From the NCBI RefSeq assembly GCF_004217615.1, contig NZ_SHLD01000001.1, forward strand, positions 4,526,001 through 4,590,000: a DNA stretch of 64,000 bases, written 5' to 3'. Positions 1 through 64,000 of the stretch are shown piece after piece (within the stretch, counting starts at the first letter, position 1; each line of letters begins with the position of its first letter). The notes under the pieces were generated by a model. It searched no databases. It saw only the letters and a program-made list of their open reading frames with translations, and had not been told where the DNA came from. The translations under genes were made by a program, and so were the position numbers. This DNA comes from Micromonospora kangleipakensis (GTDB taxonomy: Bacteria; Actinomycetota; Actinomycetes; Mycobacteriales; Micromonosporaceae).

Positions 1-484
<484 letters not shown>

Positions 485-516
485 CCCACCCCACTCCGCG
501 TCCGCTCGACCCCGGT

Positions 517-667
517 TTGTCCACGTTCAAGGACATCGAGTTCGTCGAACGTCGTCTCGACGACCTGACCGACGACGACCTGGTCGACAACTGGGGCGAG
601 ACCACCGTTCTCCACTCGCTCGACGAGGTCGCCGCGCTCAAGGAGACCGAGGGCGGGCCGATCCAGA
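517..667 (+). pseudogene. Fragment of a dihydrofolate reductase-family (RibD C-terminal-like) protein
   Basis: About 50 residues, from STFKDIEFVERRLDD to EVAALKETEGGPIQ, match the middle of the DHFR/RibD-C family proteins common in actinomycetes, where this stretch is followed by a glycine-serine nucleotide-binding segment. Here the similarity stops after about base 667 and the following 200 bases translate to nothing I recognise in any frame. No credible start or ribosome binding site precedes it (a TTG at 517 is the only in-frame choice). I read it as a decayed internal fragment. Bases 668-920 hold no other gene that I can support. Confidence 0.5.
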
Positions 668-920
668 GTGTCGTAGCGATTCCCCCCGGCGACCAACGGC
701 CTGATTCCGCCCCGGGCGCTCCGCAACTGACCGGCATCGGCTGGCGGGCCGAGGAGGATCAAGTCCCGCTGGCTGATCAACACCGTCGTTATCCGCCCGA
801 TCCGCGACCTCGCCCACCGTTTGCGCTGATCACGCTCGGCGACGACGTCCGGCAGTCGGGATTGCGCGATCGCTATACCTAGAAGTATCATGCATTGCAG
901 CTCTAGGGTTAGGGGGTCAC

Positions 921-1295
921 ATGCGTATCACCAAAGACCTCGTCGCGGCCTCGGCGACGCCGCTCGTGCTGGGGATCCTCGCCGAGGGCGAGAGCTACGG
1001 CTACGCAATCCTCAAGCAGGTCAACGAACTGTCGGGCGGGCAGCTGGAGTGGACCGACGGCCTGCTGTACCCGCTGCTGCACCGCTTGGAGCGGCTTGGC
1101 CACGTCGATTCGGCCTGGGAGACCCCGCCCGGGGGACGCCGCCGCAAGTACTACCGCATCACCGACCAGGGCCGGGCCGAGCTCGCCGAGCAGCGCCGCC
1201 AGTGGGCCGCGGTCGTTGACGCCCTGCGGGGCGTCTGGAGCACGACACAGTCCATCAAGCCGATCATGGCACCGGCATGGGAGGCGGGACGGTGA
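921..1295 (+). CDS. PadR-family transcriptional regulator
   Basis: Winged-helix repressor of the PadR family, 124 aa. The family core is clear: LVLGILAEGESYGYAILKQV at residues 13-32, the recognition region LEWTDGLLYPLLHRLERLG at about 40-58, and the wing with GGRRRKYYRIT at about 70-80. ATG 921 follows a GGGGG ribosome-binding stretch. The stop overlaps the GTG start of the downstream membrane-protein gene by 4 nt, a typical PadR-plus-membrane-protein operon in which the regulator controls its own transcription and that of the transporter or envelope partner. A small palindrome-like element (TGCATTGCA, about 890-898) lies in the upstream region and may be part of the operator. Confidence 0.93.
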   Translation: MRITKDLVAASATPLVLGILAEGESYGYAILKQVNELSGGQLEWTDGLLYPLLHRLERLGHVDSAWETPPGGRRRKYYRITDQGRAELAEQRRQWAAVVDALRGVWSTTQSIKPIMAPAWEAGR

Positions 1296-2662
1296 CCGTC
1301 GACCGCGACAACGATCTGGAGGGCCAGATCACCGAGTGGCGGGCCTACATGCACCGCCGCCGGGAGCTGCACCACACCGATGCCGAGGAGCTGGAAGACC
1401 ATCTTCGCAGCCGGATCACCGAGCTGACCGAGGCGGGCCTGCGAGCCGACGAGGCGTTCCTCATCGCTGTCAAACGCATGGGTAGCCTCGATGAGCTGTC
1501 GCGGGAGTTCGCTCGCGAGCATTCCGAGCGGCTGTGGAAGCAGCTCGTGCTGCCCCGGGAGCCGGACGCGCCCGCCGCCGCCCGTTCCCGCCGCGAGCTG
1601 CTTGTCATGGTGCTCTGTGCGGCCGTCGCGGCGCTTGCGATCAAGGTGCCGGGCTGGTTCGGGCTTGACATGTCCGGGGACGATGCCGGCTTCTACGCGC
1701 GAAACGTCAGCCTTTTCGCGCTGCCGGCGCTGGCCGCTTACTTCGCTTGGCAACGCCGGGTCGGTCTTCGCGTCATCGCGGTGCTCGCGTTGCTGTTCAT
1801 TCTCGGCGCGGTCGCCGCGAACGCGTATCCGCTGGCCGATGACTCGCAGACCACTGTGCTCACGGCGATCCACCTGCCGCTCGCGCTGTGGCTGGTTGTC
1901 GGCGTCGCCTATGTGGGCGGTGATTGGCGTTCAGACCGGCGGCGGATGGACTTCATCCGGTTCACCGGCGAGTGGCTGATCTACTTTAGCCTCATTGGAC
2001 TGGGTGGTGGCGTGCTCATGGCCTTCACGATGGGCACCTTCCGTGCCATCGGCCTTGACGCCGAGGGATTCGTCCAATCGTGGCTGCTGCCATGCGGTGC
2101 CATGGCCGCGGTCATCGTGTCGGCGTGGCTGGTGGAGGCCAAGCAGAGCGTCATCGAGAACATGGCGCCGGTGCTGACCCGCGTCTTCACGCCGCTTTTC
2201 GCGGCCACCCTGCTGGCCTTCCTGGTCGCCATCATCTGGACCAACAACGGCATCGACGTCGAGCGCGATGCGCTCATCCTCTTCGACCTGCTGCTCGTCA
2301 TCGTGCTGGGCCTGCTGTTGTATGCCATCTCCGCCCGTGACCTTGCGGCCCGGCCCGGTCTCTTTGACCGCTTGCAGCTCGCGCTCGTCGTCAGCGCTTT
2401 GATCATCGACGTCATGGTGCTGCTGGCGATCACCGGCCGGATCACCGAATGGGGCTTCAGCCCCAACAAGACCGCAGCATTGGGCGAGAACGTCATCCTG
2501 CTCACCAACCTGGCCTGGTCGGCATGGCTGTTCCTCGGCTTCGTGCGTGGCCGCATGCCCTTCGCCCGCCTGGAACACTGGCAGACCCGTTACATGATCG
2601 TGTATGCCGTCTGGGCCTGGACAGTCGTCCTCGTCTTCCCGCCCGTGTTCGACTTCGCCTGA
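1292..2662 (+). CDS. Multi-pass membrane protein with permease-prefix domain
   Basis: Integral membrane protein of about 456 residues. The first 90 residues form a soluble helical permease-prefix domain (ITEWRAYMHRRRELHHTDAEELEDHLRSRI region) like those next to PadR regulators. The rest holds roughly ten hydrophobic segments, the first near residue 105 and the last near the C-terminus. I choose GTG 1292 because GGAGG sits 8 nt upstream and the start overlaps the padR stop as GTGA; an in-frame ATG at 1277 has no such signal. No transporter signature is visible, so the substrate is unknown. Co-transcription with PadR suggests stress-responsive envelope function. Confidence 0.85.
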   Translation: MTVDRDNDLEGQITEWRAYMHRRRELHHTDAEELEDHLRSRITELTEAGLRADEAFLIAVKRMGSLDELSREFAREHSERLWKQLVLPREPDAPAAARSRRELLVMVLCAAVAALAIKVPGWFGLDMSGDDAGFYARNVSLFALPALAAYFAWQRRVGLRVIAVLALLFILGAVAANAYPLADDSQTTVLTAIHLPLALWLVVGVAYVGGDWRSDRRRMDFIRFTGEWLIYFSLIGLGGGVLMAFTMGTFRAIGLDAEGFVQSWLLPCGAMAAVIVSAWLVEAKQSVIENMAPVLTRVFTPLFAATLLAFLVAIIWTNNGIDVERDALILFDLLLVIVLGLLLYAISARDLAARPGLFDRLQLALVVSALIIDVMVLLAITGRITEWGFSPNKTAALGENVILLTNLAWSAWLFLGFVRGRMPFARLEHWQTRYMIVYAVWAWTVVLVFPPVFDFA

Positions 2663-2671
2663 GCCGGATCC

Positions 2672-2714
2672 GGCCCGCTCAACCTGTCCGGTACAGGACA
2701 GGGTTGAGCGGGCC
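2672..2714. terminator. Strong hairpin after the PadR operon
   Basis: An almost perfect inverted repeat (18-bp arms with one bulged G, about 6-nt loop) begins 10 nt after the stop of the membrane-protein gene. No U-tract follows, which is usual in high-GC actinomycetes. It is well placed to end the padR operon transcript. Confidence 0.75.
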
Positions 2715-2718
2715 AGCC

Positions 2719-2886
2719 GAGAGTGTCCCAATCAGGGCGTTCCACTACCTTGCCGGGACCGTACATCAGCCCCGCCCGGAGTGGGTCTGCCCGTTCACGG
2801 GGTTGCAGTCCGCTCAGTTCCGCTGGCTGGTCCGCCTGTTCGCCGAACGCGGCGGGGACGCCCGCGGCGTCCACCTACCCGGCTGA
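2719..2886 (+). pseudogene. Possible N-terminal remnant of an IS5-type transposase
   Basis: The frame ending at 2886 contains TGLQSAQFRWLVRLFAERGG, which resembles the N-terminal region of some actinobacterial IS5-family transposases (TGL..QF..LV pattern). There is no start codon with a ribosome binding site and the frame stops after about 55 residues. This is a weak resemblance; it could also be non-coding. Confidence 0.25.
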
Positions 2887-2933
2887 CCCCGCCAGCGAGG
2901 CGCGGCGGCCGCCGTAGCCCATGTGATGCCGCC

Positions 2934-3779
2934 TCACCGCAGGTGGAACCGTTCGTCGACGGCGAGGGCCGCCAGCTGCTGCACGGAGAACGGCAGGGTC
3001 GTCAGCCCCGGCCGGCCGTCGCCGAGCTTCGCGCCCTGCGCAACGAAGACCGTCACACCGTCCGGGTGCCGGTACGCCGCCCACTGGTCGAACCGGTCGT
3101 CGCCGGTAGGCCGGACGACCACGCCGACCTGTGCCCCTCCGACCGTCACCAGCTGGCACTCGCCCTGCATGCCCCAGAACTGCCGGGCCAGCGCGCACGG
3201 TTCGGCCGGTAGCTGACTGCCTGCGGTGTGCACCTCGACGAGCAAGCGCCCCATCCGCTCCCCCTGGGCCAGGGCGGCCGAGGACATGTAGCTCCACACA
3301 TCGACGCCGTTCACCTTGTCCTCGAATTGCGCCTGGTGGTCCCGCAGCGGCATCTGGTCAGCGGGCTGGTTCGCCGGCTTCTCCGGTGCGGTGTAGCCGG
3401 CGGGCGCGACGGAGACGATCTCGTCGAGCAGCCGGATCGCCTGGTCGTACCTGGTACCCGCCCGCGCGGTCCGGTTCTCCTGCGGGCGGCCGTCCGGTCC
3501 GGTTGGCCACGGCTTCGCAGTGTCTTTTGACGACGGGTGCGGGATAGCCTGCGGCCCAGGGCCCCCCGGGCTGAGGCCGCCGGCACCCGGGGCGCCGATG
3601 GCCGCGACGCCGGCGACCGCCAGAACCGCGGCCGCGGATCCGGCGCAGGCCCAGGCGGTACGGCGGCGGCCGCGCGCCCGCCGGGCGGCGCCGAGCGCGG
3701 CGGCCGCACTCAACGGTGGCGGCGGGGTGGTGGACGCCATCTCGCCGCGCAGCGCCTCGCGCAACTCTTCGCCGTTCAT
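2934..3779 (-). CDS. Single-pass membrane protein coupled to a SigE-family sigma factor (possible anti-sigma)
   Basis: 281-aa protein: a cytoplasmic N-terminus of about 40 residues rich in Ala/Arg, one transmembrane segment near residues 42-65 (AWACAGSAAAVLAVAGVAAI), a proline-rich linker, and an extracytoplasmic domain of about 190 residues with no family I recognise. Its ATG overlaps the stop of the upstream sigma-factor gene as ATGA, so the two are translationally coupled. The layout (small cytoplasmic part, one helix, outer sensor domain) suits a regulator of the sigma factor, but no zinc-containing anti-sigma motif (HxxxCxxC) is present, so the anti-sigma role is inferred from context only. 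Confidence 0.8.
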   Translation of the reverse strand: MNGEELREALRGEMASTTPPPPLSAAAALGAARRARGRRRTAWACAGSAAAVLAVAGVAAIGAPGAGGLSPGGPGPQAIPHPSSKDTAKPWPTGPDGRPQENRTARAGTRYDQAIRLLDEIVSVAPAGYTAPEKPANQPADQMPLRDHQAQFEDKVNGVDVWSYMSSAALAQGERMGRLLVEVHTAGSQLPAEPCALARQFWGMQGECQLVTVGGAQVGVVVRPTGDDRFDQWAAYRHPDGVTVFVAQGAKLGDGRPGLTTLPFSVQQLAALAVDERFHLR

Positions 3780-4285
3780 CGTGCCCCCTTCTCGATCCCG
3801 CTGTGCGTGGGCGACAGGAGGCCGCGGAGCGTGTCCAGGCCGCGGGCCGCCTGGCTCTTCACCGTCCCGGACGAGCACCCCAGCAGTGCTGCGGCTTCCT
3901 CGACCGACACGTCCTCCCAGTACCGGAGAACCAGGACGGCCCGCTGGCGCGGCGGTACGGCGGCCAGTGCCTGCAGCATCACCAACCGGTTCTCCGGCGA
4001 GTCGGGCGGTGCCGGCCGCTCGGCGTTCTCCCCGCCCAGCCGCTCCCGCCGCCACCAGCCGCGGCGCCGCTCGTCGAGGAAGGTCCGGATCAGGATCTGG
4101 CGCACGTAGGCGTCGAGCACCTCGTGCCGGGAGATCCGGTTCCAGACCAGGTAGAGCTTCGTGAACGCGGTCTGGACCAGGTCCTCCGCCCGATGCCAGT
4201 CGCCGCAGAGCAGGTACGCGGTGCCGCGCATCGCGTCCGACCTTGCCGCGAAATACTCCGCGAACGCCGCGTCGCGATCGCCCAT
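3776..4285 (-). CDS. SigE-family ECF RNA polymerase sigma factor
   Basis: 169-aa ECF sigma factor. Region 2 lies at about residues 8-75, with the core-binding stretch AYLLCGDWHRAEDLVQTAF, and region 4 at about 105-160, with the helix-turn-helix VEEAAALLGCSSGTVKSQAARGL. The length and the start MGDRDAAFAEYFAARSD fit the actinobacterial SigE family (also called ECF41-unrelated short ECFs). ATG 4285 is preceded by GGAGG. It is the first gene of a two-gene operon with the membrane protein that follows through an ATGA overlap. It probably redirects RNA polymerase to a small regulon, possibly its own operon; I cannot define the promoter motif. Confidence 0.92.
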   Translation of the reverse strand: MGDRDAAFAEYFAARSDAMRGTAYLLCGDWHRAEDLVQTAFTKLYLVWNRISRHEVLDAYVRQILIRTFLDERRRGWWRRERLGGENAERPAPPDSPENRLVMLQALAAVPPRQRAVLVLRYWEDVSVEEAAALLGCSSGTVKSQAARGLDTLRGLLSPTHSGIEKGAR

Positions 4286-4330
4286 CCGAGCCTCCGATCC
4301 CCCGATTCGAGATAGTCACGTGTGGTCCGG

Positions 4331-4352
4331 CTCCGAGGGTTGCTCCTCGGAG
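4331..4352. promoter_or_regulatory. Small hairpin upstream of the sigma-factor gene
   Basis: CTCCGAG and CTCGGAG form 7-bp arms around an 8-nt loop, about 46 nt before the sigma-factor start. It may be part of its promoter or 5' leader. Otherwise bases 4353-4409 hold nothing I can name. Confidence 0.3.
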
Positions 4353-4409
4353 TGAAATCTTTCGTGGCGCCGGACTCCCGCCGGGCTCGGGGGCCAGTCT
4401 TCACCCGTC

Positions 4410-4499
4410 GTGAGAAGAGCTGGAGCCCACCGCTTCTCAACCCAACTGAGCCATCGCAGCTCGGCGGCGGTCCAGGTGGCTCAGGATGAATGAGGACGG
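4410..4499. repeat. 90-bp dispersed repeat, copy A
   Basis: This 90-bp stretch aligns without gaps to 6799-6888 with 71 identical positions, both in the same orientation. Both copies contain an inverted repeat: CTGAGCCA (4446-4453) pairs with TGGCTCAG (4477-4484). A shorter related piece (CTCACCAAGTTGAGCCACCG) follows at about 4526-4545. The copy lies in a 460-bp gene-free stretch (4286-4745) between the divergent-facing starts of the sigma factor and the end of the deaminase gene. The element type is unknown; see findings. Confidence 0.7.
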
Positions 4500-4745
4500 C
4501 CAGTGGGTGTTCGTTTTCCAATCCTTCTCACCAAGTTGAGCCACCGTGGTCGCCAGCGCGTCGCTCGCGACCTTCTCCCCTACTAGGCTCCGGTTGGGCC
4601 AAGCACGATCAGGCCGCCCAAGGCGAGGTTGTGGCTGGCGACCGGCGTAGCCGGGAGAAGCCGCCTGCCTGGAAAGCGGCGCGGTTCTGCGGATAGCCGG
4701 GCAGCCCCGGGGCGTCCGCATCCCTTGCCGCCCCGGGTCGGAGGA

Positions 4746-5180
4746 TCAGCGGTAGTAGCCCTCGACCGGTTTGCGTGCCTCGTCGAGCAGAGCCGGACCG
4801 TCCTGGCGTACGGGCCGCGGGCCGGCGGTGGAGGTGGGCGACTTGAGGCTGTTGAGCTGTTTGGTTGCCAGCGCGAACACGACGCGGCCGAGGCCGGACC
4901 GTTCGAGCGCGCCCGTGCACATTCCGCAGGGTTGGCAGCTGGTGTACATCGTGGTGGCCTCCGCCACGTCCGGGGCCAGGTTCGCGGCCGCCCACCGGGC
5001 CAGCTTCAGCTCAGGGTGCGCGGTGATGTCGTTGTCGGCGATCGAGGTGTTCTGTTCTTCGGCGATCACCTTGCCGCCCGGGCCCACCAGCAGTGATCCG
5101 AACGGCGGGTTGCCCGCCTCCCGTGCCGCGCCGGCCAGCTCGATGGCCCTGCGGAGATGACGTTCGTCGTCGAGGTTCAC
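4746..5180 (-). CDS. Zinc-dependent nucleoside/cytosine deaminase family protein
   Basis: 144-aa deaminase of the CDA/tRNA-adenosine-deaminase-like fold. The zinc motif is complete: HPEL near residue 56 (histidine ligand plus catalytic glutamate) and CQPCGMC near residue 83 (two cysteine ligands). The N-terminal helix and the NPPFGSLLV strand are typical of the guanine/cytosine/nucleoside deaminase group. I choose GTG 5180, which has GGAG about 8 nt upstream; the longer open frame upstream has no other support. It lies 11 bp downstream of the LLM oxidoreductase and probably shares its transcript. The base it deaminates cannot be told from sequence. Confidence 0.88.
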   Translation of the reverse strand: MNLDDERHLRRAIELAGAAREAGNPPFGSLLVGPGGKVIAEEQNTSIADNDITAHPELKLARWAAANLAPDVAEATTMYTSCQPCGMCTGALERSGLGRVVFALATKQLNSLKSPTSTAGPRPVRQDGPALLDEARKPVEGYYR

Positions 5181-5191
5181 GCTTGCTCCGT

Positions 5192-6046
5192 TCAGGTGTG
5201 GTGTTCGCTCGGTTCCCAGCAGGCAGCTACGGTCGCGAGCGCCTGCCACGCGGTCTGCGGCCGGCAGGTTTCGCGTGGGTCTCCGTTGAACGGGTCGAGC
5301 ACGACCGTGTCCGAGCCGAGGAGACGCAACTGTTCGAGGTCGTCGACGATCTGCTCGATGGTGCCCTCGCCGGCGAGCCGTCCGGGGCCGGTGACCGGTG
5401 CCGTGGTCAGTCGCAGCGCGATGCGGGGAGCCAGGGTGGGAGCAGGTCGTTGCTGCTCGTCCGCTACGGCCTTCATCCGGTCCAGCGCCTCGCGCAACCA
5501 GGGAAGGGTGAACCGCAGCGGATGCCAGGCGGCGCCGAGGCGTACCGCTCGGCCCAGGCCGGCGTCGCTGTTGCCGCCGATCCAGATCGGTATCTGCCCG
5601 CTGCGGTAGTCGTCGTGGTTCTCCCAGGCCTCGCGTACCGCCGAGAGGTGATCGTCGGTCAGCCTTCCGCGGCGCTGAAACGGGATTCCGAGCGCTTCGA
5701 ACTCCTGCCGGGCCCAGCCGACGCCGACGCCGAGCACCAGCCGGCCGCCACTGAGCTGCTGAAGGTTGGCGGCCATGCGTGCGGTGAGCAGCGGGTGTCG
5801 GTACGGCGCGATGAGCACGGTGGTGCCCAGCCGGACCCGGTCGGTGACGCCGGCCAGCCAGGCGAGGGTGGTGAAGGGTTCGTAGAACGGCGCCGGGTAC
5901 TGCTCGGCCACGTCGGCTGTCACGGCGATGTGGTCGGACACCATCAGCAGGTCGAAACCAAGGCCCTCCACCGTCTGCGCCCAGCGGCGCAGCACGTCGG
6001 GGCCGGTGCCGGGCCCGAAGTTGGGGACGTTCACGCCGATCTTCAC
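5192..6046 (-). CDS. LLM-class F420/flavin-dependent oxidoreductase
   Basis: 284-aa luciferase-like monooxygenase-fold enzyme. The start MKIGVNVPNFGPGTGPDVLR, the SDHI segment near residue 38, RVRLGTTVLIAPYRHPLLTA at about 72-92 and GRLVLGVGVGWARQEFEALG at about 103-122 are characteristic of the F420-dependent actinobacterial group. The family oxidises or reduces small organic substrates using F420 or FMN; the substrate here is unknown. It is divergent from the Lrp-type regulator at 6140, so the 93-bp gap probably holds both promoters, and it is followed closely by the deaminase, suggesting a two-gene Lrp-controlled operon. Confidence 0.88.
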   Translation of the reverse strand: MKIGVNVPNFGPGTGPDVLRRWAQTVEGLGFDLLMVSDHIAVTADVAEQYPAPFYEPFTTLAWLAGVTDRVRLGTTVLIAPYRHPLLTARMAANLQQLSGGRLVLGVGVGWARQEFEALGIPFQRRGRLTDDHLSAVREAWENHDDYRSGQIPIWIGGNSDAGLGRAVRLGAAWHPLRFTLPWLREALDRMKAVADEQQRPAPTLAPRIALRLTTAPVTGPGRLAGEGTIEQIVDDLEQLRLLGSDTVVLDPFNGDPRETCRPQTAWQALATVAACWEPSEHHT

Positions 6047-6139
6047 CGGTCCAGGCTATCCATCCGCCCCAACCTGATAGAAGAGAATCTTGCCCGCGAG
6101 TTGGCGCTTCTACCGTGGATCTGCCGGTAGTTTGCACGG

Positions 6140-6595
6140 ATGACCGAGAGTCTCGATGCGACCGACTGGGCGATCCTGAGCGAACTCCAACGAGACGGCC
6201 GCATCCCGCTCACCGAGTTGGGACGGCGGGTGAACTTGAGCGCCTCCGCGACGACCGAGCGGGTCAAGCGGTTGGAGGCGACGGGCGTCATCGCCGGTTA
6301 TCGCGCCGATGTCGACCTGGTGAAGGTCGGTTACCCGGTCCTCGCCGTCGTGCGCCTGAAATACCCCGGCAGCCGGCACCAGCCACTGCACCGGCTGCTC
6401 GGGGAGCGCTTCGAGATCCTGGAGTGCCTGCGCACCACCGGCGAGGACTGCTACTCGCTCAAGTTGGCGGCCACCTCGATGGCCCACCTGGAGCAGCTCA
6501 TCAACGAACTGGCCCAGTTCGGCAGTACCACCACCAACATCGTCTACAGCCAGACGTTGCCCTACCGTGGTCCGCGGGGCCCGCAGCCCACGTGA
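6140..6595 (+). CDS. Lrp/AsnC-family transcriptional regulator
   Basis: 151 aa. N-terminal winged helix at residues 5-60, with LDATDWAILSELQRDGRIPL and the recognition helix ASATTERVKRLEATGVIAGY, then the C-terminal RAM (ligand-binding) domain with VGYPVLAVVRLKYP and GEDCYSLKLAATSMAHLEQL. Lrp-type regulators bind amino acids or similar small molecules as oligomers. The gene is divergent from the LLM oxidoreductase, its most likely target. Confidence 0.93.
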   Translation: MTESLDATDWAILSELQRDGRIPLTELGRRVNLSASATTERVKRLEATGVIAGYRADVDLVKVGYPVLAVVRLKYPGSRHQPLHRLLGERFEILECLRTTGEDCYSLKLAATSMAHLEQLINELAQFGSTTTNIVYSQTLPYRGPRGPQPT

Positions 6596-6798
6596 TCCTG
6601 ACCGGGTCGGGGCGTACCGGCGGTGCAACATCTGGCAGAACGACGACGCCTTCCGCTGCCAGCAGTCGCAGCGACGGACGTGGTGCTGGCTGCGCAGCGG
6701 TAACGCAGCGTAAACGTCGCTTGCTTTGTCCGGATCGGCGACGGGGCCAGCTACGCCCGCCACGACCAGACGACAAGCGGCCGGCGTGGCTCAAGATA

Positions 6799-6888
6799 GT
6801 GAGAATAGCTGGAGGCTGGGACAGCTCAACCAACCTGAGCCACCGCTGCTGAGAGGCGGACCAGGCGGCTCAGGATGAATGAGAACGG
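6799..6888. repeat. 90-bp dispersed repeat, copy B
   Basis: Same-orientation partner of the copy at 4410-4499 (71 of 90 positions identical, no gaps). The arms CCTGAGCC (6834-6841) and GGCTCAGG (6867-6874) are paired here too, so the stem is kept although the bases around it differ. It lies in the 514-bp gap between the Lrp regulator and the small ORF at 7116, where I see no other feature. Confidence 0.7.
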
Positions 6889-7115
6889 ACCGGGCTTCTC
6901 GCCACCGCGTACAGAGAAGCCCAATGCGAGCTGAACCCCGGCCAGCAGGGCCCGGACCTGCTTGACGGCGGTCAAACCCGTGGCATCGGTGGCGGCGGGG
7001 CCGGAAGGTTGGTTGCAAGGTGTCCGCAGAGCGGGTCTGTGGTGTCCCCACCCACCGCTACGTTGACCCCATCGGCGTGCGCCGGGATAGCGGTACCGAC
7101 TGACGGGAGTTGGAC

Positions 7116-7394
7116 ATGATCGCCAGAGTCGCTGTGTGGGAGCCCATGCCGACCGACGACCGGGACTGGCTTGTCGACGCGCTGTCAGATGTTCCCGGCG
7201 TACACGCGGTCTACCACCTTCTCGATCCCGAGACCGGCAACGGGCTGTCCGTCGCCGTCTTCGAGGACGATGCAGCCGCACAGCAGGCCGGCGCAGCGAT
7301 CCGGCGTCGTGCTGAGGAAATCGGCTGGCACGACGGGCAGCGTCCAGCCCGCGTCTCGGAGACCTTCTACCAGGTGCTCCGGGGTCGCCCCTAG
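7116..7394 (+). CDS. Small hypothetical protein, possible dimeric alpha/beta-barrel fold
   Basis: 92 aa, soluble. The pattern of alternating strands and helices (MIARVAVWEPMP, then a helix, then GVHAVYHLLDPETGNGLSVAVFED, then a helix) resembles the small ferredoxin-like barrels of the antibiotic-biosynthesis-monooxygenase/YCII type, but I see no family signature. ATG 7116 has GGGAG 6 nt upstream, better than the TTG at 7110. It stands alone between the repeat-containing spacer and the membrane protein at 7553. Confidence 0.65.
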   Translation: MIARVAVWEPMPTDDRDWLVDALSDVPGVHAVYHLLDPETGNGLSVAVFEDDAAAQQAGAAIRRRAEEIGWHDGQRPARVSETFYQVLRGRP

Positions 7395-7552
7395 ACCCGA
7401 ATCGCCTTGATGTGTTCACTCGGGGTCCCGGCGCGGTCCGCTTGGAGAGGGCCACTCCCCGGCCATGATCCATGGCCGGCCGGGCTGTCGCCGTTGCGCT
7501 GCGTCCACTGTGGTGGGCATCATCGATCTACCTGCGTCAGTGGGGAGGACGC

Positions 7553-8692
7553 GTGGGCAAACGGATCGCGGGGGTTCTCGGTCGGCGCCTACGGTGGCGC
7601 GCCCGCCGGACGGCCGGTTTCCTCGGCCTGCTGGCGTTGTCGGCGGCGCTGTTGATCTGGGGTCGGACGGTCACCGGCTACAACCAGGAGCTGCTGCTCA
7701 ACATCGGCGCGAGCATTGTCATCGTGGCGTTCTCGTACGCGATCGTGGATCCGCTGTTCGAGGAGTTGCGCCGGTCGCGGGTGGAGGAGCATCCGCACTT
7801 CGACGACGAGGAGTTCAGCGCGCACGTGGCGGCCGCCTCCTCGATGGTCTCGATCATGGATACGGGAAGTCACCTGTTGGAGGGCTCCGGACGGGACCGG
7901 TTCCTGCGCGCCCTGCGGACGGCGCTGGGCAACGGAGTCCTGGTGCGGGTGCTGCTGCTGGATCCGGATTCGGCGGCGGCGTCGCAGCGGGCGGAGGAGA
8001 TCCGGCCGGTGAACGTGCGCGAGGTGATCGTGGACAATCTGCGCCGGCTGAACGAGTTCGCCGAGTCGCTGGACGCGGAGACGCGGACCCGTTTTCAGGT
8101 ACGGATCTACGACGCCTCGCCGACGGCGCACATGTTCCGGTGGGACGACAAGGCGCTGATCTCGTTCTTCCCGATCGGGGTGCGGGCTTCGGCGGCGCCG
8201 CACCTGGAGGTGTTCATGGGCAGCCCGTTGGGCGAGTTCGTGGAGAGCCGCTTCGACGAGTTGTGGCGGCATCCGAGCACCCGGCGGTTGGAGGAGTACG
8301 TCTGCCTGCCGATGGCCTTGCGGTACGACGATGTGGTGCTGCGGTCCTGCGAGGTGCACTTCGTGACGTTGGTCGACGGGTGGTGCATCGACGGCTCGCC
8401 GATCGTGGACCAGTTGACTGATCACGGGACGGGGCCGCTGGAGGTGGAGCTGTCGCGGCCGTTGGCAATGGACGGCTGGTCGGGTACGCGGTTCCGGTTG
8501 GCGCGGGTGGACGCGGACGCGCAGCGGGCGCGGGTGTTCGCGTTGTTCGACGCGAAGTACGGGCCGCGCCGGTTGGCGGGTCCGGGGCGGGCGCGGTTGG
8601 CGTTGCGGCTGATCCCGTGGCGGGAGGCCGACGGTGGCGGGTCGGCGCTGGCGGGTTCGGGTGAGGTGGGGCCGGGCGCTTCCGTGGCGTGA
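7553..8692 (+). CDS. Membrane-anchored protein with a DUF5919-like domain
   Basis: 379 aa. An Arg-rich N-terminus is followed by two hydrophobic segments (about residues 19-38 and 42-65), then a cytoplasmic domain of about 300 residues. The core (FLRALRTALGNGVLVRVLLL, then DPDSAAASQRAEEI, then a NVREVIVDNLRRLNEF helix, then RFQVRIYDASPTAHMFRWDD) resembles the phospholipase-D-like domain called DUF5919, usually found behind an HTH; the catalytic HKD motif is not seen. GTG 7553 has GGGGAGG 6 nt upstream, so I prefer it to the upstream frame opening at 7472. Function unknown; the membrane anchor instead of an HTH is unusual. Confidence 0.75.
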   Translation: MGKRIAGVLGRRLRWRARRTAGFLGLLALSAALLIWGRTVTGYNQELLLNIGASIVIVAFSYAIVDPLFEELRRSRVEEHPHFDDEEFSAHVAAASSMVSIMDTGSHLLEGSGRDRFLRALRTALGNGVLVRVLLLDPDSAAASQRAEEIRPVNVREVIVDNLRRLNEFAESLDAETRTRFQVRIYDASPTAHMFRWDDKALISFFPIGVRASAAPHLEVFMGSPLGEFVESRFDELWRHPSTRRLEEYVCLPMALRYDDVVLRSCEVHFVTLVDGWCIDGSPIVDQLTDHGTGPLEVELSRPLAMDGWSGTRFRLARVDADAQRARVFALFDAKYGPRRLAGPGRARLALRLIPWREADGGGSALAGSGEVGPGASVA

Positions 8693-8842
8693 CGGCGGAG
8701 CGACGTGGGGTGAGTCGGGCGCGGTGCGGGTGACCGCTCGGCTCAGGGTTTCGACCGTCGGGCGCGTGGTGGGTTTCGGCGCAGGCTGTGGTGGGGGCAT
8801 GAAGCGGGGAGGTTTCTTGCCATCTTCCGGAGAGGAAGCAGC

Positions 8843-10264
8843 ATGCTTTCCGCACTCGATCGTCGGCACACCGTCGCGCCGCCCGGGTACAGCCGTTGGC
8901 TGATTCCGCCGGCGGCGTTGGCGATCCATCTCTGCATCGGGCAGGTCTATGCGACCAGCGTGTACAAGAACTCCCTGATCGCGCACTTCGACGCGAGTCA
9001 GACGGCGATCGGGGTGATCTTCAGCATCGCGATCGTGATGCTGGGGTTGTCGGCCGCGGTGGCGGGCACGTGGGTGGAGGCGAACGGGCCGCGGAAGGCG
9101 ATGTTCGTCTCGGCGTGCTTCTGGGCGGCCGGGTTCCTGGTTGGCGCGCTGGGCATCGCGACGAAGCAGTTGTGGCTGCTGTACCTGGGGTACGGGCTGC
9201 TCGGCGGCATCGGTCTGGGGATCGGGTACATCTCCCCCGTCTCCACGTTGATCAAGTGGTTCCCGGACCGGCCGGGGCTGGCGACCGGTCTGGCGATCAT
9301 GGGGTTCGGGGGTGGGGCGATGGTGGCCTCTCCCCTGTCTCGTCAGTTGCTGTCGTTCTACGACCCGGGGTACGACCCGGCGAACGCCGCTTCGACGGCG
9401 TCGGGCGGCGCGCTGGTGTGGTTGTTCGTGACGTTGGGCGTCGGCTACTTCCTGATCATGATGTTCGGGGTGTTCAACGTGCGGGTGCCGGCGGCGGACT
9501 GGCGGCCGGCGGGTTTCGACCCGGCGCGGGTGGCGGCGAAGCCGCTGGTGACCACGGCGAACGTGTCGGCGGCGAACGCGGTGAAGACGCGGTCGTTCTG
9601 GCTGCTGTGGGTGGTGCTGTTCTGCAACGTGACCGCGGGCATCGGGATCCTGGAGCAGGCGAGCCCGATGATCCAGGACTTCTTCCGGGACAACGGGACG
9701 TCGGCGGTGTCGGTGGCGGCGGCGGGTGGCTTCGTGGGGTTGCTGTCGCTGTTCAACATGGCGGGCCGGTTCGCGTGGTCGTCGACGTCGGACCTGATCG
9801 GGCGTAAGCCGATCTACCTGGTGTACCTGGGCGTGGGCATGGTGCTGTACACGCTGCTGGCCCTGTTCGGGCAGACGGCGACGGCGTTATTCGTGCTGTT
9901 GGCGTGCGTGATCCTGTCCTTCTACGGGGGCGGGTTCGCGACGGTGCCGGCGTACCTGCGGGATCTGTTCGGCACGTTCGAGGTGGGCGCGATCCACGGT
10001 CGGCTGTTGACGGCGTGGTCGGCGGCGGGGATCGCCGGGCCGCTGATCGTCAACGGGTTCCTCGACGCCGAGGGCAAGCCGGGGACGTTGACGGCGGCGG
10101 CGTACCGGCCGGCGTTGTTCACGATGGTCGGGCTGCTGGCGGTGGGGTTCATCGCCAACCTGTTGATCCGGCCGGTGCCGGCGCGGTTCCACGAGCCGGC
10201 GTCGGGTCGGGACGCGAATGAGGGTGCGGAGCCGGTGGCGGCGGAGAGGAGCGGCACGCGATGA
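8843..10264 (+). CDS. OFA-family MFS transporter (oxalate/formate antiporter-like)
   Basis: 473-aa major facilitator with 12 predicted helices. The beginning PGYSRWLIPPAALAIHLCIGQVYA, the loop SPVSTLIKWFPDRPGLATG and the second half FCNVTAGIGILEQASPMIQD are hallmarks of the oxalate:formate antiporter (OFA) family, which exchanges small carboxylates across the membrane; the real substrate is unknown. ATG 8843 follows GAGAGGAAG. A 40-residue membrane protein starts inside its stop codon. The 150-bp gap upstream (8693-8842) shows no other feature. Confidence 0.92.
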   Translation: MLSALDRRHTVAPPGYSRWLIPPAALAIHLCIGQVYATSVYKNSLIAHFDASQTAIGVIFSIAIVMLGLSAAVAGTWVEANGPRKAMFVSACFWAAGFLVGALGIATKQLWLLYLGYGLLGGIGLGIGYISPVSTLIKWFPDRPGLATGLAIMGFGGGAMVASPLSRQLLSFYDPGYDPANAASTASGGALVWLFVTLGVGYFLIMMFGVFNVRVPAADWRPAGFDPARVAAKPLVTTANVSAANAVKTRSFWLLWVVLFCNVTAGIGILEQASPMIQDFFRDNGTSAVSVAAAGGFVGLLSLFNMAGRFAWSSTSDLIGRKPIYLVYLGVGMVLYTLLALFGQTATALFVLLACVILSFYGGGFATVPAYLRDLFGTFEVGAIHGRLLTAWSAAGIAGPLIVNGFLDAEGKPGTLTAAAYRPALFTMVGLLAVGFIANLLIRPVPARFHEPASGRDANEGAEPVAAERSGTR

Positions 10265-10383
10265 ACGAGGTCGGTCACGGGCAGCGGGCCCGGTTGTGGA
10301 TCTCCTGGTTGGTGGTGTCGGCGCTGCTGGGTTACGGGGTGGTGCAGACGGTGATCACGGCGGCGAAGCTGTTCACGAGCTGA
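10261..10383 (+). CDS. Small single-helix partner of the OFA transporter
   Basis: 40-residue protein read as M-N-E-V-G-H-G-Q-R-A-R followed by one transmembrane helix (LWISWLVVSALLGYGVVQTV). Its ATG overlaps the transporter stop as ATGA. Such tiny proteins are regularly encoded directly after actinobacterial OFA transporters and are annotated as MFS transporter small subunit; the role (assembly, stability or gating) is not known. Confidence 0.8.
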   Translation: MNEVGHGQRARLWISWLVVSALLGYGVVQTVITAAKLFTS

Positions 10384-10399
10384 CGCGGCGCCGATGAGG

Positions 10400-10429
10400 A
10401 CGGCCCGGGGGTGCGCTCTCCCGGGCCGT
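10400..10429. terminator. Hairpin terminator between convergent genes
   Basis: Arms ACGGCCCGGG and CCCGGGCCGT (10 bp, perfect) around a 10-nt loop lie 16 nt after the small transporter subunit and 14 nt after the end of the convergent SDR gene, so the hairpin can serve both strands. Confidence 0.75.
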
Positions 10430-10443
10430 TCGCCGTGCCGGGA

Positions 10444-11172
10444 CTACAGGCCGCCGGCGACGCGGAGCACGGCGCCGGCGGTGTAGGAGGCGTCGGGGCC
10501 GAGAAGCCAGGCGATGGCGGCGGCGACCTCGTCGGGTTCGCCCGCGCGGCCCAGGGGGATGCGGCCGGCGGCGCTGTCGGGCCGGTCGGGTACGCCGGAG
10601 AGGGCGTGGATGTCGGTGCGGATGATGCCGGGTGCGACGGCGTTGACGCGGATGCCGTGCGGGGCGAGTTCCTTGGCCAGGCCGAGGGTGAGGGTGTCGG
10701 TGGCGGCCTTGACGGCGGCGTAGTGGATGTATTCGCCGGGGCTGCCGAGGGTGGCGGCGGCGGAGGAGACGTTGACGATGGCGCCGCCGTGGGTCATCCG
10801 GCGGGCGGCCTGCTGGGCGCAGAGGACGTACCCGATGAGGTTGACGTCGACGACCTGGCGCAGGTCGTCGGTGCGCAGCTCGGTGAAGGGGCCGATCGGG
10901 CTGGTGATGCCGGCGTTGTTGACCAGGCCGGTGACGGGTCCGAGGTCGGCGGCGGCGTCGAAGAGGCGCTGGACCTGGTCGGGGTCGGTGGTGTCGGCGG
11001 GGACGGCGAGGCCGCGGCGGCCGGTGGCCTGGATGTCGTCGAGGACGGCTTTCGCGGCGGTGTGGTCGCGGCGGTAGCCGATGGCGATGTCGTGGCCGGC
11101 CGCGGCGAGCCGGCGTGCGGTGGCGGCGCCGATGCCGCGGCTGCCGCCGGTGACGATGGTGACGGAGGTCAA
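10444..11172 (-). CDS. Short-chain dehydrogenase/reductase (FabG-like)
   Basis: 242-aa classical SDR: cofactor motif TGGSRGIGAATA at residues 8-19, NNAGI near 86, catalytic Ser-Tyr-Lys (VNVSSAAATLGSPGEYIHYA then AAVKAA) near 138-156, and the substrate-side APGIIRTDI. It reduces a ketone or oxidises an alcohol with NAD(P)H; fatty acid versus other substrates cannot be decided. It is divergent from the patatin-like gene at 11251, with a 78-bp shared promoter region. Confidence 0.9.
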   Translation of the reverse strand: MTSVTIVTGGSRGIGAATARRLAAAGHDIAIGYRRDHTAAKAVLDDIQATGRRGLAVPADTTDPDQVQRLFDAAADLGPVTGLVNNAGITSPIGPFTELRTDDLRQVVDVNLIGYVLCAQQAARRMTHGGAIVNVSSAAATLGSPGEYIHYAAVKAATDTLTLGLAKELAPHGIRVNAVAPGIIRTDIHALSGVPDRPDSAAGRIPLGRAGEPDEVAAAIAWLLGPDASYTAGAVLRVAGGL

Positions 11173-11250
11173 CGCCCACTCCCCTGCCCTGGTGTGTGGG
11201 TGAGGTTACCGTGACCGGCACGGTGCGGTGGTGGAGAGGACGATCACACG

Positions 11251-12081
11251 ATGACGCGGGCGTTGGTGCTGGGTGGTGGCGGCGTGACCGGGGTGGCCTG
11301 GGAGTTGGGGCTGCTGGCCGGGTTGGCGGAGCGGGGGGTGGAGCTGGCCGGGGCGGACCTGGTGGTGGGCACGTCGGCGGGGTCGGTGGTGGGGGCGCAG
11401 CTGTGTTCCGGGGTGCCGGTGGAGGAGTTGTACGCGGCGCAGTTGCGCCCGGCCACGGGTGAGGTGGCGGCCCGGTTCGGGGTGGGTGCGGTGGCGCGGC
11501 TGTTGTGGGCGGGTGGGCGTACCCGGGATGAGGTGCGGTCGCGGGCGCGGATCGGGGCGATGGCGGTGGCGGCGCGGACGCCGTCGGAGGCGTCGCGGCG
11601 GGCGGTGATCGAGGGGCGGTTGCCGGCGCGGGAGTGGCCGGCGCGGCGGCTGCTGGTGACGGCGGTGGACGCGGGCTCGGGTGAGTTCGTGGTGTTCGAC
11701 GCGGCCAGTGGGGTGTCGTTGGTGGAGGCGGTGGGGGCCAGTTGCGCGGTGCCGGGGGTGTGGCCGCCGGTGACGATCGGGGATCGCCGGTACGTCGACG
11801 GTGGGATGCGGTCGGCGGTGAACGCGGACCTGGCGGCGGGCGCTGAGGCGGTGGTGGTGCTGGCGCCGGTGTCGTCGGCGTTCGGGCCGATGCCGAGACT
11901 GTCGACGCAGGTGGCGGCGTTGCGTCGGTCGGCGCGGGTGGCGGTGGTGGCGCCGGACGCGGCGGCCCGTCGGGCGATCGGGCGCAACGTGTTGGATCCG
12001 GCGCGGCGGGCGGGTGCGGCGCGGGCGGGTCGGGCACAGGCGGCGGCGGTGGCCGACGAGGTGGCGGCGGTGTGGGGCTGA
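11251..12081 (+). CDS. Patatin-like phospholipase
   Basis: 276-aa serine lipid hydrolase. The oxyanion-hole glycines (LGGGGVTGVAWELGLLAGL, residues 6-24), the nucleophile elbow GTSAGS near residue 47, and the DGG motif (YVDGGMRSAV) near residue 180 give the Ser-Asp dyad. It probably hydrolyses phospholipids or acylglycerols in the cytoplasm. ATG 11251 follows a GAGAGGA site. It differs clearly from the larger patatin at 50178 and is a housekeeping-type copy. Confidence 0.9.
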   Translation: MTRALVLGGGGVTGVAWELGLLAGLAERGVELAGADLVVGTSAGSVVGAQLCSGVPVEELYAAQLRPATGEVAARFGVGAVARLLWAGGRTRDEVRSRARIGAMAVAARTPSEASRRAVIEGRLPAREWPARRLLVTAVDAGSGEFVVFDAASGVSLVEAVGASCAVPGVWPPVTIGDRRYVDGGMRSAVNADLAAGAEAVVVLAPVSSAFGPMPRLSTQVAALRRSARVAVVAPDAAARRAIGRNVLDPARRAGAARAGRAQAAAVADEVAAVWG

Positions 12082-12124
12082 TCGCCTAGGCTCCGCGCGT
12101 CGGATCGATCAGCGGAGGTGCGCG

Positions 12125-12583
12125 GTGGGTGTGGGTGTCGGTGATCTGGTGGACGATTTCGCGCTGCCGGACGAGACGGGGACGGTTCGGCGACTGTCGG
12201 AGCTGGTGGCGGCGGGGCCGGTGGTGTTGTTCTTCTACCCGGCGGCGATGACGCGGGGGTGCACGGCGGAGAGCTGCCACTTCCGGGATCTGGCGGCGGA
12301 GTTCGCGGCGGTGGGCGCCCAGCGCGTGGGCATCAGCCGGGATCCGGTCGAGAAGCAGGCGGAGTTCTCCCGGCGGCACGGGTTCGACTATCCGCTCCTG
12401 TCGGACGTCGACGGCGCGGTGGCGGACGCGTTCGGGGTGCGGCGGCGGCTGCCGTTGGGGGCGTTGAGCACGCGGCGGATGACGTTCGTGATCGGTCAGG
12501 ACCGGCGGGTGCTGGCGGTGGTGCACAGCGAGCTGAGCATGAACGAGCACGCGGACGCCGCCTTACGGGCGCTGGGGGCCTGA
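12125..12583 (+). CDS. Peroxiredoxin (BCP/AhpC-TSA type)
   Basis: 152-aa thioredoxin-fold peroxidase. DFALPDETGTVRRLSEL is the family start, and FFYPAAMTRGCTAESCHFRD at about residues 38-57 carries the peroxidatic cysteine in TRGCTAE, with a second cysteine five residues on, as in the BCP/PrxQ group. It reduces hydrogen peroxide or organic peroxides. GTG 12125 has GGAGG 6 nt upstream; the frame opening earlier overlaps the patatin gene and has no ribosome binding site. Confidence 0.9.
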   Translation: MGVGVGDLVDDFALPDETGTVRRLSELVAAGPVVLFFYPAAMTRGCTAESCHFRDLAAEFAAVGAQRVGISRDPVEKQAEFSRRHGFDYPLLSDVDGAVADAFGVRRRLPLGALSTRRMTFVIGQDRRVLAVVHSELSMNEHADAALRALGA

Positions 12584-12650
12584 TCTTCGTGGTGTCGCAG
12601 CCGGCTGGTATCAAGGCTGCAATCAAACATTTGTACGGAAGAGGGCTGTG

Positions 12651-13337
12651 ATGGCGGGCCAGGGTTTGTCCACTGACGAGGTGCAAGGCATCCGGGAGGC
12701 GTTGGCCGCGGGCCGGAAGCCGAAGGTGGTGTTCACGACGGCGGCGGGTCAGATGGCGGGTCAGCTCGGCCAGGTGGTGGAGCTGACCGATCCGGCGGCC
12801 TCGGACGAGTTCGTGGTGGTGCGGTTCGGCCGGGACGAGCTGCCCTTCTCCCCCGCCGACGTGGCGGTCGCGCCGCGGGGAGCGGGGCGGAAGGCGCCGG
12901 CGGAGCCGAAGCCGGAGGTCGAGGAGCCGGTTGCGCCGCCGGAGCCGGAGTTCGTGTTGGACACGCCGCGGGTGCCGGCGCCGCGTCGGGAGGAGCCGAA
13001 GGTGGAGCAGCAGGTGGAGGCGAAGCCGCCGGCGCGGCGGCCGGTGAAGGCGGCGAAGCCGAAGGGCCCGGCGGGGCTGACGGTGACGTTGGCGTACGCC
13101 GAGGGTGAGTGGACGGTGGCGGCGCAGCAGGGCGCGAAGGCCCTCGCGAAGCCGTACGTGGTGAAGCCCGCGGAGGCGCTGCGGATGGTGGCGCTGGTGG
13201 ACGTGCCGGGGGTGCAGGAGGCGGTGGAGCAGATCCTCGCCGCGGAGCGGGCGGAGGCGGAGCAGCAGGCGGAGAAGCTGCGCGCCGAGCTGGCGGAGAT
13301 CGAGGCGCGGCTGGCGGACCTGCGCGACGCGCGCTGA
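12651..13337 (+). CDS. Hypothetical protein with coiled-coil C-terminus (DUF6319-like)
   Basis: 228 aa. The N-terminal 65 residues (TDEVQGIREALAAGRKPKVV, then FTTAAGQMAGQLGQVVELTD) are followed by a Pro/Glu/Lys-rich linker, a short beta domain with AYAEGEWTVAAQQG, and a C-terminal coiled coil of about 50 residues. The arrangement resembles the streptomycete family I know as DUF6319, but I cannot confirm that. ATG 12651 is preceded by GAAGAGGG; a GTG sits directly before it. Highly charged and probably soluble, perhaps nucleic-acid- or ribosome-associated, which is only a guess. Confidence 0.7.
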   Translation: MAGQGLSTDEVQGIREALAAGRKPKVVFTTAAGQMAGQLGQVVELTDPAASDEFVVVRFGRDELPFSPADVAVAPRGAGRKAPAEPKPEVEEPVAPPEPEFVLDTPRVPAPRREEPKVEQQVEAKPPARRPVKAAKPKGPAGLTVTLAYAEGEWTVAAQQGAKALAKPYVVKPAEALRMVALVDVPGVQEAVEQILAAERAEAEQQAEKLRAELAEIEARLADLRDAR

Positions 13338-13341
13338 CGGA

Positions 13342-13380
13342 GGCCCGGTGCGGCGGCCCGTCGAGGCCGCCGCACGGGCC
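13342..13380. terminator. Hairpin terminator
   Basis: A 15-bp stem with one bulge (GGCCCGGTGCGGCGGC against GCCGCCGCACGGGCC) starts 4 nt after the coiled-coil gene. The next gene is convergent, 90 bp further on; nothing else is visible in 13381-13469. Confidence 0.7.
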
Positions 13381-13469
13381 GCCGGTGGGGTCAGCCGTCG
13401 GTCGCGGCTGTCGGTGGTCGAGCACGCGGGCTGGCCGAGGATCCGCTCTTCCACCGGGCCCGCTGCGGC

Positions 13470-14651
13470 TCAGAAGTAGTCGTGCAGGTGGGCTGCTCCC
13501 CCGGCGGCGAGCAGGTTCAGCGGGCGGGGGTCCGCGCCGGCGGCGAGGTGGAGCAGGCCCGCCTCGGCGACGGCCGGGGCGTCGGTGGCGCCGCAGTAGA
13601 GCAGGGCGAAGCCGCGGACGGTCAGCCGCAGGTCGGCGTCGGTGGCTACCCGGGTGAGCCGGGCGTCGCCGTCGGCGACCTCGAGGCGCCAGGTGCCGGT
13701 GTTCCAGTCGGCGAGGTCGTCGTCGAGGGTGAACTCGACGCTGCCGCGCAGGTGCACGGGCCAGCCGCGGTCGGCGACGGCGCGGGCCACGTCGACGGGC
13801 CGGTGCATCCACAGTTCCCGCCCGTGTTCCCGGGCGGCTTCCAGGGGCAGGTGAGCGCCGACGGCGTCGCCGGGCAGCGGGCAGATCCGCAGGGTGGGGG
13901 TGACGCTCTGCCAGCTGGCGAGGCTGCCGATCAGCGCACGGGCGGCGTCGCCGGTGTTGGCGGCGATGTCCTCGACGGTGAGGACGGCGTCGTGGCGGTA
14001 GCCACGGCCGCGGTTCCAGCCGGCGTAGCCGACCAGCTCGCCGTCGTGTTCGACGAGGGTGAGGCCGTCGAACGGGAGGCTGCCGGCGGCTGGGGTGAAC
14101 AGCTCGCCCCGGCGGGTGAGCAGGCCGCGGCGGTGGCGGGCCACCCGCTCGTAGAGGGCGGCCACGGCGGGCAGGTCGGCCGCCTGAGCGGCGCGCAGCG
14201 TCAGGTGCGGTGCGGGCCGGTGCCGGGGCAGCGCCGCGGTGGGCAGGGTGACGGTGCGCAGCACACCCGCGACGTCCCAGCCGCAGGCCCGGTAGGGGGC
14301 GGTGACCGTGGGGAACAGCGCGCTGACGGCGGCGCCACGGTCGTGAGCACCGCGGAGCAGGCCGCCGAGCAGGGCGCGGGCGACGCCCCGGCCGCGCGCC
14401 TCCGGGGCGACGGCGACACCGCCGACGTCGGCGGCGGTCACCGTCCTGCCGTCCCACCACTGTTCGTGGTGCAGGTCCACGGCCTTGCCGACGAGCCGGC
14501 CGTCGTCGTCGAAGGCGCCGTAGCGGGTCAGGCCGGGCACGGGTGCGGTGGCGTGCGGCGGCGGCCGCGGGTCGGAGCCGAAGGCGAGCCGGCCGAGCTG
14601 CCAGGCGTCGGTCAGGTCGTCGGGGGTGAGTTCGCGGACGGTGACGGGCAC
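13470..14651 (-). CDS. Eis-like GNAT N-acetyltransferase with SCP2-type C-terminus
   Basis: 393 aa, the normal length for the Eis (enhanced intracellular survival) family. The N-terminal GNAT domain has the acetyl-CoA loop VGGVAVAPEARGRGVARALL at about residues 75-94, a second degenerate GNAT domain follows, and the C-terminal sterol-carrier-like domain ends in HDYF, whose terminal carboxylate is catalytic in Eis enzymes. Characterised members acetylate aminoglycosides or protein lysines at several positions; the substrate here is open. It is a single gene between a terminator and a MarR gene on the same strand. Confidence 0.9.
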   Translation of the reverse strand: MPVTVRELTPDDLTDAWQLGRLAFGSDPRPPPHATAPVPGLTRYGAFDDDGRLVGKAVDLHHEQWWDGRTVTAADVGGVAVAPEARGRGVARALLGGLLRGAHDRGAAVSALFPTVTAPYRACGWDVAGVLRTVTLPTAALPRHRPAPHLTLRAAQAADLPAVAALYERVARHRRGLLTRRGELFTPAAGSLPFDGLTLVEHDGELVGYAGWNRGRGYRHDAVLTVEDIAANTGDAARALIGSLASWQSVTPTLRICPLPGDAVGAHLPLEAAREHGRELWMHRPVDVARAVADRGWPVHLRGSVEFTLDDDLADWNTGTWRLEVADGDARLTRVATDADLRLTVRGFALLYCGATDAPAVAEAGLLHLAAGADPRPLNLLAAGGAAHLHDYF

Positions 14652-14692
14652 CGGCCCACCCTAGCGGCGTAGATCTTGGCGGTGGACGGGAT

Positions 14693-15136
14693 TTACCGGT
14701 CGGCGTGGTGGTCGAGCAGGATGGTGAGCAGCCGGGTGAGCTGGTCGCGCTCCGCCCGGGACAGGGGGGCGAGCAGGGTGTCCTGGACCCGGTCGAGGGT
14801 CTCCCCCATCCGGCGCAGCTCGCAGCGGCCGGCAGTGGTGAGGGTGACCACGTTGCGGCGCCGGTCGGCCGGGTCGGGTGCGCGGACCACGAGGTCCTTC
14901 GCGGCGAGCTCGTTGAGCACGGCGACGACGTCGCTGCGGTCGATGCGGCAGCGCCGGCCCAGGTCGGCCTGGCTGGCCGGGCCCTGCTCCTCCAGCGCGG
15001 CGAGCAGCCGGTAGTGGTAGCCGCGCGCGCCGAGCGCGCCGAGGCCGTCGGCGACGAGGTGGGCGGCGTGCGCGGCGGTCTGGGTGAGCAGCCAGCTCGG
15101 GGTGGTGCGCAGCCGGGCCGGGGTGCCGGGTTCCAT
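14693..15136 (-). CDS. MarR-family transcriptional regulator
   Basis: 147 aa. Winged helix with SQADLGRRCRIDRSDVVAVL as recognition region (about residues 50-70) and the wing DPADRRRNVVTLTTAG near 85-100, both typical of MarR. I start at ATG 15136 (MEPGTPARLRTTPSWLL); the frame opens slightly earlier without a start signal. It is divergent from a second MarR-type gene, with clustered inverted repeats between them. Confidence 0.9.
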   Translation of the reverse strand: MEPGTPARLRTTPSWLLTQTAAHAAHLVADGLGALGARGYHYRLLAALEEQGPASQADLGRRCRIDRSDVVAVLNELAAKDLVVRAPDPADRRRNVVTLTTAGRCELRRMGETLDRVQDTLLAPLSRAERDQLTRLLTILLDHHADR

Positions 15137-15184
15137 GACGGCCACCCTACCAGCGATCGTTGGCAGCACCCACGATCCCTGCTA

Positions 15185-15216
15185 CGTTGGCCAAACCAAC
15201 GTTGGCGACGCCAACG
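15185..15216. promoter_or_regulatory. Two overlapping inverted repeats, probable MarR operators
   Basis: CGTTGG-N5-CCAACG (15185-15201) overlaps CGTTGGCG-A-CGCCAACG (15200-15216), and a further GCGATCGTTGG half-site lies at about 15153-15163. They sit between the two divergent MarR genes, so one or both regulators probably repress here. Confidence 0.65.
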
Positions 15217-15237
15217 AGCTGATGGAAGGAGCGTCGC

Positions 15238-15675
15238 ATGTCGATCACCCTCTCCGGCCAGGTCATCGGCCAGGCCCACCACGCCACCCGGGCGGTCCTC
15301 GAACGCGAGCTGGCCGGCATCGGGATCACCTTCCCCCAGTCCGTCGCGCTCAACGCCGTCGCCGCCGAGGGCGGGGTCGTCGACCGCACCGCGCTCGTCG
15401 GGCGGATGACCGGCGGCCTGAAGGTCGACGAGTCGGCGGTGCGCACCACGCTCGCCGAGCTGACCGACGCCGGGCTGCTCCGGACGCTGCCCGCCGGAGG
15501 CTCCGGTCTCGCGCTCACCGACGCCGGTCGGACGCGGCAGCGGCAGGTCACCGACGCGGTCGCCGGCATCGTCGCCCGGCTGTACGCGGACATCCCCGCC
15601 GCCGAACTGGAGGTCGCCGGCCGCGTCCTCACCCTGCTGAAGCAGCGGGCCGACGCCGAGCTGGCGCTGGCCTGA
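15238..15675 (+). CDS. MarR-family transcriptional regulator
   Basis: 145 aa. N-terminal dimerisation helices (SGQVIGQAHHATRAVLEREL), then the winged helix with GLKVDESAVRTTLAELTDAG (about residues 60-79) and a glycine-rich wing. ATG 15238 follows GGAAGGAGC. No dedicated target gene follows; a perfect terminator ends the transcript 8 nt on, so it and its divergent partner appear to be a regulator-only locus. Confidence 0.85.
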   Translation: MSITLSGQVIGQAHHATRAVLERELAGIGITFPQSVALNAVAAEGGVVDRTALVGRMTGGLKVDESAVRTTLAELTDAGLLRTLPAGGSGLALTDAGRTRQRQVTDAVAGIVARLYADIPAAELEVAGRVLTLLKQRADAELALA

Positions 15676-15682
15676 AACGCCG

Positions 15683-15719
15683 CGCGGGGCCGGTGCGACC
15701 CCCTCGCACCGGCCCCGCG
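15683..15719. terminator. Perfect 16-bp hairpin terminator
   Basis: Arms CGCGGGGCCGGTGCGA and TCGCACCGGCCCCGCG around five C residues, located 8 nt after the MarR stop and 20 nt before the end of the convergent cydB. It can terminate from both sides. Confidence 0.85.
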
Positions 15720-15738
15720 TCCCGCGCCCGCAGGCTCA

Positions 15739-16737
15739 TCAGTGTTGCGGAATGTGCACTACCCCGATTCGCTTGCGGAACACCCAGTACGTCCAGCCCT
15801 GGTAGGCCAGCACGATCGGGGTGAACACCACCGCCACCCAGGTCATGATCTTCAGGGTGTAGGGGGTGGAGGAGGCGTTCGTGGCGGTGAGCGTGCCGGC
15901 GGCGTCCAGGGTCGACGGCAGCACGTTCGGGAACAGCGCCGCGAACAGGGTCGCCACGGCCAGGGCGATCGCCACGGCGGTGCCGGTGAACGCCCAGCCC
16001 TCCCGGCGTACCCGGGCGGCGGCCACACCACCGACCAGGGCGAGGGCCGCGCCGACGGCGAGCACGACGGCGGCGGCGCTGGAGCGGATGGTCAGGGTCC
16101 AGGCCAGGAAGGCCACCGCGACCACGGCGGTGCCGACGCCGAGCTTCACGGCCAGGGCGCCGGCCCGCTCGCGGATCTCCCCGGTGGTCTTCAGCGCGAT
16201 GAACACCGCGCCGTGGGTGAGGAAGAGCGCGAGGGTCGTCAGGCCGCCGAGCAGGGCGTACGGGTTGAGCAGGTCGAACAGGCCGCCGACGTACTCGTGG
16301 TCGGCGTCCAGCGGCACGCCGCGCAGGATGTTGGCGAACGCGACGCCCCACAGGATCGCCGGCAGCAGCGAGCCGAAGAAGATCGCCTGGTCCCAGCGGC
16401 GCTTCCAGGACGCCTCCGGGCGCTTGTGCCGGTACTCGAAGGCGACGCCCCGGGCGATCAGCGCGAGCAGGATCAGCAGCAGCGGCAGGTAGAAGCCGGA
16501 GAAGAGGGTGGCGTACCACTCGGGGAAGGCGGCGAACATGGCGCCGCCGGCGGTGATCAGCCAGACCTCGTTGCCGTCCCAGACCGGGCCGATGGTGTTG
16601 ATCAGGACGCGGCGTTCCCGGTCGTCGCGGCCCAGCACGGGCAGCAGCATGCCGACGCCGAAGTCGAAGCCTTCGAGGATGAAGTAGCCGGTGAAGAGCA
16701 CGGCGACGAGGAGAAACCAGACGGTCGTCAGTTCCAC
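15739..16737 (-). CDS. cydB: Cytochrome bd ubiquinol/menaquinol oxidase subunit II
   Basis: 332 aa with nine or so membrane helices; subunit II of the high-affinity terminal oxidase, partner of CydA in the plasma membrane. Family marks are the start TTVWFLLVAVLFTGYFILEG, FDFGVGMLLPVLGRDDRERR and NTIGPVWDGNEVWLITAGGA. It starts 15 nt after the cydA stop, so they form one operon. The cydDC exporter genes that often follow are absent; a terminator and MarR genes come next. Confidence 0.96.
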   Translation of the reverse strand: MELTTVWFLLVAVLFTGYFILEGFDFGVGMLLPVLGRDDRERRVLINTIGPVWDGNEVWLITAGGAMFAAFPEWYATLFSGFYLPLLLILLALIARGVAFEYRHKRPEASWKRRWDQAIFFGSLLPAILWGVAFANILRGVPLDADHEYVGGLFDLLNPYALLGGLTTLALFLTHGAVFIALKTTGEIRERAGALAVKLGVGTAVVAVAFLAWTLTIRSSAAAVVLAVGAALALVGGVAAARVRREGWAFTGTAVAIALAVATLFAALFPNVLPSTLDAAGTLTATNASSTPYTLKIMTWVAVVFTPIVLAYQGWTYWVFRKRIGVVHIPQH

Positions 16738-16752
16738 GATGGGCTCCGGGGA

Positions 16753-18165
16753 TCAGTAGGCGAACGCCAGCGGGCGCTCGGCGTCGTCGGTGTCGTCGTC
16801 AACGGGCGCCGGGGTGAGGTCGGGTACGCCGGCCTTGGCGTAGCGGACCAGCAGTTTGAACTCGACCACGGCGAGGGTGGCGTAGATCAGCGTGAAGGCG
16901 GTGAACGAGGTGAGCACCTCGGCCAGCGAGACGCTGCGGGACACGCCGTTGCGGGTGAGCATCTCGCCGAAGACGATCCACGGCTGGCGGCCCATCTCGG
17001 TGAAGATCCAGCCGAAGGAGTTGGCCAGCAGCGGCAGCACGGGCATCACCAGGCCGGCGCGCAGCAGCCACCTGCTGGTGGGGGTGCGGCCCTTGCGCTG
17101 GCTCCAGAGCACCAGCAGGGCGATCGCGGCGGCGGCCATCCCGAAGGCGATCATGAAGCGGAAGCTCCAGTAGGTGACCGGGATGATCGGGGTGTAGCTG
17201 CCGGCGCCGTACTGGCTGGCGTACTGGGCCTGCAGGTCGTTGATGCCCTGCACGGTGCCGTTGGGGTCGCCGGTGCCGAGGAACGACAGCAGGTACGGGA
17301 TCTTGATGGCGAAGACCTCGCGGCTGCCGTCGAGGCTGCCGACGGTGAGCACGGAGAACGACGCGGGGCTCTCGGTGGTGTAGAGGCCCTCGGCGGCGGC
17401 CATCTTCATCGGCTGCACGTCGGTCATGATCTTGCCCTGGATGTCGCCGGTGAAGACCACCAGCGCCGAGGAGACCAGCACGACCCAGGAGCCGAACTTC
17501 GTGGCGAACCGGTAGGCGGCGGTGTCGGCGCTGTCCCGGTTGCGGATGACGTGCCAGAGGCCGACGGCGACGATCAGCGATCCGGCGACCAGGAACGACC
17601 CGGACAGGGTGTGCGGGAAGGTGATCAGGGCGACCTTGTTGGTGAGCACGGCGACGAAGTCGGTCAGCTCGGCCCGGCCGGTGGTCGGGTTGACCCGGTA
17701 GCCGACCGGGTTCTGCATGAACGAGTTCGCGGCGAGGATGAAGTACGCGCTCAGGTTGGTGCCGATCGCGGCGGCCCAGATGCTGGCCAGGTGCGCCCGC
17801 TTGGGCAGCCGGTCCCAGCCGAAGATCCACAGGCCGATGAAGGTCGACTCCAGGAAGAACGCGACCAGGGCCTCGATGGCGAGGGGGGCGCCGAAGATGT
17901 CGCCGACGAAGCGCGAGTAGTCGCTCCAGTTCATGCCGAACTGGAACTCCTGCACGATGCCGGTGACCACGCCCATCGCGAAGTTGATCAGGAAGAGCTT
18001 GCCGTAGAACTTGGTGAGCTTCAGGTACCGCTCGTTGCCGGTGCGGTGCCACAGGGTCTGGAGGATGGCCACCAGGATGGACAGTCCGATGGTCAACGGC
18101 ACGAAGAGAAAGTGGTAGACGGTGGTGACACCGAACTGCCAGCGGGCGACGTCCAACGCGTCCAC
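16753..18165 (-). CDS. cydA: Cytochrome bd oxidase subunit I
   Basis: 470 aa. Subunit I binds the three hemes and the quinol. VYHFLFVPLTIGLS near residue 18 carries the distal heme ligand histidine, INFAMGVVTGIVQEFQFGMN near 53-72 the heme-region glutamate, and GWIFTEMGRQPW near 385 the conserved quinol-oxidase signature. The Q-loop is short, as in actinobacterial bd oxidases. I choose GTG 18165, with GGGGG 6 nt upstream; the long open frame upstream overlaps a gene on the other strand. The upstream region carries operator-like repeats and a DevR-type box, consistent with oxygen or redox control. Confidence 0.96.
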   Translation of the reverse strand: MDALDVARWQFGVTTVYHFLFVPLTIGLSILVAILQTLWHRTGNERYLKLTKFYGKLFLINFAMGVVTGIVQEFQFGMNWSDYSRFVGDIFGAPLAIEALVAFFLESTFIGLWIFGWDRLPKRAHLASIWAAAIGTNLSAYFILAANSFMQNPVGYRVNPTTGRAELTDFVAVLTNKVALITFPHTLSGSFLVAGSLIVAVGLWHVIRNRDSADTAAYRFATKFGSWVVLVSSALVVFTGDIQGKIMTDVQPMKMAAAEGLYTTESPASFSVLTVGSLDGSREVFAIKIPYLLSFLGTGDPNGTVQGINDLQAQYASQYGAGSYTPIIPVTYWSFRFMIAFGMAAAAIALLVLWSQRKGRTPTSRWLLRAGLVMPVLPLLANSFGWIFTEMGRQPWIVFGEMLTRNGVSRSVSLAEVLTSFTAFTLIYATLAVVEFKLLVRYAKAGVPDLTPAPVDDDTDDAERPLAFAY

Positions 18166-18185
18166 CTGAAACCCCCAGCTGTGCG

Positions 18186-18222
18186 TACTACGGGACGTAG
18201 TAAATACTACCGCCCGTCGTAG
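18186..18222. promoter_or_regulatory. Tandem inverted repeats upstream of cydA
   Basis: TACTACG-GGA-CGTAGTA (18186-18202) is a perfect 7-bp inverted repeat, and a weaker copy (TACTAC...GTCGTA) follows at about 18205-18221. They start 21 nt upstream of the cydA GTG, over its likely promoter. The binding protein is unknown; it is not the Rex consensus. Confidence 0.55.
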
Positions 18223-18257
18223 ATAAATCGGCAGGGCCGGGGGTCCCGACCCGACCC

Positions 18258-18272
18258 GGGACCAATGACCCT
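18258..18272. promoter_or_regulatory. DevR/DosR-like box upstream of cydA
   Basis: GGGACCAATGACCCT fits the imperfect palindrome GGGACC-N3-GNCCCT seen upstream of hypoxia-stress genes in actinomycetes. It lies about 93 nt before cydA and 71 nt before the divergent acyltransferase. The assignment rests on motif similarity only. Confidence 0.4.
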
Positions 18273-18342
18273 GATCACCTCTGCCGCCCGACCCGGGATC
18301 GGGTCCCCCGCTCACCCCGACGCGTGCGACCATCCAGCACTG

Positions 18343-19116
18343 ATGAACACCTCGACCGTGTGGCGACCGCCGCTGCTCTGGCGCGCCGCCCAACTGCTCG
18401 CCCGCGGCATCGTCGGCGCGCTCGGCCACCTCGAGGTCACCGGCGACGTGCCGGCCGAGCTGCGCCGAGGGCCGCTGATCCTGGCCGCCAACCACATCAG
18501 CCCGTTCGACCCGGTGGTCCTCGCGGCCGCCTGCCGCGCCCGGGGCGTCGCCCCGCGGATCATGGCCACCGCGGGGCTGTTCCGCGCCCCCGTCGTCGGG
18601 TCGCTGATGCGCCGGGCCGGACACATCCGCGTCGACCGGGGCACCGCCGCCGTCCACCAGGCCCTCGACACCGCCGCCTCGGCCGTCGCCCGTGGCTCGG
18701 TGATCCTGGTCTACCCCGAGGGGCGGATCGGGCTGGACCCCGGCATGTGGCCCGAGCGCGGCAAGACCGGCGCCGCCCGGCTCGCCATCGCCAGCAGCGC
18801 CCCCGTCATCCCGGTCGCCCAGTGGGGCTCCCACGAGGTGCTGCCGTACCGGGCCCCCAAGGGAGCGCTGCGTGGCCTGGCCCGGGCGCTGGTGCGCCGG
18901 CCGACGATCCGGGTGCACTTCGGCGCCCCGGTGGCGCTGCGCGACCTGCACCCCGGCACCCCCGGGTCGGCCCGGCGGGCCACCGGCCGGATCATCGACG
19001 CGATCACCGACGACCTGGCGCCGCTGCGCCCCGACGAGCCCGACCGCCCCCGGCACGTCGACCCCGGCCGCCCCAGCGAGACCACCCGGTCGCACCGGCG
19101 GCACCCGCCGGGCTGA
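18343..19116 (+). CDS. 1-acyl-sn-glycerol-3-phosphate acyltransferase (PlsC-like)
   Basis: 257-aa membrane-associated acyltransferase of phospholipid synthesis. Motif I NHISPFD (about residues 54-60) contains the H-X4-D catalytic dyad, and motif III is VYPEGRIG near residue 125, followed by PVIPVAQWGS. ATG 18343 starts MNTSTVWRPPLLWRAAQLLA; the frame is open earlier but without a signal. It is divergent from cydA. Confidence 0.88.
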   Translation: MNTSTVWRPPLLWRAAQLLARGIVGALGHLEVTGDVPAELRRGPLILAANHISPFDPVVLAAACRARGVAPRIMATAGLFRAPVVGSLMRRAGHIRVDRGTAAVHQALDTAASAVARGSVILVYPEGRIGLDPGMWPERGKTGAARLAIASSAPVIPVAQWGSHEVLPYRAPKGALRGLARALVRRPTIRVHFGAPVALRDLHPGTPGSARRATGRIIDAITDDLAPLRPDEPDRPRHVDPGRPSETTRSHRRHPPG

Positions 19117-19187
19117 TTTGCCTGCCAGCGCGCGCGAACGGTGAGACTCTTCGGGCCGGGACACCGCGTCCCGCGCAGGAGGCAGCC

Positions 19188-20033
19188 ATGAGCGCACCGA
19201 CCGCGCTGATCACCGGCACGTCCAGCGGCATCGGCCTGGCGATCGCCGTGGGCGCGGCCCGGGCCGGCTGGCGGGCCGTGGCCACCATGCGCGACGTGTC
19301 GCGCTCCGACGCGCTGCGCCGCGCGGCCGACGCCGTTGGGGTCGCCGACCTGGTCGAGGTACGCCGGCTCGACGTCGTCGACCCGGCCTCGGTGAGCGCC
19401 TGCGTGGCTGCGGTGATCGCCGAGCACGGGCGCCTCGACGCGGTGGTCAACAACGCCGGCGCCGGGCACGTGGGCACCCTGGAGCAGGAGACCGTCGACG
19501 ACGTACGGGCCGTCATGGAAGTCAACTTCTTCGGCGTCCTGCACGTCAGCCGGGCCGCGCTGCCGCACCTGCGGGCCAGTCGGGGCCGGCTGGTCACGGT
19601 CACCAGCGTCGGCGGGGTGGTCGGGCAGCCGTTCAACGAAGGGTACTGCGCGGCGAAGTTCGCGGTCGAGGGGTTCATGGAGGCCCTCGCCCCGGTCGCC
19701 GCGACCGTCGGGGTCACCGTCACCGTCGTCGAGCCCGGCGCGGTGGCCAGCGAGTTCGTCGCCAACGTCGGCGTCGATCGGGACGCCGCCGTTGCGCAGG
19801 CCGGGGTGTACGCGCCCGCGCTGCGGGCGTACCTGGACCGCACCGCCGGCGCTTTCGCGGCCGCCGCCCAGTCCCCGGCGGACGCCGCCGCGGCGGTGGT
19901 CGCGACCCTGACCGACCCGGAGCCGGCGCCGCGGGTGCAGACCTCCACCACGGCCCGGCAGTTCGTCGGGGCGAAGCTCGCCGACCTCGACGGCCGCGCG
20001 GTCGCCACGATCACCGCCGGCTGGCTGGTCTGA
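19188..20033 (+). CDS. Short-chain dehydrogenase/reductase
   Basis: 281-aa classical SDR. Cofactor motif TGTSSGIGLAIA near residue 9, NNAGAGHVGTLEQ near 85, and the Ser-Tyr-Lys triad in VTSVGGVVGQPFNEGYCAAK near 135-155, then VEPGAVASEF. The FNEGYCAAKFAVEG arrangement is that of the 17-beta-hydroxysteroid-dehydrogenase-like subgroup. AGGAGG lies 6 nt before ATG 19188. Its substrate is unknown. Confidence 0.9.
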   Translation: MSAPTALITGTSSGIGLAIAVGAARAGWRAVATMRDVSRSDALRRAADAVGVADLVEVRRLDVVDPASVSACVAAVIAEHGRLDAVVNNAGAGHVGTLEQETVDDVRAVMEVNFFGVLHVSRAALPHLRASRGRLVTVTSVGGVVGQPFNEGYCAAKFAVEGFMEALAPVAATVGVTVTVVEPGAVASEFVANVGVDRDAAVAQAGVYAPALRAYLDRTAGAFAAAAQSPADAAAAVVATLTDPEPAPRVQTSTTARQFVGAKLADLDGRAVATITAGWLV

Positions 20034-20414
20034 TCAACGGGGGTGCGGCGGCGCCCCGGCCAGCCGGGCGTCGAGCGCGTCGAGGTCGGCGACGAACCAC
20101 ACGTGCTCGGCACGGTTCGACTCGTGGACCAGGGCGCGCAGGGCCGCGCTGGGCGCGAGGTGCCGGGAGATGTCACCGACCACGGCCAGGCGCAGCCGGT
20201 AGTTGACGAACTTCTGCATGATCTCCCCGGCGAAGCGGGTGCCCAGGGAGAAGAAGCCCTCGTCCAGCCGGCTCGCCGGCACGGCCACCACCTCGGCGCC
20301 GAGGAAGGCCGCGCCGATCAGGTCCAGCGCGTCACCCACGGTGGCCACCGGCGGGCCGGCCGGGTCGCACACCAGCACCGGCACGCCCATCCGCTGCTGC
20401 ACCACGTCAGGCAT
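20034..20414 (-). CDS. DUF4180 domain protein
   Basis: 126 aa. The family pattern is clear: GDALDLIGAAFLGAEVVAVP, FFSLGTRFAGEIMQKFVNYR near residue 60-80, LRLAVVGDISRHL and EHVWFVADLDALDARL at the end. The fold is unknown to me; the family is widespread in bacteria, often with regulators. ATG 20414 overlaps the end of the upstream HTH gene by 8 nt, so the two are translationally linked. Confidence 0.8.
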   Translation of the reverse strand: MPDVVQQRMGVPVLVCDPAGPPVATVGDALDLIGAAFLGAEVVAVPASRLDEGFFSLGTRFAGEIMQKFVNYRLRLAVVGDISRHLAPSAALRALVHESNRAEHVWFVADLDALDARLAGAPPHPR

Positions 20415-20862
20415 CCTCGGCCTCCCCGGCGAGCAGGCCGTTGTCGCCGTCGAGGACGGCGTCGAGCAGGTGCAGCACGTCGGCGGTGGCAGCGGCGCCA
20501 CCCAGGATGACGATCTTCATGCGCTGGCGCTCCTCGTCGTGGACGGTCTGGACGCGCAGCGGGTGCGCGGGGTCGTGGACGGTGTTCACCGCGGCCAGGA
20601 CGAGGGTGCCCAGCCGGTCGGCCGCCGCCCGGTCGACGCCGTCGACCTGCACGATGCTCGACACCTCCACCGCGGAAAGCGCGGTGGGCCGGGCCGACGG
20701 CGGCCGGCCGGTCAGCGCGTCGAGGTCGGCGCGGGCGATCCGGTACTGCTTGCCGATCCGCACCGCCCTGAGCCGGCCGGCGCGGATGTAGCCGCGCACG
20801 GTGCGCGGGTGCAAGCCGAGCCGGTCGGCCACCTGCTCAACCGAGTACATATCCTCACTCAT
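20407..20862 (-). CDS. HTH (excisionase/MerR-type) DNA-binding protein
   Basis: 151 aa. A helix-turn-helix of the HTH_17/excisionase type fills residues 5-50 (YSVEQVADRLGLHPRTVRGY, then IRAGRLRAVRIGKQYRIARA). The remaining 90 residues form a beta-rich domain I do not recognise, with a C-terminus overlapping the DUF4180 gene by 8 nt. A TAGAAT -10 box ends 8 nt before ATG 20862, which suggests a leaderless transcript; a second in-frame ATG at 20850 has GAGG too close to be an ideal site. Two CCTATC repeats lie just upstream. Confidence 0.8.
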   Translation of the reverse strand: MSEDMYSVEQVADRLGLHPRTVRGYIRAGRLRAVRIGKQYRIARADLDALTGRPPSARPTALSAVEVSSIVQVDGVDRAAADRLGTLVLAAVNTVHDPAHPLRVQTVHDEERQRMKIVILGGAAATADVLHLLDAVLDGDNGLLAGEAEDA

Positions 20863-20988
20863 TGGGTACGATTCTAGGCAGGATAGGGAACGATAGGGAA
20901 GCCTGTTGTCCCGCCCGTGCCGATTCCGGCGCGCGGCGCTCGCCGGCCGGTCACCCGGGCGCCATCCGGGGCGGTCATACTGCCGGGC

Positions 20989-21756
20989 GTGCAGCCCCGC
21001 TCCGGCTACCTCGACGCCCCCGCGCCGCTGGCGTTCGCCCACCGGGGCGGCGCGGCCGACGGCGACGAGAACACCGCCGCCGCGTTCGCCCGCGCCATCG
21101 CCCTTGGGTACCGGTACGTCGAGACCGACGTGCACGCCACCGCCGACGGGCTGGCGGTGGTCTTCCACGACGCCACCCTGCGCCGGGTTACCGGCGAGCC
21201 GGGGCGCATCGCCGACCTGCGCTGGGCCGACCTCGCCTCGGTACGCGTCGGCGGCGCGGCCGTGGTCCCCCGCCTCGACGAGGTCCTCGGTGCCTGGCCG
21301 GAGGTCCGCTTCAACATCGACGTCAAGGCCGACGGCGGCGTCGAACCCACCGTCGCCACCGTCACCCGCACGGGCGCCGGCGAACGGGTGCTGCTCGCCT
21401 CCTTCAGCGACACCCGGCTGACCCGACTGCGCACCCTGGCCGGGCCGAAGGTCGCCACCAGCCTCGGCATGCGCGGGGTGGCCCGGCTGCGGATGGCCTC
21501 CCTGCACGGGCGGTCGCTGCGGCTGCCGCCGTCCGTGGTCGCCGCCCAGGTCCCGGTCCGCTACGGACGCATCCCGGTGGTGGACCGGCGGTTCCTGGCG
21601 TACTGCCACCGGATCGGGCTGCAGGTGCACGTCTGGACGATCGACGAACCTGCCGAGATGCACGACTTACTTGATCTCGGGGTGGATGGCATCATGACCG
21701 ATCACGTCGGCGTGCTGCGCGACGTCTACCGCAGCCGCGGCCACTGGGCCGCCTGA
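20989..21756 (+). CDS. Glycerophosphodiester phosphodiesterase
   Basis: 255-aa TIM-barrel enzyme that splits glycerophosphodiesters into glycerol-3-phosphate and an alcohol. AFAHRGGAADGDENT near residue 14 carries the catalytic HRG and first metal ligands, YVETDVHATADG near 46 supplies E-x-D-x-H, and VHVWTIDEPAEM with GVDGIMTD near the end complete the family. No signal peptide is seen, so it is cytoplasmic. GTG 20989 lies 7 nt after a CATACT -10 box, so it is probably leaderless. The UMF1-type transporter follows after 19 nt. Confidence 0.9.
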   Translation: MQPRSGYLDAPAPLAFAHRGGAADGDENTAAAFARAIALGYRYVETDVHATADGLAVVFHDATLRRVTGEPGRIADLRWADLASVRVGGAAVVPRLDEVLGAWPEVRFNIDVKADGGVEPTVATVTRTGAGERVLLASFSDTRLTRLRTLAGPKVATSLGMRGVARLRMASLHGRSLRLPPSVVAAQVPVRYGRIPVVDRRFLAYCHRIGLQVHVWTIDEPAEMHDLLDLGVDGIMTDHVGVLRDVYRSRGHWAA

Positions 21757-21775
21757 ACCCCTGGCGGAGGAACCG

Positions 21776-23167
21776 ATGGCCGAGACGGTCAGCCCGACCC
21801 TGCACGAGCCCCCGTCGAGCACCCGCCGCGAGCGGCGCGGCTGGTACCTCTACGACTGGGCCAACTCGGCCTTCCAGACCACCGTCATCACGGTCTTCCT
21901 CGGCCCGTTCCTGACCACGGTCACCGAGCTGGCGGCCGGCTGCGAACTGGGCGCGGACAGCTGCGAGGGGTACGTGCATCCACTCGGCATCCGGGTCGCC
22001 GCCGGCTCCTACTACCCGTACCTGATCTCGCTGTCGGTCTTCCTCACCGTCTTCGTGCTGCCGGTGATGGGCGCGATCGCCGACCGGTCGATGCACAAGA
22101 AGCGGCTGCTGGCCACCGCCGCGTTCACCGGCGCCGGCGCGACCATCGCGATGGCGTTCGTGACCGGCGACCGGTACCTGCTCGGCGGGGCGCTGTTCCT
22201 GGTCGCGAACATCTCCTTCGGCGCGGCCGTGGTCGTCTACAACTCGTTCCTGCCGCAGCTCGGCGGCCCTGACGAACGCGACGCCATCTCCAGCCGCGGC
22301 TGGGCCATCGGCTACCTCGGTGGCGGCCTGCTGCTCGCGCTGAACCTGGTCGCGATCACCGTGCTCAGCGAGGAGGGCAACCCGCAGCGCACCCTCGACC
22401 TGGCCCGCTGGTCGATCGTGTCCGCGGGCGTGTGGTGGGCGGCGTTCACTCTGGTGCCGCTGCGCTGGCTGCGCGAACATCCCGCCGCCGCCGCGGCAGC
22501 CCGGGTCGGCGGCGGCAACGTCCTCACCGACGGGTTCCGGCAGCTCGGCCACACCCTGCGGAATATCAAGGCGTACCCGCTGACGCTGTTCTTCCTGCTC
22601 GCCTTCCTGGTCTACAACGACGGCATCCAGACCGTCATCACTCTGGCCAGCCAGTACGGCACCAAGGAGCTGCGGCTGGGGCAGAGCACGCTGATCACGA
22701 CGATCCTGCTGGTGCAGTTCCTCGCCTTCGGCGGTGCGCTGGCGCTCGGCGCGCTCGCCGGGCGCATCGGCGCGTGGAAGACCGTGCTGATCAGCCTGGT
22801 GCTCTGGACCGGTGTGATCATCGCCGCGTTCCGGCTGCCCGCCGAGGCGCCGCTGCCGTTCATGGTCCTCGGCGGCGCGATCGGCCTGGTCCTCGGCGGC
22901 AGCCAGGCGCTGAGCCGGTCGCTGTTCAGCCAGCTCATCCCCGCCGGGAAGGAGGGCGAGTACTACGGCTTCTACGAGATCAGCGACAAGGGCACCAGCT
23001 GGCTCGGGCCGCTCGCCTTCGGCCTGGTGTTCCAGCTCACCGCCTCCTACCGGGTGGGCCTGGTCTCACTGCTGATCTTCTTCGTGGTCGGGTTCGCGCT
23101 GCTGGCTGCCGTGCCGATCCGCCGGGCCATCGTCGCCGCGGGCAACACCCCGCCCCGGGTGCTGTAG
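21776..23167 (+). CDS. UMF1-family MFS transporter
   Basis: 463 aa with about 12 membrane helices. The N-terminal signature GWYLYDWANSAFQTTVITVF and PVMGAIADRSMHKK (loop 2-3) place it in the Vps22/UMF1 family related to fungal Atg22 vacuolar efflux proteins. Substrates in bacteria are not established; amino acids are likely. GGCGGAGGAACC precedes ATG 21776. Co-transcription with the GDPD gene hints at uptake or recycling of membrane-lipid products, an inference only. Confidence 0.88.
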   Translation: MAETVSPTLHEPPSSTRRERRGWYLYDWANSAFQTTVITVFLGPFLTTVTELAAGCELGADSCEGYVHPLGIRVAAGSYYPYLISLSVFLTVFVLPVMGAIADRSMHKKRLLATAAFTGAGATIAMAFVTGDRYLLGGALFLVANISFGAAVVVYNSFLPQLGGPDERDAISSRGWAIGYLGGGLLLALNLVAITVLSEEGNPQRTLDLARWSIVSAGVWWAAFTLVPLRWLREHPAAAAAARVGGGNVLTDGFRQLGHTLRNIKAYPLTLFFLLAFLVYNDGIQTVITLASQYGTKELRLGQSTLITTILLVQFLAFGGALALGALAGRIGAWKTVLISLVLWTGVIIAAFRLPAEAPLPFMVLGGAIGLVLGGSQALSRSLFSQLIPAGKEGEYYGFYEISDKGTSWLGPLAFGLVFQLTASYRVGLVSLLIFFVVGFALLAAVPIRRAIVAAGNTPPRVL

Positions 23168-23220
23168 CGCGCGCCGCACCGTCCTGATCGCCGCGCGTCG
23201 ATGGGCTAGGCTGCCCCGAC

Positions 23221-23934
23221 GTGACCGACGACGCCGCCGCCCCGATCTGCCTGGCCCGACCCCTCCCCGGCCCGGACGACACCCGCACCGGCTGCGCCGC
23301 CGCCCGCGGCCTCGACGGCCGGCCGCTGCACGCCGCCGCGCTGAAGTTCTTCTGGGGGCCGATGGACTGCGGCAAGTCCACCATGGCCCTGCAGATGAAC
23401 TACAACCACGCCCGCCAGGGCCGCCGCGGACTGGTCACCACCCGCATCGACCGCTCGCTCGGCCCGCAGGTCACCACCCGCATCGGGCTGGCCCACTCCG
23501 CCATCGAGGTCACCGACTCCCTGGACCTCCGCGACCTGGTCCGCGACGCCTGGGCCGAGGGGCTACGGGTGGACTACCTCATCTGCGACGAGGCCTCCTT
23601 CTACAACCTGGAGCACGTCGAGCAGATGGCCGAGCTGGTCGACAACTACGACGTCGACGTGTACGCCTTCGGCCTGGCCACCGACTTCCGCTCCTGCCTG
23701 TTCCCGGCCGCGCAGCGGCTGTTCGAACTCGCCGACGAGGTGGCCCGCATCCAGGTCGAGGTGCTCTGCTGGTGCGGCCGGGAAGGACTGCTCAACGCCC
23801 GGGTGGTCGACGGGCGGGTGGTCCGCGAGGGCGCGCAGGTCGTCATCGGCGACACCATGGACAGCGCCGACGTGCGCTACCAGGTGCTCTGCCGCCGCCA
23901 CTACCGCTCCGGCGAACTCGGCCCCCGCAGCTGA
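23221..23934 (+). CDS. tdk: Thymidine kinase
   Basis: 237-aa type II thymidine kinase of the salvage pathway. P-loop GPMDCGKST near residue 43, lid/DxR region TRIDRSLGPQVTTRIG, Walker-B-like ICDEASFYN near 121 with the catalytic glutamate, and the zinc-site cysteines CWCG plus CRRH in the last third. The first 35 residues are an extra N-terminal extension. GTG 23221 lies 8 nt after TAGGCT, so the mRNA is probably leaderless. Confidence 0.93.
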   Translation: MTDDAAAPICLARPLPGPDDTRTGCAAARGLDGRPLHAAALKFFWGPMDCGKSTMALQMNYNHARQGRRGLVTTRIDRSLGPQVTTRIGLAHSAIEVTDSLDLRDLVRDAWAEGLRVDYLICDEASFYNLEHVEQMAELVDNYDVDVYAFGLATDFRSCLFPAAQRLFELADEVARIQVEVLCWCGREGLLNARVVDGRVVREGAQVVIGDTMDSADVRYQVLCRRHYRSGELGPRS

Positions 23935-23936
23935 GG

Positions 23937-24395
23937 TCAGAACGGGTCCCCGCAGACCCGCCACTTTCCGTTCTCCTGGATCACGGGGAGTTTGCGCTCC
24001 TCGCTGGCCCCGCCGTCGCGGGTCACCCGCACCGCCACCGTGGCGCGCGGGCGGCCGCGCAGCGTGGAGATCGACACGTCGGTGATCTCGTAGCCACTGA
24101 CCTGCGGCGGGGTGCGGACCCAGCTGCCGAAGCCGACCTCGCTCCACCGGCTGCGGGTGTCCTTGCACAGCCGCTCGTACGCCTGGTCGGTGTCCCCGGC
24201 GGACACCTCGTGGAAGAACCCGTCGGCGGTCTCCCGCACCGGGCCGTTGGCCTGCATCACCAGCTGCACATTCCACAGGGCCAGCCCCGCCACCCCGACT
24301 AGGCACAGGCCCACCCCGAGGCCGCCCAGCAGCAGGCCCGTGCGCACCGGCCGGCGTGGCCGGGCCGGCCTGCTCCATTCCTGCTTTCCGCCCAT
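23937..24395 (-). CDS. Single-pass membrane protein, possibly NTF2/DUF4878-like outer domain
   Basis: 152 aa: Arg-rich start, one membrane helix (about residues 18-42) and an extracytoplasmic domain of about 105 residues with ANGPVRETADGFFHEVSAGD, a helix with YERLC, and a final strand GKWRVCGDPF. The layout recalls lumazine/NTF2-like lipoprotein domains (DUF4878). Two cysteines (in YERLCKD and WRVCGD) may pair. It ends 2 bp from the convergent tdk stop. Confidence 0.75.
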   Translation of the reverse strand: MGGKQEWSRPARPRRPVRTGLLLGGLGVGLCLVGVAGLALWNVQLVMQANGPVRETADGFFHEVSAGDTDQAYERLCKDTRSRWSEVGFGSWVRTPPQVSGYEITDVSISTLRGRPRATVAVRVTRDGGASEERKLPVIQENGKWRVCGDPF

Positions 24396-24502
24396 CACCT
24401 CGACGGTAGAGAACCGGCCGACCCGAGCGCAGGAACTCCGGCCCCTGTCGCCCGCGCCACCGCATCGTCTACCGTCGGCGCACACCCTCGAAGGAGCCAC
24501 GG

Positions 24503-26209
24503 ATGACCCGTTACGTGCAGCCGGTGCCCACCGCCGACGACCCGTACACCGGGGATCCGCTGCTGCGGTCCTGGCTGGAGCGGCAGCTCGGCCCGGCCGG
24601 GCACGCGGCCGCCAAGGGCCGGCTGGCCGACCTGGCCGCCGAGGTCGCCGGGCCGCTGCGCGCCGCGCACGCCGACGCCGAGGCGCAGCCGCCGACCCTG
24701 GTCCGCTATGACCCGTGGGGTGCCCGCGTCGACCGGATCGACACCTCCGCCGGCTGGCAGGCCCAGCGGGCCGCCGCCGCCCGGCACGCGGTCGTCGCGC
24801 TGCCCTACCTGGAGTCCGCGCGCGGCACCTGGGGGGCCGCCGCCCGGGTCGTCCAGCACGCCCTGCTGCACCTGTACGCCCCGGAGTCGGCCACCTTCTC
24901 CTGCCCGGTCGCGATGGCCGACGGCGCCGCCGCGCTGCTCAGCCTCCCCGAGGTCGACGTCGAGGTCCGCGACGCCTGGCTGCCCCGGCTGATCTCCACC
25001 GACCCGGACACCGCGATCGTCAGCGGCCAGTGGATGACCGAGTCGCAGGGCGGCTCCGACCTGTCCCGCTCCAGCACCCTCGGCCGGCCCGCCGCCGACG
25101 GCTCCTGGCGGCTGACCGGGGAGAAGTGGTTCTGCTCCGCCGCCGACGCGCCGATGGCGGTGGCCCTGGCCCGGCCGGATGGCGCGGGCCGGGGCAGCCG
25201 GGTGCTCACGCCGTTCCTGGTGCCCCGGTACGCCGCCGACTCGCCCCTGACCGGGGCGACCGTCGCGCCGGACGCTCCCGCCCCCGGGGTCACCGTGCGC
25301 CGGCTCAAGGACAAGCTCGGCACCCGGGCCCTGCCCACCGCCGAGATCGGGCTGCACGACGCGTACGCGCTGCCGCTGGGTGACCCGGCCGTGCCCGGGC
25401 TGGTGCGGGCGATGACCCTGGTCGTGGTGACCCGGGTGCACAACGCCTCCGCCGCCGCCTCCGGCATGCGCCGCGGCCTGGCCTACGCCCGGGCGTACGC
25501 GCAGGCGCGGCAGGTCGCCGGCGGCCGGCTCGCCGACTCGCCCCTGCACCGGGGCACCCTCGGCACCCTCGCGGTCGACGCGGCCGGCGCGTTCGTCCTG
25601 GCCGGGCACGCCTTCGCGCTGCTGGGCCGGGTGGAGGTGGGCGCCGACCCGGAGGCCGCCGCCGAGCTGCGGGTGGTGGCGCCGCTGGCCAAGCTGGCCA
25701 CCGGCCGGCTCGCCGTCTCCTCCGCCAGCGAATACGTCGAGGCCTTCGGCGGCGCCGGGTACGTCGAGGACACCGGGGTGCCCCGGCTGCTGCGCGACGC
25801 CCAGGTGCTGCCGATCTGGGAGGGCACCACCAACGTGCTCGCCCTGGACGTGCTGCGCGCGGTGACCCGCGAGGACGCCGGTGGGCCGCTGCTGCGCCGG
25901 CTGACCGCCGCGGTCGACCTGGCCCGCCCGCTCTCCCCCGCGCTCGCCGACATCCTCGCAGCCGCCACCGACGAGCTGCGCGACGGTCTCGCCGAGGTCA
26001 CCGCCGACCCGACCGGGGACGACGTGGTGGCTGGCGCGCGCGGGCTGGCGTTGCGGATGGCGTACGCGCTGACCACCGCGCTGCTGGTGGAGCACGCGGC
26101 GTGGGGCGACGAGCAGGCCGAGGCGGCCGCCCGGCTGTGGGCGCGGCGCTGGCTGCGGCACGAGGACATCGCCGCCGACGCGCACCGGCAGCTGGAACTG
26201 CTCTGCTGA
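24503..26209 (+). CDS. Acyl-CoA dehydrogenase (AidB-like)
   Basis: 568 aa, longer than normal acyl-CoA dehydrogenases and matching the AidB/isovaleryl-type group with an extended N-terminus. FAD/substrate segments are SGQWMTESQGGSDLSRSSTL near residue 178, GEKWFCSAADAPMAVALARP near 215, and YVEAFGGAGYVEDTGVPRLL with QVLPIWEGTTNVLALD near 415-450. AidB in E. coli protects against alkylation; other members oxidise branched acyl-CoAs. ATG 24503 follows GAAGGAGCC. It stands alone between a convergent gene and the VOC gene. Confidence 0.9.
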   Translation: MTRYVQPVPTADDPYTGDPLLRSWLERQLGPAGHAAAKGRLADLAAEVAGPLRAAHADAEAQPPTLVRYDPWGARVDRIDTSAGWQAQRAAAARHAVVALPYLESARGTWGAAARVVQHALLHLYAPESATFSCPVAMADGAAALLSLPEVDVEVRDAWLPRLISTDPDTAIVSGQWMTESQGGSDLSRSSTLGRPAADGSWRLTGEKWFCSAADAPMAVALARPDGAGRGSRVLTPFLVPRYAADSPLTGATVAPDAPAPGVTVRRLKDKLGTRALPTAEIGLHDAYALPLGDPAVPGLVRAMTLVVVTRVHNASAAASGMRRGLAYARAYAQARQVAGGRLADSPLHRGTLGTLAVDAAGAFVLAGHAFALLGRVEVGADPEAAAELRVVAPLAKLATGRLAVSSASEYVEAFGGAGYVEDTGVPRLLRDAQVLPIWEGTTNVLALDVLRAVTREDAGGPLLRRLTAAVDLARPLSPALADILAAATDELRDGLAEVTADPTGDDVVAGARGLALRMAYALTTALLVEHAAWGDEQAEAAARLWARRWLRHEDIAADAHRQLELLC

Positions 26210-26221
26210 AACCCGACTGAC

Positions 26222-26246
26222 GTACCTGCCACAAGGTGTCAGGTAC
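26222..26246. promoter_or_regulatory. Inverted repeat before the VOC gene
   Basis: GTACCTG and CAGGTAC form perfect 7-bp arms separated by 11 nt, 13 nt after the acyl-CoA dehydrogenase stop and 20 nt before the VOC start. It may be a weak terminator or an operator. Confidence 0.4.
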
Positions 26247-26265
26247 CGGCGGCAGACTGGCCTGC

Positions 26266-26637
26266 ATGACAGTGACCGCCGACCTCGCCATGGTCAACCT
26301 CGACAGCTCGGACCCGGTCGCCCACGCCGGGTTCTACTCCCGCGTCCTGGGCTGGGAGATCACCCACAGCCAGACCGAATACGCCATGATCAGCAAGGAC
26401 GGGGTCTCCGTCGGGTTCGGGCTGGTGCCCGGCTACACGCCGCCAGCCTGGCCCGACGAGACCGCCGGCAAGCGCTACCACCTCGACCTCTACGTCGACG
26501 ACCTCACCGTGGCGGAGAAGGAGTTCGTGGCCGCCGGCGCGGCGAAGCCGGAGTTCCAGCCCGGCGGCGAGCGCTGGGTGGTGCTGATCGACCCGATCGG
26601 CCAGCCGTTCTGCATCTGCCCCCGCCCGCAGGGCTGA
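26266..26637 (+). CDS. VOC-family (glyoxalase-like) protein
   Basis: 123-aa vicinal-oxygen-chelate fold: two beta-alpha-beta-beta-beta halves beginning LAMVNLDSSDPVAHAGFYSR and YHLDLYVDDLTVAEKEFVAA, with the usual ending DPIGQPFCICP. The short form acts as a dimer; many are lyases, dioxygenases or resistance proteins, and nothing identifies the substrate. ATG 26266 lies 7 nt after CAGACT, a possible -10 box. Confidence 0.85.
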   Translation: MTVTADLAMVNLDSSDPVAHAGFYSRVLGWEITHSQTEYAMISKDGVSVGFGLVPGYTPPAWPDETAGKRYHLDLYVDDLTVAEKEFVAAGAAKPEFQPGGERWVVLIDPIGQPFCICPRPQG

Positions 26638-26641
26638 GCCA

Positions 26642-26682
26642 CCACCGGCTCGTCGGGCGGGACCCGCCCGACGAGCCGGTGG
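26642..26682. terminator. Very long perfect hairpin terminator
   Basis: Arms of up to 20 bp (26642-26661 and 26663-26682), perfect, between the convergent VOC and NmrA-type genes, 4 nt after one stop and 8 nt from the other. Realistically an 18-bp stem with a 5-nt loop; a bidirectional terminator. Confidence 0.9.
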
Positions 26683-26690
26683 CCGGCCCG

Positions 26691-27518
26691 TCAGCGGAAG
26701 GCGTCGACGCTGCCCAGCGCCCAGTCGGCGAAGGGGCGCGCCGGGCGACCGAGGACCCGCTCGACGTCGGGGCTCACCCGCTGCTCGGCCGGCGAGGGCA
26801 TGCCCAGGATGCCGAGGGTGGCCTCGACGACGGGCTCGGGCATGAAGCGCAGCAGCTGCGCCCGAGCCTGCGCCGCGCTCTGCTCGGCGAAGCGCACCGG
26901 CTCGCCCAGCGCCTGCCCGATCGCCGCCGCCTGCTGCCGCGGCGAGATCGGCTCCGGCCCGGTCAGCTCGTACGTCGCACGGGCGTGGCCGGGCTCCCGC
27001 AGCGCGACGGCGGCGACCGCCGCGATGTCGGCCGGGTCGACGGTCGGCAACGCGACGTCGCCGAAGGGCGCGGCGACCAGCCGCTGCGCCCGGACCGTCC
27101 CGGCCCACTGCAGCGCGTTGGAGTGGAACCCGCCGGGGCGCAGCACCGTCCAGTCCAGACCGGACCCGGTCACCGCCTCCTCCAGGCCGGCGGGGTGCCG
27201 CCCGGTCGCGACGCCCTGCGAGGAGAGGAGGACCACCCGCCGTACGCCGGCGTCCCGTGCGACTCCAAGGATGGCGGCCGGGTCGGCGCCGCCGGTCAGC
27301 AGATCACCGGTCAGCAGCAGGAACAGCGCCTGCGCGCCGTCGAGCGCCGCCTTCAGACCGGCCGGGTCGGCCAGGTCGGCCGCCGCCGGGCGTACCTGCG
27401 GTGGCAGGTCCGCCGCCGACACCTGCCGTGACACGGCCGTCACCCGCTCACCGGCCGCCGCCAGCGCCCGCACCAGCGGCCGCCCCACGTTCCCGGTCGC
27501 TCCCGTCACCACGATCAT
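26691..27518 (-). CDS. NmrA/atypical SDR NAD(P)H-binding protein
   Basis: 275 aa. Rossmann start MIVVTGATGNVGRPLVRALA with the GATGNVGR dinucleotide motif, then VVLLSSQGVATGRHPAGLEE near residue 92, LDWTVLRPGGFHSNALQWAG near 118 and VDPADIAAVAAVALREPGHA near 160. This is the quinone-reductase/NmrA-like redox-sensor group lacking the Tyr-Lys pair. GGGGAGGAG precedes ATG 27518. It is divergent from an HxlR regulator, a classic pairing in which HxlR responds to quinones or aldehydes. Confidence 0.88.
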   Translation of the reverse strand: MIVVTGATGNVGRPLVRALAAAGERVTAVSRQVSAADLPPQVRPAAADLADPAGLKAALDGAQALFLLLTGDLLTGGADPAAILGVARDAGVRRVVLLSSQGVATGRHPAGLEEAVTGSGLDWTVLRPGGFHSNALQWAGTVRAQRLVAAPFGDVALPTVDPADIAAVAAVALREPGHARATYELTGPEPISPRQQAAAIGQALGEPVRFAEQSAAQARAQLLRFMPEPVVEATLGILGMPSPAEQRVSPDVERVLGRPARPFADWALGSVDAFR

Positions 27519-27556
27519 GACAACTCCTCCCCGTTCGTTGTGGACGGAGAGGACGC

Positions 27557-27593
27557 TACCTTCCTGCTTATAGTAGGTACCTAGAGGAAAGTA
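27557..27593. promoter_or_regulatory. Operator/promoter region shared by NmrA and HxlR genes
   Basis: The palindrome TAGGTACCTA (27574-27583) is flanked by outer repeats (TACCTTCC and GGAAAGTA) in the 93-bp divergent gap. The AT-rich TTATAGTAG patch beside it is a good -10 region. This is the expected HxlR binding site. Confidence 0.6.
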
Positions 27594-27611
27594 ACGGCAG
27601 AGGGAGCGATT

Positions 27612-28016
27612 GTGACCGGCACCACCATCCCGGCGTCCCGAGTGGACGTCGACCCGGAGCAGGCCTGCCCGATCGCCCCGGTGGTCGACATCGTGTTCAG
27701 CCGCTGGACCACGCCGATCCTCTGGGCGCTGCACGAGTACGGCCGGCAGCGCTTCGTCGAGCTGGAACGCCGCCTGGTCACCATCACCCCGAAGGTGCTC
27801 ACCCAGCGGCTGCGGCAACTGGAACGCGACGGCCTCGTCGTGCGCACCTACCACGCCGAGGTCCCGCCCCGCGTGGAGTACGAGATCAGCGACCTGGGGC
27901 GCAGCCTCGCACCCCTGTTCGCCACGCTCGCCGAATGGTCCACCGCCAACCTCGACCAGGTCGACCGGGCCCGAGAGGACTACGACGCCCGCGAGCGGAC
28001 CCGCACCCGGCGCTGA
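27612..28016 (+). CDS. HxlR-family transcriptional regulator
   Basis: 134 aa. Winged helix of the HxlR type: CPIAPVVDIVFSRWTTPILW near residue 20 with the family cysteine, RFVELERRLVTITPKVLTQR as recognition region and RTYHAEVPPRVEYEISDLGR as wing near 83-102. GTG 27612 follows GAGGGAGCGA. It probably represses the divergent NmrA-type gene until its cysteine is modified. Confidence 0.92.
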   Translation: MTGTTIPASRVDVDPEQACPIAPVVDIVFSRWTTPILWALHEYGRQRFVELERRLVTITPKVLTQRLRQLERDGLVVRTYHAEVPPRVEYEISDLGRSLAPLFATLAEWSTANLDQVDRAREDYDARERTRTRR

Positions 28017-28045
28017 TCGGCGAGGACCGGGACAGGGGGCCCCGA

Positions 28046-29533
28046 TTAGGCGACCCAGTGCGGTCGTCGGGAGGCGGCCGAGAGCGGGAGGCCACCGGCG
28101 AGGGCGGCGGCCATCCGGTGTATCGCCTCGCGCAGGGTGTCCGGAGGGGTCGTGTACGGGATGCGAAGGCGTTGTTCGAAGATCCCCGGGTCGGTCGCGA
28201 AGTAGGCGCCGCCCTCGATCCGCACCCCGTTCTCCAGCGCTCGCTCGGCCAGCGCCGAAGCGACGGGCTCGCCCAGGTCGACCCAGAGCGACAGGCCGCC
28301 GGGCGGCACTCGCCAGGTCCACTGTGGGATCTGCTCGGCCAGGGCCGCGGCCAGGGCGGCGCGCTGCTGGCGCAGCTGTTCCAGACGGGCCGGCAGCAGC
28401 TCCCCGGTCCGGGCCAGCAGGGCGAGGGCCAGGAGCTGGTCCAGGACCGAGCCGCCCATGTCGGTGGCGACTCGCTGGCCGGCGAGCTCGGTGACCAGCC
28501 GCGCGGGGGCGCGCAGCCAGCCGATGCGCAGACCGCCCCAGTGGGTCTTGCTCATCGACCCGACGGTGATGACCTGGCCGGCGCCACCGGGCGGGGCGTG
28601 GGAGGCGAACGGTGGCGGGGCGGGCACGTCGAGGGCGAGGTCGGCCAGGGTCTCGTCGACGACCAGCCAGGTGCCGGAGCGTTGCGCGGCGCGCAGGACG
28701 CGGCCGCGCTCCTGCTCGGGCATGAGGCAGCCGGCCGGGTTGTGGAAGTCGGGGATCAGATAGGCCAGCTGGGGCACCACCTGACGCAGAGTCGACTCGA
28801 CGATCTCGATGTCCCAGCCGGCATCGGTCACGGGGACCGACACGGTGCGCAGCCGAGCGCGGCGCATCGCCTCGAGAGCGTTCGGGTACGACGGATTCTC
28901 GACCATCACCCGGTCGCCGGGGCGGCACAGCAGCCCCGTGACAAGCGTGAACGCGTGCTGGGCGCCGGAGGTCACCAGGATCTGTTCGGGCCCGGTGGTC
29001 AGGCCCCGCTCGGTGAACCGCTCGGCGATGGCGGCGCGCAGCTCCGGCAGGCCGTAGGGGTGGTAGCCGGGGGTGTGCGCGTGCTCGGCCAGCTGCGGGG
29101 TGACCTGGCCGAGGGCGTCGACGAGTGCCTGCTCCGGCAGACCGGATGCCGCTCGGGCCAGGTCGATCGCGCTCTCCTGGGCGTCGAGGAGGCGGGTGAC
29201 GCCGCGCGGAGGGCGACCCGCGGGCAGGGCCGTCCAGGTGCCGGAGCCCTGGCGGCTGTGCGCGTAGCCGCTCTCGCGCAGCAGGTCGTACACGGCGGTG
29301 ATGGTGGTCCTGCTGGTGTTCAGGGCGGCGGCGAGTTCCCGTTCGGCGGGGAGTCTGACGTGCAGGGCGATGCGCCCGTCCAGGATCAGCTCGCTGATGC
29401 CCTGGGCCAGGTGGCGGTAGGCGGGGCGGGCGCCCACCAGGCCGGGCAGCATCGCGGCGAGCTGCCGGCTGCCGAGGGTGCGGTCCGCGCGGCCCGTCCG
29501 CTCCGCGGGCGGGAGGGGGTTCGGGTCAGCCAC
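28046..29533 (-). CDS. MocR-type regulator (GntR HTH fused to PLP aminotransferase domain)
   Basis: 495 aa. N-terminal GntR winged helix at about residues 40-105 (RHLAQGISELILDGRIALHV, RLPAERELAAALNTSRTTIT), a linker, then a fold-type I aminotransferase domain with DETLADLALDVP near residue 270 and the PLP-binding lysine in SMSKTHWGGLRIGW near 310-323. MocR proteins sense PLP or amino compounds and activate a neighbouring gene. Here the divergent partner is a YczE-type membrane protein, as in the yczR-yczE pair of Bacillus. Confidence 0.92.
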   Translation of the reverse strand: MADPNPLPPAERTGRADRTLGSRQLAAMLPGLVGARPAYRHLAQGISELILDGRIALHVRLPAERELAAALNTSRTTITAVYDLLRESGYAHSRQGSGTWTALPAGRPPRGVTRLLDAQESAIDLARAASGLPEQALVDALGQVTPQLAEHAHTPGYHPYGLPELRAAIAERFTERGLTTGPEQILVTSGAQHAFTLVTGLLCRPGDRVMVENPSYPNALEAMRRARLRTVSVPVTDAGWDIEIVESTLRQVVPQLAYLIPDFHNPAGCLMPEQERGRVLRAAQRSGTWLVVDETLADLALDVPAPPPFASHAPPGGAGQVITVGSMSKTHWGGLRIGWLRAPARLVTELAGQRVATDMGGSVLDQLLALALLARTGELLPARLEQLRQQRAALAAALAEQIPQWTWRVPPGGLSLWVDLGEPVASALAERALENGVRIEGGAYFATDPGIFEQRLRIPYTTPPDTLREAIHRMAAALAGGLPLSAASRRPHWVA

Positions 29534-29548
29534 ACCATTCTCCCGGGA

Positions 29549-29572
29549 TTGGCCATGTTATCTGGGCCAATC
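29549..29572. promoter_or_regulatory. Inverted repeat in the MocR/YczE divergent region
   Basis: ATTGGCC-N10-GGCCAAT, perfect arms, 15 nt upstream of the MocR start and 61 nt upstream of the preferred yczE-like start. The spacer is AT-rich (ATGTTATCT) and may contain a -10 box. Confidence 0.6.
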
Positions 29573-29633
29573 ACTGTACAGAGTTGCCGCAATGGCCTTG
29601 ACGGCATACGAGCAACCTGTGGAGGCAACGGGC

Positions 29634-30380
29634 ATGCACCTGGAGATCACGGACCGCGAGGTCCCGCCCGCGGATCGCACCGCGACCGCGGAGACGTCCC
29701 GAACGAGGCCGTCCCCGCCCACGCTCAGCTACGTGCCTCTCGGTGAGCGCCCGCTGCGACGCCTGCCCCAGCTCTTCGTCGGCCTCGCCCTGTACGGATT
29801 CAGCCTCTCGCTCATGGTCCGGGCCTCGCTGGGCGTCAACCCCTGGAGCGTCCTGTACCAGGGGCTGGAGCAGCACAGCTCCCTGAGCTTCGGCACGATC
29901 AGCGCCGTCCTGGGAGTTCTCGTGCTGCTGCTCTGGATCCCCCTCCGGCAGCGGCCGACGTTCGGCACCGTCGCCAACATCGTCGTCCTGGCGTACTCAT
30001 CCGACCTCGGCCTCGCGCTCCTCCCCCCGCACCTCGCGCTCCCCGCCCGGGTCGGTCTGCTCGCCGGAGGTGTCCTCCTCAACGGGGTGTCCGTCGCCGT
30101 CTACGTCGGCGCGCGCTGCGGCCCCGGACCCCGGGACGGGCTGATGACCGGCGCGTCCGCCGCGACCGGCCGTTCCATCCGGCTGGTCCGCACCCTGATC
30201 GAGATCGCCGTGCTCGCCGCAGGCTGGCTGCTCGGTGGGGGCGTGGGCGTGGGCACCGTGCTGTACGCGCTCGCGGTCGGCCCGACCACCCAGTTCTTCA
30301 TGCCGTGGTTCGCCTACCGGAGCACTGCCGAACGCGTGCGCCACGCGACACCGACCGAGAAGGCGACTCAGGGCTCGTGA
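29634..30380 (+). CDS. YczE/YyaS-family integral membrane protein
   Basis: 248 aa, about five or six membrane helices. Family marks: RLPQLFVGLALYGFSLSLMV, RASLGVNPWSVLYQGLEQHS near residue 61-80, SFGTISAVLGVLVLLLWIPL, GPGPRDGLMTG near 163 and the end TQFFMPWF. The function of this family is unknown, possibly export; it is normally divergent from a MocR regulator. I prefer ATG 29634 (GGAGG 8 nt upstream) over ATG 29592. Confidence 0.85.
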   Translation: MHLEITDREVPPADRTATAETSRTRPSPPTLSYVPLGERPLRRLPQLFVGLALYGFSLSLMVRASLGVNPWSVLYQGLEQHSSLSFGTISAVLGVLVLLLWIPLRQRPTFGTVANIVVLAYSSDLGLALLPPHLALPARVGLLAGGVLLNGVSVAVYVGARCGPGPRDGLMTGASAATGRSIRLVRTLIEIAVLAAGWLLGGGVGVGTVLYALAVGPTTQFFMPWFAYRSTAERVRHATPTEKATQGS

Positions 30381-30461
30381 GAAGCGGCGGCGATCAACCG
30401 GTTCCCGCGCGCCGGCCCCGCCGCACCCCCTTCCGCGATGCGGAGCCTGCCGGGTGGCGCG

Positions 30462-31307
30462 TCAGCGCAGCGGGCCGCGGGCGACGGCCGCGCGCATCGC
30501 CGCCGGGTCACCGGCTTTGATGAACTCCAGCCACCAGGTCGCCCCGGCCGCCGCCAGCTCGCCCACGTACGCCCGCTCGGCGCGCTCGTCCGGACGGCGC
30601 CGGCGGCCGCCGATCGCCACGTCGAACGGCTCCCCGTCGGCGCGGGTCGCCGGCAGCGCGGTCACCAGGTCGTGCACCTCGTCCGGGGTGAGGTCGGACC
30701 AGCCGTCGGTGTCGGTCAGCTTGTACGGCACAATCCCGTCGGCGCGGGCGGCGCGCCGCAGCACCGCCTTCGCCTGGGTGCTGCCGCCGACCCAGACCGG
30801 CACCCGGGGCGCCTGCACCGGCGCCGGGCGCATCGTCACCCCGTCGGCCCGGTAGTGGGCGCCCCGGTGCGCGACCCGGTCACCGCCGAGCAGCCCGACC
30901 AGCAGGTCAAGGCCCTCGTCGAGCATCGCCGCCCGGGTCTTCAGGTCGGTCTGCTCCCCGAACGCCGCCACGCCGCGGTCCTTCGGGTCGCCCACGCCGA
31001 CCGCGACGGTGGCGCGGCCGGCGGAGAGGTGGTCGAGGGTGAGCACCTCCCGGGCCAGCTTCGCCGGACGTCGGCGCGGCAATGAGGTCACCGTGGTGCC
31101 CAGCCGGACGTGGCCGGTGCGCCCGGCGATCGCGGTGAGCAGCAGCCACGGGTCGTACGTGGGCGGGTCATCGCCGTCGTAGTAAATCAGGTAGTCCTCG
31201 AAGAACAACCCGTCCCAGCCGGCACGCTCGGCCAGCTCCCCCAGCTCGACCAGAAGGGATGCCGTCACCGACGGGCCGCCGCAGCAGATCTCCAGTCCGT
31301 GTCTCAT
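30462..31307 (-). CDS. LLM-class flavin/F420-dependent oxidoreductase
   Basis: 281 aa luciferase-like enzyme: MRHGLEICCGGPSV start, GELAERAGWDGLFFEDYLIY near residue 22, GHVRLGTTVTSLPRRRPAKL near 67, REVLTLDHLSAGRATVAVGV near 88 and PVWVGGSTQAKAVLRRAARA near 167. It is a different subgroup from the enzyme at 5192 and stands alone; the 81-bp gap after the YczE gene holds nothing else. Confidence 0.87.
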   Translation of the reverse strand: MRHGLEICCGGPSVTASLLVELGELAERAGWDGLFFEDYLIYYDGDDPPTYDPWLLLTAIAGRTGHVRLGTTVTSLPRRRPAKLAREVLTLDHLSAGRATVAVGVGDPKDRGVAAFGEQTDLKTRAAMLDEGLDLLVGLLGGDRVAHRGAHYRADGVTMRPAPVQAPRVPVWVGGSTQAKAVLRRAARADGIVPYKLTDTDGWSDLTPDEVHDLVTALPATRADGEPFDVAIGGRRRRPDERAERAYVGELAAAGATWWLEFIKAGDPAAMRAAVARGPLR

Positions 31308-31336
31308 CGTCGCACCGTAGGCCGCGGGTGCGACGG

Positions 31337-31390
31337 TCACGCCGGGGACATGACCTCGTAGAGGTTGCCGGAGTCGTCGCGGACCATGGC
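31337..31390 (-). pseudogene. C-terminal scrap of a VOC-family protein
   Basis: AMVRDDSGNLYEVMSPA followed by a stop (31339-31337) is a typical ending of glyoxalase/VOC proteins. No further upstream homology is visible before the recombinase gene, so only about 17 codons remain. The match is short and could be chance. Confidence 0.3.
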
Positions 31391-31430
31391 GGAGTGCGCG
31401 CTCCCTCCGCCAACGGATTTACCGGATGAG

Positions 31431-32429
31431 TCAGCCGCGGCGCCGGGCCCGGGCGGCCCAGATGACGTACGCCGGGTCGCGGTCGAGGTTGTGCCGGTCC
31501 CGGTCGTACCGGCGGGTGGTGCGGGGGTCGGCGTGACCCATCGCGTCCTGCACGTCCTCCAGCGGCACCCCCTCCGCCCGGGCGGTGGTGGCGAACGCGT
31601 GCCGCAGCGAGTGCGGCGACAGCTTCGCCCAGGCCGGGATGCCCGCCGCCTGGGCCAGCCGGCGCACCAGCCGGAACACCGAGTGCCGATCCAGCCGGCC
31701 GCCGGTCGCGGTGGCCAGCAGCGGGCCGGTCAGCTCCGGCACCGTCACTCCCTCCGCGGCGGCCCGGGTGGCCAGGTAGGCGTCCACCGCGTACGCGGTC
31801 CCGGGAGTCAGCGCGCGGCGGCGGACCTTGCCGCCCTTGCCGACGAAGCGCACGCTGCGGTGCCCCCGCTCGGCACCCAGGTCGGTCAGGTCGAGCGAGA
31901 TCAGCTCGCCGACCCGGAGCCCCAGGTCGGCCAGGAGGGCGATCGCGGCGCGGTTGCGCGCGGCGGTCGGGCCGCCGTCCGCCTCGGCGGCGGCGAGCAG
32001 GGCGTCGACCTCCTCCGGGGTGAGGCCGACCGTGGCGGAGTGGTCCCGGTCGATCCGCGGCCGGTCCGCCCCGGAGACCGGGTTGGCGTCGACGGCGCGC
32101 AGCTTGACCAGGAAGTCGTACCAGCTGGACAGGGCGGAGAGCCGGCGCGCCACGGTGGCCGGGGTGAGCGGCCGGCCACTGCGGACCCCGAGCGTGGCCT
32201 CCAGCGCCCGACCGTAATCGTTGACGTCGAGGAAGCTCGCCCGCAGCGGGTCCAGGCCCCGCCCGGCGCACCAGGCCAGCCAGCCGGCGATGTCCCGCCG
32301 GTACGCGTCACGGGTGTGCTCCGACAGCCGCCGGTTGCGCAGCCAGGCCTCGGTGAAGTCGGTCGGCCCGCCCGGCAGGGCCGGCCGGGCCGACGCGCGG
32401 GCCAGCACCGGGGTGTCGGGGCGAAGCAT
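31431..32429 (-). CDS. Tyrosine recombinase, XerC/XerD type
   Basis: 332 aa. N-terminal SAM-like core-binding domain (residues 25-125, TEAWLRNRRLSEHTRDAYRR) and C-terminal catalytic domain with the full set: Arg in LADLGLRVGELISL near 185, KGGKVRR lysine hairpin near 213, HSLRHAFATTARAEG near 273, GHADPRTTRRY near 298-308 with the nucleophile tyrosine. Length and spacing match chromosomal XerC/XerD. No phage or IS genes adjoin it; whether it acts at dif or is a stand-alone integrase is not decided by sequence. Confidence 0.9.
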   Translation of the reverse strand: MLRPDTPVLARASARPALPGGPTDFTEAWLRNRRLSEHTRDAYRRDIAGWLAWCAGRGLDPLRASFLDVNDYGRALEATLGVRSGRPLTPATVARRLSALSSWYDFLVKLRAVDANPVSGADRPRIDRDHSATVGLTPEEVDALLAAAEADGGPTAARNRAAIALLADLGLRVGELISLDLTDLGAERGHRSVRFVGKGGKVRRRALTPGTAYAVDAYLATRAAAEGVTVPELTGPLLATATGGRLDRHSVFRLVRRLAQAAGIPAWAKLSPHSLRHAFATTARAEGVPLEDVQDAMGHADPRTTRRYDRDRHNLDRDPAYVIWAARARRRG

Positions 32430-32585
32430 GTGAGAAAGGCTCTCAGCCTTCACGGCGAATGGCGACGAGGCGCGCCCGACGAGAATCCGACAAAGGTCAC
32501 ACCATCCCCTCCGATAGCCGGCCGTCGGCGAGCGATTCCGCCTCCCGGCGTCGACGCCGCGCGGGGCCGGCGTTACGGTCGGCCG

Positions 32586-33620
32586 GTGCGTGCCAGCCGG
32601 CTGGTCTCCCTGCTGCTGCTCCTGCAGACCCGGGGGCGGATGACCGCCCAGGAACTCGCCGGCGCCCTGGAAGTGTCGGTGCGGACCGTCTACCGGGACG
32701 TCGAGTCGCTCAGCGCCGCCGGGGTGCCGGTGTACGCCGACCGCGGTCCGGCCGGCGGGTACCGGCTGCTGGAGGGGTACCGGACCCGGTTGACCGGGTT
32801 GACCGCGCCGGAGGCCGAGGCGCTCTTCCTGGCCGGCATGCCCGGTCCGGCGGCCGATCTCGGCCTCGGCCCGGTGCTCGCGGCGGCGGAGTTGAAGCTG
32901 CTCGCCGCGCTCCCCGACGAACTGGCCGACCGGGGTGGCCGGGCTCGGCAGCGGTTCCACCTGGACGCGCCGGGCTGGTTCCGGAACCCGGAGCCCACCC
33001 CGCACCTGACCGCGCTGGCCCGCGCGGTGTGGGAGGACCGGCTGGTCGAGGTCCGTTACCGCCGGTGGAAGACCCCGCGGGAGGTGACCCGGGTGCTCGC
33101 CCCGCTGGGCGTGGTGCTCAAGGCCGGCCGCTGGTACCTGGTGGCCCGCTCCGGCGAGCAGGTGCGGACCTACCGGGTCGGCGCGGTCCTCGACCTGGTA
33201 GTGCTCGACGAGCGGTTCGACCGGCTGGCCGACTTCGACCTGGCCGGCTTCTGGCGGGAGTGGACCGCCCGGTACGAGCGCGGCGTCTACCGCGACGAGG
33301 CCCGGGTGCGGATGACGGTGGCCGCGCTGGAGTTCATGTCGTACGTCTCCCCGCCGGAGATGAGCCGGGCCGCCCGGGCCGCCGCCGGTGCGCCCGACGA
33401 GTCCGGCTGGCTGGAGACCACCGTGCCGATCGAGTCGGTCAGGCACGGGCACGTGGAGCTGCTCAAGCTGGGCGCCGAGGTGGAGGTGCTCGCCCCGGCG
33501 GAGCTGCGGGAGCGGTTCACCGCCACCGCGCACGCGCTCGCCGGGCTGTACCCACTGCCCGCCGAGGCGGCGGGGACGTCCGGCGCGGACGCCCCCGCCG
33601 GCCCGGTGGTCAGGCGTTGA
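32586..33620 (+). CDS. WYL-domain transcriptional regulator (DeoR-type HTH)
   Basis: 344 aa. N-terminal HTH (residues 1-60, RASRLVSLLLLLQTRGRMTA and VSVRTVYRDVESLSAAGVPV), WYL domain at about 135-220 with the core GRWYLVARSGEQVRTYRVGA and a C-terminal WCX extension. WYL proteins respond to nucleic-acid or other ligands. GTG 32586 lies 6 nt after TACGGT, so it is probably leaderless. It overlaps the convergent hsp20 gene by 11 bp at the 3' ends. Confidence 0.9.
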   Translation: MRASRLVSLLLLLQTRGRMTAQELAGALEVSVRTVYRDVESLSAAGVPVYADRGPAGGYRLLEGYRTRLTGLTAPEAEALFLAGMPGPAADLGLGPVLAAAELKLLAALPDELADRGGRARQRFHLDAPGWFRNPEPTPHLTALARAVWEDRLVEVRYRRWKTPREVTRVLAPLGVVLKAGRWYLVARSGEQVRTYRVGAVLDLVVLDERFDRLADFDLAGFWREWTARYERGVYRDEARVRMTVAALEFMSYVSPPEMSRAARAAAGAPDESGWLETTVPIESVRHGHVELLKLGAEVEVLAPAELRERFTATAHALAGLYPLPAEAAGTSGADAPAGPVVRR

Positions 33621-34035
33621 TCTGCTTGCGGGCGTTCGCCGGCGCGGTGATGCTGATCCGCCGCGGCTTGGCGCGCTCCGCGATCGGGATGCGCAGGGTC
33701 AGCACCCCGTTCTCGTAGCCCGCCTCCAGCTTGTCGGTGTCGAGGGTGTCGCCGAGGAACAGTTGCCGGGTGAAGGTGCCCATCGGCCGCTCGGCGGCGA
33801 CCAGTTCGACGTTGTCACCGGCGGGACGACGCCGCTCGGCGCGGACGGTCAGCACGTTGCGCTCGACCGTGCAGTCGATGCTGTCCGGGTCGACGCCGGG
33901 CAGGTCGAAGGCGGCGTAGAACCAGTCGCCGTCGCGGTAGGCGTCGAGGTGCATGGCCGCCGGCCGGGCGGTGGTGCCGAAGAACTGCTCGGCGAGCCGG
34001 TCGATCTCACGGAACGGGTCGGTACGCATCAGCAT
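33610..34035 (-). CDS. Hsp20/alpha-crystallin small heat shock protein
   Basis: 141-aa ATP-independent chaperone. The alpha-crystallin domain runs over residues 35-125, with WFYAAFDLPGVDPDSIDCTV, RNVLTVRAERR and the C-terminal ENGVLTLRIPIAERAKPRRI; the basic I-x-I-type tail (RISITAP) follows. ATG 34035 has GAGGAGG 7 nt upstream, better than the upstream in-frame ATG at 34083, which lies inside the HAIR operator. Heat induction through HspR is expected. Confidence 0.92.
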   Translation of the reverse strand: MLMRTDPFREIDRLAEQFFGTTARPAAMHLDAYRDGDWFYAAFDLPGVDPDSIDCTVERNVLTVRAERRRPAGDNVELVAAERPMGTFTRQLFLGDTLDTDKLEAGYENGVLTLRIPIAERAKPRRISITAPANARKQINA

Positions 34036-34073
34036 GGTCGTGCCTCCTCGGGTCTCCTGGCCGAAGGTGTCAA

Positions 34074-34094
34074 GTTGAGTCATCGCGACTCAAG
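34074..34094. promoter_or_regulatory. HAIR element (HspR operator) upstream of hsp20
   Basis: GTTGAGT-N7-ACTCAAG matches the HspR-associated inverted repeat CTTGAGT-N7-ACTCAAG at 13 of 14 arm positions. It lies 39 nt upstream of the hsp20 start. HspR (not in this window) represses such promoters until heat shock. Confidence 0.85.
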
Positions 34095-34105
34095 TCCTCG
34101 GTTTC

Positions 34106-34616
34106 TTATTTAGCGCGTCGGGTCGGCGTCGTCAACTCCGGCCGGAGCGCCTTCTCGAACCAGTGCTCGGCGTACCTGTCGTCGTTGTAGGCGGGGATCT
34201 CCGCGTAGTTGCGGCGCGTAGAGGGCACGGGCCTCGACCAGGTCGGACCGGGTGTCCAGCCGGATCCGATCCGCACCCGCGGCGCGGGCCCGCTGCTCGA
34301 CCGCGGCCAGCGGGGCGGCCCCGCCGCCGCGCCCGCGGAAGGACGTCCGCACGTACACCCGGGTCAGCTCGGCCCAGCCGGGCCGCCACCGCAGGCCCGC
34401 GCAGCCGGCCAGCTCCCCGTCGTGGCGGGCGAGCAGGAGCAGCCCGGTCGGCGGCGCCAGATGGTCGCTCGGCGACTCGGCCAGGGCCGCATCCACCTCG
34501 CCGGGCAGGTCGGGGCGCCCGTGGTAGCGGCGGACCAGCTCCGTCAGGTACTCGCGCAGCAGGAAGATCGCGTCGGGCTCGTCGGGATGGGTGAGACTCG
34601 TCGTCCAGGTTGTCAC
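34106..34616 (-). pseudogene. GNAT acetyltransferase disrupted by one frameshift
   Basis: Residues 1-130 read normally: DAIFLLREYLTELVRRYHGR, the acetyl-CoA loop VRTSFRGRGGGAAPLAAVEQ near 92-111 and RIRLDTRSDLVEARALYAPQ. The expected ending (NYAEIPAYNDDRYAEHWFEK) then appears in the next frame, so one base was gained or two lost near 34212. In the observed frame the protein ends with unrelated residues at 34110. The restored frame would end at 34106. Whether this is a real mutation or a sequencing error cannot be told. Confidence 0.75.
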
Positions 34617-34687
34617 CGCCCGATCGTCGCCGGACGGTCAACGGCTTTTCCGTCCCGGCCACCATGGTCGGGGTCGGCGGCTGGCGG

Positions 34688-35179
34688 TCAGCCGACAGGC
34701 CCCTCGGCGACCATGAGGACGCGGCGCAGCAGGTCCGACAGCAGCCGGCGCTCGTCCGGCGCCAGCGCGCCGAGCAGCCGGTGCTCCTCGCCGCCCACGA
34801 CGTCCATCGCGCGCAGCCAGGCGGCCCGGCCGGCGTCGGTGAGCTCCACGTCGACCCGGCGCCGGTCGACGGCGGAGGGGATCCGGCGGACGAAGTCCCG
34901 CCGCAGCAGCCCGTCCACCCGGGCGGTGATCGAGGCGGGGGCCATGCCGAGGTCGGCGGCGATCTCCGACGGCGCGGCCCGGCCGCCGCGCCCGGCCAGG
35001 GCGTGCAGGGTGCCGAACTCCTTCTCCTGCAGGTCGAGGTCCGCCAGCGCCTGGTCCTTGACGGCGCGCAGGTGCCGGGTGAGGAACTGCATCCGGGTGA
35101 CCGCACCCTCGACGTCCGGGTCCAGGTCGGGCAGCACGGGCAGCCAGCGCCGCACGTGCAGGTCTACGCGGTCGGTCAC
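34688..35179 (-). CDS. MarR-family transcriptional regulator
   Basis: 163 aa. Helices LTRHLRAVKDQALADLDLQE and the winged helix AAPSEIAADLGMAPASITAR (about residues 75-95), with the wing IPSAVDRRRVDVELTDAGRA. I choose GTG 35179 (VTDRVDLHVRRW); the frame is open upstream through the operator and has no better start. Divergent from an MFS exporter, its probable target. Confidence 0.9.
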   Translation of the reverse strand: MTDRVDLHVRRWLPVLPDLDPDVEGAVTRMQFLTRHLRAVKDQALADLDLQEKEFGTLHALAGRGGRAAPSEIAADLGMAPASITARVDGLLRRDFVRRIPSAVDRRRVDVELTDAGRAAWLRAMDVVGGEEHRLLGALAPDERRLLSDLLRRVLMVAEGPVG

Positions 35180-35200
35180 CGCGCCAGCATACGTCGACAC

Positions 35201-35226
35201 CGAAATATTCGTTGACGAAATATTCG
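35201..35226. promoter_or_regulatory. Paired operators between MarR and MFS genes
   Basis: CGAAATATTCG occurs twice (35201-35211 and 35216-35226), 15 bp apart centre to centre, inside a longer symmetric block framed by GACAC and ATGTC. It is 21 nt before both start codons and is the most AT-rich patch around, so it probably overlaps both promoters and binds the MarR dimer. Confidence 0.75.
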
Positions 35227-35247
35227 ATGTCGAAGTAACTTGCGGAG

Positions 35248-36483
35248 GTGACCCATCCACTCCGGCTCCGCTCCTTCCGGCTGCTCTTCCTCGGCCGCAC
35301 CGTCTCCGCCGTCGGCGACGCGGTCGTGCCCACCGCGCTGGCCCTCGCCGTGCTCCGCGCCACCGGCTCCACCACCGCGCTGGCCCTCGTCCTGGGCTGC
35401 GCGATGCTCCCCCGGCTGCTCCTGCTGCCCCTCGGCGGCGTGGTGGCCGACCGGTTCAACGCCCGCCGCGTCGCCATCGGCACCGACCTGGCGCGCTGCG
35501 CCGCCCAACTGGTCGTCGGCGCCGAACTGCTCGGCGGCACCCCGTCGCTCACCCACATCGCGGTGGCCGCCGCGCTCGGCGGCGTCGCCTCCGCCTTCGC
35601 CATGCCCACCGCCTCACCGCTGGTCGCCGGCACCGTCGAGCCCGACGGCCGGCAACGCGCCAACGCGCTGATGGGCGTCACCGCCAACGCCAGCCGACTG
35701 CTCGGCCCCGCCCTGGCCGGGTTGCTGATCTGGACCGCCGGCCCCGGCTGGGCGTTCGTGCTGGACGCCCTCTCCTTCGCCCTCAGCGCCCTGCTGCTGT
35801 CGGTCATCCGGGTCCGCCACGTCCCCGTACCCCGCCGCTCCATCCGGACCGACCTCGCGCTCGGCTGGCGGGAAGTCCGCTCCCGCGACTGGTTCTGGAG
35901 CAGCCTGCTCGCCCACGGCGTCTGGAACGGCGCCGCCGCGGTGCTGCTCACCCTGGGGCCGGTGGTCGCGGTGCAGCGCCTTGGCGGGGAAGGCGTCTGG
36001 GTGCTGCTCCAGCAGGCCGGCGCCGTCGGCATGCTCGCCGGATCGCTGCTGGCCGCCCGGGCCCGACCCCGCCGACCGGTGCTGGTGGCCAACCTCGGCC
36101 TCGCCACCTACGCGGCGCCGCTGCTCCTGCTGGCCGTCGCCGCGCCCGCCGGCGCGGTCATCGCCGCCTACTGCCTCGCGCTGACCGCGCTGGGCTTCCT
36201 CAACCCGGTCTGGGAGACCGTGGTGCAAGGCCAGTTCCCGGCGCAGGTGCTGGCCCGGGTCACCTCGTACGACTGGCTGGTGTCGCTCGGCGCCATGCCG
36301 CTCGGCTACGCCCTCGCCCCGCTGGCGTCCCGGGCCTGGGGCGCGCCGGTGCCGCTCGCCGTCGCCGGGGCGCTGGTCGCCCTCGCCTGCGCCGGCACCG
36401 CCGCCGTCCCCGCGGTACGCCGGCTGGGCTGGCCGGTCAGCGCCCCGCCGGTCCCGGCGGAGCAGGTCCCGGCGGGGCGCTGA
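35248..36483 (+). CDS. MFS transporter (drug-efflux-like)
   Basis: 411 aa, about 11-12 helices. LRSFRLLFLGRTVSAVGDAV and the loop LPLGGVVADRFNARRVAIGT (motif A) near residue 55-74 are typical of the MFS_3/enterobactin-exporter group of actinomycete efflux pumps. GTG 35248 has GGAGG 3-4 nt upstream. Divergence from a MarR repressor supports inducible efflux of a toxic compound. Confidence 0.88.
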   Translation: MTHPLRLRSFRLLFLGRTVSAVGDAVVPTALALAVLRATGSTTALALVLGCAMLPRLLLLPLGGVVADRFNARRVAIGTDLARCAAQLVVGAELLGGTPSLTHIAVAAALGGVASAFAMPTASPLVAGTVEPDGRQRANALMGVTANASRLLGPALAGLLIWTAGPGWAFVLDALSFALSALLLSVIRVRHVPVPRRSIRTDLALGWREVRSRDWFWSSLLAHGVWNGAAAVLLTLGPVVAVQRLGGEGVWVLLQQAGAVGMLAGSLLAARARPRRPVLVANLGLATYAAPLLLLAVAAPAGAVIAAYCLALTALGFLNPVWETVVQGQFPAQVLARVTSYDWLVSLGAMPLGYALAPLASRAWGAPVPLAVAGALVALACAGTAAVPAVRRLGWPVSAPPVPAEQVPAGR

Positions 36484-36486
36484 CCG

Positions 36487-36874
36487 TCAGAGGGCGTGCC
36501 CGGTGGTGGCGTCCACGTGGTCGGGGACCGGCTCGTGCCGGTCCCCGACACTGGACGTGCCGGGGCTCGAACATCAGGATCGACGCGCCCCGCGCGCTGG
36601 ACGGCCTGTGCTCGACCCCGCGCGGCACCACGAACACCGCGCCGGGCGGCAGCACCACCTCCCGCTCGTCCGCCCCGTCGCGCAGCGCGATGCGCAGCTC
36701 CCCGTCGAGCACCAGGAAGAACTCGTCGGTGTGGTCGTGGGTGTGCCAGACATGCTCGCCGGCCACCTTGGCGATCCGAACGTCGTAGTCGTTGACCTTC
36801 GTGACGATGCGCGGGCTCCACAGCTGGTCGAAGCCCGCCAGGGCGGCGGCCAGCTCGATCGGCTCATCTCTCAT
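36487..36874 (-). pseudogene. Cupin-domain protein with a 1-bp frameshift near its end
   Basis: Small cupin: VWHTHDHTDEFFLVLDGELR (metal-binding histidines and glutamate, residues 43-62) and LPPGAVFVVPRGVEHRPSSA near 75-94 are intact. At the G4 run 36562-36565 the frame slips: the expected ending GTSSVGDRHEPVPDHVDATT followed by a stop at 36487 is present in the adjacent frame, while the unshifted frame runs into the neighbouring gene and ends at 36437. Removing one G gives a clean 128-aa protein that stops 3 bp from the convergent MFS gene. Function probably survives since the cupin core is complete. Confidence 0.75.
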
Positions 36875-36901
36875 GCCGCCATCGTCGCCCACCGGCGTCG
36901 T

Positions 36902-37387
36902 TCACAGGGGACGGTGCATCACGTGCAGGCCCACCCGACCCAGGGTGGGATGCGCGAAGGCCTCCGGCACCGTGCCGATCACCGTAAACCCGAGCTGCCG
37001 GTACAGCCGCACCGCCGCCTCGTTCGCGTCCACCACCGCGTTGAACTGCATCGCCGCGTACCCCTGCCGGCGGGCCCAGTCCAGCGCGTACTTACAGAGG
37101 GCCCGGCCGACGCCGCGGCCGCGGGCGGCGGCGGCCACCATGAAACTGGCGGTGGCGACGTGCGAACCCGGGCCGGGTCGGTTCGGCCCCATCTTGGCGG
37201 TGCCGAGGATCTTGCCATCCTCCTCCGCCACCACGGTATGGCCGGGCGCCGCCTCGACCCAGACGTCGTGGCAGATCTCGGACGTCCAGGTCGGGTCGTA
37301 CGGGAAAGTCTCCCCGGCGGTGATGACGTCCTCGACGATCGGCCAGACCTGCTCCCAGTCGGCCTCGGTGAAATCCCGGATACGCAT
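36902..37387 (-). CDS. GNAT N-acetyltransferase
   Basis: 161 aa. MRIRDFTEADWEQVWPIVED start, FPYDPTWTSEICHDVWVEAA, and the acetyl-CoA loop AAAARGRGVGRALCKYALDW near residue 89-108, then AMQFNAVVDANEAAVRLYRQ and LGFTVIGTVPEAF. This resembles the phosphinothricin-acetyltransferase-like/L-amino acid acetyltransferase group. ATG 37387. It may be co-transcribed with the cupin gene after a 27-bp gap. Confidence 0.9.
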   Translation of the reverse strand: MRIRDFTEADWEQVWPIVEDVITAGETFPYDPTWTSEICHDVWVEAAPGHTVVAEEDGKILGTAKMGPNRPGPGSHVATASFMVAAAARGRGVGRALCKYALDWARRQGYAAMQFNAVVDANEAAVRLYRQLGFTVIGTVPEAFAHPTLGRVGLHVMHRPL

Positions 37388-37496
37388 GCCAGGAACGCTA
37401 GCCGGACGGCCCGATCGGCGGCGACCGGGAATCCGGCCCGCGTGCCCGAACCGTGACCGCCGGCTGGCCTCGCGGGTACCCGGCCGGAGCCCGGCC

Positions 37497-38048
37497 GTGA
37501 CCGGCGTGCGGACCTGCGCGGACCTGGTCGACGAGCTGGCCGGGCTGCTCGCGGAGGTGGCCGCGCCCACCCCCTGGCTGCTGGTCGGGCACTCCTTCGG
37601 CGGCCTGGTCGCGCGGCTCCTCGCCGCGCGGCAGCCGCGCGCCGTCGCTGGTCTGGTGCTGGTCGACGCCGTGGTCGAGTACCGGGAGACGGTGTACGAG
37701 CCGGTGCTCCCCGCCCACCTGCGCGCCGCCAACCGCGCCTACCTGACCGACCCGGCGCGCAACGCCGAACGGATCGACAAGCCCGTCAGCTACCGGCAGG
37801 TCGCCGCGCATCCGCTCCCCCGCGGGGTGTCGGCCAGCGTCATCACCCGGGGCAGGCCCGACGCGGCCGGGCCGGACTGGCCGGCGCTGGACATCCTGCG
37901 GATCGACCAGCGGATGCAACGCGACCTCGTCCGCCGCCACGGCGTCCGGCACCGGATCGCCGCCCGCAGCGGCCACGACGTCCACCACGACGAGCCCGAC
38001 GTCGTGCTGGCAGAGATCATGACGATGCTGGAGAGGACACGGGGTTGA
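37497..38048 (+). pseudogene. Alpha/beta hydrolase lacking its N-terminal part
   Basis: About 183 residues. The nucleophile elbow VGHSFGGLVARLLAARQPRA, the acid region and the final GHDVHHDEPDVVLAEIM (histidine) are present, but the first 60-80 residues (HGxG oxyanion loop, DRAG strand) normally found before TCADLVDELAGLL are missing; the bases upstream translate to degraded sequence. GTG 37497 is only a nominal start. It overlaps the next gene by 4 nt, so that gene may depend on its transcription. Confidence 0.6.
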
Positions 38049-38878
38049 GCGACACCAGGACCAGGCTGCTGGCCGACCTGCGGCGGATCGAGGACGAGGG
38101 GTACCAGCTGCGCCCGGGCGAACGACCGGCGGAGTTCGTGGCGCCGATGCTGGCCAACCTCGGGGACGCCGCGCCGGAGCTGCGCGACGAGCTGATCTAC
38201 CCGACCTTCCACGCGTTCATCGACGGCGACCGGCTCACGGAGGCCGAGCTGCGGGCCCTGCTCGACACGCTGATCGACGACGCGCACCTCTTCCACGGCA
38301 TCGGCGCCGCCGGCGACCCGAGCGTCTTCACCCGCACGTTCTCGATGCTGGCGATTGCGCTGGTCGTCCGCCGGCACCGGCGGCGGCCGTTCCTCACCGC
38401 CGACGGGTACGCCCGGGTACGGGACGCCCTGCTGCGCTACCACCGCAAGGAGCGGGACCTGCGCGGGCTGGTCGCCGAGGGCGGCTGGGCGCACGCCGCA
38501 GCGCTCGGCGCGGACGCCCTGGCGGAGCTGGTGCGCTGCCCGGAGAGCGACCCGGCGACCCGGTGGGCCGTCCTCGACGCCCTGCGCGGCATGCTGCACA
38601 ACGGCACGACGATCTTCCCCGACGAGGACGACGAGCGGATGGCCACCGTCGTGGACGTGGTGATCGAGGACGGGCTCCTGCCGGAGCGGGAGATCGCCGA
38701 CTGGCTGGGTCGGCTGGCCGACTGCGCCGACCAGCCGCGCAGCCGGGCGCAGGTGGTGGCCCGGGTCAACACGAAGAACTTCCTGCGCAGCCTGCACTTT
38801 CGACGCCCCCGCACCGGGCCGCTCGGCCAGGCGATCGGGGCCGCCGAGGCCAGGGTGAGCAGGTTCAGATCACACTGA
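38045..38878 (+). CDS. DUF2785-like protein
   Basis: 277 aa, helical and soluble: RDELIYPTFHAFIDGDRLTE, an IDDAHLFHGIGAAGDPSVFT segment near residue 78, FSMLAIALVVRRHRRRPFLT, and GWAHAAALGADALAELVRCP near 147. These match the DUF2785 family as I know it, which has no established function. Start is TTG 38045 overlapping the hydrolase stop (TTGA), with GGAG upstream; the first plausible ATG lies much later. Confidence 0.7.
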   Translation: MSDTRTRLLADLRRIEDEGYQLRPGERPAEFVAPMLANLGDAAPELRDELIYPTFHAFIDGDRLTEAELRALLDTLIDDAHLFHGIGAAGDPSVFTRTFSMLAIALVVRRHRRRPFLTADGYARVRDALLRYHRKERDLRGLVAEGGWAHAAALGADALAELVRCPESDPATRWAVLDALRGMLHNGTTIFPDEDDERMATVVDVVIEDGLLPEREIADWLGRLADCADQPRSRAQVVARVNTKNFLRSLHFRRPRTGPLGQAIGAAEARVSRFRSH

Positions 38879-38915
38879 CGTGGCGCCGGGCGGACGGCGA
38901 TCCATACTTGTCGCC

Positions 38916-39734
38916 ATGCTCTGGGGCGTCAGCGGTCCACTCTTCCTCCTCGACTACGTGGCGGCGGTCGCCGGGGCGCTGGCCGTCGCTCTGTCGATCA
39001 GATCGCTGACCGGCTGGCGTACCCGGGGGGAGCCGCTGACCACCGTCGAGCTGGCGTACCTCACCGACCGGGCCGGGCTGGCCTGTCAGGTCGGCATGGG
39101 GGCGCTGCGCCGGGCCGGCGCGGTACGCCGGGGCGAGCTGTCGACGCTGTCGGTCGAGGGTCCGCCCCCGGCCGGGTCGGCCCCGCTGGTCCGGGCCCTG
39201 CACGCCGCCCTGCGCCGACCGCAGACCTGGGCGGCCGTACTCGCCGACCCCGCCGTGGGCCGGGCCCTGCGGCGGCTGGTCGGCCGGCTGGTCCGCGACG
39301 GTTGGCTGCTGACCCCGGCGCAGCGCCGCCGCATCGCGATCGGCACCCTGCCGCTGTTCGCCGTGGCCGCGGTCGGGGTGACCCGGCTGGTCGACAGCGC
39401 GGTCGAGGGCCGCAACGCCGGTGGCCCCGCGTCGGTCGCCGGCCTCCTGCTGTGCTGCCTGGCCACGGCGCTGACCGGCTGGTGGCTCTGCGAGGTGCCC
39501 GAGACCGGGGCGGCCGCCCGGCGGCTGCTGCGCCGGCAGCGCCGCGTCCACGCCGAGCTGAACCCGGAGCGCCGGCCGGCGTGGAGCGAGCGCGGCACCG
39601 ACGAGCTGCTGACCGGAATGGCCCTGTTCGGGCCGCGCCCGCTGCTGGCGGTCGACCCCCGGTTCGCCGAGCTGGTCGGCGTCGACGCCGAGCTCACCCG
39701 GCCGGCCGCCCCGGCTCCCGCCCGGCGCCGCTGA
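38916..39734 (+). CDS. TIGR04222-like membrane protein
   Basis: 272 aa. One N-terminal membrane helix (PLFLLDYVAAVAGALAVALS), a cytoplasmic region with TTVELAYLTDRAGLACQVGM (about residues 48-67), two more helices near 150-170 and 180-200, and a basic tail. The arrangement resembles the TIGR04222 family of actinobacterial membrane proteins, function unknown. ATG 38916 lies 7 nt after a CATACT -10 box, so translation is probably leaderless. Confidence 0.7.
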   Translation: MLWGVSGPLFLLDYVAAVAGALAVALSIRSLTGWRTRGEPLTTVELAYLTDRAGLACQVGMGALRRAGAVRRGELSTLSVEGPPPAGSAPLVRALHAALRRPQTWAAVLADPAVGRALRRLVGRLVRDGWLLTPAQRRRIAIGTLPLFAVAAVGVTRLVDSAVEGRNAGGPASVAGLLLCCLATALTGWWLCEVPETGAAARRLLRRQRRVHAELNPERRPAWSERGTDELLTGMALFGPRPLLAVDPRFAELVGVDAELTRPAAPAPARRR

Positions 39735-39772
39735 CGGGGTGGCAGGTCGCGCGGTCACTCTAGAGTCGGCGC

Positions 39773-40345
39773 GTGCCCCTGCTCACCGAGCCCGCGTTGC
39801 CGCCCGGGTCGATGGCGGCGCTGCCGCAACCCCGGATCCGCGCCGATGGTCTGCTGCTTCGCCCCTGGCAGCCGCCGGACCGCCCCGTGGTGGTGGCGGC
39901 CTACGCCGATCCCGCCATCCAGCGCTGGCACTGCCGATCGATGAGCGACGGCGAGGCCGCGGACTGGATCGCCGCCTGGGCCGGCCGGTGGCGCGGTGAG
40001 ACCGGCGCCGGGTGGGCGGTGCTCGCCGCGGAACAGGTGGTCGGGCAGATCAGCCTGCGCCGGGTCGTCCTGTCCGAGGGCGAGGCCGAGGTGTCGTCCT
40101 GGGTGCTGCCGCAGGCGCGGGGTCGCCGCGTCGCCCCCCGGGCGCTGTCCGCGCTGGGCGGCTGGTGCTTCGCGACGCTGGGGCTGCACCGCGTCGAGCT
40201 GAGCCACTCGCCGGCGAACCCGGCGTCCTGCCGGGCGGCGCGGCACGCCGGCTTCCCGGCGGAAGGTACGCGGCGCGGCGCGGCGCGCCACGCCGACGGC
40301 TGGCACGACATGCACGTCCACGCCCGCCTCGACACGGACCCGTGA
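39773..40345 (+). CDS. GNAT N-acetyltransferase (RimJ/RimL-like)
   Basis: 190 aa. LLLRPWQPPDRPVVVAAYAD near residue 27, AEVSSWVLPQARGRRVAPRA (acetyl-CoA site) near 104-123, LGLHRVELSHSPANPASCRA and ARHAGFPAEGTRRGAARHAD. This is the RimJ/RimL-like protein N-acetyltransferase pattern; the substrate is unknown. GTG 39773 lies 6 nt after TAGAGT, so it is probably leaderless. Confidence 0.88.
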   Translation: MPLLTEPALPPGSMAALPQPRIRADGLLLRPWQPPDRPVVVAAYADPAIQRWHCRSMSDGEAADWIAAWAGRWRGETGAGWAVLAAEQVVGQISLRRVVLSEGEAEVSSWVLPQARGRRVAPRALSALGGWCFATLGLHRVELSHSPANPASCRAARHAGFPAEGTRRGAARHADGWHDMHVHARLDTDP

Positions 40346-40405
40346 GCGCGGGACCCGGGGACCGGCCGACGGAGTGAGCCCGGCGGAGTGCGGCCCGCTC
40401 GGGAA

Positions 40406-41890
40406 TCAGCGGAGCCGTTCGGCCTCGTGGATCACCGTCGCGAGGTCTCGCACCTCCGGGTCGTCGGTCGCGTCGGCCGCCTGCTGCGCGATCGCCGCCA
40501 GGTCGTCCAGGCGCACCTCCCGGCCGTACGGGCCGTCTTGCAGCGCCTGCGCGAAATAGCCGGCCGAGTAGCAGGTCCGCAACCGCGGGGACGCCTCCCG
40601 GAAGTCGCCGTTCACGTCGGCGACGGTCACCGACTCGTACGTCTCGGCGGCGTCACGTCTCGTCGGATCGGTCCAGCGCACCTGCACGCGGGCGATCCGG
40701 GCCGAGGGCGGCACCCCGTCGGCGAGCCGGACGGCGTAGAGCGCCGTGACGCTGTGCCCCGGTCCGACCTCGCCTCCGTCGACGCGGTCGTCGCGGAAGT
40801 CCTCGTCGTCGAGTGCCCGGTTGTCGTACCCGACGAGCCGGTAGGACCGCACGGATGTCGGTTCGAAGCTCACCTGCACCTTGGCGTCGAGCGCCCGAAC
40901 GCTCAGCGTCGCCGGCAGCTGTCGGACGAACACCTTCCGGGCCTGGGCGCGGTCGCTGACGTACACCGCGAAGCCGTCGCCCCGATCGGCCAGCTGCTCC
41001 ATCAACTCGTCGCCGTACTCGCTGCCGACCCCCACGCCGAGCAGCGCGATCTGCTTCTCCGCCTCGTCGCGCACCCGGCGCAGGATCGGCTCCGCGTCGG
41101 TCCGGCCGGCGTTGGCGAGCCCGTCGGAGAGCACGATCACGCGGTTGGTCCGGCCGGGGCGGAACCCGTCGCGGGCCACCCGGTAGCCGAGCACCAGGCC
41201 GGCTTCGAGGTTGGTGCTGTCCCGGGTGTGCAGGGAGTCGATGGCGGCGTGCAGCTCGTCGGCGTCGGAGACGGCGGTCATCTCCCGGACCACCCGGGCC
41301 TCGCCGCTGAACTCGACGATGGCGATGGAGTCGGTGCGGCGCAACTGGTCGACCAGGGTGTGCAGCGCGTCCTGGACGAGGTCGAGCCGTCCGGGCTCAC
41401 CCATCGAGCCGGAGACGTCGACGACGAAGGTGAGGGCTGCGTCCGGCCGGCTCTCCTCGTCCTCCGAGCGGGTCTGCAATCCGACCCGCATCAACCGGAC
41501 CTCGCCGGACACCTCGTGGGAGTCGGGGAAGTGGGCGCCGTCGACGTGTACGGCGAAGCCGTCGCCGCCCGGCTCGGCGTAGTCCTGCCGGAAGGAGTTC
41601 ACGAACTCCTCGGGCCGCACCGCGGTCCGCTCGGGCAACCGCCCGTCCATGATGAGCCGGCGGGCGTAGCCGTACGACGCGGTGTCGACGTCGACGCCGA
41701 AGGTGGAGCGCGGGTCCTCCTCGGTTGCGGTCTCCTCATCGCCCGACCAGGGCGTGCCGTCGTGGTGGCGGGCGGATCCCGGGGCCGTGTCGGCCTGCCG
41801 TGCGCCCCGGCCTTCGGCGCCGCAGGCGGTGATCGTCATCGTGATCGCCAGCAGCGCCGGCAGCAGCGGTGACCGTCGCAGGTGGGCCAT
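40406..41890 (-). CDS. von Willebrand factor type A lipoprotein (YfbK-like)
   Basis: 494 aa. Lipoprotein signal with a lipobox ITAC and Cys23, then the N-terminal VWA-associated region (STFGVDVDTASYGYARRLIM), the VWA domain with an intact MIDAS (FVVDVSGSMGEPGRLDLV near residue 150, later LSDGLANAGRTD), and the C-terminal DUF3520-type domain. It sits on the outer face of the membrane; metal-dependent protein-protein adhesion is expected. GGAGGATCC precedes ATG 41890. The 292-bp gap to the next gene (41891-42182) shows no recognisable element. Confidence 0.9.
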   Translation of the reverse strand: MAHLRRSPLLPALLAITMTITACGAEGRGARQADTAPGSARHHDGTPWSGDEETATEEDPRSTFGVDVDTASYGYARRLIMDGRLPERTAVRPEEFVNSFRQDYAEPGGDGFAVHVDGAHFPDSHEVSGEVRLMRVGLQTRSEDEESRPDAALTFVVDVSGSMGEPGRLDLVQDALHTLVDQLRRTDSIAIVEFSGEARVVREMTAVSDADELHAAIDSLHTRDSTNLEAGLVLGYRVARDGFRPGRTNRVIVLSDGLANAGRTDAEPILRRVRDEAEKQIALLGVGVGSEYGDELMEQLADRGDGFAVYVSDRAQARKVFVRQLPATLSVRALDAKVQVSFEPTSVRSYRLVGYDNRALDDEDFRDDRVDGGEVGPGHSVTALYAVRLADGVPPSARIARVQVRWTDPTRRDAAETYESVTVADVNGDFREASPRLRTCYSAGYFAQALQDGPYGREVRLDDLAAIAQQAADATDDPEVRDLATVIHEAERLR

Positions 41891-42182
41891 CGGATCCTCC
41901 GGGGTGGGTCGGGGGTGGGCGACCGGCCGCGGGGTACCGGAGCCGTCGTGGTCATTGACGCAGACCACCGGCGCGACGGATCCCGTCGTGGCCGAGCCGA
42001 TACGCAAGCGTGAGCGTCGTGACCGCTTCGTGTGCAAGCCGTGACCTGAACAGTCCGCCCGACGAGGCGCCGCCGCGACGGCGACCGGCCTCGATGGACG
42101 GAGTGCCCGGCCGTGCCGCACCGCCGCGGATGGGGCAGAGTGGCAGTCGCGGCCGGAACCAGACGGCCGGGACGGGAGGGCA

Positions 42183-43649
42183 GTGGCCGTGGAACGTACG
42201 ACCGGGGTGGTGTTCCCCATGGCCGACGGCACGCGCAGCACGTCGGCACTCGGCCGCGCGGTCGTCGCCGACGCCTTGCGCGCCGTCGACCCGGTCGGCG
42301 CGCGCTCGGCCGAACACGAGACCAACTGGCGGCACGGCTACCTCGGACACTTCCGCCGCCTGGTCGAGGCGGGGCTGCTCTCCCGCGAGGCGGCGGTGAC
42401 CGTCGCCCGCGACGGCCTCGCCTCCCTGCACGCCCGGATGCGAGTGGTCCCCGACGACAATCCGGAGATCGGCCTGGACGAGGTCTTCAGCACCGTCGCC
42501 GGGCAGCCGCTGCGTACCGCCACCGTCACCGGCGCCGGCGCGGCCGAGCGGGAGTTCTCCCTGCCGTACCGGGGGCAGCGGCTGCGCGGCGACGACCTGC
42601 GCCGCCGGCTCGACGCCTGGGTCACCGCCGGCGTCGTCGAACCGTCCTGCGCCGAGGCCGTCCGCGCCGTCCTGGCCAACCCGGACTGGCTCGATCTGCG
42701 CGACCAGCGCATCGTGGTACTCGGCGCGGGGGCCGAGATGGGCCCGCTGCCGTCCGTGCTGCGCTGGGGCGGCGATGTGGTCGCGGTCGACCTGCCACGT
42801 CCGGAGATCTGGCGACGGCTGCTGCGCACCACCCACCGGTACGCCGGTCGCCTGCACCTGCCGGTACGGACTGGCACGGCCGGCGACGACGAGGCGCTCG
42901 CCGCCGGCGCCGGCGCGGACCTGCTGCACCGCCTCCCGCGGGCGGCCGAGTGGCTGCTCGGCCTCGACGGCCGGCTCGTGCTCGGCAACTACGTCTACGC
43001 GGACGGGGCGACCAACGTACGGGTCGCGATGGCCGTCGACGCGCTCACCCGTCACCTCCAGCAGCACCGCGACGACGTGGCGCTGGCGTTCCTCGCCACC
43101 CCCACCGACGTCTTCGCCGTCCCCGCCGAGGCGGTCCGCCACGCCGAACGGGGCTACGCCGCCCGCGGCGTCGCCCGCCGGTCCCTGCGGGTGCTCTCCG
43201 GCGGCCGCCTGCTGCACCGCAACTACCCGCCGGGCGCCGACCCCGGCATCAACGACAGCCTCGTGCCGCAGCAGGGCCCGAACTACGCCCTGGCCAAGCG
43301 GTTGCAGCGGTGGCGGGCGACGGTGGCGCGGGACGCCGGGACGACCGTGTCGTTCAAGGTGGCGCCGCCGACGCGGACCCGGTCCGTGCTGCGCAACCGG
43401 GCGCTCGCCGCCGCGTACGCCGGCGCGCACCGGTTCGGCATCGAGGTGTTCGATCCCGCCACCAGCAACACCCTGATGGCCGCGCTGCTGGTGCACGACC
43501 TGCGCACCGGCGGCGGGCCGGCGCAGGCGCACCCGTGGCAGGACGAGGCGTACGCCGCGGCGCACGGCGGGCTGTGGCGGGTGCCGTACGCCCCGCGCAG
43601 CGCCCTCGGGCTGGCCGTCCTGCTGGGCCTCGGCGGGGCTCGGGCCTGA
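42183..43649 (+). CDS. Unrecognised protein with Rossmann-type nucleotide-binding loop
   Basis: 488 aa. I do not recognise the family. A helical N-terminus (residues 1-90) is followed by a Rossmann-like strand-loop RIVVLGAGAEMGPLPSVLRW near 176-195 and the acidic strand end VVAVDLPRP near 199, typical of NAD(P) or SAM binding, then HRLPRAAEWLLGLDGRLVLG. The C-terminal third has an RNYPPGADPGINDSLVPQQG stretch and ends in a hydrophobic helix. GTG 42183 with GGGAGGG upstream. It is single, with no co-directional neighbour; the 207 bp after it are empty. Confidence 0.7.
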   Translation: MAVERTTGVVFPMADGTRSTSALGRAVVADALRAVDPVGARSAEHETNWRHGYLGHFRRLVEAGLLSREAAVTVARDGLASLHARMRVVPDDNPEIGLDEVFSTVAGQPLRTATVTGAGAAEREFSLPYRGQRLRGDDLRRRLDAWVTAGVVEPSCAEAVRAVLANPDWLDLRDQRIVVLGAGAEMGPLPSVLRWGGDVVAVDLPRPEIWRRLLRTTHRYAGRLHLPVRTGTAGDDEALAAGAGADLLHRLPRAAEWLLGLDGRLVLGNYVYADGATNVRVAMAVDALTRHLQQHRDDVALAFLATPTDVFAVPAEAVRHAERGYAARGVARRSLRVLSGGRLLHRNYPPGADPGINDSLVPQQGPNYALAKRLQRWRATVARDAGTTVSFKVAPPTRTRSVLRNRALAAAYAGAHRFGIEVFDPATSNTLMAALLVHDLRTGGGPAQAHPWQDEAYAAAHGGLWRVPYAPRSALGLAVLLGLGGARA

Positions 43650-43856
43650 CATTCACCGGGGTCGCCGATCCGCCGGAATCGCCTCGCCGGCGCCGCGACT
43701 ACGCCATCCATTCACGACAACAGCGCCTTCAGGCTATTGCGCTGACAGGTACCGAGCGCGATGGTTTCTTGCATCGAGCTGATGCTGCGCGTGGCTCTAC
43801 GACAGCTGTCGGTTCCTCCCGGCGCGCATCGAAGCTCCCCGAGACGGAATGGAGCC

Positions 43857-45656
43857 ATGATGCCGTTCAGCAGGAGAGCGCTACTCGCGGGGATGCTCGG
43901 CGGGGCCGCCGTCGGCCTCGGCCAGTTCCCGTCCCGCCGCGCGTTCGCGCTGCCCGCACCCTCCACCGCTGGTACCACTCTGGAGCACACCATCGTCCGG
44001 GGCGCACCGGGCGCGGGCGGCTACGCGACGCTGCGGCTCGCCGAGGGTGAACCGTTCCTCGTCCGGGCCGACCTCGGTGGATCCCCGCGCGAGCGTGCCG
44101 GCTTCACCGGTCGGGTGCTGACCTGCTTCGCGCAGCTGACCGACGTGCACGTGCTGGACACCCAGTCGCCGGGGCGGTTCGAGTTCTTCGACCGGTACGG
44201 CAGCCTGCCCGGACTGGATGACCTGGGCAGCGCGTACCGGCCGCAGGAGTTGCTCAGCGCCCAGGTGGGCGACGCCATGATCCGGCAGGTACGCCAGGTG
44301 CACGCCGGCCCGTTCACCGGTGCGCCGCTCCGGTTCTCGGTGGTGACCGGCGACAACACCGACAACTGCCAGCACAACGAGCTGCGCTGGTACATCGACC
44401 TGCTCGACGGTGCCGCGGTCCGGCCCGACTCCGGTGACCCGAGTCGGTACGAGGGCGTGGCGGACGATGTCGCGGCGGATCCGTCCTACTGGCACCCGGA
44501 GACCGGCTTCGGCCAGGCGACCTCGGTCTCCGGGTTCCCCGTCGTACCGGGCCTGCTCGGCGCCGCGCGAGCCCCGTTCCAGGCGGCCGGGATCGGTGTG
44601 CCGTGGTACGCCGTCTACGGCAACCACGACGGCCTCGTCCAGGGCAACGTGCCGGCTTCGCCGCTGCTGCGTCAACTGGCCACCGGCCCGCTGAAGCTGA
44701 CCAGCCTGCCACCGTCGATCCTCGCGGCGCCGATCCCGGCGCAGATCCAGTTCATCGTCGGGCTGCTCGCCCAGGACCCGGCCGCGGTGGCGTTGATGCT
44801 CTCCTCCGGCGGGCGCCGTTTCGTCACTCCCGACCCCGACCGGCGCATCGTGGACCGGGCCACCACCGTGGCCGAACACTTCGTCACCAGCGGCACGCCC
44901 GTCGGTCACGGCTTCACGGAGACGAACATCGCCGACGCCACCGCGTACTACACCTTCGACGCCGGCCGGGTGCGCGGCATCGTCCTGGACACGGTGAACA
45001 GCGCAGGCGGTCCGAACGGCTCGATCGATCCCACCCAGTACGCCTGGCTGGAGCGGCAACTGCAAGCGGCGAGCAGCCGCTGGCTGTCACCGTCGGGCGA
45101 GGTGGTCACCCGCCCCGGTCGGGCGGACAAGTACGTCGCCATCTTCAGCCACCACACCGTCGGCAGCATGGACAACGTGCCCGCCGGCAGTGACCGGATC
45201 GGTGGTGCGCAGGTAAGAGCCCTGCTGCTGCGCTACCCCAACGTGATCCTCTGGGTCAACGGGCACACCCACCGCAACGAGGTGCTGCCCCACGCCCGCC
45301 CGGCCGGCGCCGTCGTCGGTGGCGGCTTCTGGGAGGTCAACACGGCGGCGCACATCGACTGGCCCGAGCAGTCCCGGATCATCGAGCTGGTGGACAATCT
45401 CGACGGCACCCTCTCGGCGTTCTGCACCATCGTCGACCACGCGGGACCGGCTGCCAGGGGCGGATTGTCGGACACCACGGCGCTCGCCGCGCTCTCCCGC
45501 GAGCTATCCGCCAACGACTGGCAGGGCAGGGGTGACTTCCGGCGCGGCACGCTGGCCGATCGCAACGTCGAGCTGGTCATCCCGTCGCCGCTCGCCGGGG
45601 TGAAGGCGGTGTCCGCCGAGGTCGGCGAGGCGTTCTCGATGGCGGTGAGCGGCTAG
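43857..45656 (+). CDS. Tat-exported metallophosphoesterase (TIGR03767-like)
   Basis: 599 aa. Twin-arginine signal [20 protein letters not shown], then the calcineurin-like metal site: [11 protein letters not shown] (D-x-H), [10 protein letters not shown] (GD-x-x-D/N), YAVYGNHDG (GNHD/E), [10 protein letters not shown] and [10 protein letters not shown] (GHxH). The length and order match the TIGR03767 family of actinobacterial exported phosphoesterases. GGAG is 2 nt before ATG 43857 and 5 nt before the adjacent ATG 43860, which may be the true start. It probably acts at the cell surface. Confidence 0.9.
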
Positions 45657-45681
45657 TGGCTTGGCTCAGATCCTTGGCCTT

Positions 45682-45835
45682 TCAATTGCTCCTTGTTGCG
45701 TGGTCGGCCGCTGGGGGTGCGGCGATCTGAGTGACGAGGAAATCGAGCCGTTCCTCCTGAGCATCCGGGGGGATGCGGCCGCTGTCGGACAGGACAGCAA
45801 TGCCGTGCAACGCGCTCCAGATGCGCCGCGGCCGG
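45682..45835 (-). pseudogene. C-terminal fragment of a TetR-family regulator
   Basis: About 45 residues: IWSALHGIAVLSDSGRIPPD, then AQEERLDFLVTQI and a stop at 45682. This is the usual C-terminal helix pair of TetR ligand-binding domains. No DNA-binding part remains; the upstream bases belong to an IS630 remnant. Confidence 0.5.
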
Positions 45836-46110
45836 GTATCGCGTCCACTGACGGGTGGGTGAGTCTTGGGCGAAGTTGGTCTTCGGTTCGGCGCGGGCGT
45901 TGCGCCAGCGGACGTAGGCCGCGATCGCGGCGTTCTGCTCCACGTGGGTGCGGTGGTCGTTGCCGTTGAGGGCGAAGTAGCGCAGGATGCGGCGTAGCGT
46001 CTCCCGGCTGATTTTCGGAACCACGTGCCGTTGGACCAGGTGGTCGGCGAGCTTGGACAAGCTCCAGGTGGCAAAGCCGGTCAGGCCCAGTCGGCGGGGG
46101 ACGTCCGGGC
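45836..46110 (-). pseudogene. Degenerate IS630-family transposase
   Basis: Three pieces of one transposase are joined: ICLIARTSPADW (before a frameshift), TWSLSKLADHLVQRHVVPKI with SRETLRRIL (the HTH part), and directly after it YFALNGNDHRTHVEQNAAIA with AAYVRWRNARAEPKTNF, which belongs to the extreme C-terminus. The central catalytic DDE region is deleted and one base is lost near 46078. A dead copy. Confidence 0.75.
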
Positions 46111-46112
46111 GA

Positions 46113-46280
46113 TCAGGCAGATGTGCTCGCGCACCCGCTCACCGATCGTGCTTGGGCGTCTCCCGCTCCGTGGTCGCGCAGGGCGGCGCAGGCGCCGATG
46201 GCCATCACGTCGGTCAGCGCGAACACGCAGGTGGCCGTCAGCCCCCGGGCCAGCAGTTCGCTTAAGCCCCGCTCGACGCG
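46113..46280 (-). pseudogene. Fragment of a LacI-family regulator
   Basis: The frame contains ELLARGLTATCVFALTDVMA followed by IGACAALRDHG, a hallmark of the sugar-binding domain of LacI regulators (AVFALTDVMAIGALAAL). Only about 50 codons remain, next to the IS630 remnant that probably interrupted it. Confidence 0.55.
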
Positions 46281-46399
46281 CCCCCGCCGTCGTCCCACCG
46301 GCCACACCCTGGTCGTACGCGACTCGACCGGCCCCGCTCGGCAACGTCCCGCCAGCGGCTGAAGCCGCCGGCGAGAGTCGGGCCGCATACAGTGACGCA

Positions 46400-46876
46400 A
46401 TGCTGCCGAGGGTGAAGGGCCTGTCCCGGCACTTCACCGAGGAGAGCCTGCGCGCCTACCTGCTCGCCCGCTCCGAACGCCGCGACGACGGCTGCCTGAT
46501 CGTGCGCGGGTACGGCTCCCGCCGCGACGTCCACCAGAAGGTCGCCGGGCGGGCGTGGGCGCACATCGCCGCGTACGCGGTCTTCGTCGGCGGCTACGAC
46601 CCGGCGCTGGACGTCGACCACCGCTGCGCCGCCAGGGACTGCATCGAGCCCACCCACCTGCGTCAGGTCAGCCGCGCGGTGACCTGCCGGGACCGGCGGC
46701 AGGAAGCGCGGTGCCGCAACGGCCACGCCCGGGAGATCGACGAGGTGACCGGGCGCTACCGCCGCGTGTGCCGGACGTGCAACCGGGAGGCTCAGCGGCG
46801 CTGGCGGGACCGTCGGGCCGCCGAGGTCGCCACGGCGAGAGCCACGCACGGTCGCGGCCCGTCGGCCTCCGCTTGA
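46400..46876 (+). CDS. HNH endonuclease
   Basis: 158 aa. The nuclease core is DVDHRCAARDCIEPTHLRQV near residue 73-92 (the DH...N/C...H pattern of phage-type HNH_3 enzymes, with zinc-binding cysteines), followed by CRNGH and VCRTCNREAQRRWRDRRAAE, a typical C-terminal DNA-binding end. It probably nicks or cuts DNA. ATG 46400 lies 6 nt after TACAGT, so it is probably leaderless. It sits in the IS-rich zone and may be of phage or mobile origin. Confidence 0.85.
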   Translation: MLPRVKGLSRHFTEESLRAYLLARSERRDDGCLIVRGYGSRRDVHQKVAGRAWAHIAAYAVFVGGYDPALDVDHRCAARDCIEPTHLRQVSRAVTCRDRRQEARCRNGHAREIDEVTGRYRRVCRTCNREAQRRWRDRRAAEVATARATHGRGPSASA

Positions 46877-47148
46877 TCCACGGGGGGATCGGCAAGCTGG
46901 GCTACCTGGTGGTTGCCCTGGTGATCCTCAGCGGCCTGGTGCTGGCCCTCGGGTGGATCGAGGACCTCAGCGCCCGGCGCCCATGCCCTGGTCCCGCCCT
47001 GGGCGAACGAGCAGGCGGGATCGCGCAGACCGACCGGCAGGTCAGCCGTCGGCGGCAGGACGTGACTGCCCTCCACCGAGCAGGAAGAACAATATCCTCC
47101 CAGATTGCTCGAAATAGCAATAACTTGTGTAATTTGTCGTATAACTGA
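46873..47148 (+). CDS. Possible small membrane protein
   Basis: If started at TTG 46873 (overlapping the HNH stop as TTGA) this frame gives 91 residues: one clear membrane helix (KLGYLVVALVILSGLVLALG) and a polar tail ending in NSNNLCNLSYN. The last 60 bases are strikingly AT-rich. The start is weak and no family is recognised, so it may not be real. Confidence 0.3.
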   Translation: MIHGGIGKLGYLVVALVILSGLVLALGWIEDLSARRPCPGPALGERAGGIAQTDRQVSRRRQDVTALHRAGRTISSQIARNSNNLCNLSYN

Positions 47149-47422
47149 CTCAGTATCACGAGCGCCCCAACACAGGAACTTTCGCGTGCGCTCATCGGAA
47201 CACGCTCGATCAACATGGGGCGCTGTCCGCCTCGGTACGACGCCGGCGGCGGCCCGGCCTGACACGACCCGGCCGAGCCGGCGTCGGCGGAAGCCGGTGA
47301 TTGGGGTGATCACCGCGGCCGGCACGGGTCCCGCCCTCCTACGGGCCCGTGCCGGCCACCCCGCCGAAGCGGAGCGACGCAACGCCGAGCGCTACCAGTC
47401 CCCCGAGCGAGAGGAAACGGTG

Positions 47423-47911
47423 ATGTGGAACCCGCCAACACCGGCGGAGCAGGAGCTGTGGAACGCCGTGGTGGCCGGGGTCCGCGCGGTCGATCGGGCG
47501 GATCGCAAGGGTTTCGAGAACGCGATCGACCGCCTGTCACGGTTGCCCCACCCATGGGCGCACCAGGTCCTCAAGGACACCGCAGGACTGCTGGCCGACG
47601 AGCTCGACCCGGACGGGCCCGACCCCTGGCCGCTCCTGGCGGCGCATGTCGACCGCTCCGCGCACTGGTTGCCCCAGGTGAACCGGGGGCTGCTAGCCGC
47701 GCTCCTTCCTGGTGGCCACCGACCGCCCGCCGCGGACGTGCCCGGGGGCGAACCGGAGAACACCCGGTGCCGACTGCTGCTGATCGCCCACATGGCGAAG
47801 GCCGCGCGGGTCGGCGTCGGGGCGTTCCTCGACGTGGCGCTGGCCAGCAACGGCCGAGGGGCCGGCAGGTCGCTGTCCGGATCGGTCCCACACTGCCGCA
47901 CCGGACGCTGA
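47423..47911 (+). CDS. Hypothetical protein
   Basis: 162 aa, acidic and helical: TPAEQELWNAVVAGVRAVDR, RLPHPWAHQVLKDTAGLLAD near residue 42, and ENTRCRLLLIAHMAKAARVG near 115. No family recognised. ATG 47423 follows GAGAGGAAACG; a GTG directly before it is equally spaced. The spacer 47149-47422 contains an AT-rich patch and no other gene. Confidence 0.6.
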   Translation: MWNPPTPAEQELWNAVVAGVRAVDRADRKGFENAIDRLSRLPHPWAHQVLKDTAGLLADELDPDGPDPWPLLAAHVDRSAHWLPQVNRGLLAALLPGGHRPPAADVPGGEPENTRCRLLLIAHMAKAARVGVGAFLDVALASNGRGAGRSLSGSVPHCRTGR

Positions 47912-47971
47912 CCGCGCCTGACGCGCCTCGGCGCCACGCGGAGTACGGAAGTCGGCGCGAGCACTGTTGAG

Positions 47972-47987
47972 TGACACGAAAGTGTCA
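47972..47987. promoter_or_regulatory. Short palindrome upstream of the IS481 remnant
   Basis: TGACAC-GAAA-GTGTCA is a perfect inverted repeat, followed by a related GTGAAAGTGACA. It may be an operator left from a lost gene. Bases 48010-48190 show no further feature. Confidence 0.35.
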
Positions 47988-48199
47988 GTGAAAGTGACAT
48001 GGCTTGTCAGTCCCTGCTCACCCGTCGTGAGGTGCGCTGACCCGGGAGTGAGGTCCCCGGTCCCCCCGGTTACGCTTTTGATCGTCCCCAGCCGGGGACT
48101 CCTCGGTCTCTCGGCCCGGTATGACTTACTGCCCCTGCCGTACGGATGATCCGGGGGGGTGTTGTCGCCGGATCGGGTGGCGTCAGCGGACCGCTGATA

Positions 48200-49047
48200 G
48201 GGACACGGCCACCCCGGTAGGCCTGCGGTGGAATCGCTCCACCTTGCCGTTGGTTTGCGGGCGGCAACGGGCGGGTCTTCTTCACGCTGATACCGGCCGC
48301 GGTGAGTGTTTCGCGCCAGAGGAACGACTTGTAGCAGGCGCCGTTGTCGGTGATCACGCTGCGCACCGTGATCCCGTGGGATGTAAACCAGGCGTGGGTG
48401 CGTTGCCAGAACCCGGCGGCGGTCTCTTTCCGCTCGTCGGGCAGGATTTCTGTGTAGGCCAGCCGGGAGTGATCGTCCAAGGCGGTATGCAGATAGGCGT
48501 AACCAAGCCGGGCGCGCTGCCCCAGGCGTCGGTTCATTGACCATGTGTGGCGGTGCGGTTGCGTTTGCCCTGGCGGTGGCCTTGGGTGCGCCAGCCGCCG
48601 CCGTCGGGAATGACACCGAGCTTCTTGACGTCGACGTGGATGAGATCACCGGGTGTGGGATGTTCGTAGCGGCGGACCGGCTGCCGCGTAACTCGATCGA
48701 GATGGGCCAGGCGTGGCACGCCGGCTTGGTACAGGATCGCGTGGCAGGTGGAAGCGTGCAGGCCGAGATGGCCCGCTATCCGAGCCGGTCCCCACCGGTG
48801 TGGCCCGCAAGGACAGGACCTTGCGTTCGATGGCAGCTGGCGTGCGCGTCGGCGTGCGGTGGGGCCGACTGGAATCTGCCATCGCGGTCTCACCGCCTAC
48901 TCGGTAGCGGTCGGCCCACCGCCTTGCTGTGGTCGGGCTGACCTGGAACCGTTCCGCAGCCCGGCACAGTGGCCGGCCATCGTGCACAACACAGCGGGCC
49001 AGGCGCAGCCTGCCGGTCTCGGACAAGGGGGCATTACGGTGGACCAC
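48200..49047 (-). pseudogene. IS481-family transposase broken by several frameshifts
   Basis: Reading backwards from ATG 49047: RLRLARCVVHDGRPLCRAAE and RFQVSPTTARRWADRYRVGG (HTH), then after a shift RWGPARIAGHLGLHASTCHA and RYEHPTPGDLIHVDVKKLGV (first catalytic Asp), a stop near 48534, then GYAYLHTALDDHSRLAYTEI (second Asp) and SVITDNGACYKS; after another shift RPQTNGKVERFHR (the catalytic Glu). The C-terminal tail is missing. All three catalytic residues are recognisable but spread over at least three frames, so it is inactive. Confidence 0.85.
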
Positions 49048-49143
49048 GAGGACCTCCGGCGGGTGTGAACTTCGACAAGCTCCACCTCACCCGGAGGTCC
49101 TCACCCATTCAAGATCCTGGACGCGTCACCAACGTCCGTGGGA

Positions 49144-50130
49144 CCTAGACGAGTAAGTCCTAATCCTGGTCAGTGGTCGTAGGCGATCAAGGACCTGGTC
49201 AGGGGTTGTCCGGTGGTGCGGTTGTGCCAGATGGCGGCGGTCATGGCCAGGAGTCGTTGTGCGACGCGGGCGGCGACGCCTTCGATGCTGCGGCCGCCGT
49301 GTAGCTCGAGGTCGAGCTGGCCCTTGAGCGTGTCGTTGACCGATTCGATGAGTTGCCGGATCGGTTTGAGCAGGTGTTCGTCGGGGCGTGGGGTGCGGTT
49401 GCGGTAGGAGGGTCGTAGCAGCCGCACTCCGCGTTCGGCCAGCCAGCGGTCCAGCTCGGCGGAGACGTAGCCCTTGTCCGCGATGATCAGCAGGCCGGGG
49501 CGTTCGGCCATCAGGTCCGGGTCGTGTTCGAGGACCGCGGTCAACACCTGACGTTCGTCGACTTTCGGGCTGGCCAGGGCCCAGGTGACGGGTAGGCCGG
49601 CCGGGGTGCAGATCAGGTGTAGCCGCAGGCCCCAGAACCAGCGCGAGTGCGACGGGCAGTAGCCGTAGCTGGCCCACCCCGCTAACCATGAGCGGCGCAC
49701 GGTGGGCCGGGACCGGCCGCACTCGACCGGGGTGGAGTCGAGCACCCAGGTCGAGTCGGCCCACAGGTCGGTGTCCGCGGCCACCGCCCGGATCGCCCTC
49801 TTCAGTAGCGGCACGGCGGCTCGTAGGCGCTTGTTGTAGCCGGACTGCCCCGGCAGATAGGGAAACGCTCCGGGCAGATGCGCGGGGACGAACCGCAGCC
49901 AGCGGGCCTCGGACCGAATCCCGAGCAGCACCTGGGTCACCGCCAGGGTCAGCAGCTCAGCATCGGACAGCTTCGGTGGCCGACCGGACCTGCGGGGCCG
50001 CCCCAGCCAGTCGTCGATCTTCACGTACAGTGCGGTGAGAAGGGTGTTGAGGTCTGTCGTCACAAACGGATCATCAACACCCTTCGCTGCGTTCGCAGCC
50101 CCGGACCGACTTAGGAATTACTCGTCTAGG
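49144..50130. mobile_element. IS982-family insertion sequence, apparently intact
   Basis: 987 bp bounded by terminal inverted repeats: the left end starts CCTAGACGAGTAAGTCCTAA and the right end, read inward on the other strand, CCTAGACGAGTAATTCCTAA (19 of 20 identical). It contains one complete transposase. The five bases directly outside the ends differ, so I see no target duplication. It separates the IS481 remnant from the patatin gene. Confidence 0.85.
49170..50063 (-). CDS. IS982-family transposase
   Basis: 297-aa DDE transposase, full length. N-terminus DLNTLLTALYVKIDDWLGRP, LSDAELLTLAVTQVLLGIRS near residue 33, first Asp in WVLDSTPVECGRSRP near 108, second in LLIIADKGYVSAELDRWLAE near 197, and the Glu in LKPIRQLIESVNDTLKGQLD near 233. 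No frameshift or stop is present, so it could be active. Confidence 0.93.
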   Translation of the reverse strand: MTTDLNTLLTALYVKIDDWLGRPRRSGRPPKLSDAELLTLAVTQVLLGIRSEARWLRFVPAHLPGAFPYLPGQSGYNKRLRAAVPLLKRAIRAVAADTDLWADSTWVLDSTPVECGRSRPTVRRSWLAGWASYGYCPSHSRWFWGLRLHLICTPAGLPVTWALASPKVDERQVLTAVLEHDPDLMAERPGLLIIADKGYVSAELDRWLAERGVRLLRPSYRNRTPRPDEHLLKPIRQLIESVNDTLKGQLDLELHGGRSIEGVAARVAQRLLAMTAAIWHNRTTGQPLTRSLIAYDH

Positions 50131-50177
50131 CGTACTCGGGGGTACTCGATCGACAGGGCCATCCAGATTCAGACGGG

Positions 50178-51485
50178 TTACCGGGCGGACGCGTCCCGGA
50201 CAGCGAGCTTGAAGTAGTCGCGCATCGCCGTGCGGGCCCGCTCGACTGATTGTTTGATCACCTCATCGGGCGGGGAGAACTCGATCAGGTCGAGCCCTTC
50301 GGTGTTCAACTCGACGGTCTGCAGCCGGTACCGCTCGGTGACCTGTGATTCTCCGGTGCCGAACACCCCGAACTTCCCAACCGCCGCGAGCATCTGTCCG
50401 ATGTCCGTGATCGCGGGTGGGGACTCCGGGACGACATCCAATCGCAGCGCGAGGGTGTGCGAACGCTCCGGCTGGTTGGCGGCAGCAGCCCGTGGCTTCT
50501 CGGTCGGCTCATCGTCGAACTCCCGGAAGGGCAGGTTGTTCCACACGCCGCCGTCGACATAGGTTCCCGGGGCAGGCCAGCCGTCCCGGGCCGGACCGTC
50601 GATGACGTACGGCTTGAAGATGAACGGAAGACCCATGGAGATCCGGACCGCGTCGGCAACCGGGAAGTCGGGCGTATGGTCGGGCGAGAAGATCTGTGTG
50701 GCGCCGGTGGTGAGATTCGTGCCGGTGACGAGCAGCTTCGCGCCCCGCGGTCCCGCCAGCAGTTGCCGGAAGGTGGTGTGGCGCCCCGGAATCCCGCTGG
50801 CGTTCCTCATCTTGTTGCCGAGCAGGGTGTCCAGCGTGTCGCGGGCACGCGAGCCGGAGAACACGCCCATGTCCCGGCTGAGATAGGCGACGTACTCCGG
50901 CCACTGCGCTCTGAGCAGCCGCACCAGCCGCTTGTCCTTGTTCTCCGTCAGCACGTCGTCCAGCTTCTTGGCGTACTTGCCCACCCACGCCTTCAGTGCG
51001 AGGTAGAGCATTGCGCCGACCGGGCAGAACAAACCGCTGGTCATGACCGCGTCCATTCCCCACTCCAGGACGACGTGCTTCCGCAGGACGGAAATCAGCT
51101 TCCGTTCCTCGTCCGAGTCGGTTACCTGCCGGTACGGTCCGCCGACGACAGGCACGAGCCGTGGGGTCGACGACTCGAAGAAGTCCTCGAAGGAATCGAT
51201 GGAGACGCCCGGAACGCTTCCCGGCCGCTTCATGAATTCCCGGATCTCGTCCACGGTGTAACCGGCGGCGAGCAGCATCGCGGTGATCGCGCCGGCGGAG
51301 GCGCCCCCGTACCCCACCACGTGGTCGAAGACATCATGTTCACGCAGGACGTCAAGGGCTCCGAGGTACGCGAAGCCCTTGCCGCCGCCCCCTTCGAATA
51401 CCAGGTAGTTGATGTCGGCGGGGCGCAGGCGGGTACGGATCCGGCCGGGTGCCGTGGGCACCGGCTGCAGCAGCTGGCCGTTCAT
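50178..51485 (-). CDS. Large patatin-like phospholipase
   Basis: 435 aa. Oxyanion loop GGGGKG at residues 32-37, nucleophile elbow GASAG with Ser63, and the catalytic DGG at residues 311-313 (TYVDGGVWNNLPF). Between them lies an insertion of roughly 130 residues compared with minimal patatins, with ESSTPRLVPVVGGPYRQVTD and YLALKAWVGKYAKKLDDVLT. No signal peptide. It should hydrolyse lipids in the cytoplasm. Its ATG overlaps the stop of the 871-aa gene by 4 nt (ATGA), so the two are co-translated. Patatins are effectors in some anti-phage systems and secreted toxins; that is context, not evidence. Confidence 0.9.
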   Translation of the reverse strand: MNGQLLQPVPTAPGRIRTRLRPADINYLVFEGGGGKGFAYLGALDVLREHDVFDHVVGYGGASAGAITAMLLAAGYTVDEIREFMKRPGSVPGVSIDSFEDFFESSTPRLVPVVGGPYRQVTDSDEERKLISVLRKHVVLEWGMDAVMTSGLFCPVGAMLYLALKAWVGKYAKKLDDVLTENKDKRLVRLLRAQWPEYVAYLSRDMGVFSGSRARDTLDTLLGNKMRNASGIPGRHTTFRQLLAGPRGAKLLVTGTNLTTGATQIFSPDHTPDFPVADAVRISMGLPFIFKPYVIDGPARDGWPAPGTYVDGGVWNNLPFREFDDEPTEKPRAAAANQPERSHTLALRLDVVPESPPAITDIGQMLAAVGKFGVFGTGESQVTERYRLQTVELNTEGLDLIEFSPPDEVIKQSVERARTAMRDYFKLAVRDASAR

Positions 51486-54097
51486 GAGGCCGTGGGTGGG
51501 GCCGGGATCGCCGGGTGCGGGTTGACCGGCAACCCGGCGTCTGCAAGGCACACCGACTCGGTCGGCAGGCGAACCTCCCACGAGCTGCCCACCGGCACGC
51601 CGCCACGCGCCGGCCCGGACAGTGCCTGAACCTCGTCGGCGATGGACAGGTAGCCGGGCGCGTCCGGCGCCGGGGCGCCCAGACCGCCCCACGGAATGAG
51701 CGTATGGACGTAGAAGTTGACCTGGTCCTCGTACCCCGGTCTCGTCGGGACGACGACCCGCGCGGAGCCCGCCCTCAGGAAGGCCGCGAACAGGGCGTCC
51801 GCGCCGGTGATGTCGGCCAGGTCGGGCCAACGGTCGGCGTTGGCCCAGAAGTAGGGATAGAACACGTAGCGTAGGTTCTCCCATTCGAATGCCTGTTCCA
51901 GGAACATCACCTCGTCCCGGGGCGGCTTGCTCACGTCGAGCCAGGGACCTTTCTCGTCCCCCGCCCAGGGATCCGGCGAGGCGGCCGGGGATTGGCCGCT
52001 CAGCAGGGTCAGGACATGTTTCTTCAGCTCGGTTCGCTCGACCTCGCGGGCTCGCGCGGGGCTCATCCCGGAGATGTCGATGCCCGCCCGAATGGAGCTG
52101 GCCGCCAGTTCCTGCAGATGTTCCTGGAGCTTGAGGTCGTAGGCGCCCCGGATCACCTCATACGTGGCCTGTCTCCACCGCTGAATCGCCGCCGCGGTTG
52201 GTTCACAGATCAGTTCTACGTTGATCACGTACCCGTACGGTGCGTCGAGCATGACCGCGACCGGCACCGTGCCCGATGAGATCGGCCCGACCGCCCCGTT
52301 GGAGATCTGCGTAACCAGCGCGCTGCCCTTCGCGGTGGTGCCAACGGCGGCTGCCTGACCCGCCCCGACCGATATGGTGATGCTCAGCTGCTCCTGCCAC
52401 TCCGGGAAGTGCCCGTCATGCCACGCCAGGACCGCGGCTCGCCATGACTTGGCCCTCCACCCGGCCGGCACCGTCAGCGTGTTCTGGCTGTTCCACTCCA
52501 GCGTCCACTCGTTCTTCGGCTCGACGATGACCGGAATGCCGTCCTTTTCCTGCTTCAACGGCGGGTACCGACTGATGACGGTGGCCACCGTCTGGTCGGC
52601 TGGGACGGGTTCGAGCCCGGTCGCGCCGTACCGGGCCGCGTACTTCAAATACGTGTCGGTGTTCGGGTTGATGTCCGCGGGTGTCAGCTCCGGGTTGGTG
52701 TCCGACTTCGGCTTGGCGTCCGCGGTGAACGGGTCGGGGCGTGTCGTGATCAATCCCTTGCCCTGGCGGCTCTTGTCCAGCCACCGCCACCATGCAGCCG
52801 GCTCTGGCACGAGGAACTCCAGCAGGAAGCGGTTGGGGTACCGCAGCACGCGCAGCCGGCGTACCTGCTCAACCCAGCGGTAGATGCCGACGATCGGCTC
52901 GTCCTCGGTGTTGTCGAGGCCGTGCCGGTTGGTTTCGGTGATCCGCGTAAATGTCCGGGTGACGCGGACGGTACGGGTGCGCTCCGACACCTTGCTGACC
53001 GACCGACTCACGATCTCCTTCGCCGTCTTGTACGCGGTCTGCTCGGCCTCGGCCAGGGATCCGTCCACGGTCGCGGCGAGATGCGTCTTGACGTTCGTCG
53101 GGCCGTACTGCCCGGTGGTGTCCACGCTCAGCTCGCCCTCGAACGCCAGCTCGCTTTCCCGCTGTGTCTGGCGGCTGAACTCGCCACGGTCGGTCTGCTG
53201 CGTGTCGACCTCGGTTTCAGTGGTCCGCTCCGTGTCGGTTGTCGTGGTCTGCTCAGTCTCGGTTTCACGGCGATGGACGCGCTTCTTCGACTCGTGCGGC
53301 AGCACGTTTTCGATGTGGGCGATCTCGGCGGCCTCGTAACGGTTCCACTCGTCCTCGACGACGTAGTAGTCCGAGACGGCAGGCGTACGTGCGAGCTTGC
53401 TGCTCCGCAGCAGGCCGGCTTCAGTCCGCTCAGTCCGCTCGGGATATCGGCTCAGCCAGGTCGGCAGCAACACCTTGCGCCGGTGCAGCGCCCACCAGAC
53501 CTCGGCGCCCGTGTCCGTCTCCGGCTTGCCGGTGCCCTTCTCGCCGGCGCCGTCGCGCTCGGTCGCCGGTCGGCGGGGTCGCAGGACGAGCTCCGCCAAC
53601 CCTCCGACCAGGAGAAGACGGTTCAGCGCCGGTGGTACGGCGGGATCGGCATCGGGCACCAGCATTGCCACGACGAGACTCGCTCCGATCTCCGCCCGGA
53701 TCCCGGCCCAAATCTCGGTGCCGGACGAGTCCCGCTTGGATGCGATGTCCCGGTGGGCGAGCCGGGTGAGCACGTCGGCGTCCCGGTGGGCGAGCCAGGC
53801 GAGCACCTCGGCACGGCTCACCCGGTCCGCGCGTTCCCTGAGCCATCGCGACAGTTCCCAGATCGGTAGGTCCGCGTCGGGTTCTGGCGGCTTGAAGTGG
53901 CCGGCGGCCAGGAAATTCGCACAGATGGCCTGCACCGATTCGCTGTGGTGGGCATCGGCGAGCTCGGTGAGTACCTGTGGTGTTGCCGCGCCCGGCGGGA
54001 CGAGAGGGATGGTGGTGTCGGGTTGCGGCTCGACCTTCTGCGCGTCTCGGACCAAGGTGAAACGGACAAGTTCCGGCACGCCACTCACCTTCTTCAT
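51482..54097 (-). CDS. 871-aa protein of unknown family, partner of the patatin
   Basis: No named domain recognised. Visible regions: a helical N-terminus (1-170); a basic/acidic linker (175-200); EWNRYEAAEIAHIENVLPHE at 250-269; a Thr/Glu-rich, probably coiled-coil stretch at 277-320; a helical GSLAEAEQTAYKTAKEIVSR region; IVGIYRWVEQVRRLRVLRYP near 402; a central beta-rich part with an LVPEPAAWW motif (429-437); and a C-terminal domain with LRYVFYPYFWANADRWPDLA and ARVVVPTRPGYEDQVNFYVH near 745-790. No signal peptide or membrane helix. I have the impression of similar large proteins near phage-tail-like clusters, but cannot verify it. ATG 54097, with GAGGCG upstream; base composition is slightly lower in GC than neighbours. 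Confidence 0.85.
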   Translation of the reverse strand: MKKVSGVPELVRFTLVRDAQKVEPQPDTTIPLVPPGAATPQVLTELADAHHSESVQAICANFLAAGHFKPPEPDADLPIWELSRWLRERADRVSRAEVLAWLAHRDADVLTRLAHRDIASKRDSSGTEIWAGIRAEIGASLVVAMLVPDADPAVPPALNRLLLVGGLAELVLRPRRPATERDGAGEKGTGKPETDTGAEVWWALHRRKVLLPTWLSRYPERTERTEAGLLRSSKLARTPAVSDYYVVEDEWNRYEAAEIAHIENVLPHESKKRVHRRETETEQTTTTDTERTTETEVDTQQTDRGEFSRQTQRESELAFEGELSVDTTGQYGPTNVKTHLAATVDGSLAEAEQTAYKTAKEIVSRSVSKVSERTRTVRVTRTFTRITETNRHGLDNTEDEPIVGIYRWVEQVRRLRVLRYPNRFLLEFLVPEPAAWWRWLDKSRQGKGLITTRPDPFTADAKPKSDTNPELTPADINPNTDTYLKYAARYGATGLEPVPADQTVATVISRYPPLKQEKDGIPVIVEPKNEWTLEWNSQNTLTVPAGWRAKSWRAAVLAWHDGHFPEWQEQLSITISVGAGQAAAVGTTAKGSALVTQISNGAVGPISSGTVPVAVMLDAPYGYVINVELICEPTAAAIQRWRQATYEVIRGAYDLKLQEHLQELAASSIRAGIDISGMSPARAREVERTELKKHVLTLLSGQSPAASPDPWAGDEKGPWLDVSKPPRDEVMFLEQAFEWENLRYVFYPYFWANADRWPDLADITGADALFAAFLRAGSARVVVPTRPGYEDQVNFYVHTLIPWGGLGAPAPDAPGYLSIADEVQALSGPARGGVPVGSSWEVRLPTESVCLADAGLPVNPHPAIPAPPTAS

Positions 54098-54235
54098 CGA
54101 TCGAGAGGCGACATATTGAGGTTCGACGGCCGGTTACGCAAAGTCAAGGAGGGAGTACAACTCGCGACAGTGATCGCAGGGGCGTGGCGCACACGAGGCG
54201 CCAGGCTCGCGGCTACCGAGGGGAAGATTGAGCCG

Positions 54236-54760
54236 TGAGCTCGCACTGTTCGGCGAGAGGCCGGGCGGCGGATGCTGGCTGCCGCGTTGGAGGCGGAGGT
54301 TGACGCCAATCTGGCCGAGTTGGCCGACGAACGTGTGACGAGCGGGGTCGGCGTCTGGTGGTGCGTAACGGTCACACGCAGCCTCGGCAGATGATGACCG
54401 TGGCCGGTGCGGTAGAGGTGACCGCGCCGCAGGTCAATGACAAGTGGGTCGATGCGGAGACCGGGCAGCGCAAGCGGTTCCGGTCGGTGGTCTTGCCGCC
54501 GTGGTGCCGCAAGTCGCCGAAGGTGGTCGAGGTGGTGGCGTTGCTGTATCTGCACGGGCTGTCGACCGGCGACTTCGTACCCGCGCTGGAGTCGTTCCTG
54601 GGCTCGGCCGCCGGGCTGTCGTCGGCGACGATCACGCGGCTGACCAAGCAGTGGGGCGATGACTACCACGCCTTCTGCGCTCGGGACGTGTCGCAGGTCG
54701 ACTACGTCTACGTCTGGACCGACGGGGTGCACGTCACAGCCACGCCGGGCCGGTCGGCTC
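54236..54760 (+). pseudogene. Truncated IS256-family (mutator) transposase
   Basis: RMLAAALEAEVDANLAELAD, then a frameshift, then VVRNGHTQPRQMMTVAGAVE, VTAPQVNDKWVDAETGQRKR, LLYLHGLSTGDFVPALESFL and QVDYVYVWTDGVHV, which holds the first catalytic Asp. The remaining two thirds are lost and the frame continues into unrelated bases. Bases 54098-54235 are the upstream region of the 871-aa gene and contain TTGACT on its strand, a possible -35 element. Confidence 0.85.
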
Positions 54761-54871
54761 GATCACCACGCCGTCGGGTCCGCCGCCAAATTCCCTCACC
54801 CGAGGCGGGTGGCGAGCTGGCCCCGCGTACGCGACAGTGGAGCAGTCGTCAGGCCCGGGGAGGTTTCCGCC

Positions 54872-57145
54872 ATGCCGGTCCCAATCCACAATTCCCGTCC
54901 CGTCCCACGCCCCTCCGGGCAGCTGCCCCCGGGCGTCGACCTGACGGGAGTGACGGAGCTGCGGCTGCACGGGGTCGGCGGGATCCGGCCGGAGACTCTG
55001 CTCGCCGACCTGGCCCCACAGCTGGTGGCCGGTGACCAGGCTGCCGGCTTCTACCGCACTGCCGACCTCAACGGGCGGCATGTGGAGGCGTACTCGTGGG
55101 GGGCGCTTGCCGTCCGCAGCGCGGTACGCCTGCTGTGGCTGCTGCTACTGCCGTTTGCGATGGTCAACGTCGCCGGCTGGATGTGCACCCCCGCGACCTG
55201 GCGCAGTCGGTGGCGCTTCCTGCTGCACCGCGCGGTGCTCCGGGTGGCCGCGCTTGCCATGACGCTCAACCTGGTCCTGCTGGCCGCCATGACCGCAATG
55301 GACGTGATGGCCTACCAGTGCGGCGCGCGCGACACCTGTGTCGACCACTGGTGGCTGCGGTGGCTGCGATGGGGACCACTGGCCGACCACCCGGGTTGGC
55401 GGGTCCTCGCCGGAGCGGCCATTCCGCTGCTGCTCGTCCTCGGTCTCGCCCTGCTAGGCGGACGACAGTGGACACCCTACGAGAGCGTCCAGCCGCCCCG
55501 GGGGGTGGGCGACGCCTCGCGGCCACCGCTGGTCACGTCGGCGCGGCCCGGCGTTGGTCTCGGCCACCCGTATTTCTGGCACGGCAAGAGCATCGGCCTC
55601 GGCGTGCTGCATCTGGCGGTTGCCATGGCGTTCCTGGCCTGGCTCACCGGACACACCGTCGGCGCCGCCGTACGGGAGGCGGGGCAGGTGGCACATTCAC
55701 CTGGCTGGCACACCGCGACGGTGCTCGCGGCCCTCGTCACGCTGATCGGCGCGGTGGTCCTGCTAGCCTCCGACCGTCCCCCGGTACGTCTGCTGTGGCC
55801 CTTCGCGCTGCTGGCGGTCCTGCTGTCCGGGATGCTCTCCGCCGGTTGCGCGGCGGTCTTCGCGATGCGTCAGCCGCTCGGACCGGGTGGTACCGGACCG
55901 CTTCCGGGCATGTCGACGGCGGTGGACGGCTGCTACGGCGTCCTCGTCGCGGTCGTGCTTGCTGTGTTGGTGTCGGGCCTGGTCACCCGGCGACGTGGAG
56001 AGGGACCCCGCGCGCTGCTCCTGCCGTTCGCGGCGGTCGCCGCCGGCGGCGTGCTGCTCAACGGCGTCGGCACCGGCGTGATGATCCGCGTGGCTGACCT
56101 GCTCGGCGACGTCCCCCACCCGGCGGCGCGCCCTGACCGGTCGAACGCCCTGATGATCCACGACCGGGTCTACGCGCTCGTCCCGTACCTCACCCTCCTG
56201 CCGCTCGCCGTGCTGGCCGGCCTCGCCGTGGTGGGCGGTCTGGCCTGGTGGCGTGGCGGGGGACGACGAGCGCGGCGGGCGGTCCGCGACGAGTACGGCG
56301 CCATGAGCGCGGACGTGAACGACTGGAGCATCAACGCGGCCGACACAGGCCTGAGCACACTCCGCCGCTCCTGGGAGGCCCGCATCGCCCGTGCCCGATG
56401 GGCCGCCAGGGTGGATGCCGGAACGGCCTTCGTCACGGTCACCCTCGCGCTGCTCGTCGGCCTCGCATACGGGGCGCTCGACATTTGGGTCTACCACCGC
56501 ACGCCTCCGACACCGCTGCTCGCCACGTCCACCTTCCTGGCCACGGCCGCCCCGCTCGGTCTGCTGCTGCTGGTCCGGCGAGGCTGGCAGGGGCTGGACA
56601 GCCGCCGCCGCCTGGGGATCGTGTGGGACGTCAGCACCTTCTGGCCGCGCGCCTACCATCCCCTCGCCCCACCGCCATACACCGCCCGTGCGGTGCCCGA
56701 CCTTCAACGCCGGCTCTGGAGACTCCATGACGCGGGGGGGCGTGCTGTGGTGGTGGCGCACAGCCAGGGCAGCGTCATCGCTCTCGCCGCGCTGCTGCAG
56801 GAGAGCCACCGGCCCGCGCACGACCAGGTCGCGCTGGTCACCTTCGGATGTCCGTTCCGCAAGCTATACGGTTCGATCTTCCCGGCCTACTTCGGGGACG
56901 GGGTGATCGGCGCGGGCCGGCCGCGGGTCTGGCGGTGGCGAAACTTCTTCTATGACACCGATCCCGTCGGCGGTCCGGTCCAGCGCGGCGACTGTCTTGA
57001 CGGCGTCGACGAGCGGTTGCCCGATCCGGACACCCCCTGGTACGACTACGGGTCGGAGCCACCTCGGCCACGCGGGCACGGCGGCTACTGGACCGACCCG
57101 CGGGTCTGGGCGCTCGTCAACCACTACGCGTTCGAGCTGACCTGA
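54872..57145 (+). CDS. Multi-pass membrane protein with C-terminal serine hydrolase (lipase-like) domain
   Basis: 757 aa. The N-terminal 70 residues contain GVTELRLHGVGGIRPETLLA, an oxyanion-type HGVGG strand. About ten or eleven membrane helices fill residues 75-580. The C-terminal cytoplasmic domain has the nucleophile elbow VVVAHSQGSVIALAALLQES (Ser near 631), VALVTFGCPFRKLYGSIFPA and a terminal WALVNHYAF that may give the histidine. The hydrolase halves are thus separated by the whole membrane region. The substrate is probably a membrane lipid. ATG 54872 with GGGGAGG 8 nt upstream. It points away from the patatin operon, across an IS256 remnant. Confidence 0.85.
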   Translation: MPVPIHNSRPVPRPSGQLPPGVDLTGVTELRLHGVGGIRPETLLADLAPQLVAGDQAAGFYRTADLNGRHVEAYSWGALAVRSAVRLLWLLLLPFAMVNVAGWMCTPATWRSRWRFLLHRAVLRVAALAMTLNLVLLAAMTAMDVMAYQCGARDTCVDHWWLRWLRWGPLADHPGWRVLAGAAIPLLLVLGLALLGGRQWTPYESVQPPRGVGDASRPPLVTSARPGVGLGHPYFWHGKSIGLGVLHLAVAMAFLAWLTGHTVGAAVREAGQVAHSPGWHTATVLAALVTLIGAVVLLASDRPPVRLLWPFALLAVLLSGMLSAGCAAVFAMRQPLGPGGTGPLPGMSTAVDGCYGVLVAVVLAVLVSGLVTRRRGEGPRALLLPFAAVAAGGVLLNGVGTGVMIRVADLLGDVPHPAARPDRSNALMIHDRVYALVPYLTLLPLAVLAGLAVVGGLAWWRGGGRRARRAVRDEYGAMSADVNDWSINAADTGLSTLRRSWEARIARARWAARVDAGTAFVTVTLALLVGLAYGALDIWVYHRTPPTPLLATSTFLATAAPLGLLLLVRRGWQGLDSRRRLGIVWDVSTFWPRAYHPLAPPPYTARAVPDLQRRLWRLHDAGGRAVVVAHSQGSVIALAALLQESHRPAHDQVALVTFGCPFRKLYGSIFPAYFGDGVIGAGRPRVWRWRNFFYDTDPVGGPVQRGDCLDGVDERLPDPDTPWYDYGSEPPRPRGHGGYWTDPRVWALVNHYAFELT

Positions 57146-57489
57146 ATGGCCGCCGCCGGGAGCGGCCGGGTGAACAGCACAATCCTGTTCGGCGCCGGCA
57201 GGTGATGTTCGAGGAGTGGCTCCGGCGGGTAGGTGTCGGCCGCCCGCGGCGACCCGGTCCACAATCGGCACGTCGTACCGGACAGGTGGGCTTCTGCGAA
57301 CGCTGGTTGAGCCACAGCCGCTGCCGCCGCGGTGGCTGGCGCGGCTGCGCGAGGCCGTTGGCAGCGGCGCCCTGGTCGCCGCATAGCACCCGTCCGAACG
57401 GGATCAAGGGCGATGACCACTGACGGCATTCGAAGGGCGGCCGAACTGCCCGCCGGCACGCCGGTCGTCACCGGCCGCGCGGTGTGGCA

Positions 57490-58060
57490 GAAGGGCCATC
57501 AGCCCGGCCAATGTGGCTCTGCACCGGCTGGCGGGTGTCGGAGTCCTGGCCCGGGGTCAGGTGACTGGTCAGGTTCCGGCCCCGCCCGTCACCGATCGTG
57601 TGGATCTTCGTGGTCCACCCGCCGCGCGACTTGCCGAGTCCTTCCCGTCGCGCTGCGTCACTGCTGCTCAGCCCCCTTTACGCGCGCCGGCAGCGTGCTG
57701 GTGGGCACGCACGATCGTGGAATCGGCTTTGCCGTGCCAGTCCAGATCCCCGGCCGCGTCCGCGTCGGCCTGCAGCATCGCCTCGATCCGCGCCCAGGTC
57801 CCGTCCTCCTGCCAGCGGGCGAACCGCTTGTACAGCGTCTTCCACGGCCCGTACCGTGCCGGCACGTCCCGCCATGGCACCCCAGTACCCACCCGAAACA
57901 CGATCCCGTTGATCACCTGCCGGTGATCACGCCACCGCACACCACGCCGAGGTATCATCGCCGGCAGCAACGGCGCGATCCGCGCGTACTCGACTTCGGT
58001 CAGCTCGAACCGCCCACTCACGACAGACGTGGATGGGACTGTCCAACGAACGGTGTGCAT
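57490..58060 (-). pseudogene. IS5-family (IS427-like) transposase remnant
   Basis: OrfA region is intact: SGRFELTEVEYARIAPLLPA, VRWRDHRQVINGIVFRVGTG and VPWRDVPARYGPWKTLYKRF, ending HQHAAGARKGG at the stop 57668; its likely start is GTG 58021. The OrfB part continues in the +1 frame as GLGKSRGGWTTKIHTIGDGR and LTSHLTPGQDSDTRQP, then decays near 57490. IS427 elements normally join both by frameshifting, but here the catalytic C-terminus is missing. The stretch 57146-57489 holds nothing I recognise. Confidence 0.8.
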
Positions 58061-58117
58061 GTTCAGCCGTACACGGATGGGTCCGCTGACGTACTCGAAC
58101 AGGAGCGGGTTGGGCGG

Positions 58118-59146
58118 TCACAAGCCGACGTCGGTGAGGGCGTTGTCCTCCCACTGGTCGGCATCCTCGATGTAGCCGGCGAGGGTAGCGGAGCCGTCCT
58201 TCCACCCGCCGTGCCGGGCGATTCGCAGTGGGTTCTTGCCCTGCCGGTGGGTCTCCGTGGCGAACCCGCGGCGCAGGGAGTGTCCGGAGAAGGCGGAGGC
58301 GGCGTTCAGGCCGGCCCGGAGTGCGGTGCGGCGGACGATGATGGCGACGGCCTGGCCCGTGATGCGGCCGCTGGTTTCTCCGCGCCCGTGCGGTGCCCGG
58401 CCGAGGTTGCCGTGCCGGTCGACGCGTCGGAACACCGGTCCGGACGTCTCCCCGCGAGCAGCGAGGGCATCCAGCCATGCCTGCATGGTGCGTACGGGGC
58501 AGGTGGCCGGTCGGGATGTGTAGGGAAGGGCGGTGGTGCGGCCCACGGATTCTTTGTCGGTCTTGGAGCGACGGATGGTGACCTGCAGGCCGTCGTCGGT
58601 GAAGGTGAGGTCGGCGATGTTGAGCGCCGCGAGTTCGCTTCGCCGAGCGCCCAGCGCGAAGCCGACCACGATGAGGGCGCGGTCGCGCACCCCTGCGATG
58701 GTGGAGACGTCGAGGGTGTCGACCATCGCCCGCAGCGCCGTGATGGTCATGGCCTTGGCCTTGCGCACTCCCCGGCCACCCTCGGCGAGTTCGGCCCGGT
58801 GCCGGCGCAGGACGGCGCGGGCCGCTCGGGTGTTGGGTGACGGGAGGTCGGCGCTGGCGTGGGCGACGGTGATGGCCGCCATGGCGCGCTCGATCGTGGA
58901 CGAGGCCTTACCGCCGTCGGCCAGATGTGAGACATACTCGGCCAGGGTTGCTCCGGTGGCCGGCAGGTGGGATCGTTGTTTTTCGATGCACCAGAGGGTG
59001 AACCGACTCCAGTCGCCGGCATAGGCTCGCCTCGTGGACGCGGGCACGGACTCGCGGATCCGGCGCCGCGCGGACTCCGAGAGGTGTTCGTTCGGAGCGA
59101 TCGACTCGACGTATTCGGCACTCCCCTGCGCCGCAATCTCATTCAC
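58118..59146 (-). CDS. Tyrosine integrase
   Basis: 342 aa. N-terminal SAM-like domain (SVPASTRRAYAGDWSRFTLW near residue 35, ATGATLAEYVSHLADGGKAS), catalytic Arg in GFALGARRSELAALNIADLT near 165, HSLRRGFATETHRQGKNPLR near 290, then RHGGWKDGSATLAGYIEDAD with Tyr near 325. It looks like integrases of integrative elements and plasmids rather than XerC/D. GTG 59146 lies 8 nt after TAAGGT and inside an inverted repeat, so I prefer it as a leaderless start over TTG 59155. It marks the right edge of the accessory zone. Confidence 0.9.
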   Translation of the reverse strand: MNEIAAQGSAEYVESIAPNEHLSESARRRIRESVPASTRRAYAGDWSRFTLWCIEKQRSHLPATGATLAEYVSHLADGGKASSTIERAMAAITVAHASADLPSPNTRAARAVLRRHRAELAEGGRGVRKAKAMTITALRAMVDTLDVSTIAGVRDRALIVVGFALGARRSELAALNIADLTFTDDGLQVTIRRSKTDKESVGRTTALPYTSRPATCPVRTMQAWLDALAARGETSGPVFRRVDRHGNLGRAPHGRGETSGRITGQAVAIIVRRTALRAGLNAASAFSGHSLRRGFATETHRQGKNPLRIARHGGWKDGSATLAGYIEDADQWEDNALTDVGL

Positions 59147-59171
59147 GAGAAGCAACCTTATCGTGAATGAG
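59138..59171. promoter_or_regulatory. Perfect 11-bp inverted repeat over the integrase start
   Basis: CTCATTCACGA (59138-59148) and TCGTGAATGAG (59161-59171), separated by 12 nt, cover the integrase start codon and its -10 box. It may be an operator for autoregulation or the core of an attachment site; arm length suits tyrosine recombinases, the spacer is longer than usual. Confidence 0.65.
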
Positions 59172-59300
59172 CGACAGGCGTCCGCCGACTCGCCGCCACG
59201 GGTCGCTCTGCCCGGCTGCCGCGGTTCGGGAACTGTGGGCGCGACGGGCTACCGTCCACTACGGTCGTCTCCCTCCCCCACATCGAGAGGACGGTTCCGC

Positions 59301-59831
59301 ATGGACACCTTCGAGGGCATCCGCGTCTACGCCGCCGGAAAGATCACCAAGAACGGGTGGCGGCACACCCTGTTCCCCGTCGTCGACGACGCCGACTACG
59401 AGAACCCCGACCAGACGCCCTGGTCGGCGGAGGCTCGGATCGCCAGCCTCCCCGGCGCCGTGTACGTCGGCCCGCACTTCATGAGCGACGACCACGGCTG
59501 CTACCACGGCGAGAACAGCCATGGTGTCGCCGCCGGTGACATCGCCTGCGCCGCCTACCCCGGCCTGTCCCGGCCCGAGGTGAGCCGGCGATGCCTGGAC
59601 GCGATCCGCTCGGCCACCCACCTGTTCACGTGGATCGACGACCCGACCTGCCACGGCAGCCTCGTGGAGATCGGCTACGCGCGGGCGTTGGGGAAGCAGG
59701 TCTACGTGTACATGCAGACCGGGCGGAAGGAGCTCGAGGATCTGTGGTTCGCCGGGCAGATCGCCACCGCCCACGGTGAGGCGGCCACCGCCGAGCAGGC
59801 GTGGGCCGACTTCCGGCTGCGGCTGAGATGA
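59301..59831 (+). CDS. Nucleoside 2-deoxyribosyltransferase-like protein
   Basis: 176 aa. RVYAAGKITKNGW at residues 8-20 is the usual first strand and loop, and ATHLFTWIDDPTCHGSLVEI near 105-124 followed by GYARALGKQVYVYM is the family signature, with Glu123 in the position of the catalytic nucleophile and Asp-Asp before it. A long insertion (residues 25-85, with HGCYHGENSH) is not part of minimal enzymes. The family transfers deoxyribose between bases or hydrolyses nucleotides. ATG 59301 follows GAGAGGACG. Divergent from the integrase; it may be element cargo. Confidence 0.82.
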   Translation: MDTFEGIRVYAAGKITKNGWRHTLFPVVDDADYENPDQTPWSAEARIASLPGAVYVGPHFMSDDHGCYHGENSHGVAAGDIACAAYPGLSRPEVSRRCLDAIRSATHLFTWIDDPTCHGSLVEIGYARALGKQVYVYMQTGRKELEDLWFAGQIATAHGEAATAEQAWADFRLRLR

Positions 59832-59851
59832 CTCGGGCCGAGGCGTAGCAA

Positions 59852-59879
59852 CGCCCCCGACCGCCTGGTCGGGGGCGTG
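59852..59879. terminator. Perfect 12-bp hairpin terminator
   Basis: ACGCCCCCGACC and GGTCGGGGGCGT around GCCT, 20 nt after the deoxyribosyltransferase-like stop. Confidence 0.85.
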
Positions 59880-60003
59880 CGCGCGTCCGTGCTACCGCCG
59901 GGGCAGGCCTGACCCCTGCACGACCCGCACCGCGTACCGGATCTCGTCGAGCCGCGGCCCGGCGTTGTACCGCAGCTGCGAGGCAGACTCGAAGGAACCC
60001 TGG

Positions 60004-60690
60004 ATGCGGGTTGTGTTCGCGGACCCGACCACCTGCATGATGCGGTTGACCGACGTGGCAGCCGTCCGTCGTTGCCCAGATGAGCTCCCTCTGAGCTGCT
60101 GCGAGTTCCTCAAGCCATCGAGCCTTCGCCAGCCGCCAGCGCCAGAAGACCTGTTGCCGGAGGTGGAAATCACCGCCGGCGAGGCTGACACGCTCATCAC
60201 GCACTATCTGCACCAGGAGTCGCACCGGGTCGGGCCGCTGTGGACGACGATCGACGCGCAGGCGGCAGCTGCCCGTGACCGGCTCGTCGAGGTGATCCGG
60301 ACGGCGGCCGCGGGCGCACTGCGGACCGAGGTGAACGTCGTTGCCTGGGTGTACGACACCGAGATCCCGTGCGCCACCCACACGTACGAGCCGCTACCCG
60401 CCTACGTCGACGACGACGTACCCGTCGGAATGCGGCTGGTGGCGCACCTGCACCGCGACGGCACCGTCGGTTGGGAGGGAAGTTTCGAGCACATGGGGGC
60501 TGTGCTCACGGTGGTCGCTCTGTACGGCGGCATCGTGCATTTGGCCACCATCGCGGACAGCGAAACCCCCGTAGCTGAGGAGGCCACCTACGAGGTCTTT
60601 TACGACTGGCGGGTGGAGCGGGTCGAGGGCCCGGAAGATCGGCAGATTCGGGACCTGAACGCCATGCTCCGGGCTCGCGAGGAGAACTGA
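60004..60690 (+). CDS. Hypothetical protein
   Basis: 228 aa, acidic and soluble; no family recognised. Segments: EITAGEADTLITHYLHQESH near residue 55, AAAGALRTEVNVVAWVYDTE near 102, VGMRLVAHLHRDGTVGWEGS near 141 and TYEVFYDWRVERVEGPEDRQ near 200. ATG 60004 has no good ribosome binding site, and later starts are possible. The minus strand at about 59892-59990 also reads sensibly (RYNAGPRLDEIRYAVRVVQG) but too briefly to call. Confidence 0.55.
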   Translation: MRVVFADPTTCMMRLTDVAAVRRCPDELPLSCCEFLKPSSLRQPPAPEDLLPEVEITAGEADTLITHYLHQESHRVGPLWTTIDAQAAAARDRLVEVIRTAAAGALRTEVNVVAWVYDTEIPCATHTYEPLPAYVDDDVPVGMRLVAHLHRDGTVGWEGSFEHMGAVLTVVALYGGIVHLATIADSETPVAEEATYEVFYDWRVERVEGPEDRQIRDLNAMLRAREEN

Positions 60691-60751
60691 TCAGCGCAGA
60701 CCTCATCCACCGGCCCGGCGTCGTGGCCATCCGAGTTGTCGAGCGGTGCTC

Positions 60752-61009
60752 CTAGTCCGCGCGCAGGCGCTGCGCCTCCTGGCGCAGCGCCTCCGTGAGG
60801 TCCCGCCAAGCGCCAGCCGACGTCTCCATCATCCGGTTGACCATCGCCCGGGCCTGCTGCTCGTCGTCGAACTCGTAAGCGACCTCCCGGCCTCCGTCGC
60901 CTCCGAGGCGGCCGCGGACGCGCCATCGGTGGCCGTCGGAGAGCAGCCAGATGTCGCGGCGGGCGATGCGCCCCCAGTTGCCGTTCCACCAGCGGCCTTT
61001 GACCTCCAC
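60752..61009 (-). CDS. Small conserved-looking hypothetical protein
   Basis: 85 aa, basic: MEVKGRWWNGNWGRIARRDI, WLLSDGHRWRVRGRLGGDGG, YEFDDEQQARAMVNRMMETS. I have the impression of similar short proteins in Micromonosporaceae, function unknown. It ends 61 bp from the convergent hypothetical gene. Confidence 0.7.
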   Translation of the reverse strand: MEVKGRWWNGNWGRIARRDIWLLSDGHRWRVRGRLGGDGGREVAYEFDDEQQARAMVNRMMETSAGAWRDLTEALRQEAQRLRAD

Positions 61010-61232
61010 GAGAGCAGCCTGTCGAACGTTCGTACGAACACGAGTGACCCTGTCGGCACGGCCTCAACGTTGGCGAGTCCCGGAGGAACCGGCGTGCGAG
61101 CCGGGCCGGGCATCTGGCTGTCGATCACGATGGAAACGGCCCTACAAACGAGGGGTCAGGCTGGGCCGTCTGGGCCGTTACGGGCCGGCAGACGCCGACC
61201 AAGGACGACCGCGAAGCGCCTGACAAAACAGC

Positions 61233-61263
61233 AGGCCAGCCGCCATGTAGTAGCGGCTGGCCT
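61233..61263. terminator. Perfect 11-bp hairpin in a gene-free stretch
   Basis: AGGCCAGCCGC and GCGGCTGGCCT around CATGTAGTA, 104 bp after the secreted hydrolase stop (which reads toward it). It is probably its terminator, though the distance is long. The rest of 61010-61366 shows no gene. Confidence 0.5.
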
Positions 61264-61366
61264 GGTGGGCGACGGACGAGTCGGCCTGTACGCCCGGGTT
61301 TCCTCTCCGTAGCTTCGTTCGGGTTCGGGTGGTCAGTTGGTCAGGGACGGCCGATAGCCGGCGATC

Positions 61367-62851
61367 TCAGGGCCCGGTCGCCACCCCGCTCTCGTTGACG
61401 GTGAACTCCCCGCTCGGGGCGCCGTCGAAGGTCCCACTACTGATCCACTCGATCAGCGCCGCCTTGAGCGTGGAATGCGGACCGGCCCAGGGGGTGCCGG
61501 TTTTGCCGCCGTAGGGCGTGCCCGAGGCCGGGGTGCAGCGCTGCCCGGAGCAGCCTTCGGAGAGAAGCGCGTGGCTCGCGCACGCTACCTTTACCTTCAC
61601 TTTGTTCGTCATCTGGAGCTCGCTGTAAATGGTGTCCGCGTTCGTCGCCGGCGCGGCCTGGTCTTCATCACCGTGGATGACCAGCGCAGGTGTGGTTAGC
61701 TTCCCTGCGACTTCCCTGTTCCAGCCGTAGCTGGAGAACACAGGACTGCGGGCGAGGCCGGTCGGGTGCGCGGGGTCGTTCCCTCCCCACTCAAGGCCCA
61801 GGGTCTCCCCCTCCAGGACCTGCGTCCAGACCTGCTCGCGACTGCCCGGGACGACATGACCGGTGCACGCCGCCTCGCGCCCTGGCGGCGTCATCTGCCA
61901 GTTTGTGGCAACACTCGCAGCGTTGAAGACGTGCAGTGGGAAGGTAGCGAAACCCGCCGGCGGCGGCTCCTCGGTCGGACCGGTGGCGAAGAACAACGAC
62001 GACAGGAACACGACGCGGTTGACTTTCGCGATGTACTGGTCGGTGTTGGGAAGGAGCGGGTTCGGGTTGTCCTTGTACAGCGTCCGGCCGACGGCCTGCC
62101 CGCCGGAAGAGTAGCCCAGCAGGGTGACCTTGCCGTCCGACGGCTGCGCCCGCGCGATGGCGTCGTCGATGACCTGACGGATGTCGCGTACGAAGGTGTC
62201 GACACGGGCGAACCGGAAGTTGCTGGAGTGCGCCCGCCGCTGTCCGCCGAGCGGATTGGTGAACAACGTCGGCCCCTGCGCCGACGGTCCCTGCTGATCG
62301 AGGGGGAAGACCAGGGGGACATGAGTGCGGTCGCACCCCTCGGGGTATTCGCAGGTGCCGTCCGTGTAGGCGCGCAGGCTTGCGTTGCTCGGATCGTCCA
62401 GGCCGTGGTCGAAGCGCGTCGAGCGGCCGTAGCCGAGCAGGTTGGGGGCGAAGGTGTCGATTCCCGCCCGGGCGAGCGCCTTCTGCACGCTCAGCTCGCC
62501 GCCCTCAGGGGCAGGCTGTCGCAGGTCGAACACGGCCGGGCCGTACGAAGATCGGCCGTGGATCAGTACTGCGGCTCTGTTGGACACCGAGGAGCATTTG
62601 CCGTGGGCATACACCGGCCGGACGCGATGCACCTCGAGCTTCGCCGGGCGATCGTCGAACTGCGGGTCCGGCATCAGCCCGGGCGGCACCTTGAAGTGCA
62701 GCCAGTGATCGCTGACCCGCACACCGGTCGGCACCTCGTCGCAGCCGGCAGCCGAAGACGCGGAGGCCGGCTGAGTGAATACGGCAGCGAGCGCGGTTAC
62801 CGCGACGACCGCGAATGCCGCCCCTCTCAGTGCACGTTTTGTTTTGAACAT
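61367..62851 (-). CDS. Secreted alpha/beta hydrolase
   Basis: 494 aa. Sec signal peptide (RGAAFAVVAVTALAAVFTQP, cleavage near ASA-S). The hydrolase core has AAVLIHGRSSYGPAVFDL (oxyanion HG) near residue 92, nucleophile elbow VTLLGYSSGGQAVGRTL with Ser near 248, LVIHGDEDQAAPA (acid) near 397 and CASHALLSEG (His) near 425. Six or more cysteines in the exported region may form disulfides (CDEVPTG, CEYPEGC, CSGQRC). It probably acts on an ester outside the cell. GGGAGA precedes ATG 62851. Confidence 0.88.
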   Translation of the reverse strand: MFKTKRALRGAAFAVVAVTALAAVFTQPASASSAAGCDEVPTGVRVSDHWLHFKVPPGLMPDPQFDDRPAKLEVHRVRPVYAHGKCSSVSNRAAVLIHGRSSYGPAVFDLRQPAPEGGELSVQKALARAGIDTFAPNLLGYGRSTRFDHGLDDPSNASLRAYTDGTCEYPEGCDRTHVPLVFPLDQQGPSAQGPTLFTNPLGGQRRAHSSNFRFARVDTFVRDIRQVIDDAIARAQPSDGKVTLLGYSSGGQAVGRTLYKDNPNPLLPNTDQYIAKVNRVVFLSSLFFATGPTEEPPPAGFATFPLHVFNAASVATNWQMTPPGREAACTGHVVPGSREQVWTQVLEGETLGLEWGGNDPAHPTGLARSPVFSSYGWNREVAGKLTTPALVIHGDEDQAAPATNADTIYSELQMTNKVKVKVACASHALLSEGCSGQRCTPASGTPYGGKTGTPWAGPHSTLKAALIEWISSGTFDGAPSGEFTVNESGVATGP

Positions 62852-62885
62852 GGGGATCTCCCTACAATGGGTTGGCTACGCGCGG

Positions 62886-63002
62886 TTAGCGTGGTTGTGG
62901 CACCTGGCTGCACCTGTTTGGTCGCGCCGACGGCGGGGCGCGGGCGGGCCAGAGCAGGATGAAAAGGGCCGCGACGGCGACCAGCATGCGGGAGCTCAAC
63001 AT
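62886..63002 (-). CDS. Possible 38-aa membrane or secreted peptide
   Basis: ATG 63002 opens MLSSRMLVAVAALFILLWPA followed by a short Arg/Pro-rich tail, with AGGGA 9 nt upstream. It ends 35 bp before the secreted hydrolase start, so it could be a leader peptide in the same transcript. Too short for recognition. Confidence 0.3.
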   Translation of the reverse strand: MLSSRMLVAVAALFILLWPARAPPSARPNRCSQVPQPR

Positions 63003-63357
63003 CGGGACGTTCCCTGGGATGCGAAGTCTGCGTTGGATAAGGACGGTGCCGCTTCCGCAAGTCGGGTCACGATGCGCTGCGAACAGCATCTATGGCAATG
63101 CGATCCGCTGGTTTGGTGGTGTCCCAGGGAAGGCATGTTGTGTCGACAAGAACTGCGAAAGCGTGTAGACAGAGACCGTTGTTAACGATCGCGTTTCTAC
63201 TTCTCGGGTCCTTTCACCCGGGCCGCCGATGACTCTGAAGGAGTCACTAATGAATCCTGCTCGCGTCGCGATGGCAAGTCAACGCCTGAGCTTTTCACCA
63301 ACTGGCAGAGGGCCAAGTGCGACATTCGCGGCAAAAATGAGAAGGCTTTGATTGTAT

Positions 63358-63382
63358 TGCCTTCTCTGCCTTCTCTGCCTTC
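63358..63382. repeat. Short tandem repeat
   Basis: Almost three copies of the 9-bp unit TGCCTTCTC. It lies in 63003-63597, a stretch of lower GC content in which no gene can be supported in any frame. Confidence 0.6.
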
Positions 63383-63597
63383 ATGGCCAAAAATGCGGAA
63401 ATTGTCCGCCAAATCCTCATGGTGGAATGCAAGCTGCCAGCTTGCTCGGAGATCCTGTCACGCTATCGCCCACGCGTCCATCGTGAAGGCCCCGACTTCG
63501 AAAGGACCAGCAGCGTCCATCGACCTGGCCGCGGCAGCGAGGACCCAAACCGACAGATGCAACCGGAGACGGCAAAGCCTTGCTGGGTGACCGATGC

Positions 63598-64000
63598 GTG
63601 CCCGACGAGCGGGCTCCTGTTTCGGCAGACGGACGTTGGCGGGGCCTGGCGGGGCCTGACATCGGTGCCCTGGGCCGTACGATTGCCCTACTTCGATGGG
63701 AGGCTGGCGTGTCGCTACAGCAGATCGGGCCAGCCGACAATCGGACGTGCGCTGCCGTCGAAGAGCAGCGGACCGAGCGCCGCAGAACCGCACTGAAGCT
63801 CGCCGGGAGCCGCGCCCGGGCAGCGACGCTCGCGAGCACCGCAGCGCTGGCCGAAATCGGGGAGCTCCTTCGCCAGGACCAGTCGGCCGGTGACCCGATC
63901 GGCATTGGCGGGGCGGAGGTCCTGACCGGCCTCACCCGGCCCACGCTGACCGATGCGCGTGATGATCCAGCGCACTGGCATAAGCTGTGCGGTCTCGCGA
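63598..64000 (+). CDS. Partial hypothetical ORF running off the right edge
   Basis: From GTG 63598 the frame stays open to the end of the window (134 codons): TIALLRWEAGVSLQQIGPAD, then an Arg-rich helix, then ALAEIGELLRQDQSAGD and GGAEVLTGLTRPTLTDARDD. The last part resembles a helix-turn-helix (VLTGLTRPTLT), but no family is recognised and the start has no ribosome binding site. It may be non-coding. Confidence 0.35.
   Translation, partial: MPDERAPVSADGRWRGLAGPDIGALGRTIALLRWEAGVSLQQIGPADNRTCAAVEEQRTERRRTALKLAGSRARAATLASTAALAEIGELLRQDQSAGDPIGIGGAEVLTGLTRPTLTDARDDPAHWHKLCGLA

What the first reader, a model, noticed from the sequence alone, without database searches (positions are those of the whole stretch)
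50178..57145. Lipase-rich island: patatin plus 871-aa partner, and a facing-away membrane serine hydrolase
Two different serine lipid hydrolases lie within 7 kb, one translationally coupled (ATGA) to a very large protein of no recognised family, all inside a zone of IS remnants. Seen: catalytic motifs GASAG/DGG and AHSQGS, the overlap, and the bracketing IS982 and IS5/integrase. Inference: the patatin is a membrane-attacking effector with the 871-aa protein as sensor, carrier or regulator, possibly a defence or toxin-delivery module; the membrane hydrolase may be a partner or an immunity/lipid-repair function.
Basis: partly seen in the sequence, partly recalled or inferred. Interest (0 to 1): 0.8.

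Follow-up and report, generated by a model that had tools for sequence, protein, structure and literature searches.

The report
Widespread carrier protein with swappable enzymes
A soil-type bacterium carries a large unnamed protein whose gene overlaps that of a fat-cutting enzyme; relatives of the large protein in many bacteria and some archaea sit beside quite different enzymes and toxin-like genes, which suggests an undescribed protein-delivery or weapon system with exchangeable parts.

Summary
The two-gene pair is real. A 435-aa patatin phospholipase (50178-51485, -) starts inside the stop codon (ATGA) of an 871-aa protein (51482-54097, -) that has no significant match in Pfam, NCBIfam, PHROGs, PADLOC or PDB sequences. 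The large protein belongs to a family found in many bacterial phyla and some archaea. In 34 of 42 family groups a same-strand gene starts within 100 nt downstream; upstream, 9 of 39. That gene varies: patatin, protein-arginine deiminase, phospholipase D, pretoxin-TG protein, M23 peptidase, mostly unknown. Searching from the patatin found five relatives elsewhere: four have the large protein directly upstream, the fifth lies at a contig end. So the pair is conserved, although no other sampled genome of its own bacterial family has this patatin. The facing membrane hydrolase is not part of it: 72 of 101 sampled genus genomes carry relatives. The upstream remnant is Mutator/IS256, not IS5. Best reading: an exported or lysis-released carrier delivering a swappable enzyme. 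Pore-former-like shape is only weakly supported. Neither protein shows a signal peptide, and the genome lacks contractile-sheath genes, so an intracellular sensor-effector system remains the main rival.

The parts
51482..54097 (-). 871-aa carrier/partner protein (conserved core about residues 237-868); no named family
   Evidence: no significant family or PDB sequence match; relatives; AF2 model, mean pLDDT 79.7
50178..51485 (-). patatin-like phospholipase, 435 aa, Ser63/Asp311 dyad; overlaps the carrier by 4 nt
   Evidence: PF01734 E 2e-32; motifs kept in the full-length carrier-linked relatives aligned; junction
51482..51485 (-). ATGA stop-start overlap (translational coupling, inferred)
   Evidence: a GTGA overlap at the same place in L127
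52598..53416 (-). carrier residues 228-500: long beta strands, Thr/Ser/charged stalk and hairpin tip
   Evidence: shape only; not significant as a fold match
49170..50063 (-). DDE transposase (IS982-like) just downstream of the pair; context, not part of the module
   Evidence: PF01609, PF13612
54319..54735 (+). Mutator/IS256 transposase remnant just upstream of the pair; context, not part of the module
   Evidence: PF00872
54872..57145 (+). membrane protein with AHSQGS serine-hydrolase motif; judged NOT part of the module
   Evidence: relatives in 72 of 101 genus genomes, up to 5 matches per genome; start corrected

Best explanation
The pair is one example of a two-gene module: a conserved large carrier protein and, directly downstream and often overlapping, a gene for one interchangeable enzyme or toxin; here the enzyme is a patatin phospholipase. 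SHOWN by comparison: the conserved pairing, the same-strand downstream position, the exchange of downstream enzymes, and intact patatin catalytic motifs. INDICATED by simple hydropathy: no Sec-type signal on either protein of this pair. INFERRED: the two proteins bind each other, and the carrier leaves the cell by lysis or an unidentified route and places the enzyme on or in a target cell's membrane, where the patatin cuts phospholipids. The carrier would work like the binding/translocation component of a binary toxin, using its Thr/Ser-rich long beta strands and hairpin tip. In this strain the module looks recently acquired, between two insertion sequences.
For: 34 of 42 carrier groups have a same-strand gene within 100 nt downstream, against 9 of 39 upstream (Fisher p 1.7e-7). 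Downstream genes include patatin, PAD, PLD, PT-TG and M23. Patatin is the downstream gene in 5 of 42 groups (in one, L109, the carrier is frame-broken and the gap to its first piece is 163 nt); the chance is about 7e-11 at this genome's rate of 4 patatin places per an assumed 6500 genes. On the carrier tree the patatin label needs at least 4 changes, 3 of them forced by supported branches. Patatin-first searches found one plasmid hit (next to a carrier) and four hits in 3 of 250 genomes. Three of those four have a carrier directly upstream on the same strand; the fourth starts at a contig end. The PADLOC scan of 114 neighbours matched phospholipase models only, at E<=1e-5.
Confidence: 0.5

Rival explanations
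1. Intracellular defence or suicide module: the large protein senses infection or damage inside the cell and switches on the coupled effector (patatin, PLD, others), which damages the cell's own membrane or contents.
For: A constant large protein with a variable effector is also the layout of sensor-effector defence systems. Little sign of Sec export: 2 of 84 carriers and 0 of 65 downstream proteins have a hydrophobic 12-mer in their first 45 residues; with a limit of 120 residues it is 5 of 84 and 3 of 65. Patatin effectors are known in CBASS (recalled), and this patatin partly matches PADLOC phospholipase effectors and NCBIfam DS2_1_antiphage and CBASS_lipase, all far below cut-off.
Against: Among 114 neighbouring proteins (of 159 candidates; 124 fit the limit, 10 more dropped by me) PADLOC hits were phospholipases only, the commonest model in 4 members, so no defence-island setting was seen. 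Arginine deiminase, PT-TG and M23 peptidase are not typical abortive-infection effectors (recalled). No known sensor domain is recognised in the 871-aa protein.
Confidence: 0.27
2. Cargo of a contractile injection system (eCIS or T6SS), with the large protein as adaptor or spike-linked part.
For: 17 of 40 carrier genomes searched have a PF04984 sheath match, 14 over the cut-off, and 5 of 40 have a T6SS sheath (PF05943). The Chryseobacterium carriers are mostly followed by a tail-fibre-like protein (my reading of one sequence). Effectors of such systems often lack Sec signals (recalled).
Against: The window's own complete genome has neither PF04984 nor PF05943. 23 of 40 carrier genomes have no PF04984 match. 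Such matches also come from ordinary prophages. No carrier in 50,697 phage records.
Confidence: 0.08
3. An ordinary lipid-handling or envelope pair: the large protein is a scaffold for housekeeping enzymes, with no target organism.
For: Patatins are often housekeeping lipases (recalled); this genome has 3 other patatin places.
Against: Patchy distribution (carrier relatives in 30 of 300 genomes of the family), exchange of unrelated enzymes, IS neighbours and low G+C.
Confidence: 0.15

Closest known systems
Clostridial-type binary toxins (CDTb/CDTa, iota Ib/Ia)
   Same: Separate genes for a large beta-rich component and an enzyme; best though weak Foldseek matches of the 871-aa model.
   Different: No Pfam match at E<=1, no N-terminal hydrophobic signal, no meaningful superposition; the enzymes are unrelated and exchangeable.
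Polymorphic toxin systems (Zhang et al. 2012, PMC3482391; passages seen)
   Same: Constant delivery part with exchangeable toxin parts; PT-TG, peptidase and (by eye) nuclease- and HExxH-like downstream proteins.
   Different: The exchangeable part is usually a separate downstream gene, not a fused C-terminus; the constant part has no significant match in the libraries searched; no immunity gene seen next to the window pair.
Patatin-like effectors (Legionella VpdC; CBASS and other anti-phage phospholipases)
   Same: Patatin family with Ser/Asp dyad; partial HMM matches.
   Different: Scores 93 of 1000 (VpdC), 26 of 400 (DS2_1) and 22 of 200 (CBASS) bits against the curated cut-offs; its two flanking genes are the carrier and a transposase.
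Aerolysin/lysenin-type pore-forming toxins
   Same: Long antiparallel strands with an inserted tip in the domain model; among the most frequent names in its 44-row Foldseek list.

Membership tests
Patatin-like phospholipases (PF01734) | Pfam score over the gathering cut-off | tested here: met
   113.4 bits against 27.7
Patatin-like phospholipases (PF01734) | GxSxG and DG[GA] catalytic dyad with glycine-rich oxyanion loop | tested here: met
   GASAG, DGG and GGGGKG; the motifs recur in the full-length carrier-linked relatives aligned
Clostridial-type binary toxin B components | sequence match to the family's Pfam models | tested here: not met
   no Pfam family at E<=1; no PDB sequence match at E<=10
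Clostridial-type binary toxin B components | PA/CDTb-like fold and heptameric pore | tested here: inconclusive
   Foldseek E 9e-4, prob 0.44, TM 0.08; the VIA rows shown cover the jelly roll 500-634
Clostridial-type binary toxin B components | adjacent gene for a separate enzyme component | tested here: met
Clostridial-type binary toxin B components | N-terminal secretion signal | tested here: not met
   no hydrophobic 12-mer in the first 120 residues of the window protein (simple hydropathy, not a signal-peptide program)
CBASS patatin effectors | score over the curated NCBIfam cut-off | tested here: not met
   22.1 bits against 200
CBASS patatin effectors | adjacent CD-NTase | tested here: not met
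   the 871-aa partner has no PADLOC or Pfam match; the gene on the patatin's other side is a transposase
Polymorphic toxin systems | constant part with exchangeable toxin parts | tested here: inconclusive
   exchange of downstream genes met; that they are toxins is not shown: 8 of 32 downstream proteins scanned had a Pfam match over cut-off, one of them (PPK2) 294 nt away
Polymorphic toxin systems | immunity gene next to the toxin | tested here: inconclusive
   none seen beside the window pair; small genes follow in Chryseobacterium loci, not tested as immunity genes
Polymorphic toxin systems | known secretion route or leader domain | tested here: inconclusive
   no known domain in the carrier and no N-terminal signal; routes other than the two sheath types were not tested
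Contractile injection (eCIS/T6SS) cargo | sheath gene in the same genome | tested here: not met
   no PF04984 and no PF05943 match in G000; 17 of 40 and 5 of 40 carrier genomes have one

The most novel reading that the evidence does not exclude
The 871-aa protein founds a new, cross-domain family of stand-alone toxin or effector carriers (bacteria and archaea, no secretion apparatus), to which unrelated enzymes - phospholipases, protein-arginine deiminases, peptidases and others - are matched through an overlapping or directly following gene and are exchanged in evolution: a binary-toxin-like principle reached with a protein family not yet named.
Probability: 0.35. Interest if true: 0.82.

Novelty: new variant of a known kind. 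Interest (0 to 1): 0.63.

Why it matters
A large family with no significant match in any family library searched here, shared by bacteria and archaea, would become readable as the constant half of an exchangeable enzyme-delivery or effector system. It gives a rule for finding new effectors (look directly downstream), offers a possible role for some bacterial protein-arginine deiminases, and can be tested with two genes in laboratory E. coli.

Tried and rejected
Rejected: membrane hydrolase as partner. Rejected: IS5 upstream (it is PF00872). Rejected for this strain: contractile injection. Not supported: phage carriage (0 of 50,697 phage records; 2 loci in IMG/VR). Weakened: defence island.

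Tentative: within the closest clade, patatin and carrier trees disagree (patatin: window with L127, 99/97; carrier: window with L002, 91/94). This may be partner exchange, but the carrier branch is not starred.

Caveats of counts: the ORF caller is mine and crude in high-G+C DNA. The 84 loci are all 57 genome-contig loci, 20 stretches chosen by me from the 30 matching family genomes, 6 of the 14 plasmid records (three more fetched later are not in the count) and the window. In one search the stops of L021 and L111 were misread; I replaced them. The tree left out L050 and L101 and kept at most 4 loci per group (2 for Chryseobacterium). One search excluded the L128 fragment. A2 used 45 of 56 available fragments (11 Chryseobacterium loci, judged redundant, left out). 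A1 used 80 of the 120 listed proteins. The hydropathy test starts from the longest ORF and can miss a signal behind an over-extended start: by eye, the protein downstream of carrier L095 has a signal-like stretch that the test did not flag. The defence-type phospholipase with the strongest PADLOC match (1.8e-60) was not identified.

Full report
WHAT IS THERE. The window lies at 4526001-4590000 of a single-contig 7.27-Mb genome. On the - strand an 871-aa ORF (51482-54097) ends in TGA inside the ATGA that starts a 435-aa patatin (50178-51485). The 568-aa version of the patatin ORF is an over-extension. The patatin scores 113.4 bits against a cut-off of 27.7 and keeps the oxyanion loop, Ser63 (GASAG) and Asp311 (DGG). 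The 871-aa protein matches nothing in Pfam, PHROGs or PADLOC at E<=1, only one NCBIfam model at E 0.11 far below its cut-off, and no PDB sequence at E<=10.

SURROUNDINGS. G+C of the pair is 0.671 against 0.736 for window 8-48 kb. Of 300 genomes of the same bacterial family, only the window's own holds this patatin at E<=1e-20; the same is true of 394 class genomes. Relatives of the large protein occur in 30 of the 300, own genome included. I infer recent acquisition.

THE FACING HYDROLASE IS SEPARATE. The + strand protein (likely start 54872) has matches at E<=1e-30 in 72 of 101 sampled genus genomes, the own genome included, with up to 5 matches in a genome. It is a paralogous genus family, not a partner.

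THE LARGE PROTEIN IS A WIDESPREAD FAMILY. A protein search found 140 relatives at E<=1e-3 among the 7997 candidates scored. A scan of genome contigs gave 57 loci whose records name Actinomycetota, Pseudomonadota, Bacteroidota, Verrucomicrobiota, desulfobacterial groups, Polyangium, an acidobacterium, Silvanigrellales and a Methanosaeta bin. 14 of 72,556 plasmid records match, including a haloarchaeon and a cyanobacterium; no phage record of 50,697 does; two IMG/VR contigs do. The shared core is about residues 237-868.

THE DOWNSTREAM GENE IS CONSERVED IN POSITION AND VARIABLE IN KIND. I took 84 loci (57 genome contigs, 20 unnamed-genome stretches, 6 plasmids, the window) and grouped the carriers at 55% identity into 43 groups. 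A same-strand gene begins within 100 nt downstream in 34 of 42 testable groups; the same rule upstream gives 9 of 39 (Fisher p 1.7e-7). Patatin is the downstream gene in 5 groups: Methylobacter (L002), Flavobacteriales (L012), Phaeodactylibacter (L015), the haloarchaeon Natronorubrum bangense (L109, annotated as patatin) and the window. In L109 the carrier is frame-broken: a small annotated CDS that overlaps the patatin by 4 nt reads as the carrier's missing C-terminus, so by the 100-nt rule L109 counts as a miss. Other downstream proteins carry protein-arginine deiminase (L009 and relatives), phospholipase D (L020, L107), pretoxin-TG (L008, L089) and M23 peptidase (L102) domains; L007 has a PPK2 gene 294 nt away that I do not count as cargo. 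Most (24 of the 32 downstream proteins scanned in those calls) have no Pfam match over the cut-off; nuclease-like and HExxH motifs in L013, L019 and L010 are my reading by eye. Chryseobacterium loci have a tail-fibre-like protein (by eye), a 159-aa protein, and a large protein with variable ends. In two Micromonosporaceae groups conserved unknown genes lie upstream instead. On a tree of 55 carriers the patatin label needs at least 4 changes (3 forced by starred branches), PAD 2, PLD 2 and PT-TG 2; patatin is as scattered as in 51 of 500 label shuffles. I read this as exchange of enzymes between carrier lineages.

REVERSE TEST FROM THE PATATIN. Searching with the patatin alone, blind to the carrier, gave one plasmid hit at E<=1e-15, the Natronorubrum patatin beside its carrier, and four hits in 3 of 250 genomes from the family of Nonomuraea sp. 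G32. Three of those four have a carrier directly upstream on the same strand (L127 with a GTGA overlap, L129, L130); the fourth begins at a contig end and cannot be judged. So 4 of 4 testable relatives are paired. The 263 relatives of the protein search include 81%- and 62%-identical ones on metagenome contigs that I could not fetch. A Streptomyces patatin (P0137) and carrier (P0025) share a contig length and source name; their adjacency was not checked. The genome has 4 patatin-domain places in all; with an assumed 6500 genes, 5 of 42 by chance has a probability of about 7e-11.

MECHANISM. Best reading: the large protein carries, protects or positions the enzyme made from the overlapping gene, and the two act on another cell's membrane; the patatin would cut phospholipids. 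Pairing and exchange are shown; binding, release and action are inferred. Neither protein of the pair looks exported by Sec; across the family, 2 of 84 carriers and 0 of 65 downstream proteins have a hydrophobic 12-mer in their first 45 residues, 5 and 3 within 120, and one downstream protein (L095) has a signal-like stretch that the test missed. The own genome has neither a phage/eCIS-type sheath nor a T6SS sheath. Release by lysis, an unknown route, or an intracellular role must therefore be considered. The chief rival is an intracellular sensor with exchangeable effectors. Against it, 114 neighbouring proteins of carrier loci gave no PADLOC match at E<=1e-5 except phospholipases, and arginine deiminases and M23 peptidases are unusual for such systems (recalled).

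COMPARISON WITH THE KNOWN. It works like a binary toxin or a polymorphic toxin system but cannot be filed as a member of the first: the sequence match and the secretion signal were tested and not met, and the fold is inconclusive. Passages of the 2012 polymorphic-toxin survey (PMC3482391) list delivery routes, none of which I could match to this carrier from those passages; the words patatin and arginine deiminase do not occur in the held text (first 300,000 characters). A paper on the origin of animal arginine deiminases (PMC8826395, passages) treats bacterial enzymes but does not use the words operon, neighborhood or toxin. My literature searches are named in Tried and rejected.

VERDICT. 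Function is unproven. The finding deserves follow-up as a widespread carrier family with exchangeable enzymes.

Noticed in passing
window 11251-12081 +: A second patatin-domain gene (PF01734, 4.5e-25 at G000:C1:4537263-4537835) lies in the window; the genome has four patatin places in all.
   Followed up: no
L090-L095, L097, L099 (Micromonosporaceae): Carriers of two subgroups mostly lack the downstream gene but have conserved unknown proteins upstream (clusters 23 and 36, about 560 and 520 aa); the one member of each scanned had no Pfam match.
   Followed up: partly
L024-L056 (Chryseobacterium): Many carriers are followed by a tail-fibre-like protein (by eye), a 159-aa protein and a large protein with variable ends and small genes after it; some carriers are about 150 aa longer and followed by a 112-130-aa gene, one of which has a nucleotidyltransferase match below cut-off.
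   Followed up: partly
L009, L011, L014, L021, L032, L038, L051, L058: Protein-arginine deiminase relatives sit directly downstream of carriers in Pseudomonadota, Verrucomicrobiota and Actinomycetota; the PAD domain was scanned in L009 and found in 3 members of a pooled scan, the rest assigned by similarity clustering.
   Followed up: partly
window 46025-46876 +: Protein with a weak HNH_3 match (2.5e-5, just under the cut-off) near the IS zone.
   Followed up: no
window 59034-59831 +: Nucleoside 2-deoxyribosyltransferase-like C-terminus (1.5e-6, just under the cut-off), near the IS zone.
   Followed up: no
window 54872-57145 +: A multi-copy family of membrane serine-hydrolase-like proteins in this genus (72 of 101 genomes, up to 5 matches per genome) with no Pfam match over the cut-off.
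   Followed up: partly
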